Positions 1 through 64,000 of a stretch of 64,000 nucleotides of DNA are shown in pieces. Below the pieces are notes generated by a model, which was not told where the DNA came from, did not search any database, and saw nothing but the letters and a program-made list of their open reading frames with translations. The DNA lies in IMG/VR virus record IMGVR_UViG_3300008119_000039, positions 20,522 through 84,521 of that record; one strand, given 5' to 3'. How positions within the stretch are numbered: position 1 is the first letter of the stretch; every line of letters starts with the position of its first letter. Position numbers and translations under genes: made by a program. Source of the stretch: a virus.

Positions 1-612
1 TATTCTGAGTCTGAAGTTAATGAGGGCTACTACGAAAAGCCAGCATCAGCATATCGCCGTAAAGGTGACGAAGTGAGAGATCCAACTCCAGTTGCTCCAG
101 TTCCAGCTAAGAAGTATATCAAAGGTACACCTGAGAATAAAGCAGCAAGAGCAGCAAGCAAGCCAATCAATGGTATGCCAACTAATGTAAAGTCAGAAGA
201 ACTTAAAGGCAATCAACACAAGATTGATAAAAACAAGAATGGTAAGATTGATGCCCATGACTTTAAGTTACTGCGTAAAGAAGAGCAGTCTAAAGAACAA
301 TTTGAAAACGGAGAATTGGAAACAATGTCAAAATCATACAAACAATTTGTTGAATCATTAAACGAAATTAAAATGTCAGATTTGCCATCGCGTAAAATAA
401 GTGGTTCAAGCTACGGTGCTCAATACCACGATTCAGAAGGCGATGATGAAGAAGAAAAACCAAAAGCTAAACCAGCAGCAGATGCTGTAAAGCGTGGTCG
501 TGGTCGTCCAGCAGGTGCTAAATCTGGTGCACGTCAAAGTGGCTCTGCCGTTAAGTCAAAGAATGGCGCAGACTACACTGGTTATAAATTACACTTACCA
601 AATAAGAACTAA
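1..612 (+). CDS. Partial conserved phage protein with EF-hand-like loop and AT-hook
   Basis: The reading frame is open from base 1, so the N-terminus lies outside the window. A loop at nt 226-264 (D-K-N-K-N-G-K-I-D-A-H-D) matches an EF-hand/dockerin-type calcium loop. A basic KRGRGRP stretch at nt 490-510 resembles an AT-hook. Between them is an acidic DDEEE patch. An in-frame ATG at 325 has GGAG upstream, so a shorter C-terminal product is possible. I cannot assign a function; DNA-binding or prohead-associated are both plausible. It is followed closely by the next gene. Confidence 0.75.
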   Translation, partial: YSESEVNEGYYEKPASAYRRKGDEVRDPTPVAPVPAKKYIKGTPENKAARAASKPINGMPTNVKSEELKGNQHKIDKNKNGKIDAHDFKLLRKEEQSKEQFENGELETMSKSYKQFVESLNEIKMSDLPSRKISGSSYGAQYHDSEGDDEEEKPKAKPAADAVKRGRGRPAGAKSGARQSGSAVKSKNGADYTGYKLHLPNKN

Positions 613-627
613 CTAAGGGGAATTAAA

Positions 628-897
628 ATGGCACTATGGTCAAATACAGACGCAGAAGGCAGCAAACCAAAATATCTAAACACTGCTGGTAAAGCAGCTG
701 TTGAAGGTATCTCTGCAGCAGAAGCAGCAATTGCAGCAAACAAAGCAAAGGGTGTTGCTCATGCTGGTTGGGTTACTACTCGTACTTATACTGATGCACA
801 AGGTCGTACTCGCAACAAGACTGAAGTTCTAGTTGCTATGGGTTCAATGACTGGCGATGATAATACTGATGATACTACTATTGGTATTGATGCCTAA
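628..897 (+). CDS. Conserved T4-like small protein, possible virion component
   Basis: An 89-residue protein preceded by AAGGGG. The pattern MALWSNTDA, then KPKYLN, an alanine-rich helix, an AGW motif and TYTDAQGRTRNKTEVLVAM is one I recognise from small conserved genes of T4-like cyano- and pelagiphages, sometimes annotated as virion structural. It has no cysteines, signal peptide or membrane segment. The stop codon overlaps a CTAAATA motif and a terminator-like hairpin follows at once, so it probably ends a transcription unit. The biochemical role is unknown. Confidence 0.7.
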   Translation: MALWSNTDAEGSKPKYLNTAGKAAVEGISAAEAAIAANKAKGVAHAGWVTTRTYTDAQGRTRNKTEVLVAMGSMTGDDNTDDTTIGIDA

Positions 898-907
898 ATA
901 GTAGTAA

Positions 908-935
908 TGAGGGGAGATTGGCTCCCCTCTCGTTT
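908..935 (+). terminator. Rho-independent terminator
   Basis: A GGGGAG stem and its complement CTCCCC are separated by ATTGG, extended on both sides and followed by CTCGTTTT. It lies directly after the 89-residue gene and before the start at 951. Confidence 0.75.
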
Positions 936-950
936 TACGATTGATTGGAA

Positions 951-1328
951 ATGAGAGAACCTTTGAGTGAAAATAACTTTCTTCTACATGCTATGCATCA
1001 CTATGATAATCCGCAGTGTTCTAACATAGAAGAGTTTGAAGATGATTTAAAGAAGTTTGTTTATCTTAAGAAACTAATATATCGTTATAAGAATGTTGGT
1101 GAGTTAAGAGAAAGATTAATCTTAAATCATATAATTGTTCTCTACAATATTTTTGGCGATGAAACAACTCGTATGTTGTTTCATAAGATTGAAGAGCCAT
1201 TGTGGCCACAGTTAGTCACGTTTTTGGTTTATCTTAATCGTATGCCTGAAAGCGTACCTGAGTATGGAATTACCTTGGCAGATATTAAACTAGACGAAAC
1301 TATTATTGCTGTATTAAGGAAGATATGA
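951..1328 (+). CDS. Conserved hypothetical T4-like protein (DUF7207-like)
   Basis: 125 residues from the ATG at 951; a TTG two codons upstream is less likely. The motifs NNFLLHAMHHYDNPQC, LILNHIIVLYNIFG and a C-terminal LRKI match a conserved T4-like phage family that I believe is DUF7207; no function is known. It is a helical soluble protein. Its stop overlaps the next start (ATGA), indicating translational coupling. Confidence 0.7.
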   Translation: MREPLSENNFLLHAMHHYDNPQCSNIEEFEDDLKKFVYLKKLIYRYKNVGELRERLILNHIIVLYNIFGDETTRMLFHKIEEPLWPQLVTFLVYLNRMPESVPEYGITLADIKLDETIIAVLRKI

Positions 1329-1858
1329 GTAGGTTAGTAGACAATCTTATTGCATACCGAATTCTGTCAATGCTTATCAAACCATTTTCAGAAACAAGTG
1401 CATACCAATTGGGTATTATCGATGATAAAGGTAAGAACCTAAAGAAGAGCAGCACACTCACAACTACCAAAGAAAAAGACGCATACACATATTTACATCG
1501 TTTGGTGTTTAATATGAAAAAGATTATCAATCGTCTTCCAGGTGGTGAGTCAAAGCTAAAGAATTTAGTTAGTGCGTTCTTTCTAGTAAAAGAATACTAC
1601 GAAACAAACGATCGTTCATTATCACTTATGGAAGAACGATATAATACACTACTGGAAAAAGTAAGTAAATATAATTTAACTCTAGTTGAAGAAGAAATGC
1701 TTATTGTTGAATTTCTTGAGCGTGGTATTATATTAGAAGATGGTGTGGCAAATGTTACTGGTGCTGCTGTTTCAACAGATACTCCTGCTCCATTGAAGAA
1801 AGATATTAAAAAGTATAAACAGATCGCTAGAAGAAAAATTCCAGTAGAGGTTGCATAA
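1325..1858 (+). CDS. Conserved hypothetical T4-like protein
   Basis: 177 residues, coupled to the upstream gene by a 4-base overlap and to the downstream gene by TAATG. It starts MSRLVDNLIAYRILSMLIKPF, a pattern I recall next to the preceding family in other T4-like phages. It is mostly helical and charged, with a basic KKDIKKYKQIARRK tail. No catalytic motif was seen. The conserved pairing suggests the two products work together. Confidence 0.65.
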   Translation: MSRLVDNLIAYRILSMLIKPFSETSAYQLGIIDDKGKNLKKSSTLTTTKEKDAYTYLHRLVFNMKKIINRLPGGESKLKNLVSAFFLVKEYYETNDRSLSLMEERYNTLLEKVSKYNLTLVEEEMLIVEFLERGIILEDGVANVTGAAVSTDTPAPLKKDIKKYKQIARRKIPVEVA

Positions 1859-2301
1859 TGTGGATGTTGAGTTTTATTCCAGACGCAATACTACTCTGGA
1901 CAATTCATATTATATTGATAGCTGGTGTAATTGGTGTTGCTGCATCATACACAGTATTTAAATTTCCATTTATAAATCGTTATCGTTTACCAATTCAAAT
2001 AATTTCATTTCTGTTGGTAGTTGTTGGTATCTTCTTTGAAGGTAGTTATGCAACAGAGAAAAGCTGGCGTGATCGTGTAGCGGAATTACAAGAAAAAGTA
2101 GCAAAAGCAGAAGCCCAGTCTAAAGTAGCAAATGAAAATATAAAAACTGTCTACGTAGACAAAGTAAGAATTGTTAAAGAACAACAAGTAGTTGTTCAAG
2201 AAAAGATTAAAACTGTTGAATTAAAGATTGATTCACAGTGTAAAATAACTGCGGATACCGTTGATATTTTAAACGAAGCAGCAAAGGGTAGTAAGAAATG
2301 A
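1858..2301 (+). CDS. Inner-membrane coiled-coil protein, candidate i-spanin
   Basis: 147 residues. Two hydrophobic segments (about residues 12-33 and 43-63) are followed by a long charged coiled coil (about 70-125) that would lie in the periplasm or cytoplasm depending on topology. The next gene overlaps by ATGA and encodes a small lipoprotein, the usual layout of two-component spanins (Rz/Rz1 type), which fuse inner and outer membranes at lysis. Classical i-spanins have a single N-terminal anchor, so the assignment is inference from arrangement. Confidence 0.5.
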   Translation: MWMLSFIPDAILLWTIHIILIAGVIGVAASYTVFKFPFINRYRLPIQIISFLLVVVGIFFEGSYATEKSWRDRVAELQEKVAKAEAQSKVANENIKTVYVDKVRIVKEQQVVVQEKIKTVELKIDSQCKITADTVDILNEAAKGSKK

Positions 2302-2558
2302 AACTCTTGTTACTTATTCCTGCAGTTCTTTTAACTGGATGTTTGGTCACTCCAGTTAAACAAAACTTTCCTGAAGTACCACCTGAAATTATGATAGCAT
2401 GTCCTGACCTAAAAACTGTGGAGCCAACTGAAAAACTATCTGAAGTTTTGAAAGTTGTTGTCGATAACTATGGGCAATATCACGAGTGTCGTGCCAAAGT
2501 AGATGCATGGCTAGAGTGGTATAAAACCCAGAAACAAATTTTTAAGACTGTAAACTAA
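2298..2558 (+). CDS. Small outer-membrane lipoprotein, candidate o-spanin
   Basis: 86 residues with a clear lipobox (LLTGC, Cys15) after a short hydrophobic signal, so it should be lipidated by Lgt and cut by signal peptidase II. A proline-containing segment follows, as in Rz1-type proteins. It overlaps the coiled-coil membrane gene by four bases. Together they look like a spanin pair for the last step of Gram-negative lysis. The lipoprotein call is strong; the spanin role is inferred. Confidence 0.6.
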   Translation: MKLLLLIPAVLLTGCLVTPVKQNFPEVPPEIMIACPDLKTVEPTEKLSEVLKVVVDNYGQYHECRAKVDAWLEWYKTQKQIFKTVN

Positions 2559-2559
2559 G

Positions 2560-2916
2560 ATGGAACTACCAGAAAGACTCGCTAAATTGGAAGCACAAGT
2601 AGAAACAATAAAAGAGGATGTCAAAGAATTGAAGCACGATATCAAAGAAGTGCATTCTCGTTTGACTACTTCAAACAGAGAAATCGTGGACAAGATTGAC
2701 GATATGCAAACACGTATTGAACACAAGATGCAAGCTAATGCAAAGATCAATCAAGATCAACACGAAGTCATTCGTAAAGATGTCGTTGAAGATCTAGAAA
2801 GAATGAATACCCGTGTTTCTGCATTGGAACAGTGGAAGTGGTATGTAATCGGTGGTGCTGCTGTTGCAGGGTTTGTTCTTGGACACATCAACGAGATCGC
2901 AAACTACATAAAATAA
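2560..2916 (+). CDS. Coiled-coil protein with C-terminal membrane anchor (XhlA/holin-like)
   Basis: 118 residues: a heptad-rich charged coiled coil (about 1-90) and one C-terminal hydrophobic helix (about 95-112, WYVIGGAAVAGFVLG). This layout resembles the XhlA/haemolysin-type accessory holin family. It lies two bases after the candidate o-spanin and completes a probable lysis cassette. Without a search I cannot separate a holin accessory protein from another tail-anchored coiled-coil protein. Confidence 0.5.
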   Translation: MELPERLAKLEAQVETIKEDVKELKHDIKEVHSRLTTSNREIVDKIDDMQTRIEHKMQANAKINQDQHEVIRKDVVEDLERMNTRVSALEQWKWYVIGGAAVAGFVLGHINEIANYIK

Positions 2917-2968
2917 ATTTTCTTTTTATTATGAATCAGAGTAAAATTGTTACTCTTGTGGGGTTATT

Positions 2969-3991
2969 ATGCTATACATTGACAACAAATTTGCAAGTAT
3001 TCTTGGATCACGTCTAAGAAACTTTAAACAAAAAAACGATTATCTGTGGAACTATTCTTGCCCAGTATGCGGGGATAGTTCTAAGAATAAATTAAAGGCA
3101 CGTGGATACATCTACCGTAAAGGTTCTGATTTATTCGTTCGGTGTCATAACTGCAACTACGGTTCAAATCTTGGTAGCTTAATCAAGTATGTAGATGCTA
3201 AACTTTATGATGAGTACGTTCTTGAACGCTACAAAGGTGGTGCTAGTAAACACAACGCACACAAAGATGTGGCAGCAATCCTCCCAGAAGAAACCCCAGA
3301 AGTATTTCTAGAAGATGCTATTCTAGAGAGTTTGGCTCGCCTAGATACGTTAGACATCACACACCCTGCTGTAAAATATTTAATTAAAAGAAAGATTCCA
3401 AAACAATATTGGAATCTACTTTATTTTGCACCTAAGTTTAAAAAGTTTACCAACTCAGTAACACCTAAGTTTCAGGAACCAATTGAAGGTGATCATCCAA
3501 GAATGATCATTCCGTTTTTTAACCCAGCAGGTAAATGTTTTGCTTATCAAGGTAGAGCGTATGGCGATGAGCAACCCAAGTACTATACAATTAAAGTTGA
3601 TGAAACACAGGAGAAAATATATGGACTCGATCGCTTGGATTATAGCAAACGCATATACGTTGTTGAAGGACCAATTGATTCGTTATTCTTACCGAATTCA
3701 ATTGCTGTTTCAGGAGCAAGTTTTGATACCCCTACTATTCGGCAGTTACTTACTAATGCAACGATTGTAATGGACAATGAACCCCGCAATAAAGATATAG
3801 CAAGACAACTTGAAAAATATATCGATTTGGGGTATAATGTAGTTATGTATCCTGATTCAGTTCAGGAAAAAGATATTAACGATATGGTTTTATCGGGTAG
3901 ATCGCCTGATGAAATTCTAGAACTCATAAATACCAATACCTTCACTGGTATGGAAGCGAAATTAAAATATGCGAATTGGAGAAAGAATTGA
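2969..3991 (+). CDS. 61: DNA primase, T4 gp61-like
   Basis: 340 residues, close to T4 gp61 (342). An N-terminal zinc-binding domain has Cys31/Cys34 and Cys59/Cys62 (CPVC and CHNC). A TOPRIM-type catalytic core follows (VVEGPIDSLF, then IVMDNE and a PDSVQEKDIND acidic patch). It makes RNA primers for lagging-strand synthesis with the gp41 helicase; the gp59 loader and gp32 are at 52.8-54.6 kb. The 3' end overlaps the thyX start by 16 bases. Confidence 0.9.
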   Translation: MLYIDNKFASILGSRLRNFKQKNDYLWNYSCPVCGDSSKNKLKARGYIYRKGSDLFVRCHNCNYGSNLGSLIKYVDAKLYDEYVLERYKGGASKHNAHKDVAAILPEETPEVFLEDAILESLARLDTLDITHPAVKYLIKRKIPKQYWNLLYFAPKFKKFTNSVTPKFQEPIEGDHPRMIIPFFNPAGKCFAYQGRAYGDEQPKYYTIKVDETQEKIYGLDRLDYSKRIYVVEGPIDSLFLPNSIAVSGASFDTPTIRQLLTNATIVMDNEPRNKDIARQLEKYIDLGYNVVMYPDSVQEKDINDMVLSGRSPDEILELINTNTFTGMEAKLKYANWRKN

Positions 3992-4668
3992 AAGTCAATT
4001 TAATTAGTTATAGTAAGCCCTCCATTACCATGTATGAAGAAGGTCTCAAAGATGCTCAAGAACTCATAGCTTATTGCGCACGAGTTTCTAATCCAAGCAA
4101 TCAATTTAATGTTGAAACAGCTGACAAGCTAATTCGTTATCTAATTAAACACAAACACTGGTCACCACTAGAAATGGTTAGTGCTTGTCTCGAAATTGAA
4201 ACAACTCGAGATATTGCTCGCCAAATTTTACGCCATCGCTCTTTTAGTTTTCAAGAATTCAGCCAACGCTACGCAGATCCAACTAAGGACTTATCATTTG
4301 TCTTAAGAGAAGCAAGACTCCAAGACGAAAAGAATCGTCAAAATAGTGTAGAGTTACCAGCCACAATTGCTGGGCAGAATATTGCTGAAGAGTGGTATGC
4401 TAGACAAAGAGAAATTCTAGCATTAGTGACAAAAACGTATGACTGGGCAATCTCACAAGGTATTGCTAAAGAACAAGCAAGAGCAATTCTACCAGAAGGA
4501 AATACAGTTAGTCGTTTATACATGAACGGTACACTGCGTAGTTGGATACACTACATCGAGTTGCGCAGTGGTAATGGTACACAAAAAGAACATGTGGAAG
4601 TAGCAAGGGAATGTGCTAAAGTTATTGCTGAAGCATTTCCAATGTCTACGGATTTTATTAATCAATAA
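3976..4668 (+). CDS. thyX: Flavin-dependent thymidylate synthase ThyX
   Basis: 230 residues from a TTG start overlapping the primase gene; a second TTG at 3988 is possible. The ThyX signature RHRxxSxxxxSxR is intact at residues 86-98 (RHRSFSFQEFSQR). The enzyme methylates dUMP to dTMP using methylene-tetrahydrofolate and FAD/NADPH. It is unrelated to the T4 td enzyme, a common replacement in aquatic phages. It sits just before nrdA and nrdB, forming a dNTP supply block. Confidence 0.93.
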   Translation: MEKELKVNLISYSKPSITMYEEGLKDAQELIAYCARVSNPSNQFNVETADKLIRYLIKHKHWSPLEMVSACLEIETTRDIARQILRHRSFSFQEFSQRYADPTKDLSFVLREARLQDEKNRQNSVELPATIAGQNIAEEWYARQREILALVTKTYDWAISQGIAKEQARAILPEGNTVSRLYMNGTLRSWIHYIELRSGNGTQKEHVEVARECAKVIAEAFPMSTDFINQ

Positions 4669-4687
4669 GAAATATAACAGGAAGTTT

Positions 4688-6487
4688 ATGGAAAATATTG
4701 TGCATGGCATAAAGGTTGATTATTCTCGTGATGCGTTGTTTGACGAACTAGGAAGAATAAGATTAAAAGAAAGTTACATGAAAGATGACGAAACATCTCC
4801 TCAAGAAAGATTTGCTTTTGTTAGTAGTAAGTTTGGTAGTGATCCTGCCCATGCTCAAAGGTTGTATGACTACTCCAGTAGACACTGGTTGTCTTATTCT
4901 ACCCCAATCCTCAGTTTCGGGAGGAGTAAACGTGGTTTGCCGATCTCATGTTTTTTAAATTATATTGAAGATACAGCGGAGGGTTTAGTTGATAATCTTA
5001 GTGAAACTAATTGGCTTAGTATGCTTGGTGGTGGCGTTGGTATCGGTTTTGGTATACGTTCGGCAGACGATAAGAGCACTGGCGTTATGCCGCACCTCAA
5101 GATGTACGATGCATCAAGTTTGGCTTATCGCCAAGGTCGTACTCGTCGTGGATCTTATGCTGCTTACCTTGATATTAGTCATCCAGATATTATAAATTTC
5201 TTGGAGATGCGTAAACCAACAGGTGACCAGAATATGCGTTGCTTGAACTTGCACCATGGTATTAACATTCCAGATGCATTTATGGAATTAGTTGAGCAAT
5301 CTATGATTGACCCAAATTTCGATGACTCTTGGAATCTAGTTGACCCAGCATCAAACGAAATTCGTGAAACTGTTTCAGCCAAAGAAATGTGGCAACGTAT
5401 TCTAGAAATGCGTATGATGACAGGTGAACCATACATACACTTTATTGATGAATCAAATCGTAAACTTCCACAGTGGTTAAAGGATAAAGGTTTAAAGGTT
5501 CATCAATCAAATCTATGTTCAGAGATTATTCTACCAACAGATGAAAAGCGTACTGCTGTTTGTTGCTTGTCATCACTAAACTTGGAGTATTACGATGAGT
5601 GGAAAACAGATCCTCTTTTCCTTGCTGATATTGCAGAAATGCTTGACAATGTTCTTCAGTATTTTATTGATAATGCACCTTCCACCATCAAAAGAGCTAA
5701 ATATTCCGCCATGCGTGAGCGAAGTATCGGCATCGGTGCGTTGGGTTGGCATGCCTACTTGCAGAAAAACAAGTTACCTTGGGAATCACCAATGGCAATT
5801 GGTCGCAACAAACAAATCTTTACACACATAAGAGGAAAGTTAGATGAGGCAAACAAATTATTGGGATCTAAGCGTGGTGAAGCGTTGGACGCAGTGGGTA
5901 CTGGGAATCGCTTTAGTCATCTTATGGCTATTGCTCCCAATGCTTCTTCTTCCATTCTCATGGGCAATACTAGTCCTAGTATTGAACCTTACCGTGCCAA
6001 TGCTTATCGCCAAGACACTCTATCGGGTTCTCACCTAAATAAAAATCGCTTCTTAGATATTATTATTCAAGAAGAATCCCAGAAAAATAAAGAAGGTTGG
6101 GCAGATGATGTTTGGCGTAGCATTATTGCCAATGATGGTTCTGTTCAGCATCTCGATTGGATGGATCAGTGGACTAAAGATGTTTATAAAACATCAATGG
6201 AGATTGATCAGCGTTGGGTAGTTCAGCATGCTGCAGATCGTCAAGAGTTTATTGACCAAGCCCAATCACTAAACGTATTCTTCAGACCAGACTCACACAT
6301 TAAATACATTCATGCTGTTCACTTTATGGCTTGGAAATTAAAGCTAAAGACGATGTACTACTGCCGTTCTGATAAGATCGCAAAAGCGGATAAAGTTAGT
6401 AAGCGTATTGAACGTGAGGTTATCAAAGAAATCAATCTCCATGCACTAACTGGTGACGCAGATACTTGCTTAGCCTGCGAAGGATAA
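4688..6487 (+). CDS. nrdA: Class I ribonucleotide reductase large subunit
   Basis: 599 residues from the ATG at 4688, which has AGGAAG upstream; an in-frame upstream extension lies inside thyX and is unlikely. It has the redox Cys of LPISCFLNY, the NLCSEI catalytic Cys/Glu motif, a second active-site Cys (AVCCLSSLN), the MYYC tyrosine pair for radical transfer, and a C-terminal CLAC pair for re-reduction. It is about 150 residues shorter than E. coli or T4 NrdA and starts near the catalytic core, so the N-terminal ATP-cone activity domain appears to be absent. It pairs with NrdB downstream. Confidence 0.95.
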   Translation: MENIVHGIKVDYSRDALFDELGRIRLKESYMKDDETSPQERFAFVSSKFGSDPAHAQRLYDYSSRHWLSYSTPILSFGRSKRGLPISCFLNYIEDTAEGLVDNLSETNWLSMLGGGVGIGFGIRSADDKSTGVMPHLKMYDASSLAYRQGRTRRGSYAAYLDISHPDIINFLEMRKPTGDQNMRCLNLHHGINIPDAFMELVEQSMIDPNFDDSWNLVDPASNEIRETVSAKEMWQRILEMRMMTGEPYIHFIDESNRKLPQWLKDKGLKVHQSNLCSEIILPTDEKRTAVCCLSSLNLEYYDEWKTDPLFLADIAEMLDNVLQYFIDNAPSTIKRAKYSAMRERSIGIGALGWHAYLQKNKLPWESPMAIGRNKQIFTHIRGKLDEANKLLGSKRGEALDAVGTGNRFSHLMAIAPNASSSILMGNTSPSIEPYRANAYRQDTLSGSHLNKNRFLDIIIQEESQKNKEGWADDVWRSIIANDGSVQHLDWMDQWTKDVYKTSMEIDQRWVVQHAADRQEFIDQAQSLNVFFRPDSHIKYIHAVHFMAWKLKLKTMYYCRSDKIAKADKVSKRIEREVIKEINLHALTGDADTCLACEG

Positions 6488-6489
6488 AA

Positions 6490-6678
6490 ATGGATGCCTA
6501 TGACATTGCGGATAAAATTAAAAAGTATTGGTGTGCAGTAGTTCCAAAGAACTCTGGTGAAATTACTAAAACAAATAAAAAAATCAGAGTAGTTGTTAAT
6601 ACTGACGAAGGTTATCGTGAAGTTGTAGGTGTTTATATCAAAGATGATATGATAGAACTAACATTGGACAAGGAATAA
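6490..6678 (+). CDS. Small hypothetical protein between nrdA and nrdB
   Basis: 62 residues from the ATG at 6490, with AAGGA upstream. It has a short helical N-terminus and a beta-rich C-terminus (KIRVVVNTDEGYREVVGVYI). It is tightly packed between nrdA and nrdB (two-base gaps) and so is co-expressed. Not recognised; a modulator of the reductase is possible but unsupported. Confidence 0.7.
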   Translation: MDAYDIADKIKKYWCAVVPKNSGEITKTNKKIRVVVNTDEGYREVVGVYIKDDMIELTLDKE

Positions 6679-6679
6679 G

Positions 6680-7669
6680 ATGGTAAAGACTAAAACAAAA
6701 ATGACAGATGAACGTAGCTACTTTAAGCCGTTCAACTATCCATGGGCATACGAAGCATGGTTAAAGCACGAACAAGCACATTGGTTGCACACAGAAGTAC
6801 CAATGATGGAAGACGTTAAGCAATGGAAGAAAAGTTTAACACCACACGAGAAAACATTCTTGACAAACATCTTTCGTTTCTTTACGCAAGGTGACATTGA
6901 CGTAGCTGGTGGATATGTAAAGAACTACTTACCATACTTCCCACAACCAGAAGTACGTATGATGCTAATGGGTTTTGCTGCACGTGAAGCACTACACATT
7001 GCTGCGTATTCACATCTAATTGAAACACTTGGTTTACCTGAGATTACATATTCTCAGTTTATGGAATACCAAGAGATGAAAGACAAGCACGATTACGTTC
7101 TTGATATTTCTTCTAAGAATGGCACTATTGAATCAACTGCTACTCACATTGCGGTATTCTCTGCCTTTACTGAAGGTATGCAATTATTCTCTTCATTCAT
7201 TATGTTGTTGAACTTCCCACGTCATGGATTGATGAAGGGGATGGGACAGATTGTTACTTGGAGTATTGTTGATGAAACAATGCACGCTGAGAATATGATG
7301 AAGTTGTTTAAAGAATACATCAAAGAAAATCCAGAGATCTGGGGTGATGATCTAAAAGGTAAGATTTATACAATCGCTGAAAAGATGGTTCAGTTGGAAG
7401 ATAAGTTTATTGATCTGGCATTTGCTGAAGGCGAGATGCGTGATCTTAAGCCAGAAGATGTTAAGACTTATATTCGTTATATCGCAGATCGTCGTTTAAT
7501 TGGTCTTGGTATGAAAGGTATCTTTAAAGTTAAAAAGAATCCACTACCATGGGTTGAAGAAATGATCAATGCACCTGTTCACGGTAACTTCTTTGAGAAT
7601 CGTGTAACAGATTACGCTAAAGGTGCATTGTCTGGTTCTTGGGATGACGTTTGGGGAGCAGCTGCTTAA
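6680..7669 (+). CDS. nrdB: Class I ribonucleotide reductase small subunit
   Basis: 329 residues of the ferritin-like radical-generating subunit. Expected metal ligands are visible: Asp72/Asp74 region (QGDID), Glu103 and His106 (REALHIAAY), a Glu in FTEGMQ, and Glu/His in DETMHAEN. The radical tyrosine is present as Tyr110, four residues after His106. It supplies the tyrosyl radical to NrdA. Its TAA overlaps the next ATG. Confidence 0.95.
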   Translation: MVKTKTKMTDERSYFKPFNYPWAYEAWLKHEQAHWLHTEVPMMEDVKQWKKSLTPHEKTFLTNIFRFFTQGDIDVAGGYVKNYLPYFPQPEVRMMLMGFAAREALHIAAYSHLIETLGLPEITYSQFMEYQEMKDKHDYVLDISSKNGTIESTATHIAVFSAFTEGMQLFSSFIMLLNFPRHGLMKGMGQIVTWSIVDETMHAENMMKLFKEYIKENPEIWGDDLKGKIYTIAEKMVQLEDKFIDLAFAEGEMRDLKPEDVKTYIRYIADRRLIGLGMKGIFKVKKNPLPWVEEMINAPVHGNFFENRVTDYAKGALSGSWDDVWGAAA

Positions 7670-8334
7670 TGTTAGAAACTATATGTGACACAATGCTGGA
7701 TGCTTACAAGCGTAACTGGATTACCAGTCGTGACGGTAATGTAAGCATTCGACATCACGATCGTGATCATTTTTATATTACGCCAAGTGGTGTGCGTAAG
7801 CAGACTATGCAGCCTGATCAGTTTAAAAAGATTATAATTAAACCACCAATGTCGTGGAATGAACCAAAGACTGGATTGATTGCAGAACGCTGGGGATGGA
7901 AAGAAGATAATTATACTGAGATCAGTGGAAATTTAAAACCTAGTGGAGAAATCCCATTACACTTTGGTTTACAAAAACAAATGGGTCAACACAGTAATGA
8001 TGTTCGTGTAGTTATGCACTTTCATCCAACTTACTGTGTTGCTGCTATGCACGCTGGTATTGAACTGGGTGATATCGCAAATGATTTCCCAGAACTAAGT
8101 AGATATACTAAAGTAGCAAAGAATGTGCCTGATGTTCCACCAATCTCTCAAGAATTAGCTGATCACTGCCATCGTAACTTGGAGTTAGATGATAGCGGTA
8201 ATATCGCATATGATATTGTTGGTATTAAGGGACATGGAGTAGTTTCCATTGACACTAGCCCATGGCGTGCTTATGAACACATTGAACGTCTTGAACACAT
8301 TTGCAAGATAGTACTTGCATCTAGAAAATACTAA
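7669..8334 (+). CDS. Class II aldolase/adducin family protein
   Basis: 221 residues; start ATG overlaps the nrdB stop (TAATG). Family hallmarks are visible: GNVSIR near the N-terminus, ITPSGV, PSGEIPLH, the zinc-binding HFHP pair and the third-ligand region KGHGVV. Members include fuculose- and ribulose-phosphate aldolases/epimerases and MtnB dehydratase; the substrate cannot be read here. Coupling to nrdB suggests sugar-phosphate or nucleoside-sugar metabolism, which is inference. Confidence 0.85.
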   Translation: MLETICDTMLDAYKRNWITSRDGNVSIRHHDRDHFYITPSGVRKQTMQPDQFKKIIIKPPMSWNEPKTGLIAERWGWKEDNYTEISGNLKPSGEIPLHFGLQKQMGQHSNDVRVVMHFHPTYCVAAMHAGIELGDIANDFPELSRYTKVAKNVPDVPPISQELADHCHRNLELDDSGNIAYDIVGIKGHGVVSIDTSPWRAYEHIERLEHICKIVLASRKY

Positions 8335-8345
8335 AAGGTAGAAAT

Positions 8346-8495
8346 ATGACAACAAAAGTATTTGAATGTGAATCATGTGGAACTTCAGGAAAGATAGTTA
8401 TCAAAGGTACTGATACTCAGTACGAAGATATTGTCTATTGCCCGATTTGTTCCGCAGACATTTACGAAGAAGAGGACTTAGACACAGAAGACTAA
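8346..8495 (+). CDS. 49-residue zinc-ribbon-like protein
   Basis: The ATG at 8346 has AAAGGTAG upstream. Two CxxC pairs (CESC and CPIC) are spaced as in a zinc ribbon, and the tail is very acidic (EEEDLDTED). Similar tiny zinc-ribbon proteins are common in T4-like phages; target unknown. Confidence 0.75.
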   Translation: MTTKVFECESCGTSGKIVIKGTDTQYEDIVYCPICSADIYEEEDLDTED

Positions 8496-8498
8496 ATA
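8492..8498 (+). promoter_or_regulatory. CTAAATA late-promoter-like motif
   Basis: CTAAATA lies 27 bases before the start at 8525, overlapping the previous stop codon. It is the same motif found before virion genes at 60528, 60560 (minus) and 60085 (minus). Inferred late promoter. Confidence 0.45.
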
Positions 8499-8524
8499 GA
8501 TGTTTACATCTATGAATTAGTCTA

Positions 8525-8950
8525 ATGTGGTTATATAATAACGAACAACTTAATGAGTTACCAGAAGATTGCGTTGGATTTGTTTATCTAATAACAAATC
8601 TAACAAACGATCGTAAGTACATCGGTAAGAAACTTGCTAAGTTTTCAAAAACCAGTACCAAAACAGTTACACTTAAAAATGGTACTAAAAAGAAAAAAAA
8701 GATTCGTAGTAAAATTGATTCCGATTGGTTAGAATACTACGGATCAAGTATTGAATTAAATAAAGACATTGAAACTTTGGGAAAAGAACATTTTACCCGA
8801 GAAATTTTATATTTCTGTAAGTCAAAGGCTGAGTGTTCTTACGTTGAAGCACGAGAACAGTTTAGTCGTAGAGTTTTAGAATCAACTGAATATTATAATG
8901 GACAAATCTCAGTACGAGTACACGGATCACACATCATAGGTAAGGTATGA
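8525..8950 (+). CDS. GIY-YIG-like endonuclease family protein
   Basis: 141 residues. The N-terminal GFVYLITNLTNDRKYIGKK matches a GIY-YIG variant (VYL...YIG), and WLEYYGSSIELNKDI followed by FTREIL is typical of phage-encoded members, where a conserved Glu/Tyr region continues the fold. A lysine-rich insert (about 55-62) could bind nucleic acid. It could be a free-standing homing-type nuclease or a domesticated repair/DNA-processing protein. The next gene overlaps by four bases. Confidence 0.65.
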   Translation: MWLYNNEQLNELPEDCVGFVYLITNLTNDRKYIGKKLAKFSKTSTKTVTLKNGTKKKKKIRSKIDSDWLEYYGSSIELNKDIETLGKEHFTREILYFCKSKAECSYVEAREQFSRRVLESTEYYNGQISVRVHGSHIIGKV

Positions 8951-9951
8951 CAAAAATACTTTTTATAACAGCAATAGCATTATCAGCTTGTGCAGCTTAT
9001 TACTCTGTAATGGGCTTGCTTGCTATTTTCTCAGCAGCTGTTATTCCAATTCTTATTATGGGTTCACTACTAGAAGCTGCAAAACTTGTAGTAGCTTCTT
9101 GGCTCTATCGTTCGTGGAAAGAAATTCCATTAATAATGAAGTCTTATTTCACCTCAGCATTAGTTATTTTGATGATACTAACTTCGATGGGTATCTTTGG
9201 TTATCTATCGAAAGCACACCTAGATCAAGCAGTCCCAAGTGGGGATGTTGCTTCAAAGGTATCAATACTTGATGAGAAAATAAAAACAGAAAAAGATAAC
9301 ATAGATGTCGCAAGAAAACAAATCAAACAACTTGATGATCAAGTGGACCAAACGATCGGAAGAAGTTCTGACTCGCAAGGAGTGGAGAGATCTCTACAGA
9401 TTAGACGAGGACAGCAAAAGGAAAGAACCGCACTTCTTGCTGAAATTGGATCAGCTCAAACCAGAATCGCCAGATTAAATGAAGAACGTGCACCAATTGC
9501 TGCTGACTTAAGAAAAGTTGAAGCTGAGGTTGGTCCGATTAAATATATTGCTGCGTTAATCTACGAAGACACTGCATCAGAAGATGTGCTAGAAAAAGCA
9601 GTTCGTTGGGTTATTATTATGATTGTTTTGGTATTTGACCCACTGGCTGTTTTACTATTGGTAGCAGCAAACTGGCAAATGCGTAAAGATTCTGAGATCA
9701 TCGTACAATCTGAAGAATTACCTGAACCACAACCTCTACAACCCAAGCCAGAGCCAGAGCCATTACCAGAAGAAAGTAAGAGTATAATCTCTAACTTCTT
9801 TCGTAAGCCTAAAGAAGACACGTCAACATTAGAAGTCTTTGAACACGCCACAACTAAGAAAGTTATAAACTTAAAAAATGAAGCTGTGGTGAATGATCAG
9901 ATTCAAATAGAACTTACACAAGAAAAACCTCCTAGACCACCTTTAAGGTAG
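8947..9951 (+). CDS. Membrane protein with central coiled coil
   Basis: 334 residues. Hydrophobic segments lie at about 5-30, 35-50 and 65-85, then a long coiled coil (about 100-185), another membrane segment (about 215-240) and a proline-rich charged tail (PEPQPLQPKPEPEPLPEE). The arrangement resembles DUF4407-type or phage-specific membrane proteins; I recall similar ones in T4-like cyanophages. Function unknown. A CTAAATA motif follows it. Confidence 0.7.
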   Translation: MTKILFITAIALSACAAYYSVMGLLAIFSAAVIPILIMGSLLEAAKLVVASWLYRSWKEIPLIMKSYFTSALVILMILTSMGIFGYLSKAHLDQAVPSGDVASKVSILDEKIKTEKDNIDVARKQIKQLDDQVDQTIGRSSDSQGVERSLQIRRGQQKERTALLAEIGSAQTRIARLNEERAPIAADLRKVEAEVGPIKYIAALIYEDTASEDVLEKAVRWVIIMIVLVFDPLAVLLLVAANWQMRKDSEIIVQSEELPEPQPLQPKPEPEPLPEESKSIISNFFRKPKEDTSTLEVFEHATTKKVINLKNEAVVNDQIQIELTQEKPPRPPLR

Positions 9952-9969
9952 TGTAAAACATAATTAACC

Positions 9970-9976
9970 CTAAATA
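9970..9976 (+). promoter_or_regulatory. CTAAATA late-promoter-like motif
   Basis: Located in the 81-base gap before the exported-protein genes at 10033 and 10507. The gap shows no -35/-10 of the early type, so late transcription of the 10-13 kb genes is likely. Confidence 0.55.
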
Positions 9977-10032
9977 ATATTAGAGTGAACGCAATACCTC
10001 GTTATTTTCCGTATAACTAAAAAGGTTTAAAA

Positions 10033-10506
10033 ATGACCAAAAAGATCGCTACAGCGGTGCTTTTTGTCATGTATTTGTCTTCTGCGATGGCTGATCCCAT
10101 CGTGACTGATTCGACTAGTAGAAGTACAACTGATTCTACTTCAAATAGCACTACAACAGTAAAATCCCCTCCACCAACAGCAGTGGCTCCAGCAATCACG
10201 ATTATTAATAGTGATGTTTGCGCTGTAGCTGTATCTGGTGCAACTCAAACTCAAATTCTTGGTATCTCCTTTGGTGCCACGATGACTGATAAGAATTGCG
10301 AAAGATTAAAGTTAGCTCGTTCCACATATGATATGGGTATGAAGGTAGCAGCAGTTGCTATTATGTGCCAAGATGAAAGAGTCTTTACAGCAATGATGAA
10401 TGCTGGAACACCATGCCCAGTAGATGGTAAAATTGGTGAGCAAGCCAAGAAAATCTGGGAAGACAATCCTGATCGTCAACCACAAAAAGTCAAGAGTAAA
10501 GACTAA
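10033..10506 (+). CDS. Exported small protein, Ser/Thr-rich N-terminus
   Basis: 157 residues with a clear Sec signal peptide (about 1-20, cut near AMA-DP). A low-complexity Ser/Thr segment follows (about 25-48), then a domain with cysteines in SDVCAVAV, DKNCERL, IMCQDE and GTPCPVD that could form two disulfides. It is immediately followed by another exported protein. Periplasmic or virion-surface location is likely; role unknown. Confidence 0.65.
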   Translation: MTKKIATAVLFVMYLSSAMADPIVTDSTSRSTTDSTSNSTTTVKSPPPTAVAPAITIINSDVCAVAVSGATQTQILGISFGATMTDKNCERLKLARSTYDMGMKVAAVAIMCQDERVFTAMMNAGTPCPVDGKIGEQAKKIWEDNPDRQPQKVKSKD

Positions 10507-12711
10507 ATGAGATTTTGGGTATTAGTGTTTTTGGTTGTTGGCTTGGTTGCACTCACACCAAGAGCTAAAGCACAAACTCCAATAACATCACAAAACATTC
10601 TAACACCAACAGTTGATGCATGGACTGGTTCTGTTGCAGGACAAAATGGTGGATACTCTGGTGGTGGTAATGGACCAGCATTTAATGCAGGAACAAATAC
10701 TTTAATTTTTGGATATACAACTGCAACAGCAACTCAAAGAATCACTGCTGAAGCATTTGCTATTCAACACGCATTAGATTTGTCCAACTCTGGTATTAAA
10801 ATTAATGGATATAATTATTCATGGCAGATTAATAATTCTGGTGAGCAATCTGGAACTTTGACTGGACAGGTAAATTTGTTAAGAGGTACTAGTGTTTTAA
10901 GAACTGACATCTATAATTACAATACTCCAACGAATGGTTTTCAGTTATACTCTGGCACTCAAACTTTTGTTAATCAAGAAAGTATGCTTGCTGGTGATTC
11001 AATGACACTTTCGTTTACTGGTAAAGATAGTAGATTCTGGGCAGGTTATTATGGACCACAAGTTCGTAATCCATCAATTACATTAAACTATACTACTGAT
11101 CCGTGCGCAGGCAATCCAGCATATTCACCATCGTGTTCAGGATATAACACAGTAGTAACCAGTCCAAATTTATTAACTGGAATGACTGGACCACAAGCAT
11201 ATGCTATCAACCAAGCATTATCCAATGCTGGTGCTGGCGCAATGATACATGGTTTTAATTATGGATATGACTATAGCGTAGCTGGAAGAACATGTTCCTT
11301 TTTTGATTTGTTTGGTTTTTGTTTAACAGGTTGGCAGTATTCAGATGCAGGAGTTGCCACTGTTATTACAGACAGTAATAATTCTACTATCTACAGTTCA
11401 TCTAATACACACAATGGTGGTGATAATGGAACTTTTGGAACATATAGTAAACAATTTAGATTTGGAACTTCCAGACAAATAACTACACTTGGTGGCTTTG
11501 CTATGGCACCATGGACTAGTGGAAATGCCAGCATAACAAATATGTATAGCAATGCGGTATATACAGCAGATCCTTGTTTAGATCCTCTATCTTCACCATC
11601 ATGTTCAGGTTATGCTGCAGCATATTTCACTCAACAATGTACTGCTAATCCTCTGTATAATTCTGCATGTCCTGGATACGCACAAGCATATTTTACTCAA
11701 CAATGTACTGTCAATGCAATGTTTGATCCTGCATGTCCTGGATACGCATCGGCATATCTAACATATCAATGTTCAATCAATCCATTGTATAGCACCACAT
11801 GTGCTGGATATGCAGAAGCCTATAAAACTCAACAATGTGCATTGGATGGATTATATGATAGAACTTGTACAAACTATGCAGACGCATATGCTAGAAAATA
11901 TGTAATAGGTATTCCATCTTCTGGAACAATAAGCTATGGACCAGCTGATTCAAGATGCACAGTTGGTTGTGACACATCCAATACCCTAAACACAAATGCT
12001 GGACCAGCTACATCAGGCTATTCTGGTCCAGGTGCCACTAATGTATCAACAACACAGCCAGTAACTTCGATTAGTAACTCAGGACAAATTTCTACTGGTG
12101 TTGCTGTTACTAATGATAGTAACGTGAACGCTGTAATTGCAACTCCAAAAATGGATGGACCAGCTGCATCTACTGGCAATAGTCCTGTTGCCTCATCAAT
12201 GAATTCGCCTGGACCAGCTGCATCAGGATCTTCAACCCAAACAGCAAATGCTGGACCCGCCACTAGACAAGAACAAAAATCAGAGGATAAAAGAGATGAT
12301 GCTCCGAAAGGCACTGGAGGCAACAATTCGCCACAGACTACTAATACTGCTCAAGCGTCATCTGATAAACCAGCAGCACCAACTGCTCGTCAAGCAATCC
12401 AAGAACGAAGAGAAGCTGCAGCAAAAGCTGAAGCAGTAGAAAAAGGTAAAAACCTTGCCAATGAAATGGGTAAGGCATCTGACATGGAATCACAAAAACA
12501 AGTTCAGAATGTAGTTATTCAAGCAATGGGGTTTACACCTGGATTTGATACATACGGTAAAGCAATGTTACCAGATGTTGCTGGATATAAACCATATTCA
12601 GTTTATAACAATCAAAAAACTATTGATAATCGTGCTAACCTAAGAATGTTTGGTGGCACTGATCGCATACATAACGAAATGGTAAACTCACAATATAACA
12701 AAGGAAATTAA
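10507..12711 (+). CDS. Large exported protein with 22-residue cysteine repeats
   Basis: 734 residues with an N-terminal signal peptide (cut near AKA-QT). Two related beta-rich domains (about 25-195 and 210-350) each end in a DPC motif. They are followed by five tandem repeats of about 22 residues (about 355-466) of the form C-x9-C-x-x-Y-A-x-A-Y; one further copy sits near residue 199. A glycine/proline/alanine repeat region (GPA motifs, about 495-590) and a charged helix follow. It looks like a surface adhesin or virion-associated protein; no enzyme motif was seen. Confidence 0.7.
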   Translation: MRFWVLVFLVVGLVALTPRAKAQTPITSQNILTPTVDAWTGSVAGQNGGYSGGGNGPAFNAGTNTLIFGYTTATATQRITAEAFAIQHALDLSNSGIKINGYNYSWQINNSGEQSGTLTGQVNLLRGTSVLRTDIYNYNTPTNGFQLYSGTQTFVNQESMLAGDSMTLSFTGKDSRFWAGYYGPQVRNPSITLNYTTDPCAGNPAYSPSCSGYNTVVTSPNLLTGMTGPQAYAINQALSNAGAGAMIHGFNYGYDYSVAGRTCSFFDLFGFCLTGWQYSDAGVATVITDSNNSTIYSSSNTHNGGDNGTFGTYSKQFRFGTSRQITTLGGFAMAPWTSGNASITNMYSNAVYTADPCLDPLSSPSCSGYAAAYFTQQCTANPLYNSACPGYAQAYFTQQCTVNAMFDPACPGYASAYLTYQCSINPLYSTTCAGYAEAYKTQQCALDGLYDRTCTNYADAYARKYVIGIPSSGTISYGPADSRCTVGCDTSNTLNTNAGPATSGYSGPGATNVSTTQPVTSISNSGQISTGVAVTNDSNVNAVIATPKMDGPAASTGNSPVASSMNSPGPAASGSSTQTANAGPATRQEQKSEDKRDDAPKGTGGNNSPQTTNTAQASSDKPAAPTARQAIQERREAAAKAEAVEKGKNLANEMGKASDMESQKQVQNVVIQAMGFTPGFDTYGKAMLPDVAGYKPYSVYNNQKTIDNRANLRMFGGTDRIHNEMVNSQYNKGN

Positions 12712-12712
12712 A

Positions 12713-13213
12713 ATGGCAGAGGAAATTAAAGACGTCAATAAAAAGATTGACGAAGCAGAAGCAGCAGTAAAGAAGTATGCAAGTAAAGATACTGTAATTA
12801 GTATTGGTGGTTACGAATTTACACCTGCAAAACTAATGGTAGCTGCAACATTAGTATCATCTATTCTTGGTGGTTTATATGGTGCGTTTGAAGTCTATAA
12901 AGATTATCAGGGTATGAAGAAAAAGATTGCAGAATATGTTTCACCAGATTTAGCAGAAGTTTATAAAAAGCTAGATGTTATTCAAGTAGAGTCTGGTAAA
13001 ACTGCTGAGTATACTCGTGATATCAAGAACGATCTTAAAAATGACATTCGTCGTTTAGAGTCAGTTGTTGAGCAAGTAGAGCGTTCAGCCAAACAATCTG
13101 CACGTGAATCAAGCGAATCGCAAAAAGAACAAGAGCGTGAACTACGTCAATTACGTAAAGAAATCGATACTAAGATCCAAAGAGCGTTAGACAACCCATT
13201 ATCGAATAAATAA
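12713..13213 (+). CDS. Coiled-coil protein with one membrane segment
   Basis: 166 residues: a short N-terminal helix, a hydrophobic segment (about 40-62, KLMVAATLVSSILGGLYGAF) and a long C-terminal coiled coil (about 75-160). It is two bases after the repeat protein and last in that unit before a terminator. It may anchor or organise the two exported proteins; not recognised. Confidence 0.6.
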   Translation: MAEEIKDVNKKIDEAEAAVKKYASKDTVISIGGYEFTPAKLMVAATLVSSILGGLYGAFEVYKDYQGMKKKIAEYVSPDLAEVYKKLDVIQVESGKTAEYTRDIKNDLKNDIRRLESVVEQVERSAKQSARESSESQKEQERELRQLRKEIDTKIQRALDNPLSNK

Positions 13214-13222
13214 CCTTTCTAG

Positions 13223-13236
13223 ATCAATGACTTACG
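13223..13236 (+). repeat. Intergenic repeat ATCAATGACTTACG, copy 1
   Basis: Exact 14-base copy of a sequence also at 40679 and 51462, with a similar CCTTTCTA lead-in. All three copies lie in short intergenic gaps between a gene end and an early promoter. Confidence 0.8.
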
Positions 13237-13238
13237 AA

Positions 13239-13262
13239 AACCCTACTGCTAGTAGGGTTTTT
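13239..13262 (+). terminator. Rho-independent terminator
   Basis: AACCCTACT and AGTAGGGTT form a nine-base-pair stem around GCT, followed by a T run. It closes the 10-13.2 kb unit. Confidence 0.88.
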
Positions 13263-13273
13263 CAACATTTAGC

Positions 13274-13302
13274 TTTACTTTTATTTGACTTTAGCGTATA
13301 AT
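13274..13302 (+). promoter_or_regulatory. Early sigma70-like promoter
   Basis: TTTACT, 17 bases, TATAAT. The initial transcribed sequence (AACTGTGTTAGGGTTGA) is nearly repeated after the promoter at 40587. It drives the small genes from 13334. Confidence 0.85.
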
Positions 13303-13333
13303 AACTGTGTTAGGGTTGAAAAAGGAACTTATT

Positions 13334-13495
13334 ATGATACGATTTATTATTGGTCTACTGTTGACCTTTGGTGCTGTTGGTGGTTTGGATAACGATCCAG
13401 ATGCACCACTGTTGGTATTGACTTTGATTGCCGTGATTGGCTTGGGGTTGATGCATTCTGGTGTGCATGCTCTTGGGAGAAACAATAATGAGTAA
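13334..13495 (+). CDS. Small two-helix membrane protein
   Basis: 53 residues from the ATG at 13334, with AAGGAAC upstream. Hydrophobic helices lie at about 2-16 and 27-42. Directly downstream of an early promoter, so probably an early host-membrane protein. Not recognised. Overlaps the next gene by eight bases. Confidence 0.65.
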   Translation: MIRFIIGLLLTFGAVGGLDNDPDAPLLVLTLIAVIGLGLMHSGVHALGRNNNE

Positions 13496-13700
13496 AATGG
13501 CTGAGTTAGCGTTAGACATTGAAGAGTTGTTGGCTGAAGGTATGTCACCAAAGTTTGTTGCAGTTACACTGAACTGTCCGATTGAAATGGTTTATGATAC
13601 CATTGAACAACTTGAGTGTTTAGAATTAGAAAAGCAGTATGAAATGTTGTCATATGATGAAGAGATGGCAAATGACGATGCACAATATTATGGAGCTTGA
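13488..13700 (+). CDS. Small acidic conserved phage protein
   Basis: 70 residues from the ATG at 13488. The middle (GMSPKFVAVTLNCPIEMVYDTIE) resembles a helix-turn-helix-type helical pair; the tail is acidic (YDEEMANDDAQYYGA). Possible small regulator; the fold call is tentative. Confidence 0.6.
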   Translation: MSKMAELALDIEELLAEGMSPKFVAVTLNCPIEMVYDTIEQLECLELEKQYEMLSYDEEMANDDAQYYGA

Positions 13701-13701
13701 T

Positions 13702-14004
13702 ATGATTATTACTTACAAAGAAGCACAATTAGCAACTGAACATTTTGATAAGAGTCATGGATCGTTTTTCGATCGTGGTTCTGCAGATTCTTACTACCAT
13801 CGTCCACGTGACCCACATCGTGGTGGTGTTGGTGGTATGTCTGGTCCTAGAATTGATGCTGTGCGTGAAAATAAACTTAAACCTAGAGATCCAATAGCAA
13901 AGGATCTACGTACTCCCAAATACCGAATGCGTGTAGTTGAGAGTAAGGTTAAGTACACACGCAAATCCAAACACACAAAGGACAATTATGGACAATACTT
14001 ATGA
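13702..14004 (+). CDS. Conserved phage protein with FDRGSADSYY motif
   Basis: 100 residues from the ATG at 13702. The N-terminal FDKSHGSFFDRGSADSYYHRPRDPH is a motif I recognise from short conserved proteins in many T4-like phages. Basic, arginine/lysine-rich C-terminus. Function unknown. Overlaps the next start. Confidence 0.65.
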   Translation: MIITYKEAQLATEHFDKSHGSFFDRGSADSYYHRPRDPHRGGVGGMSGPRIDAVRENKLKPRDPIAKDLRTPKYRMRVVESKVKYTRKSKHTKDNYGQYL

Positions 14005-14236
14005 AATAGGCAGAGGTGGTGCTCTTACTACTGTTAAGATTAAAGACTACCCATACGATGTTGTTGAGTTTACCATTACCAAATATCTTGCTGATGAAAA
14101 AGGTAGGGAGATTGTCAACAGCGGATACACCACATTCTTTTCCAATAAAGAATTCGTAGATTTTTTCACACCAATTGTAAATGACTTGAAAGCGAGATTT
14201 GATAATGCAAACAATGCCAGCAAACCAAACACCTGA
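13988..14236 (+). CDS. Hypothetical protein
   Basis: 82 residues from the ATG at 13988; AAGGACA upstream is a usable ribosome site. Alternating beta/alpha pattern, no cysteine or membrane segment. It overlaps both neighbours, as expected for a compact early operon. Not recognised. Confidence 0.6.
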   Translation: MDNTYEIGRGGALTTVKIKDYPYDVVEFTITKYLADEKGREIVNSGYTTFFSNKEFVDFFTPIVNDLKARFDNANNASKPNT

Positions 14237-14456
14237 ATTTAAAACTTGGCTCAAAGGACTACTAGTCGATGAAAATACAAAAGATCTGTGCGTTGTGTTT
14301 ACCAAGAAAGATGGTACTGAGCGAGAACTATTCTGCACACTCGATGAAAGCAGAATCCCCTCAGCCAAACTTCCAAAAGTCCAAGAAAGTGGCTCGGTTG
14401 TTAGAAACTTCAGCGATGAGTCAGCCAGAGTGTTTGACACAGAAAGTAAGGTTTGA
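14205..14456 (+). CDS. DUF2693-like SH3-type beta-barrel protein
   Basis: 83 residues from the ATG at 14205 (a second ATG at 14214). The core CVVFTKKDGTERELFCTLDES followed by RVFDTESK matches my memory of the small DUF2693/SH3-fold proteins common in T4-like phages, though the C-terminal tail after RVFD is shorter here. Unknown function. Confidence 0.55.
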   Translation: MQTMPANQTPEFKTWLKGLLVDENTKDLCVVFTKKDGTERELFCTLDESRIPSAKLPKVQESGSVVRNFSDESARVFDTESKV

Positions 14457-14462
14457 ACTATC

Positions 14463-14660
14463 ATGAATAATACTATGTTAACAATCGGTCTTTTGTTGGT
14501 TGCAATTGCTGCAGTAATTGGTATGCCTATTGCCCTTATCTGGGCACTCAATACCTTATTCCCTGTGTTGGCAATTCCATACGGCATTGAAACTTGGTTG
14601 GCTGCATTTATTATTCCAGCTGCATTTAAAACTGAATTTTCGTTTAAACAGAAAGCATAA
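14463..14660 (+). CDS. Small membrane protein
   Basis: 65 residues with two strongly hydrophobic segments (about 5-30 and 33-55). Seven bases after the previous gene and three before the next. Not recognised; inner-membrane location is likely. Confidence 0.6.
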   Translation: MNNTMLTIGLLLVAIAAVIGMPIALIWALNTLFPVLAIPYGIETWLAAFIIPAAFKTEFSFKQKA

Positions 14661-14662
14661 TT

Positions 14663-14941
14663 ATGAGTATTTCCTCAATTGAAGATCGTAAAAAGATTTT
14701 TGGTGCCATCCGTGAGATTAGTAATTCTATGGTTCGCATCGAAGCAGAACGTGATCTAATCAAAGACATCGTGAAAGATGTTTCTGATAATTATCAACTT
14801 TCTCGTAAAGTTGTAAATAAGATGGCTAAAGTTTATCATAAACAATCACTATCTCAAACTGTTGCTGAACACGAAGAGTTTGTAGACATGTATGACCAAG
14901 TAACCAGTGCGAATAATACCAACACTGCACCCAACCCATAA
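14663..14941 (+). CDS. dsbA: DsbA-like double-stranded DNA-binding protein
   Basis: 92 residues, close to T4 DsbA (89). The pattern IEAERDLIKDIVKDV, a lysine-rich KVVNKMAKVYHKQ and EHEEFVDMYDQV matches the T4-type DsbA family, which binds DNA near late promoters and supports late transcription. Consistent with gp33 being encoded at 52.6 kb. The next gene overlaps the last 35 bases. Confidence 0.7.
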   Translation: MSISSIEDRKKIFGAIREISNSMVRIEAERDLIKDIVKDVSDNYQLSRKVVNKMAKVYHKQSLSQTVAEHEEFVDMYDQVTSANNTNTAPNP

Positions 14942-15509
14942 GTACAAGTTACTTTATGTTTCTGGATACGCTCAGGAGGGTGATGGTACATTCGATGCTT
15001 TATTCTCAAAGACAACTATAACAGATAATTTTAAAGAACTTTTCTATAAAAATGAAATAGAAACATATGCGTGTGAGTTTAGTAAAACAGACACGCATTT
15101 TTCAGTGTATCATAAATGTAGAGAATTTGTTATAAAGAATAAAATTGATTTTGTCTTTGGTTTTTGCTATGGATCGTTTCCGTCTTTATACTCTGCCATA
15201 GATAGTAGTGTAAAAGGTGTTATTCTTTTAGATACTTCTACTATTCCTCCTGTTTGGTCTAATCGGGGAATTACCTCAAACTTAACAAAACCAATTCCGC
15301 CAATTAAACTGGATAGTATAACATGTCCTGTTAAATTATTTTATTCAGAGTGGGGAGTTAATAATAAGATTAATACCTTTAATAAATTACAAACTGAGTT
15401 TATTAAAACACTTGACGTTGAAGTCATCCCAAATAGTACACATGCTATTATGCTTGAACCACAACGATATATCTTAATGGATAAAATAATGGAGTTTATA
15501 AATGCTTGA
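14907..15509 (+). CDS. Alpha/beta hydrolase-fold protein with Cys in the nucleophile elbow
   Basis: 200 residues from a GTG start inside the previous gene; no better start precedes the conserved LLYVSGYA strand. The nucleophile elbow reads G-F-C-Y-G (Cys87), as in dienelactone-hydrolase-type or thiol variants rather than Ser. A catalytic His is likely in STHAIM near residue 177. It overlaps the PLP enzyme gene by eight bases, and a second hydrolase follows, forming a three-gene cassette. Substrate unknown. Confidence 0.65.
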   Translation: MRIIPTLHPTHKYKLLYVSGYAQEGDGTFDALFSKTTITDNFKELFYKNEIETYACEFSKTDTHFSVYHKCREFVIKNKIDFVFGFCYGSFPSLYSAIDSSVKGVILLDTSTIPPVWSNRGITSNLTKPIPPIKLDSITCPVKLFYSEWGVNNKINTFNKLQTEFIKTLDVEVIPNSTHAIMLEPQRYILMDKIMEFINA

Positions 15510-16320
15510 CTATCCAGCTTGGAAAAATGGTAAGTACTGTAAAGTTAAAGATCTGACCGTATCAGTTCTTGATTTTGGTTTGATTCATTGTGATGCTACA
15601 TATGATGTTCTTGCCGTTAAAAATGGCGAGATACAAAATCTCGAAGCACACCTGAGTAGATTTATTAACAGTTCACAGGGGTGGCGCATTCCAGTTGAAT
15701 ACTCTGATAATGATATTGAGATTGTAATTCAAACACTGGTGGCTATTGCTCCAACTGATGATCTATTAGTTTGGATTGGTTTAACACGTGGAACACCTAC
15801 ATCTGGCAATCCAAGAGATCTAGACAGTTGTAAACCTAATTTGTTTATATACGTTAAACCTTACTATGGTTTCAACAAGGATAACACAGCAACTGTTTGT
15901 TTGGCTAAACAATTACGCAATACTGCCATTGATCAAACAATGAAGAACTTTGCATGGAATGATTTAAACCTTGCACAGTGGGAAGCAATTGATCGTGGTT
16001 ATGATACAGCTGTGCTAATAGACCATAGAGGTTTCTTAACTGAAGGTCCAGGATTTAATATGGGTATTGTCCGTGACGGTAAAGTTTATGCCCCAAAGCA
16101 AAATCGCCTGGAAGGCACAGTTATGAAACTTGTTGAACAGTTATGTGTGGAAAATAACGTACAGTTTAGTTGGGCTGCAATATCACCTGAGGATTGTCTT
16201 GATGCAGATGCTATGTTTTTAACATCAACTGCTGGTAATGTTATTGCAGTAAAGTGTTTTGAAAATAAATATTTTAATGATAATGAGATTTTAAAATGGT
16301 TACAACAGAAGTTAGTCTAG
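15502..16320 (+). CDS. PLP-dependent class IV aminotransferase/lyase
   Basis: 272 residues of fold-type IV (branched-chain or D-amino-acid aminotransferase, or 4-amino-4-deoxychorismate lyase). The Schiff-base lysine is probably Lys148 (QTMKNFAWND). The phosphate-binding strands read LTEGPGFNMGIV and APKQNRLEGTVM. The family member cannot be told from sequence alone. It sits between two alpha/beta hydrolases with overlapping ends on both sides, so the three are probably one pathway. Confidence 0.8.
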   Translation: MLDYPAWKNGKYCKVKDLTVSVLDFGLIHCDATYDVLAVKNGEIQNLEAHLSRFINSSQGWRIPVEYSDNDIEIVIQTLVAIAPTDDLLVWIGLTRGTPTSGNPRDLDSCKPNLFIYVKPYYGFNKDNTATVCLAKQLRNTAIDQTMKNFAWNDLNLAQWEAIDRGYDTAVLIDHRGFLTEGPGFNMGIVRDGKVYAPKQNRLEGTVMKLVEQLCVENNVQFSWAAISPEDCLDADAMFLTSTAGNVIAVKCFENKYFNDNEILKWLQQKLV

Positions 16321-17093
16321 AACAAAACAAACATCTATTATTCCTACTACCAGGACAAAGTTTATCGCCACGTGTTTTCTGGGATTTTAAACTACCAGAT
16401 GGTTACACGCATATAGATTATTTTCTTGCAGCAGGTATAGATGTAATCTTATTTGATCCATGCGGTTATGGAGAGAGTACTGAGAATTATCAGTACGATA
16501 GGCTTGGGTATGCAGACCAGATTGAATCTGCAATCAAAGAACTTAAGAAAGAATATGTTTCTAAAACTGTATTTGGTTTCTCTACATCAACTGCTCCTGC
16601 ATTGATTGCTGGTGAGAGAGGTTTATTTGATAAAGTTATTATTCATAGTCCATCTGTTCGTATGGATAAACGGTATTATGTTGAGTTTGACACTGAGCAC
16701 TTTGAGACTGGTATCGAAAAACTTAAAAAAGAAAGACTTGAGAAGATTAGTGATAAGTTGATTGGTACACCAAATAGAATTGACGGATGGGAGCAAAAGA
16801 TTGTTGACGTTATTGGCAGCACTACTTGGAAAGTTCCATCGCAACCTGTTTATGATATAAACAATTACTGGGTTGATACAGGACAGTTAGGGTTCGATCC
16901 TGCAAAGGTTCCACCGATCTTAAGCATTATTGGTGAGTATGACTATGAATCAACCACAGGTGGTTATGATACCTTTAAGGAACTATTCCCTCAATCCAAG
17001 GAAGTCATTATTCCTCAGTCTACCCATTTTTCTATGTGGGAAAATTCCTCTGCCCTAACTCGTTTGGAGATGATCCAATGGGTCTTGCAATAA
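16296..17093 (+). CDS. Alpha/beta hydrolase-fold protein
   Basis: 265 residues overlapping the PLP enzyme by 25 bases. It has an HLLFLLPGQ strand, an oxyanion-type FDPCGYGES loop, an elbow G-F-S-T-S with Ser96 (Gly replaced by Ser after the nucleophile), and a C-terminal QSTHFSMWE catalytic-His motif. An esterase, thioesterase or haloperoxidase-like role is possible. Last gene of the cassette; an early promoter follows. Confidence 0.75.
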   Translation: MVTTEVSLEQNKHLLFLLPGQSLSPRVFWDFKLPDGYTHIDYFLAAGIDVILFDPCGYGESTENYQYDRLGYADQIESAIKELKKEYVSKTVFGFSTSTAPALIAGERGLFDKVIIHSPSVRMDKRYYVEFDTEHFETGIEKLKKERLEKISDKLIGTPNRIDGWEQKIVDVIGSTTWKVPSQPVYDINNYWVDTGQLGFDPAKVPPILSIIGEYDYESTTGGYDTFKELFPQSKEVIIPQSTHFSMWENSSALTRLEMIQWVLQ

Positions 17094-17127
17094 CCCTCAA
17101 AACCGTAAGGGAATGATCAAAAATACC

Positions 17128-17156
17128 TTGCCTTTAATTCAAAGGTAGGGTATAAT
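17128..17156 (+). promoter_or_regulatory. Early sigma70-like promoter
   Basis: TTGCCT, 17 bases starting TTTAATTC across the -35 edge, TATAAT. Drives 17185 and probably rnh. Confidence 0.85.
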
Positions 17157-17184
17157 AGTTATATTAAATGGAGGTTATTGACCT

Positions 17185-18321
17185 ATGGCTGTAAATACTG
17201 CAAAACGTAAAGCTGCGATTGAGAAAGCAGATCGCATTATGAAGGGTGTTGAGGTTCAACTCAATCCTGAAACATATCAACGTGACTTGATATGTGGTTT
17301 GAATTACTACAACGCAAATCACGATGACAAAGACAAGAAGAAGTGGTTCATCTCTCACTACGCTAAGATTGATAAGAAATTAGCAGTTGAGATGTTGAAG
17401 ATCGATGAATACCAATTTAGGTATGCTGGTATTCTTGCACGTCTTCAAGATGGTGGTTCTGTCCTTCAAGAAAAGGAAATGAATTACTACAATGAACGTG
17501 TAGAGTTCTTGAAGTCTCAGATTGGTGCTCGTCAAAAATCCCAAGACAAACAAGACAAGAAAGATGCAGATGCTGCCAAAGAAGCACTGCCATCAAATGT
17601 AATTTCAATCCAACAACGTATGGAAGATAAAGCCCATGACTTGGCTGGTGAGATTGAAGGTGCGATTGATGACTTTATTCTTGCTGGTTGCAAGTCAGAA
17701 TTTTCAACAAAGAATTATCTGTTGGCGAATCAAGTGGCTGGACCAATTGCTAAACGCATTGGAGAGTTGTTTGAGGGTACTGCCAAAGAACTTAGAGAAG
17801 CGATTGAAGGTACTGATGAGCAATTGGTAGAAGGTTATTCACACTTAAACAAACGAGAGCTAAAACGATTCTTAGAGTTTGTTGAAACTATTATTGCTGA
17901 TTGTCAGCAGATGGTTCAAACAGCCAAAGTGAATCGTGCACCACGTAAGCGTAAAGAAATTTCTCCTACAAAGCAAGTTGCTCGTATGAAGTTCTTGCGT
18001 GAATTTACAGAACTTGGCTTGAAGTCAGTACCACCTACTAACATTATTGGTTCTGCAGAAGTCTGGGTGTATAATACCAAATACCGTAAACTACAAAAGT
18101 ATGCTGCGGAAAGTGGCACTATTGCAGTCAAGGGAACTACCTTGATTGGTATTAGTTTGAAAGATTCTGTTTCGTTTACACTACGTAAACCAGAAGAATT
18201 CTTCAAGGGATTGTCTATGGGTAAACGTGCATTGAGTAATGCACTCAAAACCCTAAAGACTAAACCAGCTGTACCAAATGGTCGTGTGAATGAAGAATGT
18301 ATTATCTTGGGAGCATTTTAA
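17185..18321 (+). CDS. Conserved hypothetical phage protein
   Basis: 378 residues, helical and charged, with a glutamine/lysine-rich linker (about 110-135) and a lysine/arginine-rich patch near 253-262 (RAPRKRKEI). GGAGG lies at the expected distance. It is the first gene after an early promoter and directly precedes rnh, suggesting a DNA-metabolism or host-takeover role. No motif recognised. Confidence 0.7.
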   Translation: MAVNTAKRKAAIEKADRIMKGVEVQLNPETYQRDLICGLNYYNANHDDKDKKKWFISHYAKIDKKLAVEMLKIDEYQFRYAGILARLQDGGSVLQEKEMNYYNERVEFLKSQIGARQKSQDKQDKKDADAAKEALPSNVISIQQRMEDKAHDLAGEIEGAIDDFILAGCKSEFSTKNYLLANQVAGPIAKRIGELFEGTAKELREAIEGTDEQLVEGYSHLNKRELKRFLEFVETIIADCQQMVQTAKVNRAPRKRKEISPTKQVARMKFLREFTELGLKSVPPTNIIGSAEVWVYNTKYRKLQKYAAESGTIAVKGTTLIGISLKDSVSFTLRKPEEFFKGLSMGKRALSNALKTLKTKPAVPNGRVNEECIILGAF

Positions 18322-18323
18322 TT

Positions 18324-19214
18324 ATGATTTTAGTTGACTATTCGCAAGTTGCTCTCAGCAACATTCTATCTTTCCAGCGTGAGTTGAAAGGAAGTGACTC
18401 TGAAGTAAAGAACTTGATTCGTCACGTTACCCTTTCTACTTTGAAATCATACAAGAAGAAGTATGGTAAAGAGTATGGCGAACTTGTTATTTGTTGCGAT
18501 GGACGCAAGTACTGGCGTAGAGAAATCTTCCCACACTACAAAGCTGGTCGCAAGAAATCCCGTGAAGCCAGTGAACTAAACTGGACATTGATCTTTGATA
18601 CACTATCAGAAATGCGTGAAGATATTGCAAAGCATTTTCCATATAAAGTTATTCATATCGATCGTGCTGAAGCTGATGATATTATTGCAGTTCTTGCTAA
18701 GTGGACTCAGACCAATGACCTAGTTCAACAAGGATTGGTTGAAGACCCACAAAAGGTTTTAATTCTTTCTTCTGATGGTGACTTTATCCAACTGCAAAAG
18801 TTTGATAACGTGACACAATGGTCACCGATGCAAAAGAAACAGATCAAAGCCAATGCTCGTGAACTACACGAAAAGAAAATCACCCACATCGTTAAAGCTG
18901 GTGATGATGGCATTCCAAATATCTTTAGTAAAGATGATGTGTTTGTTATTGGTGAACGACAGAAAGTTTGCTCAGCAAAACGTCTTGCTGAGTTTATTGA
19001 GAATGGGTATGATGCATGTAAGAATGATGATGAACGTCGCAACTGGCACCGTAACGTACAGTTGATTGACTTTGATTACATTCCAGAAGACGTTTCTACG
19101 CAGATCATAGATACATATACAAAGTACAAAACAACTGGCGACAAGATGTCAATTATGCAATATCTTATTGACAACAAGTGTCGTTTACTTTTAGACGAGC
19201 TGGAGGACTTTTAA
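18324..19214 (+). CDS. rnh: T4-like RNase H (5'-3' FEN-family exonuclease)
   Basis: 296 residues against 305 in T4 Rnh. It has MILVDYSQ at the N-terminus, the acidic CCDGRKYWRR motif, DRAEADDIIAVLAKW and SSDGDFIQLQ, which supply the metal-binding aspartates of the FEN/PIN-like nuclease core, and a helix-three-turn region (AGDDGIPN). It removes RNA primers during lagging-strand maturation. Its TAA overlaps the next ATG. Confidence 0.92.
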   Translation: MILVDYSQVALSNILSFQRELKGSDSEVKNLIRHVTLSTLKSYKKKYGKEYGELVICCDGRKYWRREIFPHYKAGRKKSREASELNWTLIFDTLSEMREDIAKHFPYKVIHIDRAEADDIIAVLAKWTQTNDLVQQGLVEDPQKVLILSSDGDFIQLQKFDNVTQWSPMQKKQIKANARELHEKKITHIVKAGDDGIPNIFSKDDVFVIGERQKVCSAKRLAEFIENGYDACKNDDERRNWHRNVQLIDFDYIPEDVSTQIIDTYTKYKTTGDKMSIMQYLIDNKCRLLLDELEDF

Positions 19215-19681
19215 TGGCAACAAAATATATCACTGAAATCTTAGACGATATCAATTCTGATCCTACTAAGATTGTTAATTACAAAGAAAATGGAGCATTG
19301 CGTTTGGTTCTAGAACACGCATTTGATCCAGCAAAGAAATTTATCTTGCCTGAGGGTAGTCCTCCATATAAAGAAGACACAGCACCTCAAGGTATGAATC
19401 CTTCTAATCTTCATATGGAAGCCAAGAAGCTATATGTGTTCTGTCGTGCAGATCTAAATCCTGTTCGCAGAGAAAGTCTTTTTATTCAATTGCTTGAGAA
19501 CAGTCACCCAAGTGAAGCCAAGCTATTGCTTGCAGTCAAAGATCAAAAGCTAACTAAGATGTATCCTAAAATTACACATAAGTTAGTCAGTAATACTTGG
19601 TCTGTTATTCCTGCTCCAGTTGCAAAGGAGAAAAAGGTAACAAAAAAAGAACAGGCTCCAGAGAATGGAGCAAGTGCCTAA
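19214..19681 (+). CDS. DUF6433 family protein
   Basis: 155 residues. EILDDINSDPTKIVNYKENG, FILPEGSPPYKEDTAPQGM and LNPVRRESLFIQLLE match the DUF6433 family of T4-like phages. A basic tail (KEKKVTKKEQ) follows. Function unknown, but its pairing with rnh is common, suggesting replication or recombination. Confidence 0.8.
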   Translation: MATKYITEILDDINSDPTKIVNYKENGALRLVLEHAFDPAKKFILPEGSPPYKEDTAPQGMNPSNLHMEAKKLYVFCRADLNPVRRESLFIQLLENSHPSEAKLLLAVKDQKLTKMYPKITHKLVSNTWSVIPAPVAKEKKVTKKEQAPENGASA

Positions 19682-19705
19682 CTGCAAGATATCAAGAATC
19701 TTTAC

Positions 19706-19734
19706 TTGACAAAATAAAGAAATTGCTGTATAAT
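19706..19734 (+). promoter_or_regulatory. Early sigma70-like promoter, consensus -35
   Basis: TTGACA, 17 bases, TATAAT: perfect consensus hexamers. An ATG at 19741 lies exactly at the predicted +1 and opens a six-codon reading frame (stop 19759-19761) just before the gene at 19764. Drives the exported-protein operon 19764-21769. Confidence 0.9.
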
Positions 19735-19763
19735 TATATTATGAAGCGTGTGAAAGGTTAATA

Positions 19764-20087
19764 ATGAAATCATTAATTATGTTATCCTGTGTTGTTGCAA
19801 CGAATGCCATGGCACTGGACTTTGATACAGAGTGGGCTAGGTATGCCAGTGATTTTGAAAGACTAAAACAAAAAACTGTTGTGGCTACAAAATCTACTGG
19901 TATTGAAGTTACAGATAAGTCTACTAAATTGCCTGAGAAAACTACTCAGATGAATGTATTACAGCAAGTTGACCCTAAGTCTCCTGAGAGATTGGGGTAT
20001 AATTTGTCAGATCCAATTATGCGGGATCGTGTAATAGACGCATATAACAAACCCAATGCAGTAGTTTATTCTGTAACCTTGAATTGA
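19764..20087 (+). CDS. Exported small protein
   Basis: 107 residues with a short signal peptide (about 1-17, cut near AMA-LD). The mature part is charged, without cysteine. First gene of an early operon of four exported or membrane proteins. Not recognised. Confidence 0.65.
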   Translation: MKSLIMLSCVVATNAMALDFDTEWARYASDFERLKQKTVVATKSTGIEVTDKSTKLPEKTTQMNVLQQVDPKSPERLGYNLSDPIMRDRVIDAYNKPNAVVYSVTLN

Positions 20088-20098
20088 AAGTATATATT

Positions 20099-20638
20099 AT
20101 GAAAAAAGTAATCCTAGCAGTTGCGGTTCTCGCACTATCAGCATGCAGTTCAACAAAACTAACTGATGCTGGTCAATCCTCAGATGCAGTTAAGTATACA
20201 CAAGACTTTGGTAAAGTTGAAGTTACATTCAACGACAAGGGTGAGTGGGAATCTCTTAAGTCATCTGCAACATCTTCAGTGCCAATTTCTGTTGATGCTG
20301 GTCTTGAACAAGGTATGAATGTAGCACTTATGCGTGCTAAACGTAATATCGTTGAGTTTATTAATCAGGATCTAAAATCAAAAACAACCACAGATACAAT
20401 TACCAAAGCACTTGAGAAAAACATATCGGATGACGATGCTAAATCTAAACAAAAAGCTGCAGATATTGCCAGTGAGATCACTGAAAAGATTGCAGTTGAA
20501 TCGAATGGTATCTTAAAGGGTATTTACATTGTTGAGCGTAAAATATCCCAAGATTCTAAAACTGTTGTTGTTACAGTGCAAGTTGACAAACGATCTATGA
20601 ATGCAGCAAGTCAACTACGTGTAGCTATGGGGAACTAA
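20099..20638 (+). CDS. Lipoprotein, LPP20-like
   Basis: 179 residues from the ATG at 20099. The N-terminus has a lipobox (LSACSS, Cys near residue 16). The body (GLEQGMNVALMRAKRNIVEF and repeated Ala/Lys helices, then strands ending VVTVQVDKRS) resembles LPP20-type lipoproteins. Likely outer-membrane or periplasmic. It precedes a second LPP20/FlgT-like exported protein, so the two may form a complex. Confidence 0.6.
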   Translation: MKKVILAVAVLALSACSSTKLTDAGQSSDAVKYTQDFGKVEVTFNDKGEWESLKSSATSSVPISVDAGLEQGMNVALMRAKRNIVEFINQDLKSKTTTDTITKALEKNISDDDAKSKQKAADIASEITEKIAVESNGILKGIYIVERKISQDSKTVVVTVQVDKRSMNAASQLRVAMGN

Positions 20639-20639
20639 T

Positions 20640-20768
20640 ATGAAATCATTTATTCTAGGAACGATCTTTGGTTTAGTTTTGGCAACTGTTGGCTTCAGTG
20701 GAATTGCTAAAATTTTAGATCGAGGTATAGATACAGTTAAAACCCATTCAGAACAACTGGCAAAGTAA
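20640..20768 (+). CDS. 42-residue single-pass membrane protein
   Basis: Starts with ATG one base after the preceding stop and ends TAATG with the next gene. It has one hydrophobic helix (about 3-25) and a short charged tail. Tight coupling on both sides supports a real gene. Probably an inner-membrane partner of the flanking exported proteins. Confidence 0.6.
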   Translation: MKSFILGTIFGLVLATVGFSGIAKILDRGIDTVKTHSEQLAK

Positions 20769-21769
20769 TGAAATATACATTGCTGGCACTTTCTTTAGTT
20801 GCGAGTTTATGTAGTGCAGAAGAAGTTGTTACCACAGGATACGGTAATACGTTTGAATCTGCACTACGTAATGCAAAAATCTCAGCAATAGCAAAGGTTA
20901 CTGGAACGTGGATATCAAGTGAGCATTTTGTCAAGAATGGTGCACTAACTGAGGAAATTGTTCAGTACAATGGTGGTGTCATTAAGAAGTATGAGGTTCT
21001 TTCGTATCACAATAATGAAGTTAAGATCAAAGCTGATGTTGATGTTGTAAAAGATAATAGAGTTGGAACTAAGTCTAAAGATATTCCAACTGAAATGCGC
21101 AATACTTTACTTGAGCAACAACAAAATCGTGATAAGATTCAAAAAGCTGTAAAGTTTCTTGATAGTAAATCCAAGGCAATGAACCTGATGACACGAGATG
21201 TGTCTTACAATAATAAAGGTTCTATTACTGAGGTGACTATTAAAGGAACTATATCGTGGACACCTAAGTGGATTTCTGATACAACTACGCTTGGTAAAAC
21301 CATAGATGTATATGGCAGAGTTAATCGTGATACACATGAAAGAGTTTCTGGAAGTATTATCAATGCTGCATACAATACACCAGTAATGTTACCTGCGTTA
21401 TTTTTATATGGATTGACTAAACCTGAATCCTTGGAATTATCAGATCAAAATCAATTATGTTTCGTGAATGATTCATGTTACGTAACAGGTGTTCCTTTCA
21501 CAATGTTTGATAGTGATATACGTGTGATAGTTGAGGGTTCCAGAGATAAAGAAAAGATTTACAATACTGTAATTAAATTTAGAGATACTAATCTGTATGA
21601 AATAATTGCAGCAGGTGACGAGAAGCGAAGTTGGTTTGGAACTCGTATAACATACAATAACCCAACAGTGCAGATTAATACTAACACGCAGATGAATGTA
21701 ACATTCTCTTTTGTGTTAGATACAAAGAAGTTGTCGGAAATTGATAAGTTTGACTTTGTTATTAACTAG
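20768..21769 (+). CDS. Exported protein with LPP20/FlgT-N-like domain
   Basis: 333 residues with a signal peptide (about 1-17, cut near CSA-EE). The mature N-terminus (GYGNTFESALRNAKISAIAKVTG) matches the pattern of LPP20 or FlgT-N domains, found in envelope and flagellar-base proteins. A later beta-rich part has one cysteine pair (LCFVNDSC). Early expression of such a protein suggests envelope remodelling or superinfection control rather than virion structure; this is inference. Confidence 0.6.
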   Translation: MKYTLLALSLVASLCSAEEVVTTGYGNTFESALRNAKISAIAKVTGTWISSEHFVKNGALTEEIVQYNGGVIKKYEVLSYHNNEVKIKADVDVVKDNRVGTKSKDIPTEMRNTLLEQQQNRDKIQKAVKFLDSKSKAMNLMTRDVSYNNKGSITEVTIKGTISWTPKWISDTTTLGKTIDVYGRVNRDTHERVSGSIINAAYNTPVMLPALFLYGLTKPESLELSDQNQLCFVNDSCYVTGVPFTMFDSDIRVIVEGSRDKEKIYNTVIKFRDTNLYEIIAAGDEKRSWFGTRITYNNPTVQINTNTQMNVTFSFVLDTKKLSEIDKFDFVIN

Positions 21770-21778
21770 GAGATAATT

Positions 21779-22279
21779 ATGCCAAATTGGTGTGATAATA
21801 TAGTGACTTTGCGTCATTCAGATAAAAGTAAAATTGATGCTCTAGAGCAAGAATTGTTGAAAGAAGATCCTTCAGTATTTAACTTGCTACAACCAAGACC
21901 AGCTGATCAAGAAGAAAATTGGTATGACTGGAATGTAAGTAATTGGGGAACTAAGTGGGATGCTAGTGTTCATGATTGGGGTCGTGATGATGATAATGAA
22001 ATTTGGATTTCATTTGATTCCGCATGGTCACCACCAACAACATTATATGAATTCTTACTAGAATCTGGTTGGGATGTCAGTGCATATTACCATGAGGGTG
22101 GTGTGGGATATTGTGGTAAATTCACAACAGAAGATGGTGATGAATGCTACGAGTATGATATGAGTGATAGATCTAGTATTGAAGAACTCCCTGAAGACAT
22201 TGAAAATTACGCTGGTCTTTTAGACTACCACGATGAATGTGTAGCCAATGGAGACTTTGATGAAGCAAAAGTGGGTTGA
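21779..22279 (+). CDS. DUF1281/Api92-like ferredoxin-fold protein
   Basis: 166 residues. MPNWCDNIVTLRHSD at the N-terminus, the tryptophan-rich middle (NWGTKWDASVHDWG) and SFDSAWSPP are typical of the Api92/DUF1281 family, widespread in phages and plasmids with no known function. Very acidic C-terminus. GGAG precedes the start. Confidence 0.75.
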   Translation: MPNWCDNIVTLRHSDKSKIDALEQELLKEDPSVFNLLQPRPADQEENWYDWNVSNWGTKWDASVHDWGRDDDNEIWISFDSAWSPPTTLYEFLLESGWDVSAYYHEGGVGYCGKFTTEDGDECYEYDMSDRSSIEELPEDIENYAGLLDYHDECVANGDFDEAKVG

Positions 22280-22709
22280 TGCATTTATGGATACAGCTGA
22301 GAGATTTGCTCAGCTATCCAGTGCGAAACGATTGAAGGTAGGTTCGGTAGTTGTAAAAGACAATCGTATCATCTCAATCGGATACAATGGTATGCCTGCT
22401 GGGTGGGACAACTCATGCGAAGAAGTCATTGAGGTTCATGAAGATGGTGGAGTTGTAACTAAGACAAAAGATGAGGTAATTCATGCTGAAGCAAATGCTA
22501 TTCTCAAGTTGGCACGTGATGGTGAATCAGGCAATGGTTCCATTTTATTCTGTACTCATGCTCCTTGCGTACAATGTGCTAAATTAATCCACGGAGCAGG
22601 CATAAGTAAGATGTATTACCGAGATTCATACCGTGACGAACTTGGTATAGATTTTTTAAAGAAGTGTAATATTGAAGTTATTAAGATAAAGGAAATAGAA
22701 AATGAGTAA
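22260..22709 (+). CDS. cd: dCMP deaminase
   Basis: 149 residues from the ATG at 22260, chosen because GGAG sits six bases upstream; an earlier in-frame ATG at 22248 has none. Zinc and catalytic residues are present: HAE at 75-77 and PCVQC at 102-106. It converts dCMP to dUMP, feeding ThyX. Overlaps the previous gene by 20 bases and the next by eight. Confidence 0.93.
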   Translation: MKQKWVDAFMDTAERFAQLSSAKRLKVGSVVVKDNRIISIGYNGMPAGWDNSCEEVIEVHEDGGVVTKTKDEVIHAEANAILKLARDGESGNGSILFCTHAPCVQCAKLIHGAGISKMYYRDSYRDELGIDFLKKCNIEVIKIKEIENE

Positions 22710-23142
22710 AAATTTAAAAGGTACAATTACCGAGCAATCTTTAAAAGATGCATTCGCTGGTGAATCAAAAGCTAATCGTCGCTATTTGTATTTTGCAAAC
22801 ATGGCTGATATTGCTGGTGCACAAGATGTTGCATCAGTATTCCGTCACACAGCTGAAGGTGAAACTGGTCATGCCCATGGTCACATGGAGTATTTGATCG
22901 CTGGTGGTAGTGGAGATCCAGAAACAGGTTTACCTGCAGGTGATGTGGTTCAAGCATTGGAAAGTGCCATTGCTGGTGAGACACACGAGTATACAGATAT
23001 GTATCCAGGTATGGCTAAAGCTGCACGTGATGAAGGTTTTGACGAGATCGCCGATTGGTTCGAGACTTTAGCTAAGGCAGAACGTAGTCACGCTAACAAG
23101 TTTACCAAAACATTGGCAGCGTACAAAGCAGAACAAGCCTAA
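22702..23142 (+). CDS. Rubrerythrin-like diiron protein
   Basis: 146 residues of the ferritin-like rubrerythrin four-helix domain. Ligand motifs: Glu21 ([12 protein letters not shown]), Glu54/His57 ([10 protein letters not shown]), a Glu in IAGETHEY and an Glu/His in [10 protein letters not shown]. The C-terminal rubredoxin domain is absent, so this is the short form. Family members reduce peroxide or sense redox state. It is encoded beside dCMP deaminase and 5 kb from an Fe-S assembly operon. Confidence 0.9.
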
Positions 23143-23150
23143 AATAGTTA

Positions 23151-23714
23151 ATGACAACTACTAAACACGAGTGGTGGGCAACCCCAGTTTGGGAAATTGA
23201 AACTGGGTTTGACTCAACCTTTAATAATGAGTTATTGGTAGAAATTGAAAAGTGTAAACCACCAACAAATCCTTATATGTTTAACATATGGGATTATAAT
23301 ACACCAAATATAACTACACTAAAACAAAAGATACTTTCTGCTGCAAAAGAAAATGCATCACCTTATTTGGGACAGGCTTATACATTTAATCCAATAATGT
23401 CACGTGGTTGGGTTAATCGTCAGCATCCTGGAAATTCTCTTGCACTACATAATCATGGCGATGCGATGTTGGCTTGCACATATTACATAAAAACTCCAAA
23501 TAATAGCGGAGACCTTCAGCTAGTAGATCCACGTGGTGGCGTTAATTGGGATTTAATTAGAGAAGGTAATGTTATGGGCATTAAATATAAACGCATAAAA
23601 CCAACTGAAGGTAAGCTGGTTATGTTTCCTGCATTTTTAGTGCACATGGTAGAGCTAAATAAAAGTCAAACTACTAGGATTAGTTTGGCTACTAACATTT
23701 ATACAGGGAATTAA
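23151..23714 (+). CDS. 2OG-Fe(II) oxygenase-like protein (TIGR02466-like)
   Basis: 187 residues. A HxD-type motif (LHNHGDAMLACTYY), the characteristic LVDPRGG strand, and a distal His with a following Arg (FLVHMVELNKSQTTRISLA) are consistent with a jelly-roll Fe(II)/2-oxoglutarate oxygenase. A paralogue lies at 31655. Substrate unknown. Confidence 0.75.
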   Translation: MTTTKHEWWATPVWEIETGFDSTFNNELLVEIEKCKPPTNPYMFNIWDYNTPNITTLKQKILSAAKENASPYLGQAYTFNPIMSRGWVNRQHPGNSLALHNHGDAMLACTYYIKTPNNSGDLQLVDPRGGVNWDLIREGNVMGIKYKRIKPTEGKLVMFPAFLVHMVELNKSQTTRISLATNIYTGN

Positions 23715-23715
23715 A

Positions 23716-24390
23716 ATGAAACAATGGGTTGATTATCAATTAAAAAATCAAGTGCGTAACTGGGACTGGGAAAAGCGAGTTTACAAAATAGAAAATGTAT
23801 CTCCAGTTCTTGGCGAACACTTCGATCAAATCGTGAATGGTATTGAAGATGGTTCAATTCCAACCAAATTTGAAAACGTATTCTTTAATAAAGATTACAT
23901 CGCAAGAACTGCAGCAAGCACCAATGGTGATGTCAGTGAAAACGATTTTAGAACTTGGTTGCTTGAGTACGCAGATTTAATGTCTGGTCATGGTCACAAT
24001 TATACTACCAACTTTGGTCCACACACCGAAGAAATTAATAAGAAATTTGCTGAGTTTTATAAACTAAAACTAGAAACAGTTTCTGCTAGAATTCAAATTG
24101 AAAAACCTGGACAATACTTTGTCGTTCATATGGATCGCCAGCGTTATAAAAAATGGACTTTAGATGAAGAAGTTGTTTACGATAAAGTTCGTGATCAACA
24201 TGCGCACGATATCTTTATTACATTCTTAACTGATCAACAGCTTGGTCAGAATTTTACTTTTGGATTGAATGCTATTAATTGGAAGAAGGGTGACACCTTT
24301 ACTTTTGAACATCAAAGTATCCCACACTACACTTCCAATGTTGGATATCATCCAAACTATATACTTGTTGTAACTGGCGAAAAGATTTAA
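23716..24390 (+). CDS. Cupin/2OG-oxygenase-like protein (aspartyl hydroxylase-like)
   Basis: 224 residues. A HxD motif (FVVHMDRQRY) and a distal His (SIPHYTSNVGYHPNYILVVTG) sit in a double-stranded beta-helix pattern seen in aspartyl/asparaginyl hydroxylase-type proteins. Adjacent to another oxygenase-like gene with a one-base gap. Substrate unknown. Confidence 0.65.
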   Translation: MKQWVDYQLKNQVRNWDWEKRVYKIENVSPVLGEHFDQIVNGIEDGSIPTKFENVFFNKDYIARTAASTNGDVSENDFRTWLLEYADLMSGHGHNYTTNFGPHTEEINKKFAEFYKLKLETVSARIQIEKPGQYFVVHMDRQRYKKWTLDEEVVYDKVRDQHAHDIFITFLTDQQLGQNFTFGLNAINWKKGDTFTFEHQSIPHYTSNVGYHPNYILVVTGEKI

Positions 24391-24399
24391 GGAAAAAAA

Positions 24400-25293
24400 A
24401 TGAAAAAGTTTTTATTTATTGTATTGATGGGCATTTCTAGTATTGCATCTGCAACCCAGCAAGTTCCAAGTCTATGGGCATTTAACATTGCCAACACTCA
24501 AGGCACTTACTATCGTGCATTGCTTGAACAAGCAAATCAGAATCAAACAAAGTATCAATTCATCCCTGAGCATAAGCCAGGAGCAGGTGGTTCTATTGCT
24601 GCTGGGTATGTAAACAACAGCGATCGACTTACACTACTTGGTACTGCTGCAGCATTTTTTGTTCGCCCACATTTATACGATAATGCTGGTTATACCTTTG
24701 ATCAATTCAAACCTGTATATCTTATTGCAAATAGTCCTGTGGCGTTGACATCAAAGAGTAAAGATTTAAAAACAATTTTAGCTCAAAAGAAAATTTCAAT
24801 TGGCACTGCTGGTCCTGGATCTGGAACTCACCTTTATGCATTAAAGTTTAAGGCTCGCCACCCAAACAAAGACATATTAGTAGTTCCATACAAAAGCAGC
24901 ACAGAAGCAATTCAAGATGTTCTTGGTGGTCACATTGACTTAGCGTATGAATTTCTTGGTGATGCTGAAGCCAAGGGTGTTAAAGTCTTGGGTACTACTG
25001 GCACAAAAAAGATTAAGAACTATCCATTGTTAAAAGATATGGGATATCCAGATAATGCACAACTTATTGGAATCTATCACATCTTAGTTAAGAAAGACGT
25101 TTCTGATGAAGTCGTTAGAGAACTACGAGAAATTTTCAATGAAGCAGAAAAGTCAGTAAGATTTCAAGAGTTGTATAAATCTGACTCGTCATTTAAACCT
25201 GTATTAAAAACTGATAAAGATTACACTGATTGGTACAATAATACTATCAAAACAAATAGATCTCTTATTACACCAGATATGAAACTAGACTAA
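24400..25293 (+). CDS. Bug/TctC-family periplasmic solute-binding protein
   Basis: 297 residues with a Sec signal peptide (about 1-18). The family motif KPGAGGS is at residues 59-65; GTAGPGSGTHLYALKF and the YEFLGDAEAKG region are also typical. Bug proteins bind carboxylates, amino acids or vitamins for tripartite transporters (TctAB), which are not encoded here, so it would use host membrane subunits or act alone. The family is heavily expanded in Burkholderiales, supporting a betaproteobacterial host. Confidence 0.85.
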   Translation: MKKFLFIVLMGISSIASATQQVPSLWAFNIANTQGTYYRALLEQANQNQTKYQFIPEHKPGAGGSIAAGYVNNSDRLTLLGTAAAFFVRPHLYDNAGYTFDQFKPVYLIANSPVALTSKSKDLKTILAQKKISIGTAGPGSGTHLYALKFKARHPNKDILVVPYKSSTEAIQDVLGGHIDLAYEFLGDAEAKGVKVLGTTGTKKIKNYPLLKDMGYPDNAQLIGIYHILVKKDVSDEVVRELREIFNEAEKSVRFQELYKSDSSFKPVLKTDKDYTDWYNNTIKTNRSLITPDMKLD

Positions 25294-25299
25294 GAACAC

Positions 25300-26109
25300 A
25301 TGAACGATTCTGATAAGATAAAAAACTGGATCAGAAGTAAAGATCCAGTTTTACAAATTACCCAATGTAAAGATATATTGGGTAAGATTTTTAATCCTCA
25401 ATATAGATCAAACAATCCCGTGCACGCCACGGATATGTCAAAACCATTTCATTTTTTAATTGATATAAAAACCAATAGGATTATGCTGGCTACGCATAAT
25501 TCCGAATTGATTAGAATACTATCAAGAATACCAAATACATTTCAAGTTTATAATATTACTGTTAGCCAAATACCTGGATGTAAAGACTGGAAGCTAAATG
25601 AACATTTTGATTTTGAGTATCCTTGGAATTCAAAATCACTAGACGTTCAATTCTTTATCAATGCTAGCGAACTTGCTGTAGAACCACTAACTTCTGATCA
25701 GATCTATTATTATTTTCTAATTCAACAAAAAGCTGTTTTGATAAGTGTAATATTAGCCATTCTTGAATCTATGAGATTGGATTGCAATGTTAGCGACAAT
25801 ACATATCAAGAATCAATATACCGAGAGAAGTATGAGCAAGCATTAAAAGTTATTGAGAATAATATTTTTCACGATTATGAAAATGAATATTATTATGTTA
25901 CTGACTGGGCTTCTATTAAAGAATTAGATTTGGTTTCTGCAGCAAGAGATATTAAACTCAATCACGATTTACTACACCATAGACTGTCTAAGATAGAATA
26001 TGCTAGACTTATGTTTATTGACAAGATACGTAAAGAAGAAACTCTAAGCAATTTACCTGTAATTCTAAAAGAGTTTAGAATGTTTAACTTTGGATATTTA
26101 AAATTATGA
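25300..26109 (+). CDS. Hypothetical protein upstream of AsnB-like enzyme
   Basis: 269 residues, no signal peptide or clear membrane helix. Mixed alpha/beta N-terminus and helical C-terminus. It overlaps the next gene by ATGA, so it is probably a partner of the PP-loop enzyme. No motif recognised. Confidence 0.65.
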   Translation: MNDSDKIKNWIRSKDPVLQITQCKDILGKIFNPQYRSNNPVHATDMSKPFHFLIDIKTNRIMLATHNSELIRILSRIPNTFQVYNITVSQIPGCKDWKLNEHFDFEYPWNSKSLDVQFFINASELAVEPLTSDQIYYYFLIQQKAVLISVILAILESMRLDCNVSDNTYQESIYREKYEQALKVIENNIFHDYENEYYYVTDWASIKELDLVSAARDIKLNHDLLHHRLSKIEYARLMFIDKIRKEETLSNLPVILKEFRMFNFGYLKL

Positions 26110-27245
26110 ACAACATTATCGCATATAATAGTGTTTATTATTTTGATAGAGAGTTTAGTGAAATATACCCTCAGCTATCACATATGAACGATGTTAGATT
26201 GTTTGGTGGATTATTTTATCTTTATGCTAGAAATATGTCTATCAATGATAGAACAGAAACTATCCAGATACCATTGAAAACAACAGTGCTTGATTACTGT
26301 AGGTTGCCAAAATTTGAAGTTAAAGATATTGACTTCGAACTTATTTGTAATAATAGAGCAAGATTGTTAATGGATCAAGCTAAACAAGGCAACCGTAAAA
26401 TAGCAATTATGTGGAGTGGTGGCGTAGACAGTACACTAATTGCTACATCATTATTGAAAACTTGTACTAAAGATGAGCTAAAAGAAAACTGCGTAGTATT
26501 ACTTTCTCAAGATTCTATTATTGAGAATCCAGCTTTTTATGATAAGCATATACTACCAAACTTTGAACTGATGGCAGCAAATAACTTTGCTCACATAATG
26601 GGCAACGACAAATACTTATATGTAACAGGCGAAGGTAATGACCAATTATTTGCCAGCTTGTTTGTAATTGAAGCATTTAAGGTTTTTCATAAAGATCCTG
26701 AAAGTCCATATAAAGAAATTTCAGATAGTCTTATGATTCCATTCATACAACATAGAACTTCTTTTAATGAAAAAGATTCTACAAAGTTGTATAGAATCTT
26801 AGAGAAACTTTGTGTAGCATCCCCAGTTAAAATTCAAACTCCGTATCAATTTTTCTGGTGGTGTAATTTTGCATTGAAGTGGCAAAATGTATATGTTCGT
26901 TCTATGTTGTTTAGTCATCCAATAAATCGAAACAATATTAAACCTGAGATTAACTATACTACGTTTTTCCACAATGATGAGTTCCAGCAATGGACTATGA
27001 ATACTGTAAACAAGCATGGTAGAATAGGTAAAGATGATACCAACCATTCTTATAAAGAAGTGTGTAAAGAGATCATATATGAATATGATGGTAACTTAGA
27101 TTACAGAAAGAATAAAAATAAGTATGGTAGTTTCGGTAAAGTTATTATGAGTAAACACGCATCTAACTTTGTATTGGAAGATATATCGTTTTACAAGGAT
27201 ATTGATTTTATGGAAATGTATAACCCCATAAACGATTTCGTATAA
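26106..27245 (+). CDS. PP-loop ATPase, asparagine-synthetase C-domain-like
   Basis: 379 residues. An ATP-pyrophosphatase loop SGGVDST is at 104-110, and TGEGNDQLF at 174-182 corresponds to the SGEGSDELF motif of AsnB/beta-lactam synthetases. There is no N-terminal glutaminase domain (no Cys2), so ammonia or another amine is the likely nucleophile. It adenylates a carboxylate to form an amide. In a phage it may modify a peptide, nucleotide or lipid; unknown. Confidence 0.75.
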   Translation: MNNIIAYNSVYYFDREFSEIYPQLSHMNDVRLFGGLFYLYARNMSINDRTETIQIPLKTTVLDYCRLPKFEVKDIDFELICNNRARLLMDQAKQGNRKIAIMWSGGVDSTLIATSLLKTCTKDELKENCVVLLSQDSIIENPAFYDKHILPNFELMAANNFAHIMGNDKYLYVTGEGNDQLFASLFVIEAFKVFHKDPESPYKEISDSLMIPFIQHRTSFNEKDSTKLYRILEKLCVASPVKIQTPYQFFWWCNFALKWQNVYVRSMLFSHPINRNNIKPEINYTTFFHNDEFQQWTMNTVNKHGRIGKDDTNHSYKEVCKEIIYEYDGNLDYRKNKNKYGSFGKVIMSKHASNFVLEDISFYKDIDFMEMYNPINDFV

Positions 27246-27248
27246 ATA
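27241..27248 (+). promoter_or_regulatory. TATAAATA, T4-type late-promoter-like octamer
   Basis: Exact TATAAATA overlapping a stop codon and ending five bases before the iscU ATG. The transcription start would fall close to the ATG. The same arrangement occurs at 37437. Could be chance from the GTA-TAA-ATA context. Confidence 0.35.
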
Positions 27249-27253
27249 GAGTT

Positions 27254-27643
27254 ATGGCATACTCAGATAAAGTAATAGATCACTACGAAAACCCACGAAA
27301 TGTGGGTTCTTTCTCCAAAGAAGAGGAAGGTGTAGGAACAGGCATGGTTGGCGCACCAGCGTGTGGCGACGTGATGAAACTTCAAATTAAGGTGGATGCA
27401 GATGGCATTATTAGAGATGCTCGTTTCAAGACATATGGCTGCGGTTCAGCAATCGCCAGTTCGTCGCTGGTTACAGAGTTGGTTAAGGGTATGCACATTG
27501 ATGCTGCTAGTAGCATATCTAACTCTGAAATCGCACAAGAACTAGCCTTACCTCCAGTAAAGATTCACTGCTCAATCCTAGCAGAAGATGCCATCAAAGC
27601 AGCAGTTGCAGATTATAAAGCAAAGAATGATAACACTAACTGA
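27254..27643 (+). CDS. iscU: Fe-S cluster scaffold IscU
   Basis: 129 residues, normal length for IscU. The three cluster-ligand cysteines (Cys37, Cys63, Cys106) and Asp39 (PACGDV) are present, and the HscA-recognition motif LPPVK is intact before KIHC. It assembles [2Fe-2S] clusters delivered by a cysteine desulfurase; none is encoded in the window, so host IscS is presumably used. First of three coupled Fe-S genes. Confidence 0.93.
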   Translation: MAYSDKVIDHYENPRNVGSFSKEEEGVGTGMVGAPACGDVMKLQIKVDADGIIRDARFKTYGCGSAIASSSLVTELVKGMHIDAASSISNSEIAQELALPPVKIHCSILAEDAIKAAVADYKAKNDNTN

Positions 27644-27947
27644 GATTGCAGCAGCAAAGATTACATCTCATCTATCTAAAAGAAAAACTGGAATTGGAAT
27701 TAGGTTAGGTGTTAGAACAACAGGGTGTTCTGGCTTGGCTTACATTTTAGAATACGCTGACAAGTTGGAAGATACAGATGTTGTTTATGAAGATCGTGGC
27801 ATAAAATTGATTGTCGATCCAAAAAGTTTAGTATACCTAAGTGGAATGATAGTTGATTATGTACGAAATGGTCTGAACGAAGGATTTGAATTCAGTAACC
27901 CAAATGAACGTGACCGATGTGGTTGCGGAGAAAGTTTCAGGATATGA
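27627..27947 (+). CDS. iscA: A-type Fe-S carrier IscA-like
   Basis: 106 residues from the ATG at 27627, overlapping iscU by 17 bases. The three A-type cysteines are present: Cys34 (TGCSGLAY) and Cys98/Cys100 (RCGCGESF). It transfers clusters from IscU to apo-targets. Overlaps the next carrier by four bases. Confidence 0.9.
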   Translation: MITLTEIAAAKITSHLSKRKTGIGIRLGVRTTGCSGLAYILEYADKLEDTDVVYEDRGIKLIVDPKSLVYLSGMIVDYVRNGLNEGFEFSNPNERDRCGCGESFRI

Positions 27948-28249
27948 TAACAATCACAGAAAACGCTACTGCTAAAATTACAGACTTGCTGGCTGAACAC
28001 CAAGAACCATACATGCGCATTTCAGTTAAGGGTGGTGGATGTTCAGGTTTCTCATACGCATTTGGTTTTGAGTCACTTAAAGATGAAAGTGACTTTGAAC
28101 TCGGTACAGTTCTTGTAGATTCTATGAGCATGCAATACTTGCAGGGTGGTACTGTTGACTATACTGAGGACTTGATGGGTGCTGCATTTAAAGTGTCTAA
28201 TCCAAACGCAACTTCTACTTGTGGTTGTGGCTCCAGCTTTGCAGCATAA
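27944..28249 (+). CDS. erpA: Second A-type Fe-S carrier, ErpA-like
   Basis: 101 residues from the ATG at 27944. Cys33 (GGCSGFSY) and Cys93/Cys95 (TCGCGSSF) are the carrier ligands. It differs enough from its upstream neighbour to be a distinct subtype, and the FGFES and GAAFKVSNPNA segments are ErpA-like. It completes an IscU-IscA-ErpA operon. Confidence 0.88.
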   Translation: MITITENATAKITDLLAEHQEPYMRISVKGGGCSGFSYAFGFESLKDESDFELGTVLVDSMSMQYLQGGTVDYTEDLMGAAFKVSNPNATSTCGCGSSFAA

Positions 28250-28254
28250 AATAC

Positions 28255-28283
28255 TTTACTTTAATTCAATAAAGGTGTATAAT
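28255..28283 (+). promoter_or_regulatory. Early sigma70-like promoter for tRNA region
   Basis: TTTACT, 17 bases (TTAATTCA...), TATAAT. The predicted +1 is the G of a GTG at 28290. Lies 200 bases before the first tRNA. Confidence 0.85.
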
Positions 28284-28289
28284 TCTTAC

Positions 28290-28403
28290 GTGAACTCGAA
28301 AATGATATCCTTAGGTAATAAGCATCTACCACTACTAAGTGGTTGGGGATGTCCACACCCACAGTATACATTTGCGATTGAGTTAGATAGTGGGGTTCTG
28401 TAA
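28290..28403 (+). CDS. Possible leaderless 37-residue peptide
   Basis: A GTG sits exactly at the predicted transcription start and opens a frame to 28403; an in-frame ATG is at 28302. No ribosome site. The product contains a GWGCPHPQYTF segment. Support is only positional, by analogy with the ATG-at-+1 promoters elsewhere in this genome. Confidence 0.35.
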   Translation: MNSKMISLGNKHLPLLSGWGCPHPQYTFAIELDSGVL

Positions 28404-28431
28404 ATGTCTCAATATAACTAAGGAGAAACAT

Positions 28432-28479
28432 ATGTCAGTAGAAGAATATTGGAAATGGATTCACGATAACGTACAATAA
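28432..28479 (+). CDS. 15-residue peptide with strong ribosome site
   Basis: ATG at 28432 follows AAGGAG at ideal spacing. It encodes MSVEEYWKWIHDNVQ, an amphipathic tryptophan-rich helix. It ends seven bases before the first tRNA. Could be a real micropeptide or a coupling device protecting the tRNA precursor. Confidence 0.4.
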   Translation: MSVEEYWKWIHDNVQ

Positions 28480-28485
28480 AAATTT

Positions 28486-28570
28486 GCGACTGTGGTGAAA
28501 TAGGTAGACACAAGAGACTTAAAATCTCTCGCTGCAGAGCGTACCAGTTCGATTCTGGTCAGTCGCACCA
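28486..28570 (+). tRNA. tRNA-Leu (UAA)
   Basis: Acceptor GCGACTG pairs with CAGTCGC, with encoded CCA. The anticodon loop CTTAAAA gives TAA, and the long variable arm fits a class II tRNA. Confidence 0.95.
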
Positions 28571-28575
28571 AATTT

Positions 28576-28652
28576 GTCTCGTTAGCTCAGTTGGATAGAG
28601 CAACAGCCTTCTAAGCTGTGGGTCAGGAGTTCGAATCTCTTACGAGACGCCA
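28576..28652 (+). tRNA. tRNA-Arg (UCU)
   Basis: Acceptor GTCTCGT pairs with ACGAGAC, followed by GCCA. The anticodon stem ACAGC/GCTGT encloses CTTCTAA, anticodon TCT. Reads AGA codons, common in AT-rich genes. Confidence 0.95.
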
Positions 28653-28659
28653 AGTTGTT

Positions 28660-28734
28660 GGGCTGATAGCTTAATGGTAAAGCGTTCGACTCATAATCGA
28701 TTGAGTGAGAGTTCAATTCTCTCTCAGCCCACCA
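28660..28734 (+). tRNA. tRNA with CAU anticodon (Ile2 or Met)
   Basis: Acceptor GGGCTGA pairs with the TCAGCCC end plus ACCA. The loop CTCATAA gives CAT. The CGACTCATAATCG arm resembles tRNA-Ile2, which needs TilS lysidine modification, more than initiator Met. A second CAT tRNA is at 29753, so one of each is likely. Confidence 0.85.
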
Positions 28735-29212
28735 CTACTTTAATTGGGAAAGGTTTTCTAGAGTTTGCGTATTCTTTTGCAAAAGGAACTGTTGAGCAAC
28801 CATTTGTTTCGTCGCATTTGCCAGCGAATCGCTCGCATGTATTTGTAAGACAGTTAGTTAATTGCCTTACAGGTAATCCAGTTATAATGTTTATAACTTC
28901 TACTTTTGAAAGTATTTTATTTTGTTGATTCCAAACTCTTGCCTCATCTCTAATGAGTTCAGTAGAATCTACGTAATCAACAAAGAAATCTCTGGCATAA
29001 GTAACAGTTTTAAATATACCTAGTTTTGTATGAAGAACATAGTTGTCTTCTTCATCTCGTTCTCGAGTGACTTCTAATTTATGTTTAAAGAAATACTTTT
29101 TATTTTTAATCAGTAAGTTTTGCATTAATGTGTTCATTTCTTGAACATCACCAACGTCACGATGAAAAAGATCTTCTTTTGTGTTTATAAGTTTCATTGA
29201 TAAAAGATACAT
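28724..29212 (-). CDS. Minus-strand hypothetical protein inside the tRNA array
   Basis: 162 residues on the minus strand with a good GGGAG site before the ATG (29212-29210). Its last bases overlap the 3' end of the upstream tRNA on the other strand. The C-terminal third has three cysteines (LTNCLTNTCERFAGKC then NGCS), perhaps a metal site. All surrounding genes run the other way. Not recognised; coding is supported by length, ribosome site and the absence of any plus-strand gene. Confidence 0.65.
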   Translation of the reverse strand: MYLLSMKLINTKEDLFHRDVGDVQEMNTLMQNLLIKNKKYFFKHKLEVTRERDEEDNYVLHTKLGIFKTVTYARDFFVDYVDSTELIRDEARVWNQQNKILSKVEVINIITGLPVRQLTNCLTNTCERFAGKCDETNGCSTVPFAKEYANSRKPFPIKVVVG

Positions 29213-29233
29213 ATTTCTCCCAAGTAGTTTTAT

Positions 29234-29310
29234 GTGGGTGTGCTGCTGAATGGTTAGGCGACGGATTGCAAATCCGTTTTATGCAGGTTCAAGTCCTGTC
29301 ACCCACTCCA
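29234..29310 (+). tRNA. tRNA-Cys (GCA)
   Basis: Acceptor GTGGGTG pairs with CACCCAC, then TCCA. The anticodon stem ACGGA/TCCGT holds TTGCAAA, anticodon GCA. Confidence 0.93.
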
Positions 29311-29319
29311 AAATAATAT

Positions 29320-29348
29320 TTTACTTTAATTCACTTTTAAAGTATAAT
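29320..29348 (+). promoter_or_regulatory. Early sigma70-like promoter within tRNA array
   Basis: TTTACT, 17 bases (TTAATTCA...), TATAAT, 21 bases before tRNA-Glu. Gives the second half of the array its own transcript. Confidence 0.85.
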
Positions 29349-29369
29349 TGTATTTAGTTAGTTATTAAT

Positions 29370-29445
29370 GCTCGGTTCGTCTATCGGTCTAGGACACTGC
29401 CCTTTCACGGCAGGAAGAGGGGTTCGATTCCCCTACCGAGTACCA
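29370..29445 (+). tRNA. tRNA-Glu (UUC)
   Basis: Acceptor GCTCGGT pairs with ACCGAGT (one G-U), then ACCA. The stem CTGCC/GGCAG encloses CTTTCAC, anticodon TTC. Confidence 0.93.
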
Positions 29446-29446
29446 T

Positions 29447-29531
29447 GGAGATGTAGGAAAATTGGTAACCCCAGCTGACTGTAAATCAGCCACCTCTGGT
29501 ATTGTTGGTTCAAGTCCAGCCATCTCCACCA
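29447..29531 (+). tRNA. tRNA-Tyr (GUA)
   Basis: Acceptor GGAGATG pairs with CATCTCC, then ACCA. The loop CTGTAAA gives GTA. The long variable arm is as expected for bacterial tRNA-Tyr. Confidence 0.95.
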
Positions 29532-29534
29532 AAT

Positions 29535-29745
29535 CTCGTCGGTAGCAAACGTGATTGCTATAGCTTACTCAGTTTCATCGAGTCGGAGGTGGTCATCCGT
29601 AAAGCAGAGTGCCCAGTATTTTCCAGGAAAAATACATAAAAGGGAGTCCGAACCACTGGATAGAACTGTAACTATCAAGAGATCAAAACACAGTGACAGA
29701 GTGTGCAACTCAAGTAGGGGCGATGTGGAAGTTGTAGCCTACACC
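29535..29745 (+). ncRNA. Candidate structured RNA between tRNA-Tyr and tRNA-Met
   Basis: About 220 bases lie between two tRNAs with no convincing gene. Visible helices: CTCG 29535-29538 with CGAG 29579-29582, enclosing TAGCAA 29543-29548 with TTGCTA 29555-29560; GGTGGT 29588-29593 with ACCACT 29652-29657, enclosing CCC/GGG and the GTATTTT/AAAATAC hairpin at 29616-29635; GTAGG 29714-29718 with CCTAC 29738-29742. T4 itself makes stable RNAs of unknown function (RNA C and D) in its tRNA cluster. No group I intron core or known RNA family was recognised. Confidence 0.45.
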
Positions 29746-29752
29746 AAATTAT

Positions 29753-29826
29753 AGCGGATTAGAGAAACGGTATCTCGGAAGTTTCATATGCTTCAGTTGT
29801 TGGTTCGATTCCAGCATCCGCAACCA
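29753..29826 (+). tRNA. tRNA-Met (CAU)
   Basis: The acceptor pairs GCGGAT with ATCCGC, with an A-A mismatch at the first position, then ACCA. The stem GAAGT/GCTTC holds TTCATAT, anticodon CAT. It lacks the three G-C pairs of initiator tRNA, so elongator Met is more likely. Confidence 0.8.
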
Positions 29827-29843
29827 AACATAAGTAGTAGTGA

Positions 29844-29927
29844 GCGCAAGTGGTGGAATGGTATACACGCTGGTCTTAGAAGCCAGTTCCGAAGGGATTG
29901 AGAGTTCGAGTCTCTCCTTGCGCACCA
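29844..29927 (+). tRNA. tRNA-Leu (UAG)
   Basis: Acceptor GCGCAAG pairs with CTTGCGC, then ACCA. The loop CTTAGAA gives TAG; long variable arm present. Confidence 0.94.
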
Positions 29928-29954
29928 AATAACAATAACTGAAAGAGGTTAATC

Positions 29955-30131
29955 ATGGCAACAAAAGGTGGTAATCAAAAAACTCGTAAAGCAGATCCAA
30001 TGAAAACCAAGACTGGCAAAGATCGTCTTGGTCCATTAAATGTTGCACAGTTGACTGCATTAAAAGAAAGAACTTCTCATAAGAAAACAATTGCCAAGAT
30101 TCAAAAAGAAATAGATCGTAAATCAAAGTAA
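29955..30131 (+). CDS. Small very basic protein within tRNA array
   Basis: 58 residues with GAAAGAGG before the ATG. It is rich in Lys/Arg/Thr (KTRKADPMKTKTGKDR at the N-terminus and a KIQKEIDRKSK tail), with a leucine-containing helix in the middle. It likely binds nucleic acid; position among tRNAs suggests RNA, but that is inference. Confidence 0.65.
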   Translation: MATKGGNQKTRKADPMKTKTGKDRLGPLNVAQLTALKERTSHKKTIAKIQKEIDRKSK

Positions 30132-30156
30132 AGAATATTCCGCAGTAGTTTAGTTT

Positions 30157-30232
30157 GCCCCAGTAGCTCATTTGGTAGAGCAACTGATTAGTAATCAGTA
30201 GGTGGGCGGTTCGAATCCGTCCTGGGGCACCA
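30157..30232 (+). tRNA. tRNA-Thr (AGU), unusual A34
   Basis: Acceptor GCCCCAG pairs with CTGGGGC, then ACCA; the D stem GCTC/GAGC is intact. The anticodon stem ACTGA/TCAGT encloses TTAGTAA, so the anticodon is AGT at 30190-30192. A34 is rare in bacterial tRNAs outside tRNA-Arg(ACG). Confidence 0.85.
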
Positions 30233-30236
30233 ATAT

Positions 30237-30310
30237 GTCTCGATGGTGTAATGGCAGCATAAGTGTCTCCAAAACACTTGGTTGGGGTTCGAGTCCCTAT
30301 CGGGATGCCA
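30237..30310 (+). tRNA. tRNA-Trp (CCA)
   Basis: Acceptor GTCTCGA pairs with TCGGGAT (two G-U pairs), then GCCA. The stem AGTGT/ACACT encloses CTCCAAA, anticodon CCA. Confidence 0.9.
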
Positions 30311-30315
30311 AATAT

Positions 30316-30389
30316 GCAGGTAAGCCTAAGGTGGGACGCCAGCCTTCCAAGCTGCGCTGAGTGGAGTTCGATTCTCCCTACCTGCTCCA
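30316..30389 (+). tRNA. tRNA-Gly (UCC)
   Basis: Acceptor GCAGGTA pairs with TACCTGC, then TCCA. The loop CTTCCAA gives TCC. The D stem is weak. Last tRNA of the array. Confidence 0.88.
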
Positions 30390-30409
30390 ATTTTTTAATG
30401 GAGTGTAAT

Positions 30410-30892
30410 ATGAAACGTATCGACATCGATGAAGTAAAACAATTCATCGAAGCACAGAGTCCCAGCACTAAGATCTATATCGGTGGTGACTCTGACAGAT
30501 TTCTTATCGGAAAAGATTGGTACGCAGATTACACACTTGCCATTGTTGTTCATATTAATGGTAATAATGGATGTAAAATATTTGGCGAAGTTCATCGTGA
30601 GCGTGACTACGACCAGAGAAGAGATAAACCACGTATGCGTTTAATGAATGAAGTTTATAAGATTGCTGACTTGTATTTAAAATTACATGATGTATTAGAA
30701 GATCGTCAGGTAGAAGTACACCTAGATATTAACCCAAACGAAATGTATGGTTCGTCATGCGTTATCAATGAAGCAGTTGGATATATTCGTGGAATGTGCA
30801 ACGTAATTCCAATGGTTAAACCAAATGCATTCGCTGCTAGTTACTGTGCAGATCGTATGAAACAAATTATGTCTGACCGTAAGGCAGCATAA
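30410..30892 (+). CDS. DUF458/YkuK-like RNase H-fold protein
   Basis: 160 residues from the ATG at 30410; an upstream in-frame extension runs through two tRNA genes and is rejected. KIYIGGDSDRF with a following LAIVVH strand, a central Glu (FGEVHRERD), LDINPNE and a C-terminal KPNAFAASYCAD fit the RNase H-like DUF458 fold. The acidic residues could bind metals. Its position after the tRNAs may hint at RNA processing. Confidence 0.65.
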   Translation: MKRIDIDEVKQFIEAQSPSTKIYIGGDSDRFLIGKDWYADYTLAIVVHINGNNGCKIFGEVHRERDYDQRRDKPRMRLMNEVYKIADLYLKLHDVLEDRQVEVHLDINPNEMYGSSCVINEAVGYIRGMCNVIPMVKPNAFAASYCADRMKQIMSDRKAA

Positions 30893-30918
30893 ATATATAC
30901 ATTGATAACTGAGGTGAT

Positions 30919-31653
30919 ATGAAAACATATAGTGTTGAAACTTACGATGACTTGATACCTGACGATCTTAGATGGAGAGTCTGGGAATATATTCAAAATC
31001 AAACATTTCATGCTACCCGCAAAGATGTGTCCTACCCAACTCCTGGACACATCATTCACTATAAACCTATCGATAACAAGAAAGAATATCTTGACGATAG
31101 CGTACCTTCAGTAAACAATCAATACATGCATCGTTGTGTCTTTGGCGATTCCGAAAATGAATTGTTGTTTAAACACAAAGTTATACACGAACTTTGGAAA
31201 ACAATAAACAAGTCTACAGGTAACAAGTATGAGATAGCTGGAGACCAAGAAGGTATTGCAGATACTCCACCAAGATTGGCTCGTGTTTATTGTAATGCTC
31301 AACCAGAAGAAACTATTAAACGAAGTCATGGCATACATAGAGATACCATTGACCTAGATGAAACAAAACATTTCACATTAATGTATATTGCCAATCTACA
31401 TTGGTATCCAACATGGATGGCAGAAAATGTTTTTTATTCAGAAGATGCTAGTACAAGTGATAATCAAATCTGGCAACGTGGTTACGGACAATCTCGAGGT
31501 TTCCCTGTTGGATGGCCATATAAAATAGTTTCTCCTGTTGCTGGACGTGTAATCATTTATGACGGAAGAGCATTGCATACTACAAAACCATGTGCCCCAT
31601 GGGCTGACGAAATGCGTTATGCTGTAATTTTTAGAATTCGTGAAAAGGATTGA
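30919..31653 (+). CDS. 2OG-Fe(II) oxygenase-like protein
   Basis: 244 residues. The HxD ligand pair is in GIHRDTID; the distal His and the 2-oxoglutarate-binding Arg are in DGRALHTTKP and DEMRYAVIFR. This is the prolyl-hydroxylase-like arrangement. First of four jelly-roll proteins in a tightly overlapping island (30.9-34.8 kb) with two methyltransferases. Substrate unknown. Confidence 0.78.
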   Translation: MKTYSVETYDDLIPDDLRWRVWEYIQNQTFHATRKDVSYPTPGHIIHYKPIDNKKEYLDDSVPSVNNQYMHRCVFGDSENELLFKHKVIHELWKTINKSTGNKYEIAGDQEGIADTPPRLARVYCNAQPEETIKRSHGIHRDTIDLDETKHFTLMYIANLHWYPTWMAENVFYSEDASTSDNQIWQRGYGQSRGFPVGWPYKIVSPVAGRVIIYDGRALHTTKPCAPWADEMRYAVIFRIREKD

Positions 31654-31654
31654 T

Positions 31655-32347
31655 ATGGAATCTATGGAACAAAAACCAATTACTTATGTAAAACATAATG
31701 ATGAGGTTATTGATGAAGTACACAATCTCTGGCAAACTCCAGTAATTACTGCCAGACCATTTAGTGAAGACTTTATCTGTCAACTAGAAGAAGATGTAAA
31801 GTATCTGTTAAAACCTGGAGCACCTGCCACACTAAACAAAACTAATATCTGGGAATTGCCTGATCTACCTGATAGCTTTAGGGAAGTAGAGAAAAAGTTT
31901 ATCGAACTAACAGACAAGTACTATCGTCCACTAACAGAAATGCCCTTACCACCACTGTACTGTTCAAAGGGTTACTTCAGAGATATTAAACAGAATAGTA
32001 TATATCGTATTTCACCACATAAGCATGCTCAGACATTGGGTGTTGGTATAATCTATCTTACTGTGCCAAAACGCAATGCTGGTAATCTAGTTTTACTGGA
32101 CCCTCGTGGTGGCGTTATGTGGCACAATCAATTCACGCCATTTAAACGTATTGCTGTTGAGCGTGGTTTGCTGGTTATTCATCCAGGATATCTCGTACAC
32201 TTTGTGGAACCAACTGATTATGACAACGCTAGATATGATTATAGAAATGCATTGGTTTCTAATATTCACTGGAAGCACGCTGACTTTATTAAAGAACTTG
32301 AAAAGAATGAAGAATCCGTTTTTAAAATGGGGAGCATAGAAGTATGA
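31655..32347 (+). CDS. 2OG-oxygenase-like protein with altered iron site
   Basis: 230 residues from the ATG at 31655. It is a paralogue of the protein at 23151: both have LWQTPV/WWATPV-type starts, an LLDPRGGV or LVDPRGGV strand and a YLVHFVE-like distal His. However, the HNHGD motif of the paralogue is HKHAQ here, so the Asp iron ligand appears replaced by Gln. It may be inactive or use another metal geometry. Overlaps the next gene by four bases. Confidence 0.65.
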   Translation: MESMEQKPITYVKHNDEVIDEVHNLWQTPVITARPFSEDFICQLEEDVKYLLKPGAPATLNKTNIWELPDLPDSFREVEKKFIELTDKYYRPLTEMPLPPLYCSKGYFRDIKQNSIYRISPHKHAQTLGVGIIYLTVPKRNAGNLVLLDPRGGVMWHNQFTPFKRIAVERGLLVIHPGYLVHFVEPTDYDNARYDYRNALVSNIHWKHADFIKELEKNEESVFKMGSIEV

Positions 32348-32988
32348 TAAAGGTTAATATACCTCCTAGAAAAAAATCAAATCCTGGGGATACTGTAGAA
32401 ACAGAATTTCTTTTTAAAATTTTGCCAGATTTACCACATCCACCTGAAGAGTTATTGCGTCAAAACTTAGCCACAAATAAACACAATAACATACCACAAA
32501 TTCCGCACTTTGATGGATTCAAACGGGAAGATGGACAAACTGTTTCTCCAGAAATCAAAGCGTGGTTGTGTCCAGATAATTTAGATAAATGGGTACAGGA
32601 CAATATTGGTCCAACCAATCGTGGATTGATATATCGTAAAGTCTTGATTCAAGATGATAAGAAATTTTACCCACCACATATAGATGTAAATCGTAAATTT
32701 GTTATGCTCTATAATTTGGTGGATTCGGGTGGTGAGTTTTGTTACTGGCAAGAAAAGAACTTGCCTGTTATAAGAAGTATGCTAACTCGTGCTATGTGTT
32801 TTGATTATTCACAATTAACATTGATTGAGAAGTTTGTTCCACCAGTTAGAACTTGGTACCTAACTAATGTTCAAGCATTACACAGTGTTGAGAACTTATC
32901 TGCAGTTAGAGAGAATATTCAGTTTAATCTTGAGCCATGGGATCCGTTGGTAGTTGAACATTTAAAACCTATTAATAGAAATGTTTGA
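32344..32988 (+). CDS. 2OG-oxygenase-like protein
   Basis: 214 residues. HxD in PPHIDVNRKF, a GGEFCYW strand, then distal His and Arg in ALHSVENLSAVRENIQF. The order fits a jelly-roll Fe(II)/2-oxoglutarate enzyme of the aspartyl-hydroxylase or phytanoyl type. Overlaps both neighbours. Confidence 0.65.
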   Translation: MIKVNIPPRKKSNPGDTVETEFLFKILPDLPHPPEELLRQNLATNKHNNIPQIPHFDGFKREDGQTVSPEIKAWLCPDNLDKWVQDNIGPTNRGLIYRKVLIQDDKKFYPPHIDVNRKFVMLYNLVDSGGEFCYWQEKNLPVIRSMLTRAMCFDYSQLTLIEKFVPPVRTWYLTNVQALHSVENLSAVRENIQFNLEPWDPLVVEHLKPINRNV

Positions 32989-33715
32989 GCAGTTTATTGA
33001 ATCCGATGTTAGGAAGACTAGATTACATTTACCTGTAAATGAAGAGTCTGTTAGTAAAAAACTAACTGCCATGCTACCCAGCGATATAATTGATAATGCT
33101 ACTATTTTAGATTTAGGATGTGCAACAGGTTCAGCTGGACATTGGTGCAATTTAAACAAATGTAAAAGTTATACTGGTGTAGAATTACAAGATAATTATT
33201 ATAGAACAGCAAAACAGCTTTTACCAGATTCAGAAATCGTACAGAGTGATGTAATTGAGTTTTTAAAAACCACAGATAGAAATTGGGAAGTTGTAATTGC
33301 CGCTGGTTTATTGCATGGTGTGTTCAATCCATTTGAAATCATTTCATTGATAGACAAAGTAGCTACTGATTATATTATCATTGAAAATAATGAAACAGTT
33401 GAAGGTAAAATTCCAAGCATTCATTTCCGCAAAACCAATATGGTTAATGATACCGATATGAATAATCCCTACTATGGATATGCTACTTATATTGGTAGTT
33501 CTGCTCTTGAGTTTATTATGAATGAATATGGTTGGGTGGGTACTAGAGTTTATCCTGAAGAACTAATTAATGGAATAGATCCATATCACCACAAAACAGT
33601 TTTTGATCCTAGTATTCCTGAACACGTACATAGATACATATACATCTTTCAAAGATCTAATACCATAAAGCAATCACTTGAGCATTTAGTAAGGAATTCA
33701 AATGTGGAAGTTTGA
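32981..33715 (+). CDS. SAM-dependent methyltransferase
   Basis: 244 residues with Rossmann motif I (ILDLGCATGSAG), motif II acidic end (GVELQDNYY), motif III (IVQSDVIEF) and motif IV (VVIAAGLLHGV). Class I methyltransferase; substrate not readable. Overlaps the following methyltransferase by 14 bases. Confidence 0.85.
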   Translation: MFEQFIESDVRKTRLHLPVNEESVSKKLTAMLPSDIIDNATILDLGCATGSAGHWCNLNKCKSYTGVELQDNYYRTAKQLLPDSEIVQSDVIEFLKTTDRNWEVVIAAGLLHGVFNPFEIISLIDKVATDYIIIENNETVEGKIPSIHFRKTNMVNDTDMNNPYYGYATYIGSSALEFIMNEYGWVGTRVYPEELINGIDPYHHKTVFDPSIPEHVHRYIYIFQRSNTIKQSLEHLVRNSNVEV

Positions 33716-34319
33716 TAAGGAAGTTGCTGATAGATTTGAAACTGAGGCTATAAACAATATTCCAGATTACCATCGTGTAATTGATATGTGTGTAGATATA
33801 GCCAAGCAAAAAAGGTTTTCTAGCGAAATAAATGTAGTTGACGTTGGCAGTGCACTTGGATTCACTGTTGATAGATTTATCAATGCTGATTATCCTTACA
33901 CATATGGTGTTGAGTCCAGTGCAGATATGATTGAAAAATCTTTACATAAAGATAAAATTTTTATGTCAAACACATTCCCAGTTATGCCAGTTGAATTTGT
34001 AATGGCTAATTGGACTCTGCACTTTGTAAAAGAACGCAAACAGTATATACAAGACATATACAATAATATGACTGGTGGTGTGTTTATACTATCAGAAAAA
34101 ACTACACAGACCAAAGAAGTGAAAGAGTTGTACTATAACTTCAAGATAGCTAATGGTGTCTCTGAAGAATACATAGCAAAGAAAGAACAGCTACTACAGG
34201 GATTTATGGATTTGTACCCAGTAGATTGGTACATACAAACCTTAACTGACGTAGGGTTTAAAAACATACAGATTATAAATGCAAGATACGGATTTGTAAC
34301 TTTCTATTGTGAGAAATAA
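33702..34319 (+). CDS. CmoA-like SAM-binding methyltransferase
   Basis: 205 residues. VVDVGSALGFTVDRF is motif I; ANWTLHFVKERKQYIQDI and GGVFILSEKT closely follow the pattern of CmoA (carboxy-SAM synthase) and related enzymes. CmoA works with CmoB to modify U34 of tRNAs, which would fit a tRNA-rich phage, but a generic methyltransferase is equally possible. Confidence 0.7.
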   Translation: MWKFDKEVADRFETEAINNIPDYHRVIDMCVDIAKQKRFSSEINVVDVGSALGFTVDRFINADYPYTYGVESSADMIEKSLHKDKIFMSNTFPVMPVEFVMANWTLHFVKERKQYIQDIYNNMTGGVFILSEKTTQTKEVKELYYNFKIANGVSEEYIAKKEQLLQGFMDLYPVDWYIQTLTDVGFKNIQIINARYGFVTFYCEK

Positions 34320-34807
34320 TGAGATATCATTGTCTAAAAGAATTTGCAAATATACCATTTCATGTGGTTGAAGAAGCTAAACGTGCCACATATGAAATGG
34401 GTAGATACCCAAATGTACTAAAAGCTGGATCATCATTTAATCACAGTTCAATTATGAAATCACTGCGTAAACAATTTGGTGATAATGTTGGTGGTATATA
34501 CATAAAAAATAATCCTTGGTCATTTTATGACTGGCACATCGATATGAATAGACAATGTTCTATAAATTGGTTATTAAAAACCAATTCAAATGCACTGACA
34601 TTACATCGAGAGAAAACTGAACCCGAAAGATTAAACTCTATAATATATAACATATTTCCAGTCGAATACGTTTTATATAAACCAACTATTATGGACACTA
34701 CAGTAGAACACTGCGTAATCAATTCTTCAGATGAAGAACGAATCATATTCAGCGTTAGTTTAGATGTTCCTTTTAATGATGTGAAAGGATTCCTCAGTGT
34801 GGTTTAA
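34319..34807 (+). CDS. Small 2OG-oxygenase/cupin-like protein
   Basis: 162 residues. HxD in YDWHIDMNRQCS, then a distal His and Arg in TVEHCVINSSDEERIIFSVS. It is shorter than typical oxygenases but keeps the metal-ligand order. Coupled to the methyltransferase before it (TAATG) and the membrane gene after it. Confidence 0.6.
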   Translation: MRYHCLKEFANIPFHVVEEAKRATYEMGRYPNVLKAGSSFNHSSIMKSLRKQFGDNVGGIYIKNNPWSFYDWHIDMNRQCSINWLLKTNSNALTLHREKTEPERLNSIIYNIFPVEYVLYKPTIMDTTVEHCVINSSDEERIIFSVSLDVPFNDVKGFLSVV

Positions 34808-35057
34808 CAATCATCTAAAAGAAGCTGCACTTTACTCCAGAACTAAGACTGGCGTAAAGTTTTATTTCATTCATATGATATGGGCAATACACTTGGCTAG
34901 TTTACTATTTGTGTGGTCATTACTTATGATAGTACATGCCATTGTACCGCAGTTAGTTGGGTTTGTAGTTATAGATAAAATGATAAACTTACTAAAAAAT
35001 CTTAAAACAAAACATCCTGATGATCCTATACTATCTAAAATAAAATTTGATGAGTAG
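34797..35057 (+). CDS. DUF6356-like membrane protein
   Basis: 86 residues from a GTG start with AAAGGA upstream. One or two hydrophobic helices (about 25-55) follow a FIHMIWAIHLAS motif and precede HAIVPQLVG and a basic amphipathic end, the pattern of DUF6356 proteins. Function unknown. Confidence 0.6.
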   Translation: MWFNNHLKEAALYSRTKTGVKFYFIHMIWAIHLASLLFVWSLLMIVHAIVPQLVGFVVIDKMINLLKNLKTKHPDDPILSKIKFDE

Positions 35058-35751
35058 ATACGAAATAACTAGAGTTGGCTTACCAATTACACGTGCCACG
35101 GTAACTGATGAGTTTTTAGATATAATTACAGAACTTAAAAGCAATCCAAAATCTATTGCAATAACAGTTAGTGATGATTCTAAAAACGCACCAGAAGGTT
35201 ATCGCATACTGGAACAAAACGGTATAACCTACACTAACATTGATGTTTGGGAATCTGATAGAGATCCAGTTAAGGCAACTCTAAAGTTACTAAGTACGTT
35301 AAAGCAAATGCACAGTGAGTTGTTGTTTGACCATGTTATGTTATTTACACCTGGAAATCCATATATTGATGATGCAATTACCAAAGTGTTATTGTCTGCG
35401 TATGACGATATAAAAGTTGTTACAACAAAAAGTGCCGCAGAAATTAGCAGTGATGTTATTATAGAACTAACCAATCGTAATACTATAATCCGAAATTATT
35501 ACGACGACTTTGTGTTGATGTTAAATCCAACCATAGATAGATCTCGGGTGAATATTTTTAGTTGTTTACAAAATCTATATAATGTAGATTTACGCACAGT
35601 GATAACTACCTTACAACCTACCAAGGTAATAACGGTAACCATAGGTGCAGAAACTATTACGAAGCAGTATACGTATGAAGAGATCCTAGAATGTAGTGAC
35701 ACACTATCCAGCAGCGATACTACGTATACATTTGGGTTTATATTTGACTAA
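35050..35751 (+). CDS. Hypothetical protein
   Basis: 233 residues from the ATG at 35050. Alternating strands and helices with a nucleotide-transferase-like feel (VMLFTPGNPYIDDAI), but no diagnostic motif. Overlaps the upstream gene by eight bases and so belongs to the oxygenase/methyltransferase island. Confidence 0.6.
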   Translation: MSRYEITRVGLPITRATVTDEFLDIITELKSNPKSIAITVSDDSKNAPEGYRILEQNGITYTNIDVWESDRDPVKATLKLLSTLKQMHSELLFDHVMLFTPGNPYIDDAITKVLLSAYDDIKVVTTKSAAEISSDVIIELTNRNTIIRNYYDDFVLMLNPTIDRSRVNIFSCLQNLYNVDLRTVITTLQPTKVITVTIGAETITKQYTYEEILECSDTLSSSDTTYTFGFIFD

Positions 35752-35760
35752 GGAGAAATT

Positions 35761-35955
35761 ATGACAGAACCACTATCATTTAAAGAGCAATGGGAAGCAA
35801 AGAAGCTACTCAAGAAGTCAAAGAAGAAAGCACGCAATAATGCCATGAAGGAACACGGCATGACCAAAAGCGAAGCTACCTCGGCAGTTAAAAAAGCAGT
35901 AGGTCGCATTGCTTCAAACAAACCAACCACACGTTCAGCTGGTAGAGGTCGATAA
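35761..35955 (+). CDS. Small basic protein
   Basis: 64 residues with AAGGAG at ideal spacing. Lysine-rich (KKLLKKSKKKARNN), ending in RSAGRGR. Probably nucleic-acid-binding. Ends TAATG with the Bug-family gene. Confidence 0.6.
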   Translation: MTEPLSFKEQWEAKKLLKKSKKKARNNAMKEHGMTKSEATSAVKKAVGRIASNKPTTRSAGRGR

Positions 35956-36833
35956 TGCGTTTATTTGTTATGGTGGTATCGCTGCTATTAAGCACAGTAG
36001 TTACAGCCCAAGAAACTGTGCGTATCTATAGTCCGTACTCAGCAACGCATTCTGGTACGCCAGCAATGTACCGTATTATTGAAGAAGCCAATAAGTCTCA
36101 GAACATCTATAAGTTTATTCTTGAGTTCAAACCAGGTGGTAACCAGATTATTGCTCTGAAAGCCATGGACGAAAACAGTCTAGGTATTATTGCACCTGCA
36201 TTCGTTGAGAACGTAAACAAAGGTGCTATCAAAGAAGAATACATTCCCATTCATACCATCGGTGACGCATGCTGGGTAGTTATTACCAATGGTTCAATTA
36301 AGGGCATCAAGGAACTAACAGTTGGTGGTGTGGGTTTTGGTAACTCGGCTCACCTAACTGGTTTATCCATGGGTGAAAAGTACGGATTTGCAGTTCGATA
36401 TATTGTTTTTAAATCCAACAACGATGCTCTGGTAAATATGGCAGGCAATAATGGCGTAACTATGGTTGTTGATCGTTGGGAAGCATATGAAGCAATGAAA
36501 ACCAAGAATCCAAATCTAGAAGCATTCGCAGCATCTTGTCCAACCAGATTACCCCAAGCACCAAAGTTAAAGACACTGGCAGAAATGGGAATCCGTGCAC
36601 CATACGTATTTAACATTACAGTTGCACCAAAGTCAATGGATTTTGTAAAGCGTAGAGTTATTGGCATTATACTAAACGATGCTCAGAACAAAGTTGGAGC
36701 AGATGAGATATTCAAGATCTCAGGTATGAAGATACCAAAAGAATCTCCTGAGCAATTCTATACAAAATCAATTAATACGGTACGCACGCTACAAGATAAG
36801 TATCGTAAAGAAATCGAGGAAGCCAGTCGATGA
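35955..36833 (+). CDS. Second Bug/TctC-like periplasmic solute-binding protein
   Basis: 292 residues with a signal peptide (about 1-18, cut near TAQ-ET). The FKPGGNQIIALKAM region corresponds to the PGAGG loop of the family, but lacks the GAGG. VGGVGFGNSAHLTGLSMG and TLAEMGIRAPYVFN follow the Bug order. It is divergent from the copy at 24400, so probably a different ligand. No transporter subunits are encoded nearby. Confidence 0.75.
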   Translation: MRLFVMVVSLLLSTVVTAQETVRIYSPYSATHSGTPAMYRIIEEANKSQNIYKFILEFKPGGNQIIALKAMDENSLGIIAPAFVENVNKGAIKEEYIPIHTIGDACWVVITNGSIKGIKELTVGGVGFGNSAHLTGLSMGEKYGFAVRYIVFKSNNDALVNMAGNNGVTMVVDRWEAYEAMKTKNPNLEAFAASCPTRLPQAPKLKTLAEMGIRAPYVFNITVAPKSMDFVKRRVIGIILNDAQNKVGADEIFKISGMKIPKESPEQFYTKSINTVRTLQDKYRKEIEEASR

Positions 36834-36940
36834 GATGTTGTAATGATAACTGCCGTCAGGGAAGAGATTGCCCAGTTCGTAGGTATAACGAAAGGTATCT
36901 AGACCTGTTCCGATGGCTACGATCCCTATTCCGTAAATAA
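36830..36940 (+). CDS. 36-residue cysteine-rich peptide
   Basis: ATG overlaps the Bug stop (ATGA). MRCCNDNCRQGRDCPVRR has four cysteines in a compact CCxxxCxxxxxC pattern, followed by an arginine-rich amphipathic helix. I recall similar Cys-rich peptides in phages of Burkholderiales. Likely a small zinc or disulfide peptide. A terminator follows. Confidence 0.6.
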   Translation: MRCCNDNCRQGRDCPVRRYNERYLDLFRWLRSLFRK

Positions 36941-36963
36941 CCCTACTTTTAGTAGGGTTTTTT
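36939..36963 (+). terminator. Rho-independent terminator
   Basis: AACCCTACT and AGTAGGGTT form a nine-base-pair stem around TTT, then TTTT. Same stem as at 13239 with a different loop. Confidence 0.88.
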
Positions 36964-36973
36964 CATAAATCGC

Positions 36974-37002
36974 TTGCCTTTAATTGCAAAAAGACCTATA
37001 AT
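36974..37002 (+). promoter_or_regulatory. Early sigma70-like promoter
   Basis: TTGCCT, 17 bases (TTAATTG...), TATAAT, six bases, then ATGATG at the predicted +1 (37009). Drives 37033 through probably 40568, including the plcP-agt-like pair. Confidence 0.88.
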
Positions 37003-37032
37003 AGTCTTATGATGAATGAAAAGGAAATAAAA

Positions 37033-37233
37033 ATGTTTGAAACTTGTGTGAGTCAGTTGGTTAAGATGCATCTTGGCAATGAGTACCATCGTACCGAGTG
37101 GTGCAATGGTACGCTGTTTGTTGAGTGTACCATCGCTGAAGCTGTCTCGGTGGAAACGATGTTGTTGAAGCGTAAAATCGGTGGCATCATTATGTCTCGT
37201 GTTGGAAATGAAACGGCATACGACTTTGTTTAA
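37033..37233 (+). CDS. Small hypothetical early protein
   Basis: 66 residues from the ATG at 37033, which has AAGGA eight bases upstream. The in-frame ATGATG at 37009 lies at the transcription start and could give a longer leaderless form. It has cysteines in ETCVSQ, TEWCNG and VECTIA. Overlaps the next gene. Not recognised. Confidence 0.6.
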   Translation: MFETCVSQLVKMHLGNEYHRTEWCNGTLFVECTIAEAVSVETMLLKRKIGGIIMSRVGNETAYDFV

Positions 37234-37441
37234 TACTGTACTGGAATGGTTGGCAACGATCGTAACTATCGGTGCCGCAATCGCAACTGCCCAGTCAATG
37301 GATCCTCTAAACATCTATCTGTTTAATCTTGGTTCAATCTTGTGGTTGATCTGGGCAATACGAATCAAGAAACCCTCACTGATAGTTGTCAACGTTGGAT
37401 TGCTGTTGGTTTATTTTTACGGAGTAGTGGTAAGGATATAA
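37208..37441 (+). CDS. Small membrane protein
   Basis: 77 residues from the ATG at 37208. Three hydrophobic stretches (about 8-25, 32-47, 52-75). The GSILWLIWAIRIKKPSL segment resembles small PnuC/YgjV-like phage membrane proteins. Overlaps the previous gene and ends in a TATAAATA motif. Confidence 0.6.
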   Translation: MKRHTTLFNTVLEWLATIVTIGAAIATAQSMDPLNIYLFNLGSILWLIWAIRIKKPSLIVVNVGLLLVYFYGVVVRI

Positions 37442-37444
37442 ATA
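37437..37444 (+). promoter_or_regulatory. TATAAATA, T4-type late-promoter-like octamer
   Basis: Exact octamer over a stop codon, ending five bases before the ATG of the PlcP-like gene. Same geometry as at 27241. May be chance. Confidence 0.35.
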
Positions 37445-37449
37445 GTGGT

Positions 37450-38241
37450 ATGCTTAAAACATACCGCACCATCTTCATCTCCGATGTTCATCTTGGTACT
37501 CGTGACTGTAAAGCAGACGCACTGAATAACTTTCTGAAGCACAATACCTGTGATACTCTCTACCTCGTTGGAGATATCATTGATGCTTGGAAAATCAAAC
37601 AAAACAAGTGGAGATGGAAACAGAGCCACACCAACGTAGTTCGTCGTGTTCTAGGACATGCAAAGCGAGATACGAGAGTGGTTTATGTTGCAGGGAATCA
37701 CGATGAGTTTTTAAGACCAATGATACCCTATGGATTTTCCTTTGGTCTGGTTGAGATAAAAAATCAAACCGAACACATTGGTGCCGATGGCAAACGATAT
37801 CTCGTGACTCATGGCGATCTGTTTGATGGAATTACTCGACTGGCTCCATGGTTGGCATTTCTTGGTGATAAGTTATACGATCTAGTCCTAGACTGGAACT
37901 CTCGTTTTAATTGGGTTCGTCATAAGCTGGGTTTTGGATACTGGTCGCTGAGTAAATACCTAAAGAATAGAGTGAAGAAGGCATCGGACTTTATGTTTCA
38001 GTTCGAAAGAAATCTGGCAACATATTGCAAGAAACGTGGTTATGATGGTGTGATCTGCGGACATATACACCATGCGGAGATAAAAGAAATCGATGGTGTG
38101 GTATACATGAACGATGGCGACTGGGTTGAGTCAATGACTGCTCTGGTTGAACATCACGATGGTCGTTGGGAAATTATAACATGGACGAAAACAAGTGATA
38201 AAAATATTGATAGTGACGGACAATCTACCAGACCAGATTAA
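37450..38241 (+). CDS. plcP: PlcP-like metallophosphoesterase (LpxH superfamily)
   Basis: 263 residues from the ATG at 37450. All calcineurin-fold metal motifs are present: SDVHLG (Asp12, His14), GDIID (41-45), GNHDE (82-86), THGD (120-123) and GHIHH, with a C-terminal NDGDWVES. The stretch WLAFLGDKLYDLVLDWN...GYWSLSKYLK is specific to the PlcP group, often annotated as UDP-2,3-diacylglucosamine diphosphatase. PlcP removes phospholipid headgroups under phosphate limitation, leaving diacylglycerol. The next gene overlaps by 47 bases and is an Agt-type glycosyltransferase, the usual partner. Confidence 0.82.
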   Translation: MLKTYRTIFISDVHLGTRDCKADALNNFLKHNTCDTLYLVGDIIDAWKIKQNKWRWKQSHTNVVRRVLGHAKRDTRVVYVAGNHDEFLRPMIPYGFSFGLVEIKNQTEHIGADGKRYLVTHGDLFDGITRLAPWLAFLGDKLYDLVLDWNSRFNWVRHKLGFGYWSLSKYLKNRVKKASDFMFQFERNLATYCKKRGYDGVICGHIHHAEIKEIDGVVYMNDGDWVESMTALVEHHDGRWEIITWTKTSDKNIDSDGQSTRPD

Positions 38242-39175
38242 TGGTGTTGTTACCACGTTCAAAAATCTGGAAGATTACGCTACTCGTGATGGGTATAGCA
38301 TTGTTTATCTTGATCCCAGGAAGTTCCCTTATTTTAATGCTGTGGGCTATCCTGAAGTTAAGATCTCACTCCCCATTGGTATTGGTAAAAAGATTGAAGC
38401 GATACATGCGGATCATATTCACATCGCCACAGAAGGTCCAATAGGTCTAGCTGCTAGACTGTATCTGGATCGAAAAAAGATACGCTACAACACTAGCTAT
38501 CATACAAAATTCCCTGAGTTCCTGAAGCAAATCTATGGCATTCCAACGTCATGGACGTATGCCTATGTTCGCTGGTTTCATAAGCACTCTGGAATAGTTC
38601 TTACCACCACAAAGACCATGGTCAACGATCTAAGAGACAATGGATTTGATGGTAATATTATTCCTTGGACTCGTGGTGTCAATCGTGCCAATCTACAACC
38701 GAATCAACATCGCATTGAAAGTGACATTCCAAGAGTTCTCTACGTTGGTCGTGTATCAAGAGAAAAGAATCTGGATGCTCTTTGTAGACTTACAGACTAT
38801 CATATACGTATTGTTGGTGATGGTCCAGATCGTACCAGACTAGAGAAAATGTATCCTCACGTGAAGTTTCTTGGATATAAGTCTGGATCCGATCTAGCCA
38901 ATGAGTACCATAATAGTGATGTTTTTGCATTTCCAAGTAAGACTGATACCTTTGGAATTGTCATTATTGAAGCACTATCTCTTGGCACTCCAGTTGCTGC
39001 GTATCCAGTTCCTGGACCAATAGATATACTTACCCCCAATAGTGGCGTAATGGACGATGAGTTAAAGATTGCAATAGATCGAGCACTACTATTAAATAGA
39101 GCGACAGTCCAACAAGAATCAACTCGATGGACGTGGCTAGAATGTTGGAATATATTTAAAAGGAATCTGGTATGA
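38195..39175 (+). CDS. agt: Agt-like GT4 glycosyltransferase
   Basis: 326 residues from a GTG start inside the previous gene. GT-B features: N-terminal TDNLPDQINGVVTT, IHIATEGPIGLAAR, SYHTKFPEF, WTRGVN, YVGRVSREKN and the donor-site PSKTDTFGIVIIEAL. These match the GT4 enzymes paired with PlcP that add a sugar to diacylglycerol to form glycolipids (MGDG or GADG). Together the two genes would replace phospholipid with glycolipid in the infected cell. Confidence 0.82.
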   Translation: MIKILIVTDNLPDQINGVVTTFKNLEDYATRDGYSIVYLDPRKFPYFNAVGYPEVKISLPIGIGKKIEAIHADHIHIATEGPIGLAARLYLDRKKIRYNTSYHTKFPEFLKQIYGIPTSWTYAYVRWFHKHSGIVLTTTKTMVNDLRDNGFDGNIIPWTRGVNRANLQPNQHRIESDIPRVLYVGRVSREKNLDALCRLTDYHIRIVGDGPDRTRLEKMYPHVKFLGYKSGSDLANEYHNSDVFAFPSKTDTFGIVIIEALSLGTPVAAYPVPGPIDILTPNSGVMDDELKIAIDRALLLNRATVQQESTRWTWLECWNIFKRNLV

Positions 39176-39408
39176 ACACGCAAATCGGAGACAATCTATT
39201 CTCAGCGGAAGAGATCCACTCGGACAAAGGATATACCCTATCCACTCACGAGAAACAAGCCCAATTTGCCAAGAAACGAGATGATTCTCTGGAAGAATAC
39301 CGTAAGCAAGCCCAAGAACTATGGAATGATTCCTGCACATCCCAAAGAAAACCAAAGGAAGAGAAGTGCCCTTGGGATAATTGGAAAGCAAGTAGAGATA
39401 TTGTATGA
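39172..39408 (+). CDS. Hypothetical protein
   Basis: 78 residues starting in ATGA overlap with the glycosyltransferase. Charged, helical middle (KQAQFAKKRDDSLEEYRKQA) and two cysteines near the end (SCTSQ and KCPWDNW). Not recognised; co-expressed with the lipid genes. Confidence 0.6.
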   Translation: MNTQIGDNLFSAEEIHSDKGYTLSTHEKQAQFAKKRDDSLEEYRKQAQELWNDSCTSQRKPKEEKCPWDNWKASRDIV

Positions 39409-39427
39409 ATAACCAAAAGGAAGAAAA

Positions 39428-39622
39428 ATGCTAAGAGATCGTAAATTACTGGTAGAAACAGAAATCACCAAACTAACTGATACAGCTGCACATATGTATC
39501 TAGATGCTATGGTATCCGTAAGTACCCTAAACCCAGAGTATCATGACATCCGAGAAAGAATTACGGATCTACAACATGAGCGTAAGATGATTCAGCTACT
39601 ACTGGACAAAGGTCATCAATGA
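39428..39622 (+). CDS. Small helical hypothetical protein
   Basis: 64 residues with AAGGAAG upstream. Two amphipathic helices, probably a helical hairpin. Overlaps the next gene by four bases. Not recognised. Confidence 0.6.
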   Translation: MLRDRKLLVETEITKLTDTAAHMYLDAMVSVSTLNPEYHDIRERITDLQHERKMIQLLLDKGHQ

Positions 39623-39921
39623 AACCTAAAATAGTGGCAATATTACTGGCAATACCTCTATTGGTATACGCTCAGTCAATTATCATAGAAAAACCCCTAC
39701 AGTGTCTTCCAACAGACCAAGTACTAAGAGAATTAACTAGAGAATATGCAGAGCAGATCGTATGGCATGGTGTAGGAGTGGATCAAGAATTACGTAGATA
39801 TGGTCTCTGGGTAAACGAAAGTAGCAAGACTTGGACACTGGTACAGTTTGATGAAACAATAGCTTGTATACTGGGAGCAGGTAGTACAAGTACTGAGGTA
39901 TTCTACGGTCCAAAGATATGA
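39619..39921 (+). CDS. Small exported protein
   Basis: 100 residues with a signal peptide (about 1-18, VYAQ). Two cysteines in the mature part (LQCLP and IACILG) could form a disulfide. The WTLVQFDETIACILGAG segment is beta-like. Periplasmic; function unknown. Confidence 0.6.
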   Translation: MKPKIVAILLAIPLLVYAQSIIIEKPLQCLPTDQVLRELTREYAEQIVWHGVGVDQELRRYGLWVNESSKTWTLVQFDETIACILGAGSTSTEVFYGPKI

Positions 39922-39934
39922 TCCTATAACAGAA

Positions 39935-40207
39935 ATGATACACTATTACTTACTTTCCGCAATACTTGAAATCCTTGGATGCCTGTTATTCCTAAGAGGA
40001 AACTACGCTATATCAATCCCAGTGTTAATACTATTTGCTTGGAGTTTAACCTTACAACCGTATGAGCCAGCCAAGGCATATGTAATCTACGGTGGAATCT
40101 ATATCTTATGCTCTGCTATATTTGCAACTATAAGTGGAACGATACTAAGTCCAAGAGATATTGCAGGGATATCACTACTATTAATTGGTGTGCTACTAAT
40201 GCTATAA
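39935..40207 (+). CDS. YnfA/UPF0060-like membrane protein
   Basis: 90 residues with four hydrophobic helices, the layout of the UPF0060/YnfA family (SMR-like). Family motifs are visible: AILEILGCLLFL, FAWSLTLQP, AYVIYGGIYI and SPRDIAGISLLLIGV. Host YnfA proteins are linked to small-molecule efflux. An unusual gene for a phage. Confidence 0.75.
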   Translation: MIHYYLLSAILEILGCLLFLRGNYAISIPVLILFAWSLTLQPYEPAKAYVIYGGIYILCSAIFATISGTILSPRDIAGISLLLIGVLLML

Positions 40208-40271
40208 ACAGGCATCATCGCAGTAGTCTAAAAACACACTTTGTCTTTATACGCCCATCTTTACACACATA

Positions 40272-40568
40272 ATGCCAGAAAAACGCCAACGAAAATATCC
40301 TGCCAAGAAATGCCCCACGTGTTCTGCTGTATTCTCCAAGCAAGGCAAGTACTGTTCTAGGGCATGCGGCAACTCTCGTACCTTTACGCCAACGTACAAG
40401 GCAAAGGTCTCTAATAGCATCAAGCAAAAGATGATAGATGATCCTGAGTTTCGAGAAGCAGCCATTGCCAAGATCCTTCCTGATATACCCATCCCACCCC
40501 AAGTAGAAGCACCTATCGGTCTCAACCAGTTCGTCTCGGATGGTGACCTATGGACCGAGATAGACTAG
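40272..40568 (+). CDS. Zinc-finger-like protein
   Basis: 98 residues. A basic N-terminus, then CPTCSAVF and KYCSRACG, a C2-C2-type zinc site, followed by a NUMOD3-like basic stretch (TPTYKAKVSNSIKQKM). Possibly DNA-binding, reminiscent of accessory domains of homing endonucleases without the nuclease. Confidence 0.6.
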   Translation: MPEKRQRKYPAKKCPTCSAVFSKQGKYCSRACGNSRTFTPTYKAKVSNSIKQKMIDDPEFREAAIAKILPDIPIPPQVEAPIGLNQFVSDGDLWTEID

Positions 40569-40586
40569 ATTTGCAAGAAAATAAAC

Positions 40587-40615
40587 TTGCCTTTTACTTG
40601 CCGTAGAGGTAAACT
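40587..40615 (+). promoter_or_regulatory. Early-type promoter before a terminator
   Basis: TTGCCT, 17 bases, TAAACT. The following AACTGTGTTAGGGTTGA repeats the leader at 13303. No gene follows before the hairpin at 40643, so the predicted transcript is only about 50 bases. Confidence 0.65.
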
Positions 40616-40642
40616 AACTGTGTTAGGGTTGATCGGTAGTAA

Positions 40643-40668
40643 TCCCTCCAGTAGTTGAGGGTTATTTT
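40643..40668 (+). terminator. Terminator-like hairpin
   Basis: CCCTC and GAGGG stem with an eight-base loop, followed by TTATTTT. Same general form as the stronger terminator at 51423. Confidence 0.65.
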
Positions 40669-40678
40669 CCCTTTCTAA

Positions 40679-40692
40679 ATCAATGACTTACG
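40679..40692 (+). repeat. Intergenic repeat ATCAATGACTTACG, copy 2
   Basis: Exact copy of the repeat at 13223 and 51462; here 17 bases before the -35 of the next promoter. Confidence 0.8.
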
Positions 40693-40709
40693 AGTGTGCA
40701 AGAAATCGC

Positions 40710-40738
40710 TTTACGTTAATTCGTTTTCGTCGTATAAT
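40710..40738 (+). promoter_or_regulatory. Early sigma70-like promoter
   Basis: TTTACG, 17 bases (TTAATTC...), TATAAT. ATGATG begins at the predicted +1 (40745). Confidence 0.85.
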
Positions 40739-40744
40739 TCTCTT

Positions 40745-41671
40745 ATGATGAATAAAAACGTGAAAGAAAACTCTGTGAAATCCAATATCTCTTTTGACTC
40801 TGCTTCTGGTAAATTTGTTGGTACTGTAAACGGTAAAGTTGTGGTTCGTTCCAAGTATGAATCCGCTGTTAAGGATCGTATCTCCGAACTGTCTGGTTCT
40901 ATCGCTATCGCCCAAACAGCCCTTGACGAAAAGAACGAAAAGTACGGTATCAATGAGCGATTTGGTTTCGTTGAGAAATTAGTGACTATGGTTGCCAATG
41001 GTGTTCAGCCCTCAGCTGTGATTACTGGTGAAGGTGGATTGGGTAAGACTTATACTGTTACCAAAACTCTTGAAGCCAATGGTCTCAAGGATATCTCTGA
41101 TCTTGCTGACTTTCAAGTTGGTAGTATCATTAACACTCGCAAGTGTTTTACCTTTGTTAAGGGGTATTCTACTGCAAAGGGTCTCTATCGTACACTCTTT
41201 GAGAATCAGAAAAGCACCATTGTGTTTGATGACTGTGATGCTGTTCTTAAAGATCCAGTTGCTCTTAACATTCTTAAGTCGGCTCTTGATTCTTACGGTA
41301 AGCGTATCATTAGCTGGAATGCTGATATGCGTGATGATGATCTCCCACGTAGCTTTAACTTTGAAGGTCGGGTCATCTTTATCTCTAATATGCCTCAGGA
41401 CAAGATTGATCAAGCGATTCGTTCACGTAGTATGATGATTGATCTCTCTATGAGTCTGACACAAAAGATTGATCGTATGGAACACATTGCTCTGTCCGCC
41501 GAGTTCCTGCCTGAGTATGATGCTGAGATCAAGAAGGATGCTCTCGGCTTGATTCGTGAGATCAAAGATGACTGCAAAGAAATCTCTCTGCGTACACTTA
41601 TCTCTGTTGCCAAGGTTCGTGCCAGTAACAAAGACTGGAAAGATCTGGCTACTTATATGTTGACTGCGTAA
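40745..41671 (+). CDS. AAA-family ATPase
   Basis: About 308 residues; start ATG at 40745 or 40748. Both lie at the predicted transcription start, so translation is probably leaderless. Walker A is GEGGLGKT (about residues 94-101 from 40748), Walker B is TIVFDDCDAV, and a sensor-type VIFISNMPQ and an arginine-rich IRSRSMM follow. It resembles a single AAA module such as helicase-loader or clamp-loader relatives. Early promoter and isolation suggest a replication or host-takeover role. Confidence 0.8.
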   Translation: MMNKNVKENSVKSNISFDSASGKFVGTVNGKVVVRSKYESAVKDRISELSGSIAIAQTALDEKNEKYGINERFGFVEKLVTMVANGVQPSAVITGEGGLGKTYTVTKTLEANGLKDISDLADFQVGSIINTRKCFTFVKGYSTAKGLYRTLFENQKSTIVFDDCDAVLKDPVALNILKSALDSYGKRIISWNADMRDDDLPRSFNFEGRVIFISNMPQDKIDQAIRSRSMMIDLSMSLTQKIDRMEHIALSAEFLPEYDAEIKKDALGLIREIKDDCKEISLRTLISVAKVRASNKDWKDLATYMLTA

Positions 41672-42120
41672 TAAAGAAGTCTTAATGGAGGGATATCCGT
41701 GGCAAGACTTTAAACTAGCCAAAACAGCAGTCTACATCTACAGGTCGTTGCGTCCTTTGACTGAGAGACTATAAAGAAAGAGTCATAAACTGATGCAGTC
41801 TATTTTTGCTTGTTACAGACTATAAAGAAAAACAAGCACTAATTTGAACACAGTAGATAGCCTAGAGCAATTGGTGTACTGGGCAGAGCTAGATGAGATT
41901 AGCTGTGTGTCCGATGCTGCTAGGATTCTTAAGGGGTATCGCTTAGGGGGTCAGGTTTAAAACGATGACTTTAGAGCACGGGTCCCCTTTCTTGGTTTAT
42001 TGGGGTATGGTATTATCCCCCATCATATAATATCATCCCTAAGAAAAAGTTAATGACTTTGATTTCGTTTCTCGGTGAAAAATCGCCCGTATATTTTTTT
42101 GTGAAAAAGGTTCGATAGAT
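41672..42120 (+). other. Low-coding intergenic region with direct repeat
   Basis: About 450 bases without a convincing gene. The 14-base AGACTATAAAGAAA occurs twice (about 41767 and 41818). Very short frames exist: 41685-41774 (29 residues from ATG), 41844-41960 (38 residues from TTG), 41965 and 42052 (21 residues each). A TGGGG/CCCCA hairpin lies near 42000. None has strong ribosome-site support. Confidence 0.5.
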
Positions 42121-42222
42121 ATGATTGCATTCTACATTGTCATTGGGTTTCTCTTGGCACAACTTATTGTTGGTTTGATTATCACTCTCTGTATTCGTAA
42201 GTGGGGTATCTATGTCTCTTGA
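42121..42222 (+). CDS. 33-residue membrane peptide
   Basis: ATG at 42121 with AAAGG about ten bases upstream. Nearly all hydrophobic (one helix about 3-25), ending in a short IRKWGIYVS tail. Its end overlaps the next ATG, supporting translation. Confidence 0.55.
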   Translation: MIAFYIVIGFLLAQLIVGLIITLCIRKWGIYVS

Positions 42223-42397
42223 AAAGGTTGCTAATATGAATGAGTATTATAGGTATCTAGATAAACTCCGTAAGAGTGGCGTTATTAATATGATGGGAGC
42301 GAGTGTGTATCTTCAGCGGGATTTTGGTCTCTCTAGGGTAGAAGCTAGGACTGTACTAAAATCGTGGATGGAACAATATAGGAGTTGTTATGAATAA
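42212..42397 (+). CDS. Small helical protein
   Basis: 61 residues overlapping its neighbours by 11 and 8 bases. Helical, with GLSRVEARTVLKSWME resembling a helix-turn-helix tail. Possible small regulator; not recognised. Confidence 0.6.
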   Translation: MSLEKVANMNEYYRYLDKLRKSGVINMMGASVYLQRDFGLSRVEARTVLKSWMEQYRSCYE

Positions 42398-42656
42398 ATT
42401 GAATGAACATCTAGGAGGATTGGTTATTCCTCACGAGGTGGCAGATGGCATTGTTCTTGCAGTAATGAGAGATCAGCTGGATTATCTGTTACGAGAACAG
42501 CGTTGGTTTGAATGTCCAGACGCAGATCGCTTCGCTCTGGAAGGAGAGTATGGATATAGAATGTGGGTGCATCCTGATGACTATGCAAAGAATCGAGATG
42601 AACTAATCCCAGCCATTAGGATAGTGATAGCTTACTTTGGAGGTCAGCATGAGTGA
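42390..42656 (+). CDS. Hypothetical early protein
   Basis: 88 residues, soluble, no cysteine pair. EGEYGYRMWVHPDDY is the most distinctive part. Overlaps both neighbours; preceded by AGGAGTT. Confidence 0.6.
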   Translation: MNKLNEHLGGLVIPHEVADGIVLAVMRDQLDYLLREQRWFECPDADRFALEGEYGYRMWVHPDDYAKNRDELIPAIRIVIAYFGGQHE

Positions 42657-42756
42657 TGCAGATCTATGGATTGTTGCGTACTACCTATTGGGATTATTCT
42701 TACTTGCTTCCGCTGTGGGAGTAATTCTCAATAGATTGGTGCGTTCTTTGTTTTGA
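42649..42756 (+). CDS. 35-residue membrane peptide
   Basis: ATG at 42649 follows GGAGG in the previous gene. A single hydrophobic helix (about 7-28), tail RLVRSLF. Its stop overlaps the -35 of the next promoter. Confidence 0.6.
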   Translation: MSDADLWIVAYYLLGLFLLASAVGVILNRLVRSLF

Positions 42757-42781
42757 CTTTTATTAAGATTGCGAGTATAAT
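42753..42781 (+). promoter_or_regulatory. Early sigma70-like promoter
   Basis: TTGACT, 17 bases, TATAAT; spacer lacks the full TTAATTC block. The predicted +1 falls at 42788, next to the ATG at 42789. Confidence 0.82.
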
Positions 42782-42788
42782 TAATAGT

Positions 42789-43037
42789 ATGAGTACACTT
42801 AAAGAACAATTTGAAAAGCGAGATGCTGACAAACCACTAGCAAAGTGGGTATACGGAGATCGTGTATCTGGCAAGGTCGGTGGAATTCCTGTAATTGGAT
42901 CTGTTATCCGAGAAGATTATAATGAGAGTGGGATAGTCTTGTGTCATCTGGATCTACCCATTAATGTTAATGGTGAGTATGTGCACGTGGTAAAAGTCCC
43001 TGCTAAGGGTATGAAACGATTAAAGGTGATAGAATGA
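42789..43037 (+). CDS. Hypothetical early protein, probably leaderless
   Basis: 82 residues. The ATG is seven or eight bases after the -10 and has no ribosome site, so the mRNA is probably leaderless. Beta-rich core (GDRVSGKVGGIPVIGSVIRED, then VHVVKVPAKGMKRL) suggests a small barrel. Overlaps the next gene by four bases. Confidence 0.65.
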   Translation: MSTLKEQFEKRDADKPLAKWVYGDRVSGKVGGIPVIGSVIREDYNESGIVLCHLDLPINVNGEYVHVVKVPAKGMKRLKVIE

Positions 43038-43252
43038 ACAACAATCAACTAATCCAGATCTCCGCTGAGATTGATAACTTTTTAATTAAGCTGGCAACTG
43101 AGAATGAAGTTCCTGCTCTTAATTTAACAGCTGTAGTTCTTGCACGTCTTGCAATTATGTGCGATGATCTAGAATGCCGTGATGATATGAATAAACTTTT
43201 AACAACTGTGGCTACTGTTAATAAACAAGTACCCCATGCAACTTTACAGTGA
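43034..43252 (+). CDS. Small helical hypothetical protein
   Basis: 72 residues, helical, with IMCDDLECRDD containing two cysteines. Coupled to the upstream gene (ATGA). Not recognised. Confidence 0.6.
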   Translation: MNNNQLIQISAEIDNFLIKLATENEVPALNLTAVVLARLAIMCDDLECRDDMNKLLTTVATVNKQVPHATLQ

Positions 43253-43259
43253 GAATTAA

Positions 43260-44132
43260 ATGAAAATCGCAATTTGCTCAGACGTGCATTTAGAGTTTGG
43301 ACAACTACACTTGGAGAATACTCAAGATGCTGAAGTACTTATTTTATCTGGTGATATTTGTACTGCTTGCGATATTCGTGTTACCGATAGCATTCTTTCT
43401 AGTGCTAAAACTGATCGCTATCTTGAGTTTTTTACTGCTTGCTCTCGGAACTTCCCTCATGTTGTTTATGTTATGGGTAATCACGAGCACTATCATGGTG
43501 ACTATGCTACTTCTGCAGGCATTCTAAAAGATGCACTAAAGCATCTACCAAATATTCATGTTCTAGACAAAGAAGTATTCACTCTTGGAGATTATGTATT
43601 TCTGGGTGGCACTCTTTGGACTGATATGAATAATGAAGATGAGATGACCATGAATCATGTTCAGCGTCGTATGAATGACTTTCAAATCTGTGAGAACAGT
43701 AATGAGATGGTCAACTACAGAGTGTGGGATACAAAGGAAGATGACACCAAGACTGTAAAGTTTAAGACTCGTCCTGCAACCCTTTCTCCACGACATGTGA
43801 TTGAAGACCACAAAGCGATGCTGAAGTTTATTGAGACTAATTACAATATGACTCCTCCATGGATGACAACCATTGTAGTTGGGCATCACGCACCAAGTAA
43901 GGGTTCTGAGCATCCTCGTTACAAGCACGATAAACTGATGAATGGTGCATACAATTCTCGTTTGGATCAATTCATTATGGATCGTCCAGGAATCAAACTG
44001 TGGACTCATGGTCATACTCATGAAGATTTTGACTACATGATTAAGGGATGCCGTGTTGTTTGCAATCCACGTGGTTACATTAACTATGAAGATCGTGCAG
44101 ATCGTTTTCAACTAAAGGTGGTGGAAGTATGA
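43260..44132 (+). CDS. Calcineurin-like metallophosphoesterase
   Basis: 290 residues. Metal motifs: CSDVHLEF, SGDIC, MGNHEHY, VVGHHAP and HGHTHE, with a C-terminal CNPRGY. Substrate cannot be read; related phage proteins act on nucleotides or phosphoproteins. Distinct from the PlcP-like protein at 37450. Overlaps the next gene by four bases. Confidence 0.85.
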   Translation: MKIAICSDVHLEFGQLHLENTQDAEVLILSGDICTACDIRVTDSILSSAKTDRYLEFFTACSRNFPHVVYVMGNHEHYHGDYATSAGILKDALKHLPNIHVLDKEVFTLGDYVFLGGTLWTDMNNEDEMTMNHVQRRMNDFQICENSNEMVNYRVWDTKEDDTKTVKFKTRPATLSPRHVIEDHKAMLKFIETNYNMTPPWMTTIVVGHHAPSKGSEHPRYKHDKLMNGAYNSRLDQFIMDRPGIKLWTHGHTHEDFDYMIKGCRVVCNPRGYINYEDRADRFQLKVVEV

Positions 44133-44326
44133 GTAAAACTAATTGGACTATTGAAGTACAAGAGGATCCCGAAACTGGAGATAAGATCTTGGAATTCCCA
44201 GACGATCTTATGGAAAGTGCAGGCTGGAAAGAGGGAGATGTCCTTGAGTGGATTGATAACAAAAATGGTAGCTGGACGTTAAGGAAAAAAGATGATAACA
44301 CAGAACAAGATGCAACAAGCAGTTGA
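44129..44326 (+). CDS. AbrB/MazE-like small protein
   Basis: 65 residues. The pattern ILEFPDDLMESAGWKEGDVLEW followed by GSWTLRKK is the swapped-hairpin AbrB/SpoVT type seen in antitoxins and phage regulators. No toxin gene is adjacent, so a transcription role is more likely. Confidence 0.65.
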   Translation: MSKTNWTIEVQEDPETGDKILEFPDDLMESAGWKEGDVLEWIDNKNGSWTLRKKDDNTEQDATSS

Positions 44327-44471
44327 GGATATCCAAAACAAAATCTGCCCAAACGAGATGGAAGAAGCAGTTGTATTTTTGTTTACGGAAATCACCAAAC
44401 TAAAACACGAGAATGAAAATTTAAGAGAAACTATTAAACAATTGAACTGGTCACTACAGGAGCACGACTAA
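44292..44471 (+). CDS. Small coiled-coil protein
   Basis: 59 residues in a different frame overlapping the previous gene by 35 bases and the next by one. Preceded by AAGGAAAAAA. A strong C-terminal coiled coil (LKHENENLRETIKQL). Not recognised. Confidence 0.6.
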   Translation: MITQNKMQQAVEDIQNKICPNEMEEAVVFLFTEITKLKHENENLRETIKQLNWSLQEHD

Positions 44472-44776
44472 TGCCTAAATTTACTTTTATTTGCGAAGAT
44501 GATCCAATGCCTTTTAGCGAAGGTATTGTAACAAAGCGTACTATTGAGTTCGATGCAGTAGCACTCAATGACGTTGTGTCAGAATTTGAATTATTCTTAC
44601 GTGGAGCAGGATTTAATCCACCTGGTATTCTAGATTTTGTTACAGAAGATGAATATTATGGTACTGGTCCAGAGTGGAACACTGAAGAGTGGGATACTCC
44701 ACAAGATAATCTTCCAGATTTTCCAATCACAGATGATAAATCTTCTTACTATTTTGATACGGAGCGTAACAAATGA
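44471..44776 (+). CDS. Conserved hypothetical acidic protein
   Basis: 101 residues, start overlapping the previous stop. Beta-alpha N-terminus (KFTFICEDD...TKRTIEFDA) and a low-complexity acidic tail ending YYFDTERNK. I recall similar proteins in T4-like phages. Function unknown. Confidence 0.6.
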   Translation: MPKFTFICEDDPMPFSEGIVTKRTIEFDAVALNDVVSEFELFLRGAGFNPPGILDFVTEDEYYGTGPEWNTEEWDTPQDNLPDFPITDDKSSYYFDTERNK

Positions 44777-45147
44777 CTAAAGTTTTCACAGACGTAGCAG
44801 TTTTTCTCAAAGCATGTGGTCAAGATTGTCCAGTTACACCAAGTCCACAAAATGAATTGTCAAAATTATACTTAAAACTCATCCATGAAGAGTATGCAGA
44901 GTTTAAAGAAGCACTTTTAGATGACGATGATGTTGAACAACTTGATGCTTGCTTTGATATGATGTGGGTTATCATCGGATATATGAAATCTCGTGGTTGG
45001 GATTGTGAAAATTCGTGGGATGAGGGTGCTTTAAGCAATCTTGCAAAGATTGACAAAGTAACTAACAAGGTTATTCGTCGTGAAGATGGCAAAATCCTTA
45101 AACCAGAGGGTTGGAAACCACCTAATTTCACCAAATTCGTGAAATGA
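44773..45147 (+). CDS. MazG-like NTP pyrophosphohydrolase
   Basis: 124 residues of the all-alpha NTP-PPase fold. The metal-binding signature is visible as HEEYAEFKEA followed by LDACFDMMWVIIGY (E-x3-E ... D). It hydrolyses non-canonical or regulatory nucleotides; phage MazG is often suggested to influence ppGpp or to sanitise dNTP pools. Coupled to the upstream gene (ATGA). Confidence 0.8.
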   Translation: MTKVFTDVAVFLKACGQDCPVTPSPQNELSKLYLKLIHEEYAEFKEALLDDDDVEQLDACFDMMWVIIGYMKSRGWDCENSWDEGALSNLAKIDKVTNKVIRREDGKILKPEGWKPPNFTKFVK

Positions 45148-45148
45148 C

Positions 45149-45177
45149 TTGACTTTAATGTGGTTTTGAGGTATAAT
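45149..45177 (+). promoter_or_regulatory. Early sigma70-like promoter
   Basis: TTGACT, 17 bases, TATAAT, six bases, then ATG at 45184 exactly at the predicted +1. Confidence 0.88.
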
Positions 45178-45183
45178 ATTATT

Positions 45184-45690
45184 ATGATTACACTTTACTT
45201 AGACATGGATGGCGTGCTTTGCAACTTTGACAAAGCATATCATTCTTTACGCACTCATGCAGCCGACGGAAAACGATTTCGTGCAGCTGTAATGGACTTT
45301 CACATCTTTGAAGATCTGGAATTTATGCCAGACACACAAGAATTACTGACTTATGTCAGTAAACTTGAGCATATTCACATTGAAATTCTTACTTCAATGG
45401 GAACTTTTGATGTTCAACAAGGAAATGCAGCAAAATCACAAAAACAAAAATGGTTAGATAAGTGGAACATCCCTTACAAAGCGAATTTTGTGCGTTCAAA
45501 AGAAGAAAAATCTAAATTTGCACATGATCAAGCAATTTTAGTTGATGATTCTATTGGTTGTATCACACCATTTACTGCTAAAGGTGGTCACGGTATACTT
45601 CATACTAGATCTACTGACTCAATACAACAAATTCACGATACAATTCGTGGAATCATGGGGTTGAATGCCCTACGAGGTGCTTATGCTTGA
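45184..45690 (+). CDS. HAD-family 5'-nucleotidase-like protein, leaderless
   Basis: 168 residues. YLDMDGVLCNF gives the HAD nucleophile/acid aspartates; LTSMG is motif II; a lysine in KSKFAHDQ and VDDSIG complete the set. This is the NT5C (deoxyribonucleotidase) subtype common in T4-like phages. The ATG lies at the predicted transcription start with no ribosome site. Confidence 0.85.
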   Translation: MITLYLDMDGVLCNFDKAYHSLRTHAADGKRFRAAVMDFHIFEDLEFMPDTQELLTYVSKLEHIHIEILTSMGTFDVQQGNAAKSQKQKWLDKWNIPYKANFVRSKEEKSKFAHDQAILVDDSIGCITPFTAKGGHGILHTRSTDSIQQIHDTIRGIMGLNALRGAYA

Positions 45691-45967
45691 TATTTTTAGA
45701 CCCACTTTAGAATGGATTCGTGATGACTGGTATTCTAGTAAGTTTCGTTTTATTGTTGAGTTGCTGGCTTGGGCTATTAGTATTGGTTGTTCAATTACTA
45801 TGGCTGCAACAGTCCCTAACCCTCCGCTACTTGTTCTTTATCCTATCTGGATTACTGGTTGTGCTCTTTATGCTTGGGCTAGTTGGACTAGGAAATCATT
45901 TGGGATGCTGGCTAACTACTTGTTATTGGTAACTATTGATATTATTGGTTTAGTTCGGATGCTATGA
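45683..45967 (+). CDS. Multi-pass membrane protein
   Basis: 94 residues from the ATG at 45683. Three hydrophobic segments (about 18-38, 42-62 and 68-92) with GCALYAWASWTRKSFGM resembling small PnuC-like phage membrane proteins. Overlaps both neighbours. Confidence 0.6.
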   Translation: MLDIFRPTLEWIRDDWYSSKFRFIVELLAWAISIGCSITMAATVPNPPLLVLYPIWITGCALYAWASWTRKSFGMLANYLLLVTIDIIGLVRML

Positions 45968-46575
45968 ATATATTTTATCTTCACGAAGATACTAAAGAAT
46001 GCGCAAAACAACATCTTGACAAGCATGTGGTCAAGATGATTCTGGAATATGCACAACTTCTCTCAACTGCTCATCGTCTTCTTGACGGATATGAGTATGA
46101 GGGTAAGTCTATTTCTGGTCGAAAAGCCATGCGATGGAAATTAGCTGACCAGCGTGAAGATAATTTGTATATGGCTTCACATATGAACCATCCATCTGGT
46201 ATCTGGTGTCGTCAGTCATTAGATAATTACTGGTGGTTATATAATTTGTGGCGAGATCTGATGCGAGAATATACATTTCGTTATGGTAAACATCACGTTG
46301 CTGAAAGATTGATTCCGTTTCTTTCCAACCCACCAACAAATATTCCCGCTGCGATTGCAGATCCAATGCCACAGTGCATGCCTGAACAATATAAAGTTCC
46401 TGGAGATTCTATTAGAGCGTATCATAATTATTATATCGGTGATAAACAAAGATTTGCTGTTTGGACAAATCGTGCAATCCCAGAATGGTATGCTACTGCA
46501 TATCGAGAACAAAATCACAAAGCTATATACATTAAAGAACAAAATAAAGTTCGCTTTAAGATGATTCCCGCATAA
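45964..46575 (+). CDS. Conserved T4-like hypothetical protein
   Basis: 203 residues. The N-terminal MNIFYLHEDTKECAKQHLDK followed by HVVKMILEYAQLL is a pattern I recognise from many T4-like phages, always unannotated. Rich in His, Trp and Tyr; a helical DNA- or metal-binding protein is possible. Ends 21 bases before the next gene. Confidence 0.65.
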   Translation: MNIFYLHEDTKECAKQHLDKHVVKMILEYAQLLSTAHRLLDGYEYEGKSISGRKAMRWKLADQREDNLYMASHMNHPSGIWCRQSLDNYWWLYNLWRDLMREYTFRYGKHHVAERLIPFLSNPPTNIPAAIADPMPQCMPEQYKVPGDSIRAYHNYYIGDKQRFAVWTNRAIPEWYATAYREQNHKAIYIKEQNKVRFKMIPA

Positions 46576-46596
46576 ATACTAATGTAAAGAGTTATA

Positions 46597-46839
46597 ATGC
46601 CAACATACGAATTTAGAAATAAACAAACAGGTAATGTGACTGAACATATTATGCGCATCTCTGAACGAGAGCAATTTATTTTAGACAATCCACATTTAGA
46701 ACAAACGATTACCATAGCTCCAGCTTTTGCAGGAGATCACGTATCTCTTAAAAGAGATACAGGCTTTAAAGAGGTATTACAAAAAATCAACGAGCGTAAT
46801 CCGCACAACGATTTAAGTAAAACGTCTTCACAATTATAA
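46597..46839 (+). CDS. FmdB-like small protein lacking zinc cysteines
   Basis: 80 residues. MPTYEFRNKQTGNVTEHIM looks like the start of an FmdB/CxxC regulatory zinc ribbon, but all cysteines are missing. Such degenerate forms are common in T4-like phages. Function unknown; just upstream of phoH. Confidence 0.65.
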   Translation: MPTYEFRNKQTGNVTEHIMRISEREQFILDNPHLEQTITIAPAFAGDHVSLKRDTGFKEVLQKINERNPHNDLSKTSSQL

Positions 46840-46850
46840 TAAAGGTAACC

Positions 46851-47621
46851 ATGGCTCGAGTAACGGCAAAATCTAGACAACCAGATAATGTTCAAAGTGA
46901 AACTACCCCAAGAAAACCAACAGCAACAGGAACCCATCTTAAATTACGTTTAGACGATTTAAAAACCTTTGATCCACTAACAGATAATCAAAAGATATTC
47001 TTTGATGCATATAAACGTGGTGATTACTTTGTAGCATTGCACGGAGTTGCAGGTACTGGTAAAACATTTATTGCTCTGTATAAAGCAATTGAAGAAGTGA
47101 TGGATAAATCAAATCCATTTAATAAAATTATTGTGGTACGTTCAGCAGTACAATCTCGTGAGATTGGTCATCTTCCAGGTGACGTGAACGAAAAGATGGA
47201 AATCTTCCAACAACCTTATCGTCAAATTTGCGAAACTCTTTTTGGTCGCAAAGATGCGTGGGATCGTTTAGAAGAACAAGGTCATATTAGTTTTATCTCT
47301 ACATCTTTCATTCGTGGTATGTCATTTGATGACGCAATTATTATTGTTGATGAGATGCAGAACTTAACCTTTGAAGAAATTGACACAGTTATGACTCGTG
47401 TTGGTTATCGTTCAAAGATTATCTGGTGTGGCGATTACCGTCAGACCGACTTGAATAAAAAGAAAAACGACATGTCTGGAATCTTGAAATTCTTTGACAT
47501 TGCTATGCATATGAGTTCATTCACTAAAGTTGAATTTACTCCTGATGATATTGTTCGTTCTTCTCTTGTTAAAGAATATATTTTAGCCAAACTTAAAATA
47601 GAAGATCAGGAAACAAAATGA
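46851..47621 (+). CDS. phoH: PhoH-like P-loop ATPase
   Basis: 256 residues. Walker A GVAGTGKT (65-72), the family stretch VVRSAVQSREIGHLPGD, Walker B IIIVDEMQN and the sensor WCGDYRQTD. PhoH is common in aquatic phages; it is linked to phosphate stress and RNA metabolism in bacteria, though its phage role is unsettled. Overlaps the endolysin gene by four bases. Confidence 0.92.
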   Translation: MARVTAKSRQPDNVQSETTPRKPTATGTHLKLRLDDLKTFDPLTDNQKIFFDAYKRGDYFVALHGVAGTGKTFIALYKAIEEVMDKSNPFNKIIVVRSAVQSREIGHLPGDVNEKMEIFQQPYRQICETLFGRKDAWDRLEEQGHISFISTSFIRGMSFDDAIIIVDEMQNLTFEEIDTVMTRVGYRSKIIWCGDYRQTDLNKKKNDMSGILKFFDIAMHMSSFTKVEFTPDDIVRSSLVKEYILAKLKIEDQETK

Positions 47622-48238
47622 TTACAGCAGAACAATTTAAAAAGTTATTCCCAAGAGCACAAGACCATCAGGGATGGGCTAACTCTATGAATGAAGTTTT
47701 CCCAACGTATGATATTAATACACCTCATCGTGTTGCAGCATTTCTTGCTCAATGTGGTCATGAGTCTGGTGGTTGGACTACTTTTGAAGAAAACCTAAAC
47801 TACTCTGCAAAGGGTTTGAATGGTATCTTTAAAAAGTATTTTCCCACACTTGAATCTGCTGTGCCATATGAACGTAAGCCAGAAATGATTGCCAATAAAG
47901 TTTATGGTGGTCGTATGGGTAATGGTCCAGAATCATCTGGTGATGGTTGGAAGTATCGTGGACGTGGTCCGATTCAGCTTACTGGTAAAGCAAACTATAT
48001 GGCGTTTGCCAAAGAAATGTTTGATGACTGGGAAAATCTTTTTGAGAATCCAGATTGGGTTACTGCAGATCGTGACTTTGCTCTTATGTCTGCTATTTGG
48101 TTTTGGAATAAGAATGGTTTGAATCGCTACGCAGATCAAGGTGATATTAAAACTATGACTCGTATTATCAATGGTGGTTACATTGGTCTTGAAGATCGCA
48201 TTCACCACTATGAGGAAGCAATTCACTTACTTACATAA
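47618..48238 (+). CDS. GH19 chitinase-like endolysin
   Basis: 206 residues. The GH19 catalytic Glu lies in CGHESGGWTTFEENLNY; YRGRGPIQLTGKANY and RIINGGY are further signatures. No signal peptide, so it needs a holin to reach the peptidoglycan. It cleaves the MurNAc-GlcNAc backbone. A second cell-wall hydrolase is encoded at 49941. Confidence 0.9.
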   Translation: MITAEQFKKLFPRAQDHQGWANSMNEVFPTYDINTPHRVAAFLAQCGHESGGWTTFEENLNYSAKGLNGIFKKYFPTLESAVPYERKPEMIANKVYGGRMGNGPESSGDGWKYRGRGPIQLTGKANYMAFAKEMFDDWENLFENPDWVTADRDFALMSAIWFWNKNGLNRYADQGDIKTMTRIINGGYIGLEDRIHHYEEAIHLLT

Positions 48239-48891
48239 TGAAAACATTTATACATCATGATCTACCCAAACTTGAACGTGACACAAAATCTGATGGTACG
48301 AGATTATACAAAACCCCATCAGGTAAATCCTATCCCTCCGTTACGACAGTTACAGGATTGCACTCAGCAAAGGGGATCATGGAATGGCGAAACAGAGTCG
48401 GAGAAGCAGAAGCCAACCGAATCTCTGGAAGAGCCAGTGCGAGAGGCACAAGAATCCACCAACACTGCGAAGACTTTCTCCTTGGAGAACATGTTGAGCC
48501 AGATATGTTTGATGCAGAGATGTTCAACTCAATCAAACCCCTGCTTGACCAAGTCGACAACATTCACTGCTTGGAAGATGCGTTATATTCTGACCACTTA
48601 CAAGTCGCTGGAACAGTGGACTGCATCGCAGAATTCCAAGGTAAACTTAGTGTTATAGATTTTAAAACATCAAGCAAACCAAAAGATCGTGATGATATTC
48701 ATAACTACTTTATGCAGACTGCAGCTTATGCTGTTGCATTTGAAGAACTAACAGGTATTCCTATTGGCAGACTTGTAATCATTATGGCAGTAGACAATGA
48801 TGATCCTCGTTGGTTTATTGAAAAGCGAGATAATTGGATTGGTGGATTTAAAAAGCTAAGATTAGACTATAAAAATAAATTTGCTATATAA
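48238..48891 (+). CDS. PD-(D/E)XK exonuclease, Cas4/RecB-like
   Basis: 217 residues. The nuclease core reads GTVDC ... LSVIDFKTSSK, with a helix YFMQTAAYAVAFEE after it (RecB-type QxxxY region). An upstream RGTRIHQHCEDFL supplies the conserved His. No Fe-S cysteines, unlike Cas4. Likely DNA processing or recombination. Its stop overlaps the tmRNA promoter. Confidence 0.82.
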   Translation: MKTFIHHDLPKLERDTKSDGTRLYKTPSGKSYPSVTTVTGLHSAKGIMEWRNRVGEAEANRISGRASARGTRIHQHCEDFLLGEHVEPDMFDAEMFNSIKPLLDQVDNIHCLEDALYSDHLQVAGTVDCIAEFQGKLSVIDFKTSSKPKDRDDIHNYFMQTAAYAVAFEELTGIPIGRLVIIMAVDNDDPRWFIEKRDNWIGGFKKLRLDYKNKFAI

Positions 48892-48909
48892 ATAACTATA
48901 AGGTATAAT
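48881..48909 (+). promoter_or_regulatory. Promoter of the permuted tmRNA
   Basis: TTGCTA, 17 bases, TATAAT, with the start expected near 48916. A TATAAATA octamer (48887-48894) lies inside the spacer, so a second, late start is possible. Confidence 0.75.
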
Positions 48910-48915
48910 TAAGGT

Positions 48916-48980
48916 TATTGCTGTATGAAGCAAAGAGAAAGGTGTTCTGGACGAGGGTTCGATTCCCTCCACCTCCACCA
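48916..48980 (+). ncRNA. ssrA: tmRNA acceptor (3') piece of a permuted two-piece tmRNA
   Basis: Encodes the 3' half that normally ends tmRNA: a helix strand (GCTGT at 48920-48924), a GGAC segment, the T-arm GAGGG-TTCGATT-CCCTC, then acceptor strand CACCTCC and ACCA. The acceptor strand pairs, with one G-U, with GGGGGTG at 49119-49125, which lies downstream instead of upstream. This is the circularly permuted order, so the mature RNA is two separate pieces. Precedes the coding piece by 138 bases. Confidence 0.88.
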
Positions 48981-48991
48981 GAAAGGATTTT

Positions 48992-49117
48992 ATGGAAAAC
49001 TTGATTTTGTTAGTATTAATTGTAGTGCTAAACGTATACTGGGTTTATAGTTTAGTTACTTATGATTGGAGTAATTTTGAAAAAGATCAAGAGCAAGCCA
49101 AGAAAGATTTTTTCTGA
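48992..49117 (+). CDS. 41-residue membrane protein encoded between the tmRNA pieces
   Basis: ATG at 48992 with GAAAGGA upstream. One hydrophobic helix (about 4-25) and a charged tail (NFEKDQEQAKKDFF). The TGA ends one base before the tmRNA coding piece begins. In known permuted tmRNAs the intervening segment is short and removed by processing; here it appears to carry a gene. Confidence 0.6.
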   Translation: MENLILLVLIVVLNVYWVYSLVTYDWSNFEKDQEQAKKDFF

Positions 49118-49118
49118 T

Positions 49119-49306
49119 GGGGGTGACTAGGTTTCGACAGGGCAACAAGTAAACAAGTGGACAGCACGGGAATGTGAAACCCGTAGGATTGGGGAAACTC
49201 GGTCGCAGAAGCAAAAAACGTAAATGCAAACGACGCACAGTTCGCTTTAGCAGCCTAAACACTGCTTAGGGTTTCGATAGGTTTCCTCGTAACAGAATAA
49301 CCTATC
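49119..49306 (+). ncRNA. ssrA: tmRNA coding (5') piece with tag ANDAQFALAA
   Basis: Starts GGGGGTGACTAGGTTTCGACAGG, the canonical tmRNA 5' end. The tag frame runs 49226-49258, encoding ANDAQFALAA with GCA as the resume codon. Just after it, CCTAA (49254-49258) pairs with TTAGG (49266-49270), and an eight-base-pair helix GATAGGTT/AACCTATC (49276-49306) ends the piece. ACAGC at 49161 can pair with GCTGT of the acceptor piece. It rescues stalled ribosomes with SmpB, presumably from the host; none is visible here. Confidence 0.93.
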
Positions 49307-49329
49307 ACTAATTCTAAAAGGATATTCAA

Positions 49330-49536
49330 ATGAAGAAATTTTTAATTGCACTAAACTTAGTCATCTGGTCATTTGTTGGTTATCAAGTTACCGCATATGC
49401 AGCTGAACCAGCAAAGAAAGAAGTCCCTGCTGGGCAAAATGATAATTGCGTAAAGAAAGACAAGAATGGTAAGTGCCCACCTCTACCAAAGAGTGAAAAG
49501 CCAACACCTAAGAAAAAAGTAGAAGATAAGAAGTAA
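49330..49536 (+). CDS. Small exported Lys/Pro-rich protein
   Basis: 68 residues with AAAAGGA upstream. Signal peptide about 1-24 (AYAAEPA), then two cysteines around KKDKNGK and a Lys/Pro-rich tail. Periplasmic; unknown role. Confidence 0.65.
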   Translation: MKKFLIALNLVIWSFVGYQVTAYAAEPAKKEVPAGQNDNCVKKDKNGKCPPLPKSEKPTPKKKVEDKK

Positions 49537-49537
49537 G

Positions 49538-49544
49538 CTAAATA
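49538..49544 (+). promoter_or_regulatory. CTAAATA late-promoter-like motif
   Basis: Upstream of the gene at 49614. A small hairpin (AGGGTT, GAGAG, AACCCT at 49554-49570) would sit at the 5' end of the transcript. Confidence 0.5.
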
Positions 49545-49613
49545 GTATACACGAGGGTTGAGAGAACCCTACAAAACTCTCATTTTACACACAACACAGA
49601 AAGGTATTAAAAT

Positions 49614-49889
49614 ATGAGTAACATGACTCCGTTCGAGATTCGCCTTGAACTTTTAAAAATGGCGAAAGACATGCTTAACGATGAGTACTACGGTAAGCGT
49701 GAACAAATTAGCAACGACTGGCATATGAAAGTCGAATCTGCTAAATTAAATGGTGGCACAATTCCTGATCATCCAGGATTTCCTGCTATCCCATCCGAAA
49801 CAGATATCATCACAAAGGCAACTGCCTTAAATGGTTTCGTTTCAAACATCCCTCTAGATACTAATAAGACTAGCAAAAAGTCCACCTGA
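49614..49889 (+). CDS. Conserved small T4-like protein
   Basis: 91 residues with AAAGG upstream. MTPFEIRLELLKMAKDMLNDEYYGKRE is a pattern I recognise from T4-like cyanophages, where it is expressed late and sometimes called structural. Bounded by a CTAAATA motif and a terminator, so it is a single-gene unit. Confidence 0.65.
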   Translation: MSNMTPFEIRLELLKMAKDMLNDEYYGKREQISNDWHMKVESAKLNGGTIPDHPGFPAIPSETDIITKATALNGFVSNIPLDTNKTSKKST

Positions 49890-49898
49890 TAAGGGGTT

Positions 49899-49924
49899 GG
49901 GGTGCATTCGTGCACCCCTCTTAC
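49899..49924 (+). terminator. Strong rho-independent terminator
   Basis: GGGGTGCA, a TTCG tetraloop, TGCACCCC and then TCTT. Eight perfect base pairs. Confidence 0.9.
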
Positions 49925-49940
49925 TAACAAGGAGATAACT

Positions 49941-50441
49941 ATGCGAGTATATGCAAAAATACTCTTATCGATCGCATTAATAATATCAATTACTGTAATT
50001 GCAGTAAAACAAAATAATGATACTGATTTAAAAATCGCTTATACGGAATTAACTAAAGACGCTAAAAAACAAATTGATTGTCTTGCAGAAAACATTTATT
50101 ATGAAGCAGGATGGGAACCACCAAGTGGTCAACTTGCAGTTGCTCTAGTCACATTGAATAGAGTCAATGATCCAAGATTCCCAAAAGACATTTGTGATGT
50201 TGTAAAACAAAAGAAACAAGGTACGTGTCAGTTCTCTTGGTTTTGTGAACCACCTAAACCAAAGAACCAAAATGTTTATATTAAAAATTTAGAAGTAGCG
50301 TTGTACGCATACGCTAATTATGAACGTATACAGGACTTGACCCAAGGTGCTATATACTATCACGCTGATTACGTGAACCCTCGCTGGAAGCTGGAAAAGA
50401 CTACTAAAATTGGTAGACATATATTTTATAAGGATTATTAA
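49941..50441 (+). CDS. SleB-like cell-wall hydrolase with signal anchor
   Basis: 166 residues from the ATG at 49941 with AAGGAG upstream. An N-terminal hydrophobic helix (about 5-22) acts as signal or anchor. The hydrolase domain has LAENIYYEAGWEP (catalytic Glu), LVTLNRVNDPRFP, CQFSW and GAIYYHADYVNPRW, matching Hydrolase_2/SleB. A SAR-type endolysin exported by Sec is plausible, complementing the GH19 enzyme. Confidence 0.85.
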   Translation: MRVYAKILLSIALIISITVIAVKQNNDTDLKIAYTELTKDAKKQIDCLAENIYYEAGWEPPSGQLAVALVTLNRVNDPRFPKDICDVVKQKKQGTCQFSWFCEPPKPKNQNVYIKNLEVALYAYANYERIQDLTQGAIYYHADYVNPRWKLEKTTKIGRHIFYKDY

Positions 50442-50999
50442 ATGATGCAAAAACTGAATCTGCAGTTAAAGGATGAGCAATCTGCACATTCATTCTTTAT
50501 ATTGATGGAAGATATTTCATTATCTACCTGCAAACAAGCCATTGAATGGATCCTTGAAGCAAACTTTTCTGAAGAGCGACCAGATATGTTAAACCTACTT
50601 GTGTGTTCTCCAGGTGGTGATTTAAATGCTGCATTTGCTCTAGTTGATACTATGCGTGGTTCAGCTATTCCAGTTCGCACGATTGGTCTTGGTCAAATTG
50701 CATCCGCAGGATTGTTAATTTTTATTAGTGGTGAAAAGGGTCAACGTATTCTTACTCCAAATACTTCAATTCTTTCGCATCAATATTCTTGGGGTGCTTT
50801 TGGTAAGGAGCATGAGTTGTTTGCTACTATTAGAGAGTTTGATTTAACAACCAAGCGTATGATTGCTCACTATAAAAAATGCAGTGGTCTTACAGAACAA
50901 AAAATTCGTGAAGTATTACTTCCACCGCAAGACGTTTGGTTGTCTGCGCCAGAAGCTAAAAAATTAGGATTGTGCGATGACGTTAAAGATCTTAAGTAA
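50442..50999 (+). CDS. ClpP-like serine protease
   Basis: 185 residues. CSPGGDL is the oxyanion-strand motif; the catalytic Ser is Ser88 (GQIASAG) and His113 (LSHQYSWG), with an Asp likely in LPPQDVWLS. T4-like phages carry such ClpP-type proteins without a ClpX partner; suggested roles are virion protein processing or host-protein turnover. It starts directly after the SleB-like stop. Confidence 0.85.
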   Translation: MMQKLNLQLKDEQSAHSFFILMEDISLSTCKQAIEWILEANFSEERPDMLNLLVCSPGGDLNAAFALVDTMRGSAIPVRTIGLGQIASAGLLIFISGEKGQRILTPNTSILSHQYSWGAFGKEHELFATIREFDLTTKRMIAHYKKCSGLTEQKIREVLLPPQDVWLSAPEAKKLGLCDDVKDLK

Positions 51000-51168
51000 T
51001 TATATTCGTTACTCTGGTATTTGGGTTACCTTTGGGTTAAACCCACTTCACTGGAGTTTTAAATTTGAATTCATGCATCCTGACGAGTTAAATCCAAAGA
51101 TGCGTGGAATCTACTTTGTACTGGCATTTGTGTCAGTGCGTATTGTTATTGATGATGGTTCTTGGTAA
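50977..51168 (+). CDS. Small conserved hypothetical protein
   Basis: 63 residues overlapping the ClpP-like gene by 23 bases. LSNYIRYSGIWVTFGLNPLHW at the N-terminus and FVSVRIVIDDGSW at the end recall a short T4-like phage family. Aromatic-rich, possibly membrane-associated. Confidence 0.6.
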   Translation: MTLKILSNYIRYSGIWVTFGLNPLHWSFKFEFMHPDELNPKMRGIYFVLAFVSVRIVIDDGSW

Positions 51169-51178
51169 GGAGAAAAGT

Positions 51179-51418
51179 ATGGAACGCAAAGATATTATTG
51201 CATTAGTTTTTGGTGTAGTTTTAGTTGCTGTAACTGCTATTATTTGCATGACAGTTTACAGTCTGCAGAGAAATACAGCAATGAAGTCAAACATTGAATC
51301 TGCAATTGTAAAGGGAATTGATCCTATTGCTGTTCGTTGTGCTTATGGATCAAGCGATACTCTGTGTATCGTTTACGCATCTACCCACAACAAAGAGATC
51401 CCGAACTCTAAGAAGTAA
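51179..51418 (+). CDS. Single-pass membrane protein
   Basis: 79 residues from the ATG at 51179 with AAGGAGAAAA upstream. Hydrophobic helix about 7-28, then a periplasmic or cytoplasmic tail with two cysteines (VRCAYG and TLCIVY). Last gene before a strong terminator. Confidence 0.65.
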   Translation: MERKDIIALVFGVVLVAVTAIICMTVYSLQRNTAMKSNIESAIVKGIDPIAVRCAYGSSDTLCIVYASTHNKEIPNSKK

Positions 51419-51422
51419 TCCG

Positions 51423-51452
51423 AATAACCCTCAGTTCTTGAGGGTTATTTTC
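51423..51452 (+). terminator. Rho-independent terminator
   Basis: AATAACCCTCA and TGAGGGTTATT form eleven base pairs around GTTCT, followed by TTCCCC. Could act in both directions. Confidence 0.88.
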
Positions 51453-51461
51453 CCCTTTAAA

Positions 51462-51475
51462 ATCAATGACTTACG
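51462..51475 (+). repeat. Intergenic repeat ATCAATGACTTACG, copy 3
   Basis: Exact copy of the repeats at 13223 and 40679; here seven bases before the -35. Confidence 0.8.
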
Positions 51476-51482
51476 TGAGGGG

Positions 51483-51511
51483 TTTACTTTAATTCAATTT
51501 CAGCGTATAAT
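51483..51511 (+). promoter_or_regulatory. Early sigma70-like promoter
   Basis: TTTACT, 17 bases (TTAATTCA...), TATAAT. ATGATG begins at the predicted +1 (51518) and opens an eight-codon frame whose TGA overlaps the ATG of the gene at 51541. Confidence 0.9.
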
Positions 51512-51540
51512 AGTTATATGATGATTGAAAAGGAGTTGTT

Positions 51541-51750
51541 ATGAAATATCGTGTGATTGTGAATGGTGTGTCTTTTTATACTACTGGTGCTGCAATTAAA
51601 CGTGGCGTTGGTGATTCTGTGAGCGTGAATACAGTTGTCCGTGAGTTGTTTGAAAACTTGTTTAATGCAGTAGGTATCTCTTCAACTATGACTGTGTATG
51701 ACCATAAGATGAATCGTGTTTCCTACGATGTTCAGATATCCAAAGTTTAA
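51541..51750 (+). CDS. Small early hypothetical protein
   Basis: 69 residues with AAGGAG upstream. The ATG overlaps the stop of an eight-codon upstream frame (TTATGA), so the two are translationally coupled. Mixed alpha/beta. Not recognised. Followed at once by another early promoter. Confidence 0.65.
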   Translation: MKYRVIVNGVSFYTTGAAIKRGVGDSVSVNTVVRELFENLFNAVGISSTMTVYDHKMNRVSYDVQISKV

Positions 51751-51751
51751 C

Positions 51752-51780
51752 TTTACTTTAATTCAGTAATCAGGTATAAT
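51752..51780 (+). promoter_or_regulatory. Early sigma70-like promoter
   Basis: TTTACT, 17 bases (TTAATTCAG...), TATAAT, six bases, then ATGATG at 51787. Drives the unit leading to gp33, gp59 and gp32. Confidence 0.9.
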
Positions 51781-51786
51781 TATATT

Positions 51787-52128
51787 ATGATGATTTTTAC
51801 CACACCACAGCGTTCCAAAAAACGTAAGCCTACGGCAAAGCAACGGGAGTTGTCTAATTCTTGGAACGATATGTTAAAGAAGTATGCCACAAAGACTGTT
51901 GTGAAACCAAAGCAACAACTCAGTGACGTGTACTCACTTGGAAAACCTGCTTGTCGTGAGACACCTAAGATTCCAAGTCTTCCCTTCTCTGGTGGTTCAT
52001 GCACCAAAAAAGATTCACCAGTGTATACAGGTACCAAGATCAAAGGTATCGGTACAATGCACAAGTCAAATGCAGTTCCTATTTTTTCTGATGAAGAAGC
52101 AGTGGACATTGCCACTATGAGGAGATAA
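51787..52128 (+). CDS. Basic hypothetical protein, probably leaderless
   Basis: 113 residues beginning at the predicted transcription start with no ribosome site. Arginine/lysine-rich N-terminus (RSKKRKPTAKQRELSNSW) and a C-terminus with SGGSCTKKDSPVYTG. The family recurs in T4-like phages, unannotated. Probably nucleic-acid-binding. Confidence 0.65.
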   Translation: MMIFTTPQRSKKRKPTAKQRELSNSWNDMLKKYATKTVVKPKQQLSDVYSLGKPACRETPKIPSLPFSGGSCTKKDSPVYTGTKIKGIGTMHKSNAVPIFSDEEAVDIATMRR

Positions 52129-52129
52129 C

Positions 52130-52318
52130 ATGAGCGAGTTCTGCGTAAAGTGTGCTGAGAAAGAATCTCAGATGGAAATTGTGATAAAGAAATACTATGA
52201 TGAGATTGAAATTCTCAAGAAACGTATTGAGAAGTTGGAAAATGAAAATGATGCACTAATTTTAGATGTAGCATTTTATGGTGGTAATATGATCAACTTG
52301 TCTTGTGATAACAAATAG
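52130..52318 (+). CDS. Small coiled-coil protein with CxxC
   Basis: 62 residues: CVKC near the N-terminus, then a long coiled coil (about 12-45). One base after the previous gene, with GGAG upstream. Not recognised. Confidence 0.6.
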   Translation: MSEFCVKCAEKESQMEIVIKKYYDEIEILKKRIEKLENENDALILDVAFYGGNMINLSCDNK

Positions 52319-52328
52319 GAAATTTATA

Positions 52329-52589
52329 ATGAATGCAGCATATCAACAACTTGTAACAGCCAGTGCAAATAATGATAGACAAACTATTAATGATGTCTAT
52401 ATTTCTTTGCTAAATCAAAAAATGAAGTTGGACAAATTCTTTAGTATGTTTCTTGATAAACTTGGCGACAAGATGGATCCTGATGAAACTGATACTCCAG
52501 TCTGGAAGTTATACCGTGAAAAGACTAAAGAGTATTCTGAGTTGGACAAAACAATTAAAATTGCCAACTATTACTTAAAGAAGAACTAA
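52329..52589 (+). CDS. Helical hypothetical protein
   Basis: 86 residues from the ATG at 52329 with AGGAAA upstream. Helical throughout, acidic middle (DKMDPDETD). Lies in the gp33-gp59-gp32 unit. Not recognised. Confidence 0.6.
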   Translation: MNAAYQQLVTASANNDRQTINDVYISLLNQKMKLDKFFSMFLDKLGDKMDPDETDTPVWKLYREKTKEYSELDKTIKIANYYLKKN

Positions 52590-52590
52590 T

Positions 52591-52806
52591 ATGTTTAGAA
52601 CATCAAATGAATTTTCTTTACACATTGAGCAGATAGTTAAAGAAAAACGCATATCCCATATGGATGCTGTGCTTGAATATTGTAAAGAAAACTTTCTTGA
52701 ACCACAGGATATTGCTAAACTGGTAAACAAGTCTTTGAAAGAAAAGATTGCCATTAATATGCAGGATTCAAACCTAATGCCAAAGACAGCAAAACTTGAT
52801 ATTTAA
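52591..52806 (+). CDS. 33: Late transcription co-activator, T4 gp33-like
   Basis: 71 residues. EFSLHIEQIVKEKRISHMDAV, LEYCKENFLEPQDIAKLVNKSLKEKI and a short hydrophobic end (PKTAKLDI) match the gp33-like family of T4-type phages, which are shorter than T4 gp33 (112). gp33 joins RNA polymerase to the sliding clamp for late transcription. It lies just before the gp59 loader gene. Confidence 0.8.
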   Translation: MFRTSNEFSLHIEQIVKEKRISHMDAVLEYCKENFLEPQDIAKLVNKSLKEKIAINMQDSNLMPKTAKLDI

Positions 52807-52819
52807 CTGAGAGAAACTT

Positions 52820-53434
52820 GTGGACGGATTTAAAGCCTACAAATATTACATTGCAATTAAGCTGCACTTTACAAAAGATAACTTTGATGTTTTTAAAAAT
52901 CGTGGCAACGTAAAGGGTACTCGTGAAGCATTTAATGCTAGAAATGATCGTTATATGTTTGAGAGACTTGCAAGAAAGTATCCAGTTGATAAAGATTTGA
53001 TTCAGTACTACGTTGCAAATTTTGCTTATGGTAATGATGCTGCTATCTATTCCTCTGAAGAAGCTGAAACTAATTTGTTGGAATGGAATCGCAGAAAGCA
53101 AAGTATTACAAAAATCTTTGCAGATGATTGTAACAAGATTCTTATGGATGCTTGCAAAAGTAAATACAAAGAAGACTCAATATTTAACTTGACGAATAAA
53201 GGATATTCAAGTATACTTAAATTATTCCTTGGTAATCAGATCTCTCTAGAAAGCCTAAGAATAATTGATGACTTGCATCCAGTGATTGATTCTTGGAAAG
53301 AAAATTCATCTATGGTTTTGTTATGGGAAAATGAAATTCGTAGGATTGAAAAGTCCAAAGGTTTCGTTAAATATGATAGTGATAAAGTAACAAAAGTTTT
53401 TAATAACTTCATTCAGGAAATAAAAGAGTTATAA
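52820..53434 (+). CDS. 59: Helicase loader, T4 gp59-like
   Basis: 204 residues against 217 in T4, from a GTG start. FKAYKYYIAIKLHFTKDNFDVF and YMFERLARKY at the N-terminus, then helical blocks, follow the gp59 family. It loads gp41 helicase onto gp32-covered forks. The gene order 33-59-x-32 is conserved in T4-like phages. Confidence 0.88.
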   Translation: MDGFKAYKYYIAIKLHFTKDNFDVFKNRGNVKGTREAFNARNDRYMFERLARKYPVDKDLIQYYVANFAYGNDAAIYSSEEAETNLLEWNRRKQSITKIFADDCNKILMDACKSKYKEDSIFNLTNKGYSSILKLFLGNQISLESLRIIDDLHPVIDSWKENSSMVLLWENEIRRIEKSKGFVKYDSDKVTKVFNNFIQEIKEL

Positions 53435-53435
53435 G

Positions 53436-53657
53436 ATGGGCAAGACATATCTTAAGAATCAAAAATCTTATGATGAGCAATCCAGTAGTCGTTCTGGAAA
53501 GCATGCTAATCATGCCAGTGGTAAAAAAACTGGTGGTATGAAAACGCTAAATAGTTATGTTGAAGAAGATTATGAAGATCCGTTCCAAGATGATTTTGGA
53601 ATTGAAGATAGTATTTCTATTCAACATACAAAAGACGATACGACAAATACACCGTAA
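53436..53657 (+). CDS. Small acidic/basic protein between gp59 and gp32
   Basis: 73 residues with a polar, glycine/lysine-rich N-terminus and acidic C-terminus (EEDYEDPFQDDF). Low complexity; may be disordered. Contains a CTAAATA motif at 53547 that could start extra late gp32 mRNA. Confidence 0.6.
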   Translation: MGKTYLKNQKSYDEQSSSRSGKHANHASGKKTGGMKTLNSYVEEDYEDPFQDDFGIEDSISIQHTKDDTTNTP

Positions 53658-53678
53658 TATTAATATAAAGGAAATACG

Positions 53679-54599
53679 ATGGACATTCAAACACTCCGCA
53701 AAATGCGCAACTCTGACTTTGGTGCTATCTCTAGCGCATTCGACAAAGTCGCCAATCCCCAAACCCAAACCAAGTCATACGCTGACGATCGCTTCTGGAA
53801 ACTAGAAGGCGACAAAGCTGGCAATGGTACAGCGACAATTCGTTTTCTGCCACGTGTAGAAGGTGATGAGTTGCCTTGGGTACGTATCTTTAGCCATGGT
53901 TTCCAAGGACCAACTGGTAAGTGGTACATTGAGAACTCACTAACTACTCTTGGTGAGAATGACCCTGTTGGTGAACTCAACACTCAACTGTGGAACTCTG
54001 GTTCTGATGCCAACAAGAAAATTGCTCAGGCTCAAAAGCGTAAGCTAAGTTTCATTGCTAACATTATGGTTATTAGTGATCCAAAGCATCCAGAGAATGA
54101 AGGTAAAGTATTCTTGTTTAAGTTTGGCAAGAAAATCTTTGATAAGATTATGGACAAAGCACGTCCAACCTTTGAAGATGAAAAACCAGTAAACGTATTT
54201 GACTTCTGGGAAGGTGCTAACTTCAAACTGCGTATGCGTAAGAAGGATGGTTACATTAACTATGATGAGTCAGCGTTCAGTGACCCAGCTGCTCTAGCCA
54301 ATGGCGATGAAGAAGATATCCTACGTATTGCTAATTCTCAGCACAAGTTGGCTGAGTTTACTGATCGTAAGAACTTTAAATCTTATGATGATCTAAAGAA
54401 GAAACTTCAAGAAGTTCTTTCTGGTGATGCGTTCGCAAGCAAGTCTGCTGCGGAAATTGCTGAAGAGGAAGATCGTCCAGTTCGTGCCGCAGCTGAACCA
54501 CGTTCAGTACCTGCACCTGCTGTAAAGGCATCGTCAGTTGTTGACGATAATGATGATGACGTAATGTCTTACTTTGAGAAGATTGCTAAGGAAGACTAA
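53679..54599 (+). CDS. 32: Single-stranded DNA-binding protein, T4 gp32-like
   Basis: 306 residues, same size as T4 gp32 (301). The cooperative N-domain (MDIQTLRKMRNSDFG), the OB-fold core (ATIRFLPR, WYIEN, FLFKFGKKIFDKI) and an acidic C-tail (DDNDDDVMSYFEK) that binds partner proteins are all present. It has no cysteine at all, so the zinc site of T4 gp32 is absent. A strong terminator follows. Confidence 0.93.
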   Translation: MDIQTLRKMRNSDFGAISSAFDKVANPQTQTKSYADDRFWKLEGDKAGNGTATIRFLPRVEGDELPWVRIFSHGFQGPTGKWYIENSLTTLGENDPVGELNTQLWNSGSDANKKIAQAQKRKLSFIANIMVISDPKHPENEGKVFLFKFGKKIFDKIMDKARPTFEDEKPVNVFDFWEGANFKLRMRKKDGYINYDESAFSDPAALANGDEEDILRIANSQHKLAEFTDRKNFKSYDDLKKKLQEVLSGDAFASKSAAEIAEEEDRPVRAAAEPRSVPAPAVKASSVVDDNDDDVMSYFEKIAKED

Positions 54600-54621
54600 A
54601 CAAATCCCATGCATGTACTAA

Positions 54622-54645
54622 GGGGAGCTTCGGCTCCCTTTTTTA
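54622..54645 (+). terminator. Rho-independent terminator after gp32
   Basis: GGGAGC, TTCG tetraloop, GCTCCC and six T. It separates the plus-strand replication unit from the converging minus-strand structural operon, whose last stop is at 54646. Confidence 0.93.
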
Positions 54646-56370
54646 TTATGCAAATCTGGTACGTACGTATCGGTTCATAGTCTGTTCTTGATTACGAACA
54701 GGCAATTGAATAACTTGTTTAGTATTAGATATGTTTGTAGTTGGAGCATTAACTGCGGTATTGTTACCACCTGAACCACCACCAGCTGCAGTTCTAGCAC
54801 TATCGTTTGCTGCAGATTGAGAAGAAACTGCATTGGCTGAACTCATGGCTAAGCCCATAGCTGCAATTTTATCAGTAGGTAAAGCAGCAATTGCTTTTAT
54901 TTTGTCAGCATCTATGGAAGAGAATGCCTTTAAGCCGTTACCTAATTTCTCAACACCGATACCAGCTTTTTCAATATTAGCTCCACTTTCACCGAGAGCA
55001 ATAATTTGATCCACTGGGGATTTCTGTCCAGAAACTTTTGATAGTAAACCACCAACTAAGTTACCTACGCCAGCAACGGCATTTGCTGCTCCAAACGTAG
55101 CCATACCAGCAGATACTGCCAACAGTCCAGCACCTACTTGTATTAAATTCATTCCGTCAATAGAAGCCAATCGTTCAATGGCGTCAGTTATAGAATTTAC
55201 AATTGCCACAATTCCTTCAGCGATACCAGAAATAATCTTTTCTGCGGCATTACCAAATGCTTCAATACCAGGTGCTGCCATTTCAAGTGCTTTACCAATA
55301 CCCATAACAGCCAACGTAACAGCACCAAGACCAATTAGAGTAGCTGGGTTAGCCAGTGCAGCTAGTCCTCTGGCCAATCCAAATAGTAATGCTTGAATTC
55401 CTGCGCCAGCACCTCTACCCAATCCAGCAAGACCACCACCAAGAGATTTAAGAGCAAGACCAATACCACCTAAAATTCCACCACCACTACCTTCGGCTGG
55501 TGCAACAGATTTGGCGGCATTGCCACTTGCAGTATTCTTTTCAATCTTTTCAAGAAGAGCAGTTTGTGCTTCATCTCTACGAGCAGATTCCATTTCTTCT
55601 TCAGAAACATTAACTGCATCATTCTGTTCTTTATTTGATAGCCCAGTACCAGCTGGAGCAGCTTTGCCAACTAAACTAGCACGTATATCTGTTTTGGCAA
55701 ATGTATCAGATAAAGTTTCACGCTTTGAAATAAGACGCTTACCTTCTGGAGTAGCAGATAACTGTTTTTCAGTTAAACCAGTTTCTGATTTTAATTTTTC
55801 AATCTCACCTTCATTGGTTTTAATTTGTTTAGCAGCAATATTTCTTGCAGAAAAATCTTGACGTAACTCTTTGTCTGACTTCTCGCTACCAAGTTTTCTT
55901 TGTTGTTGAACAAACTCACGCTCAGCTATTTTCTTATTCAAGAAACCACCAACGTTGACTGCTTTAAGAGCAGTAGTCTTTAGTGCACTAACAGAACCAA
56001 ACTTATCACCTAATCCTCTGCCCATGTTTCGAAATTTATCACCTAGCGTATCAAATGTCTTTACAGTTTTAGCAATATTACCAACAGCCTCAACCATTTC
56101 GTCACGAGCAATTTGAGCTTCTTTAATAGATTCGAGAGATTCTGCCGCACTCTTAGATACTTTTAAAGTTTCTTTTTGAACCTTAAGCATCTCTTCATTA
56201 TCAATGGAAGAACTTTTTACAGCAGGAGTTATTCCTGCAAGTTGTTCTTCTCTATTCTGTTCCATAATCGTTTGCATGGAACGCAATGAAGATAAAGATT
56301 CTCGTTGAGCTTCTAGTAATGATTTAAAATCACTAGATGATACGTGAATATTGATAGGTGGTTTGGCCAT
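54646..56370 (-). CDS. Tail tape-measure-like protein
   Basis: 574 residues. N-terminal coiled coil (about 1-260), a glycine/alanine-rich hydrophobic middle (about 290-450, GGGILGGIGLALKSLGGGLAGLG and repeats) and a polar Ser/Asn/Thr end (NNTAVNAPTTNIS) finishing NRYVRTRFA. Size and layout match T4 gp29 (590), which sets tail length and ends at the hub. It is the last gene of the minus-strand baseplate operon. Confidence 0.7.
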   Translation of the reverse strand: MAKPPINIHVSSSDFKSLLEAQRESLSSLRSMQTIMEQNREEQLAGITPAVKSSSIDNEEMLKVQKETLKVSKSAAESLESIKEAQIARDEMVEAVGNIAKTVKTFDTLGDKFRNMGRGLGDKFGSVSALKTTALKAVNVGGFLNKKIAEREFVQQQRKLGSEKSDKELRQDFSARNIAAKQIKTNEGEIEKLKSETGLTEKQLSATPEGKRLISKRETLSDTFAKTDIRASLVGKAAPAGTGLSNKEQNDAVNVSEEEMESARRDEAQTALLEKIEKNTASGNAAKSVAPAEGSGGGILGGIGLALKSLGGGLAGLGRGAGAGIQALLFGLARGLAALANPATLIGLGAVTLAVMGIGKALEMAAPGIEAFGNAAEKIISGIAEGIVAIVNSITDAIERLASIDGMNLIQVGAGLLAVSAGMATFGAANAVAGVGNLVGGLLSKVSGQKSPVDQIIALGESGANIEKAGIGVEKLGNGLKAFSSIDADKIKAIAALPTDKIAAMGLAMSSANAVSSQSAANDSARTAAGGGSGGNNTAVNAPTTNISNTKQVIQLPVRNQEQTMNRYVRTRFA

Positions 56371-56381
56371 CTTAGTTTACC

Positions 56382-56525
56382 TTACTTTCGTTGTGCATCT
56401 AATCTTTGTTTTTCTTCTTCTAGATATTTAACTAGCATAGCAACGTAAATCTCTCGCTCAAACGGTATCATACTTTCAAGTTCGGTCAGCGAGTATTTGT
56501 GGTACTGCATCAAAGCAAAATTCAT
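56382..56525 (-). CDS. 47-residue baseplate-assembly/tail-chaperone-like protein
   Basis: Minus-strand ATG at 56525. MNFALMQYHKYSLTELESMI followed by PFEREIYVAMLVKYLEEEKQ fits a short conserved family next to gp26 in T4-like phages (gp51-like or tail chaperone-like). It lies between gp26 and the tape measure, as tail assembly chaperones do. Confidence 0.65.
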   Translation of the reverse strand: MNFALMQYHKYSLTELESMIPFEREIYVAMLVKYLEEEKQRLDAQRK

Positions 56526-56563
56526 TTTGTAATAATTATACAAAGTGTCATGACAAAGGTTTA

Positions 56564-57277
56564 TTAAAAAAAACTTTGAAGACCCTCCAGGGTCTTCTTA
56601 TGATGCTTTTTACATACAGGACAATCGTACTCAACATCTTGCTTTAATCTTGGCATAGTCTCAAAGAACTTTTGTACTTTGGCAAATTGCTCTGATGTTA
56701 AGTTGTTAATAAAATCTAATAGTTCTTGTTGAGTTTGCTCTTTAGCGTAAAACAACTCATCACCTTGATAGATGTAATCGATGCATTTAGCAATTATAGT
56801 AAACAGATCATCAAGGTTTTCTGTGTCTAAAACTTGTAACTGATTCAATACTTGTAAAGTAGGGTACTTCATAACAACACCTACATCTCCGAACAATGCA
56901 ATGTTAGCTTGATGTTCTGGAGACTTTTCTACAGCAATCTTTGTGATATCAAAAGAGATTTGAACTCTGGCTTTTTCATCATCACACGTATCGCATGGAA
57001 AAATTAAATCAATAGTTTCACCAACTGACTTCGCACGTAGTTGAGTGAAGATATATTCTAGATCGAATGTAGCTAGATCATCTGGATTAATAGGCTCAAC
57101 AACGCAAGACTTAATTACATCTTTAAGAGTGTTGATCATAGTCATAGGATCTTCACTCTGCTGAGCAATCATTAATGCTTTTTCTTCACGAACTAGAAAT
57201 GGTCTATATTTGATTTCTTTTCCACTAGACGGAATGGTCAACGTATACGTTGGGGTATTACTCATTGGTAAAGCCAT
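56564..57277 (-). CDS. 26: Baseplate hub subunit, T4 gp26-like
   Basis: 237 residues from the ATG at 57277, which has AAGGAG seven bases upstream. A beta-rich N-terminus (YTLTIPSSGKEIKYRPFLVREEK) followed by helices is the T4 gp26 baseplate family. Two zinc-type pairs (CDTC and CPVC) are visible. Part of hub assembly. Confidence 0.78.
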   Translation of the reverse strand: MALPMSNTPTYTLTIPSSGKEIKYRPFLVREEKALMIAQQSEDPMTMINTLKDVIKSCVVEPINPDDLATFDLEYIFTQLRAKSVGETIDLIFPCDTCDDEKARVQISFDITKIAVEKSPEHQANIALFGDVGVVMKYPTLQVLNQLQVLDTENLDDLFTIIAKCIDYIYQGDELFYAKEQTQQELLDFINNLTSEQFAKVQKFFETMPRLKQDVEYDCPVCKKHHKKTLEGLQSFF

Positions 57278-57279
57278 AG

Positions 57280-57696
57280 TCAATCTCCTTTAGTCATATT
57301 CTTTATAAGTTTATTCAATTCAGCAGTGCTACCTACAAAGATAGCATTATTGGTCACACTTTTAGATGAATCTTTTGGGCCATCTAATTTAGATTTCTGT
57401 TGGTGCAAATCTAATAACTGTTGGTTTATATCCGCCAACTGTTTCACCAAATTACCCACAACCTCAAATGCACGTGGGTGCTCAGATTGCTTGGCTACCT
57501 CAAGTGCATGCATTAGTGCTTCTTGTCCTTGAGATAAAAGATCGTGCAAATTGCCACGTGCTTTATCAAAGTCATTCTCAACCTTATCAGATGGCTTCTG
57601 GATTATTTCTCCAGTAGCAGCATCAATAATCTCAACTTCAGTTTTAGTTACCGTTGGGGTATCAAAAACTTCAGATAATTTATCATCAAGTTTCAT
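57280..57696 (-). CDS. 16: Terminase small subunit, T4 gp16-like
   Basis: 138 residues against 164 in T4. A helical coiled-coil core (about 40-100: FDKARGNLHDLLSQGQEAL, then VVGNLVKQLADINQQLLDLH) and a C-terminal FVGSTAELNKLIKNM match T4-like gp16. It binds DNA and regulates the large terminase. Two bases from gp26 and overlapping the 3TM gene. Confidence 0.78.
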   Translation of the reverse strand: MKLDDKLSEVFDTPTVTKTEVEIIDAATGEIIQKPSDKVENDFDKARGNLHDLLSQGQEALMHALEVAKQSEHPRAFEVVGNLVKQLADINQQLLDLHQQKSKLDGPKDSSKSVTNNAIFVGSTAELNKLIKNMTKGD

Positions 57697-58025
57697 TAGT
57701 CATTCCTAGTATTACGAACAGGTGGATCTTCCAAATTAGTATTTATCGGTTTAGCAATAGGTGTTGCAGGAATAATCCCTGCTATCTTTTCTTGACCACG
57801 TGACCAAGCAGCAATACCAAGTATAGCACCCATAGCCATATGAAACAAACCAGCACCTTTAAGTGTTAGCGGATCCCATTGGCTAGTTACTGTACCATTA
57901 GCCATTGCTTGTAGGATTGACCATGCCATTGGAAAAATAGCAAAGTCTAGAATACAAATGACCATGTACGTCCAACCCATGGCTGGACGCCATTTTTTAT
58001 TCACCCAAGATTCTTGTTCTATCAT
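57696..58025 (-). CDS. Three-helix membrane protein, holin-like
   Basis: 109 residues. NKKWRPAMGWTYMVICILDF and further hydrophobic segments (about 15-45, 60-85) resemble the 3TM holin family of GTA/phages. It ends VRNTRND, nearly identical to the end of the next-upstream protein. Coupled to gp16 (TAATG). Holin function is inferred. Confidence 0.6.
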   Translation of the reverse strand: MIEQESWVNKKWRPAMGWTYMVICILDFAIFPMAWSILQAMANGTVTSQWDPLTLKGAGLFHMAMGAILGIAAWSRGQEKIAGIIPATPIAKPINTNLEDPPVRNTRND

Positions 58026-58465
58026 TAATCGTTACGAGTGTTTCTATTCACTGGATCTCCAGGTTCTAGATAACTACCAGTCATTCCCATTGGCATCTGC
58101 GGCATTCCAGGCATTGGTGGACGAGCAGGCATGCTTACTCCACCAGCTGGTGTTGGTGAAGATGGTGGGCGAGTCCAACCAGCATTGGCAGCTTTTAGTG
58201 CTTCAGCTTGAGCAGCTTTATCATTACCAGCAAGCATAATACCAGACAGTGTACCTGTTAGGAATGTTGCGATAGGAATAATCAATTCAAAAAACTTTGA
58301 ATCAATTGGTGAGATGGCATTAAGTGGTTGTGTCACAAAGATAATAGAGTATAAAACTACAAACACAATTCCAGTTAATGTTAGAGCTAGACAGATTCCA
58401 ATAAAGAATCTCAGACGAGCCATTAGCTGATCTTCGGTATACATAAATTGATCATTCATTTGCAC
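58025..58465 (-). CDS. Two-helix membrane protein with proline-rich tail
   Basis: 146 residues: hydrophobic helices about 18-42 and 60-85, then a Pro/Gly/Met-rich tail (PPMPGMPQMPMG) ending VNRNTRND. Shares its last residues with the downstream membrane protein. Unknown; possible virion or lysis role. Overlaps both neighbours. Confidence 0.6.
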   Translation of the reverse strand: MQMNDQFMYTEDQLMARLRFFIGICLALTLTGIVFVVLYSIIFVTQPLNAISPIDSKFFELIIPIATFLTGTLSGIMLAGNDKAAQAEALKAANAGWTRPPSSPTPAGGVSMPARPPMPGMPQMPMGMTGSYLEPGDPVNRNTRND

Positions 58466-58716
58466 GATACTCCTGATGTTGGGGTAGATTGTTTAGGTTG
58501 TTCTGTAACTGGTCCGAGTCTTGGATCACGCTGACCTTTAAAAATATGTTCTGGGCAAGATCTTGTTATATCACATAGTGGCAATTTACAAATATCTTTA
58601 TCCCAATTGGCTGGATCTTGACATGGATATCTGTAACGATCTCCACCAAAGAATGCCAGCACTAACGGCAATACTAATAATATTGCTAAGTATTTAAATA
58701 GTTTTTTGTCGTTCAT
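58456..58716 (-). CDS. Small membrane-anchored cysteine-containing protein
   Basis: 86 residues from the minus-strand ATG at 58716. Hydrophobic N-terminal segment (about 8-24), then five cysteines (YPCQD, DICKL, PLCDITRSC and the C-terminal SCK). Likely exported with disulfides. Not recognised. Confidence 0.6.
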   Translation of the reverse strand: MNDKKLFKYLAILLVLPLVLAFFGGDRYRYPCQDPANWDKDICKLPLCDITRSCPEHIFKGQRDPRLGPVTEQPKQSTPTSGVSCK

Positions 58717-58717
58717 T

Positions 58718-59473
58718 TTATCTTCCAGAAAATATAGAAGTAACACCAGTAGTTATATTCTGAGTTTCCCCAGTATTAACTTGCTGTTGAAATCCATTAA
58801 AGTCATTTGTGTATTCAGCTGGCACGCTTTGTGCTTGACTCATACCAGGAATGGGGTTTCCGTTGATAGTAGGCATTTGAAAGAATCTTGAAAACTGAGA
58901 TTCCTTAACTTCTTTCGGTGTACTGTACGCAGTTGAACGCCAGTACTTGTAATTCATACTAACTTGAAGTTTCATTACTTCTTTTGTTTCGTACCCAAGA
59001 GATATTGGACTAATACTCTTTGGATAACATTCAGAAAGTTTAACTGAGTAGCGTTTTCTATCTTTTAAATCTTCAACTTCAATGTCTAAGTCTGTAATAT
59101 AATTTTCATAATATTCAAATGTTCTTGTGTAGGGATTTTGAATAGAATCTAACCAACGATCAAAGAATAGTTTAACTTCCATATTGTTATCAACATAGAA
59201 AGTCATACTAATATTATCAAATGTTTTCTCAGAAGGCACTTCACGGATCTCTCCGTATTGTCTAATTTGATTGGTTATTAAGTTTTGACCAGGAAGTGAA
59301 ATCTCTGAACAAAACAACAATAACTTTCTCATATTTGTAAACGATCCTACTGATTTTGGTGGGGTCATCATTACTGCGTATCTTGATGAACGCATTAACC
59401 CTTCAGTTTTAATCGTTGATATAAAATTTCTTAAGCCAGAATTCTTTTGTGCTGGCGGATTGAAAATAGCCAT
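58718..59473 (-). CDS. Tail-tube/gp54-like baseplate protein
   Basis: 251 residues. SRYAVMMTPPKSVG, LLLFCSEISLPGQNL, DNISMTFYVDNNMEVKLFFD and ECYPKSISPISLGYE follow the tail-tube fold shared by gp19 and gp54 in T4-like phages. gp54 joins the hub to the first tube ring. The neighbouring gp48, gp53 and gp27 genes support a baseplate role; gp54 versus another tube-like protein is not certain. Confidence 0.7.
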   Translation of the reverse strand: MAIFNPPAQKNSGLRNFISTIKTEGLMRSSRYAVMMTPPKSVGSFTNMRKLLLFCSEISLPGQNLITNQIRQYGEIREVPSEKTFDNISMTFYVDNNMEVKLFFDRWLDSIQNPYTRTFEYYENYITDLDIEVEDLKDRKRYSVKLSECYPKSISPISLGYETKEVMKLQVSMNYKYWRSTAYSTPKEVKESQFSRFFQMPTINGNPIPGMSQAQSVPAEYTNDFNGFQQQVNTGETQNITTGVTSIFSGR

Positions 59474-60073
59474 TTAACCCATCTTCCTTTTTGAATCTGT
59501 CCAAACTTGTTGGGTAGTTGCACCAACAAATCGTTCAACTGGCAATAACATAGCAGTTGCCCAGTCGTATGAGGGAACTTCTCTAAATGCAGATCTAACA
59601 TGACTATCTAAATAATGTTTGACGCAAGGAATAGCTCCATTAAATCGTGATACACCATCAATTAGTGCCCAAGAATACTTAATTCTAGTGGCTTCATTTA
59701 GCTTATTATTGCTGGCGTACTGCATAAGTTTATCCAACAATCTAATACGTAATTGGTAAGGCAAATAGTGCATATTTAACCCAAGGAATCCACCTTGAAC
59801 TTTTCTAAACGGAAATACCAAGGGAAATCTGTCGTAGTAAGGTAACTCGTTTTTAAGTTTAGGGTCATACAAAAACATATACAGCTTACCAGGCATAATG
59901 GTCATCTTTAGCTGCTGCGGATTACCCTTTAAGACTTTAGGTGGCGTTATTGATTGCTTAGACATAAGCAATGCTTGCTGACTGAACCAAGCACGAGACT
60001 TCTTGACTGCGTCGTCAAGGTTATACTTGTTTCGTTCGAATACGTCTTGGAGTGTAGGTGATTGTATAGCCAT
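59474..60073 (-). CDS. Conserved T4-like virion assembly protein
   Basis: 199 residues. ELPYYDRFPLVFPFRKVQGG and FLGLNMHYLPYQLRIRLLDKL are strongly conserved in cyano- and pelagiphages, where this gene is sometimes labelled a DNA end protector; I do not see enough to confirm that. A minus-strand CTAAATA lies directly upstream. Confidence 0.65.
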   Translation of the reverse strand: MAIQSPTLQDVFERNKYNLDDAVKKSRAWFSQQALLMSKQSITPPKVLKGNPQQLKMTIMPGKLYMFLYDPKLKNELPYYDRFPLVFPFRKVQGGFLGLNMHYLPYQLRIRLLDKLMQYASNNKLNEATRIKYSWALIDGVSRFNGAIPCVKHYLDSHVRSAFREVPSYDWATAMLLPVERFVGATTQQVWTDSKRKMG

Positions 60074-60078
60074 ACTAT

Positions 60079-60085
60079 TATTTAG
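60079..60085 (-). promoter_or_regulatory. Minus-strand CTAAATA late-promoter-like motif
   Basis: CTAAATA on the minus strand, six bases before the ATG of the gene at 60073; probably an internal late start. Confidence 0.5.
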
Positions 60086-60086
60086 G

Positions 60087-60524
60087 TTACTTTAACCCAA
60101 GTTCATGCTCAGTAATGATCTTAAATTCCCAATTCCTATCTTTAGCATATTCAGTGGCAGCTTTCCATTTGGCTTGATTCTTGATAAAGGTCATAGACTC
60201 GGTTAAATACCTTTGAGTTTGACGACCTGGATATACTGGAGGTTGGGTTTGGCTAAAGGGTTTTACTTCTACTAGGTAAGTTTTTAATATCCCATCCTTT
60301 TGCTTAACTTGTATTTGAAAATCCACGAAATAACGATGTATTCTATCATCGGTTGGGCATCTGTACGGAACAACTGTCTCTTCGGATATCCACTTGACAA
60401 CTGCTGGGTTTTTATCACACCAAGAAGCGAATCTGGTCTCCCACGATGAACGCATAATTATGTTCGTTGGATCCCCAGTATACTTTTGTGGAAACAGTGG
60501 TTTGAATAATCTTTTGTGGTACAT
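60087..60524 (-). CDS. 4: Head completion protein, T4 gp4-like
   Basis: 145 residues against 150 in T4. IIMRSSWETRFASWCDKNPAV, WISEETVVPY, RYFVDFQIQ and TYLVEVKPFSQT define the gp4/gp50 family, which has a nuclease-like PD-(D/E)XK fold. It completes the head before tail joining. First gene of the minus-strand structural operon. Confidence 0.9.
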   Translation of the reverse strand: MYHKRLFKPLFPQKYTGDPTNIIMRSSWETRFASWCDKNPAVVKWISEETVVPYRCPTDDRIHRYFVDFQIQVKQKDGILKTYLVEVKPFSQTQPPVYPGRQTQRYLTESMTFIKNQAKWKAATEYAKDRNWEFKIITEHELGLK

Positions 60525-60527
60525 CGC

Positions 60528-60560
60528 CTAAATAATAGTAGTGTAATTGCTAATATTTAG
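60528..60560. promoter_or_regulatory. Divergent late promoter region with two CTAAATA motifs
   Basis: CTAAATA at 60528-60534 faces the plus-strand baseplate operon (start 60569), and CTAAATA at 60560-60554 on the minus strand faces the gp4 operon (start 60524). The two transcripts would overlap by their first bases. This is the clearest evidence for CTAAATA as the late promoter here. Confidence 0.65.
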
Positions 60561-60568
60561 GGTGCCCA

Positions 60569-61708
60569 ATGCCAAACGCAGATAGAAACGCAGCAGAACA
60601 GGCTTTACAAGAAAGACTGAAAACCTCAACAAAATCATTCCAAGGTGGACCTCTAGAGAGAACCGCTTTTGGTGAGGGTAAATACGACATTAAACAACAC
60701 TCGTATCCATCAAATTTGATGAGTTATGAGTATGGTGGTAACTACGTTATATTTTACATTAACGTGGCAGTCGAGTCAAAGTTATTCAACGATAAAACTA
60801 TACAAACCGTAGCTGATGTTCCGCCACGTTTACGTAGCAATGGTTTAATTGCTCAAAACGAAAGGCTATTTGGTAATGGTAGTACTGTAGGAGATAAAGC
60901 AGCATTTGTTGGATTAAATGCAGCTGGACAAGTTATTGAAGGTGCAGTAGGTGGTGGATTATTGGCTGGTAGAAAAGGTGCTGTTGCTGGTGCATCTTTA
61001 AATGCAGCCCCAGCAGCAATTGGTATTGGTGCTGCAGCTACTCAAGCAGCATCTGTTACTCGTGCTCAGAAAAGATTAAAAACAGCAATCGCCTTACACG
61101 TACCAAATCAATTAAATATTCGATATGGTGTAAGTTACTCTGAAGAAGATACATTTGCATTTCAAGCAGCAGCTAGCGGTGCAGCAATTGCAAAGTTTTT
61201 AGCGAATGGTGGGAATTCTGGACAAGCAGCTAATGATACTGCAGCTATTGCGGCAGCCATGGGATTAAAAAGTGACAAGCAAGGTGCAGCTGCTTCAGCA
61301 GCCATGGGTCTTGCGGCAAACCCAAAGAAAGAACAACTGTTCAAGAGCGTAGACTTTAGAACATTCCAATTCGATTATCAATTCTTCCCAAGAGATATTG
61401 GCGAAGCTGAAAATGTATTGCGTATTATTGAGCAATTCAAGTATCATATGCACCCAGAGTTTAAAGACACAAATCAGTTTTTATACATCTATCCATCTGA
61501 ATTTGATATTGCGTATTATCAAGACGGTAAAGAAAATACAAATCTTCATCGTCACACTTCTTGTGTTCTTACTGAGATGAGTATTAACTACACACCAAAC
61601 GGACAATTCAATTCTTTTGCCAATGGTATGCCTACTCAAATCAACGTAGTATTAAACTTTAAAGAACTTTCTACTCTCACCAAAGATCTTATTAAGGAAG
61701 GTTTATAA
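60569..61708 (+). CDS. 48: Baseplate tail-tube cap, T4 gp48-like
   Basis: 379 residues against 364 in T4. The N-terminal YGGNYVIFYINV, a large alanine/glycine-rich insert (about 115-255), and the C-terminal FDYQFFPRDIGEAENVLRII, RHTSCVLTEMSINYTPNGQF and VVLNFKELSTL follow the gp48 family. It caps the hub where the tail tube starts. Confidence 0.85.
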   Translation: MPNADRNAAEQALQERLKTSTKSFQGGPLERTAFGEGKYDIKQHSYPSNLMSYEYGGNYVIFYINVAVESKLFNDKTIQTVADVPPRLRSNGLIAQNERLFGNGSTVGDKAAFVGLNAAGQVIEGAVGGGLLAGRKGAVAGASLNAAPAAIGIGAAATQAASVTRAQKRLKTAIALHVPNQLNIRYGVSYSEEDTFAFQAAASGAAIAKFLANGGNSGQAANDTAAIAAAMGLKSDKQGAAASAAMGLAANPKKEQLFKSVDFRTFQFDYQFFPRDIGEAENVLRIIEQFKYHMHPEFKDTNQFLYIYPSEFDIAYYQDGKENTNLHRHTSCVLTEMSINYTPNGQFNSFANGMPTQINVVLNFKELSTLTKDLIKEGL

Positions 61709-62202
61709 TGTACTTTCAAGATTTCCCAAATTTCCTTTATGATTTTGAGTTTACTAAAAATAAACGTGATGCTCTTGTACTAACTGACATCACTCGCAAC
61801 ATTCGTTTTCGTAGAGATGTATTGGCAAACATTACAGTTTACGATGAGTATGATGTTAAAGATGGTGAAACTCCAGAGATAGTTGCCGAGAAAATTTATG
61901 GTAATGCCGAGTATCATTGGATTATTATGTTGGTCAATGAACGCTTTGATTACAGAGCTGACTGGGTATTATCAATACCAAGACTAGAAGAATTCGTCGC
62001 AGCCAAATATGGTGCACAAGCAAATGCTATTCATCACTATGAAGATAGCAAAGGTAATATTGTTCATTCAACAGCATCAGGTGCAGTTTCTGTTTCAAAT
62101 CGTCAATACGAAGACTCAGAAAATGAAAAGAAACGTAGAATTAAAATAGTTTCTCCTGCACTTATCGATACTGTTTTAAATAACTTCAAAGAATTATTAT
62201 AA
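61708..62202 (+). CDS. 53: Baseplate wedge protein, T4 gp53-like
   Basis: 164 residues against 196 in T4. MYFQDFPNFLYDF at the start, NIRFRRDVLANITVYDEYDV, and a LysM-like segment GETPEIVAEKIYGNAEYHW are typical of gp53, which links neighbouring wedges. Coupled to both neighbours by TAATG-type overlaps. Confidence 0.88.
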   Translation: MYFQDFPNFLYDFEFTKNKRDALVLTDITRNIRFRRDVLANITVYDEYDVKDGETPEIVAEKIYGNAEYHWIIMLVNERFDYRADWVLSIPRLEEFVAAKYGAQANAIHHYEDSKGNIVHSTASGAVSVSNRQYEDSENEKKRRIKIVSPALIDTVLNNFKELL

Positions 62203-63482
62203 TGCAACCTTCAAGTGTATTGAGATTTGCTGGTGATGTAACAATAAACAAAGTTCTTGTTATTACACCAAGCGGATTTTATCAAGATATCGCCAACCAA
62301 GTTAAAGGTATTCAAATCTTTGAAGATTTGTTATCACCATTTATCACAGGTTCACTAGTAGTAAAAGATTCCTTAGATTTAATAAATCTATTCCCATTCG
62401 TTGGTGAAGAATTCCTAGAGTTGGATGTAACAACACCTACTCTAAAAGAAGGTAACATAAAAGGTAAATTTTATATTTACAAAATGACTGATCGTGAACT
62501 AATTGGTGACAAATCTGTGGCTTACCAATTGCACTTTACGTCACAGGAATCGTTGTTAGACTTAAACAAATCAATTAGCAAATCATTCTCTGGTAAAGTT
62601 TCAGATATTGCTACCAAGTTTTTAATGGATAAAACTATCGGGTTGCAATCTACTAAAAATAATATTGTAGAGCAAACTTCCAACGAAACCAAGTATGTAT
62701 CAAACTTTTGGTCACCTGTTAAAAACTTAGTTTATTTAACAGAACAAGCACTTAATAAAAGTGGTTCGCCAACATACGTATTCTTTGAGAATCGTGATGG
62801 ATATAATTTCGTTTCACTTGAATCATTATATAAGAAACCTGTTAAACATAGTTTTATTAAAGACAACTATGTTAGAGATCCACGTGGAACTACAGGATCT
62901 GTTAGGAATGTTCAAGAAGATTATAAACGCATAACTGACTTAAAAATTCCAGTTGGTATTGATTACATAGATAGAATTCAAAGTGGTGTGTATGCATCTA
63001 GAATGTATACATACGATTTAGCTACAAAGAAAGTTGAAAGTAAAAACTTTAGTGCAGTTGAAAAATTTAATCAAAGAAGTCACTTAAATGAGTTTGCACC
63101 TTACTCTAAAAAAGTTATTTCTCGTTACGGTGCAAAACTATTCAATGAGTTAAAGTATTATAATAACTTTAGTAACTTTGGCGATGCTACTCCAACTAAG
63201 AGTATTCAAGAACGTATTTCTTTAATGAAGCAATCTGAATCTACTAAAATTGAAATCACAGTTCCAGGTCGTTGTGATTATACAGTTGGTCAAAAAGTAG
63301 ATATTAAATTATACAAAGCTGAACCAACTAGTAAGAATGATAAAAAGACCTTAGATAATATGTTCTCAGGTAACTATATTATTTCTGCTATAAATCATAT
63401 GATAACAAGAGAAATGCACGAGTGTTCTATGGAACTAATAAAAGATTCTCTATTAGTAAATCTTGATGGGAAAACCAAATAA
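62202..63482 (+). CDS. 27: Baseplate hub protein, T4 gp27-like
   Basis: 426 residues against 391 in T4. GIQIFEDLLSPFITGSLVVKD, FVGEEFLELDVTTPTL, YKMTDRELIGDKSVAYQLHF and SKSFSGKVSDIATKFL match the gp27-like hub, a trimer that holds the gp5 spike. Its TAA overlaps the next ATG. Confidence 0.85.
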   Translation: MQPSSVLRFAGDVTINKVLVITPSGFYQDIANQVKGIQIFEDLLSPFITGSLVVKDSLDLINLFPFVGEEFLELDVTTPTLKEGNIKGKFYIYKMTDRELIGDKSVAYQLHFTSQESLLDLNKSISKSFSGKVSDIATKFLMDKTIGLQSTKNNIVEQTSNETKYVSNFWSPVKNLVYLTEQALNKSGSPTYVFFENRDGYNFVSLESLYKKPVKHSFIKDNYVRDPRGTTGSVRNVQEDYKRITDLKIPVGIDYIDRIQSGVYASRMYTYDLATKKVESKNFSAVEKFNQRSHLNEFAPYSKKVISRYGAKLFNELKYYNNFSNFGDATPTKSIQERISLMKQSESTKIEITVPGRCDYTVGQKVDIKLYKAEPTSKNDKKTLDNMFSGNYIISAINHMITREMHECSMELIKDSLLVNLDGKTK

Positions 63483-64000
63483 TGAATTTATTTACAGGCG
63501 TAGTTGAAAATAGACAAGACCCATTAAAGTTAGGTCGTTGTCAAGTTAGAATTGTTGGTATTCATACTGACGATAAAACACTTTTACCAACATCAGACTT
63601 ACCTTGGGCGTATCCTGTTCAACCAGTAACTTCTGCGGCAATTAGTGGTATTGGTAATTCACCAGTTGGTCCAGTTCCAGGAACTTGGGTTGTTGTTATG
63701 TTCCGAGATGAAGATCAACAGATGCCTATTATTATGGGTACTATTGGTGGTATCCCGCAGACTAAATCTGGTGCACGAGCACTTGATGATTCAAACGATT
63801 CTATTATACCAACAGATGGTGGATTTCTAACTACCAGCGATGGAACTATTGTAACAGATGGATCTGGTAATCCAATTACAACTGGTACTAATCAAGCAAA
63901 CAATTCTGCGCCAACTACACCAACTCCTGCTGCAATTCCAGTAGCTAAGAGTGGTAACACAATAACTAAATTAACACCACCACCAAAATCTGGTGCTACC
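63482..64000 (+). CDS. 5: Baseplate spike/hub protein, T4 gp5-like (partial)
   Basis: The frame is open to the window end (173 codons). The N-terminal OB-fold is clear: MNLFTGVVENRQDPLKLGRC, VRIVGIH, PWAYPVQPV, GTWVVVMFRDED and IIMGTIGG. It is followed by a Pro/Thr/Ser-rich linker. Whether a lysozyme domain and beta-helix follow cannot be seen. Confidence 0.85.
   Translation, partial: MNLFTGVVENRQDPLKLGRCQVRIVGIHTDDKTLLPTSDLPWAYPVQPVTSAAISGIGNSPVGPVPGTWVVVMFRDEDQQMPIIMGTIGGIPQTKSGARALDDSNDSIIPTDGGFLTTSDGTIVTDGSGNPITTGTNQANNSAPTTPTPAAIPVAKSGNTITKLTPPPKSGAT

Follow-up and report, generated by a model that had tools for sequence, protein, structure and literature searches.

The intervening segment of a permuted tmRNA gene in T4-like phages probably doubles as a slot for small protein genes

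The DNA analysed here (the window, 64,000 nucleotides) comprises bases 20522-84521 of an 84,521-base IMG/VR virus record, and the nuclease, tmRNA, nested and ClpP-like genes described here lie on its plus strand. Directly downstream of a PDDEXK nuclease gene (48238..48891), which is a conserved synteny marker, lies a tmRNA gene in permuted order. The 3' tRNA-like half, or acceptor piece (48919..48980), comes first and contains a P2 strand (48919-48924), a T-arm (48953-48969), the acceptor 3' strand CACCTCC (48970-48976) and an encoded ACCA (48977-48980). An intervening segment (IVS) of 138 bases (48981..49118) separates it from the mRNA-like 5' half (49119..49310), in which the acceptor 5' strand GGGGGTG (49119-49125) and the second P2 strand (49161-49166) are followed by a tag reading frame, GCA...TAA (49226..49258), that encodes ANDAQFALAA and a stop. 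Both halves are delimited by sequence, ARAGORN, Rfam and a 30-sequence alignment, the 3' end of the mature 5' half being uncertain (the Rfam beta match ends at 49311, the ARAGORN call at 49349). A sequence-only reading of this stretch had named the T-arm, CACCTCC, ACCA, the 138-base gap, GGGGGTG and the tag, with coordinates that all hold, and had proposed a circularly permuted, presumably two-piece tmRNA encoded by a T4-like phage, to be checked with tmRNA covariance models. ARAGORN agrees with this assignment, calling a permuted 'tmRNA*' with the tag ANDAQFALAA, and so do two Rfam models, both above their gathering scores: RF04321 tmRNA_permuted (120.4 bits, E 5.8e-23), which matches over its full length (model positions 1-213 of 213) and spans the whole tRNA-like domain in permuted order, and RF01850 beta_tmRNA (96.1 bits, E 6.9e-28). 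A candidate T4 late promoter, TATAAATA, at 48887-48894 was set aside as evidence, as it is present in only 4 of 134 relatives.

The pairings that join the two halves are maintained through compensatory change. In the 30-sequence alignment, 93.8% of the cells in P2 (TGCTGT/ACAGCA), acceptor, T and an additional IVS stem are paired, and the covariation score of these four helices is 0.44, vs. 0.16 in shuffles (0/500) and 0.08-0.16 when the helices are slid. The acceptor strands, which the earlier reading had paired across the permutation, occur in several versions with matching partners: GGGGGTG/CACCTCC (88), GGGGATG/CATCTCC (40), GGGGCTG/CAGCTCC (7) and GGGGCAG/CTGCTCC (1). The P2 link, claimed by the same reading, likewise covaries across the 30 relatives; a crude run-length test detected P2 only weakly, and the P2 count was taken from the aligned pairs instead. 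A G.U at the third acceptor pair is an alanine identity element. This pair (G3.U70) is G.U in all 30 aligned sequences, and the ACCA, with its discriminator A, is invariant. A group I intron tmRNA with an endonuclease gene was considered and rejected, the T-loop TTCGATT being continuous and Rfam giving no intron match. Taken together, a beta-type circularly permuted tmRNA of a known kind in a T4-like phage is confirmed. Across the phage group alignment P2 and its neighbouring strands come in two versions (GAAGC and CCCTTC types), which suggests mosaic tmRNAs.

Phages of this group carry the tmRNA as a regular feature. Among 80 relatives gathered via the upstream PDDEXK nuclease gene, ARAGORN finds a permuted tmRNA in 73, with tags that are nearly all AND...LAA in form. 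The same tmRNA is present in other IMG/VR contigs of separate metagenomes and is therefore not an assembly artefact. All sequences compared are metagenomic except that of the related marine phage Melnitz, whose nuclease, also upstream of a permuted tmRNA, is 38% identical to that of the window. These observations bear on the earlier suggestion that the tmRNA was captured from the host which, taken as a recent event, found no support in our tests. A recently captured host gene without phage function would explain the match to the betaproteobacterial tmRNA model, but we see practically no chance of it: the occurrence at one locus in most of the 80 relatives, with compensatory changes, largely contradicts it already, and the bacterial permuted tmRNAs sampled (n=33) have IVSs of 5-55 bases with no ORF. 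Beyond the T-arm, the window tmRNA has no close relative among annotated phage records. The exact beta-type T-arm of the window is absent from 84,980 bacterial and archaeal genomes, so the host was not traced by this route. The window also encodes two TctC (Bug-type) periplasmic receptor-like proteins (24400-25293 and 35955-36833). Such receptors are abundant in Burkholderiales, and the genes give a hint of a host in that order. Other genes in the window include a rubrerythrin (22702-23142), a NifU/IscU-like gene (27254-28249) followed by two genes resembling A-type iron-sulphur carriers, and ten phage tRNAs. One of the latter (30157-30232) is a tRNA-Thr with anticodon AGT, and A34 is unusual in bacterial or phage threonine tRNA.

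Downstream of the tmRNA lies a gene for a ClpP-like protease (50442..50999), in which the GxASAG serine, SHQ histidine and GLCD aspartate are visible by eye. In 56 of the 57 relatives with enough sequence a ClpP gene follows the tmRNA at a distance of 1.1-3.4 kb, and one is present in 11 of 12 large records, the completeness of which is not certified. This neighbourhood would fit a tag-and-degrade link between tmRNA and ClpP. In none of the same 12 large relatives did we find an SmpB gene, and the RNA would thus have to use host SmpB. That result could also suit an RNA acting as a decoy, titrating host SmpB or inhibiting host tmRNA, for which there is a precedent in the proposal made for the tRNA-like RNA of mycobacteriophage DS6A, as cited in two papers (PMC4131195, PMC11915505). 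We consider a decoy very unlikely, since it would have no need of the tag frame, resume region, P2 or G.U identity pair, every one of which is retained.

The 138 bases between the halves had been taken for a spacer, and a conserved protein gene lies there instead. It occupies 48992..49117, encodes a 41-aa protein with a single predicted transmembrane segment, MENLILLVLIVVLNVYWVYSLVTYDWSNFEKDQEQAKKDFF, and nearly fills the IVS: the ATG is 11 bases past the CCA and the TGA stop 1 base 5' of the tmRNA 5' half. A ribosome-binding-site-like GAAAGGA (48981..48987) lies 4 bases 5' of the ATG, within a predicted IVS stem. Judged as a single sequence, the window ORF has a chance of arising at random that is not negligible, as such an ORF survives in 2.1% of shuffles of the IVS interior, and the case rests on comparison. 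Between diverged copies of the 41-aa family pN/pS is 0.17-0.44, with pS up to 0.8 (a near-identical pair aside), and the pooled value is 0.26 in frame vs. 0.80 and 1.31 in the other frames. Homologues are nested in both beta-type and alpha-type permuted tmRNAs, and further ones lie 27-37 bases upstream of a tmRNA's tRNA-like domain, or elsewhere. In one relative (L259) the 41-aa gene is 31 bases upstream of the tRNA-like domain, and another ORF, of 63 aa, occupies the IVS. Annotated phage records yielded no homologue of the 41-aa protein, and Pfam and PHROGs gave no usable function for the nested proteins. The frame-specific purifying selection indicates that the nested frame is a real gene under selection at the protein level, and we predict that it is translated.

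Other phages of the group have different ORFs in the same slot, typically with the ATG 10-15 bases past the CCA and the stop 1 or 12 bases before G1. Of 76 beta-type phage IVSs at least 90 bases long, 20 have a slot-filling ORF (shuffled interiors: mean 2.5, maximum 7), as do 43 of 113 alpha-type phage IVSs (shuffle mean 7.0, maximum 16). With slightly looser criteria than for the 20 of 76, the beta-type slots hold at least 15 unrelated sequence clusters, five of which contain two or more distinct proteins. This count covers beta-type tmRNAs, the alpha-type ones being missed because their T-loop differs, and the alpha-type slots add more small-protein clusters. Pooled pN/pS of three families is 0.26, 0.26 and 0.23 in frame vs. 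0.75-2.11 in other frames; a 38-aa family with 12 distinct sequences has a median of 0.28. A 54-aa protein has a homologue outside tmRNA, with a different end, and homologues of the 38-aa and 41-aa MYYV proteins were not found in annotated phage records. In two relatives (L257 and L260; IVS of 135 bases), an IVS ORF starting MVVCSCRDIRDSHF...CCGKC continues into the 5' half and shows a likeness to bacterioferritin-associated ferredoxin. Could these frames be chance or structure-driven openings in the spacer of an ordinary phage permuted tmRNA? The survival of the window ORF in some shuffles and the conserved TGAT, which gives a stop codon at a fixed place, are what one would then expect, and some of the shorter alpha-type ORFs surely are chance; the recurrent families are not. 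For the window such a reading is scarcely plausible: the purifying selection specific to the coding frame in three families already contradicts it to a large extent, and homologues outside the IVS and the strong excess over shuffles also count against it. Such an ORF is missing from the majority of phage IVSs, and from the majority in this group, so that tmRNA maturation does not depend on a nested gene.

The segment and the RNA around it can be compared separately. In relatives L365 and L390, the IVS is 100% identical over 200 bases, whereas the 3' halves are 88% and the 5' halves 90% identical, and the flanks are unrelated. Likewise, window-type L344 shares an IVS that is 94% identical with that of L331, with both halves at 70%, and compared with L320 it has a 98% identical 3' half and a 67% identical IVS. 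These identities indicate that the IVS and the tmRNA halves differ in history, and that the segment is an exchangeable cassette.

A feature common to these segments is a stem at their ends. In the predicted fold the first 11 IVS bases (48981-48991) pair with 49104-49114, extending the acceptor helix; 9.56 of 10 positions are paired within sequences vs. 7.5 between sequences, and in the 30-sequence alignment changes are on both sides in 11 of 11 pairs. The last four IVS bases, TGAT, are a conserved leader of the 5' half (109 of 136) that supplies the stop codon of the nested ORF. In ORF-bearing IVSs the ribosome-binding site lies in the 5' strand of the stem and the last codons lie in the 3' strand, from which it would follow that many unrelated nested proteins end in FF, LF, FL or SL; such pairing could limit translation. 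The IVS ends of bacterial permuted tmRNAs pair in a similar way, and the stem is therefore probably an old processing feature. An alternative is that the IVS is regulatory: translation of the nested ORF would compete with precursor folding and processing. Ribosomes at the TGA would cover the 5'-half acceptor strand and open the IVS stem, so that translation tunes tmRNA output, with the peptide minor or secondary. The opposite placement of ribosome-binding site and last codons in the stem, the stop 1 base from G1 and the conserved TGAT stop and leader would all suit such a mechanism, to which we nevertheless give a rather small chance. The proteins are conserved at the residue level and have homologues outside tmRNA, the peptides of different phages are unrelated, and the TGAT leader and stem are equally present in ORF-less phage IVSs, with stem-like ends in short bacterial ones; leader and stem thus probably serve RNA processing first.

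How does this locus compare with known systems? It shares with the permuted tmRNAs of RF04321 and RF01850 the 3'-then-5' order of halves, the acceptor and P2 pairing, the G.U identity pair, the AND...LAA tag and, as predicted here, the absence of the IVS from the mature RNA. A short non-coding IVS is usual in the bacterial sample, though not defining: the IVSs sampled, which include 23 mostly from Rhodocyclales and relatives (3-42 bases), measure 3-55 bases and are without an ORF, whereas that of the window has 138 bases and a protein gene. One bacterial permuted tmRNA (L439, about 1560-1680) has a long IVS that resembles a palindromic repeat insertion and is without an ORF. The sequence-only reading knew of no well-described phage copy, but two-piece phage tmRNAs were published in 2022, for phage Melnitz of an OM43 methylotroph host together with 53 two-piece ARAGORN calls in phage genomes (PMC9004378); a 2025 tmRNA database paper counts 79 phage tmRNAs of all forms (PMC11915505). 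Melnitz (MZ577097) is also a T4-like phage with a homologous PDDEXK nuclease upstream of its permuted tmRNA, and the end stem recurs in its 142-base IVS, along with an ORF that has a ribosome-binding site (about 1077-1220 of our Melnitz sequence, L393) and is absent from the record annotation. It differs in that the tmRNA is alpha-like, in a reported glutamine riboswitch (PMC9004378), and in that its IVS ORF, which extends into the 5' half, encodes a different protein; a weak but recognisable relationship connects this ORF with those in the IVSs of other phages. Group I intron tmRNAs with homing endonuclease genes, as described in PMC11915505, also carry a protein gene in a removed tmRNA segment; there it is a self-splicing T-loop intron with a LAGLIDADG endonuclease, whereas the window has no intron and the slot proteins of phage permuted tmRNAs are tiny and of many unrelated kinds. 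The same paper describes permuted tmRNAs with a tRNA-Ala or a repetitive element in the IVS, where a foreign insert is likewise tolerated; those are single cases of an RNA gene or repeat, whereas the phage slots hold protein genes and recur. A protein gene in a permuted IVS is not reported in the available portion of that paper (PMC11915505), nor did we find one in the open-access literature, the scope of our search. While the phage two-piece tmRNA was already known, the nested, exchangeable slot for small genes looks new.

We consider it very likely that the locus is a beta-type permuted ssrA gene of a T4-like phage in which the excised segment also serves as the site of a small protein gene. 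A single transcript would comprise the acceptor half, the nested 41-codon message and the tag half. Host tRNA-processing enzymes would cut it at the CCA end and, through RNase P, at G1, giving a two-piece tmRNA joined through acceptor and P2 pairing. Charged with alanine and delivered by host SmpB, it would add ANDAQFALAA to proteins on stalled ribosomes, and the phage's own ClpP may help to degrade the tagged proteins. The nested gene would be translated from the precursor or the released segment via its own ribosome-binding site just past the CCA, would take its stop codon from TGAT, the conserved leader of the 5' half, and would yield a small membrane protein. A stronger version, which we regard as unlikely, is that the IVS is a true cassette slot, in which genes are captured, adapt their last codons to pair with the ribosome-binding site and are swapped between tmRNA types, and that tmRNA maturation is coupled to translation reaching the stop at the RNase P site, so that rescue is set by translation.

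If the piece that a housekeeping RNA discards is a coding gene, one transcript would yield both an RNA for ribosome rescue and a small membrane protein, and the removed segment of a permuted RNA gene would be a place for phages to keep and trade small genes. Such nested genes escape gene finders, since the region bears a tmRNA annotation, as it does in Melnitz. The arrangement makes the processing of pre-tmRNA under translation testable, and it links the phage tmRNA with the neighbouring phage ClpP.
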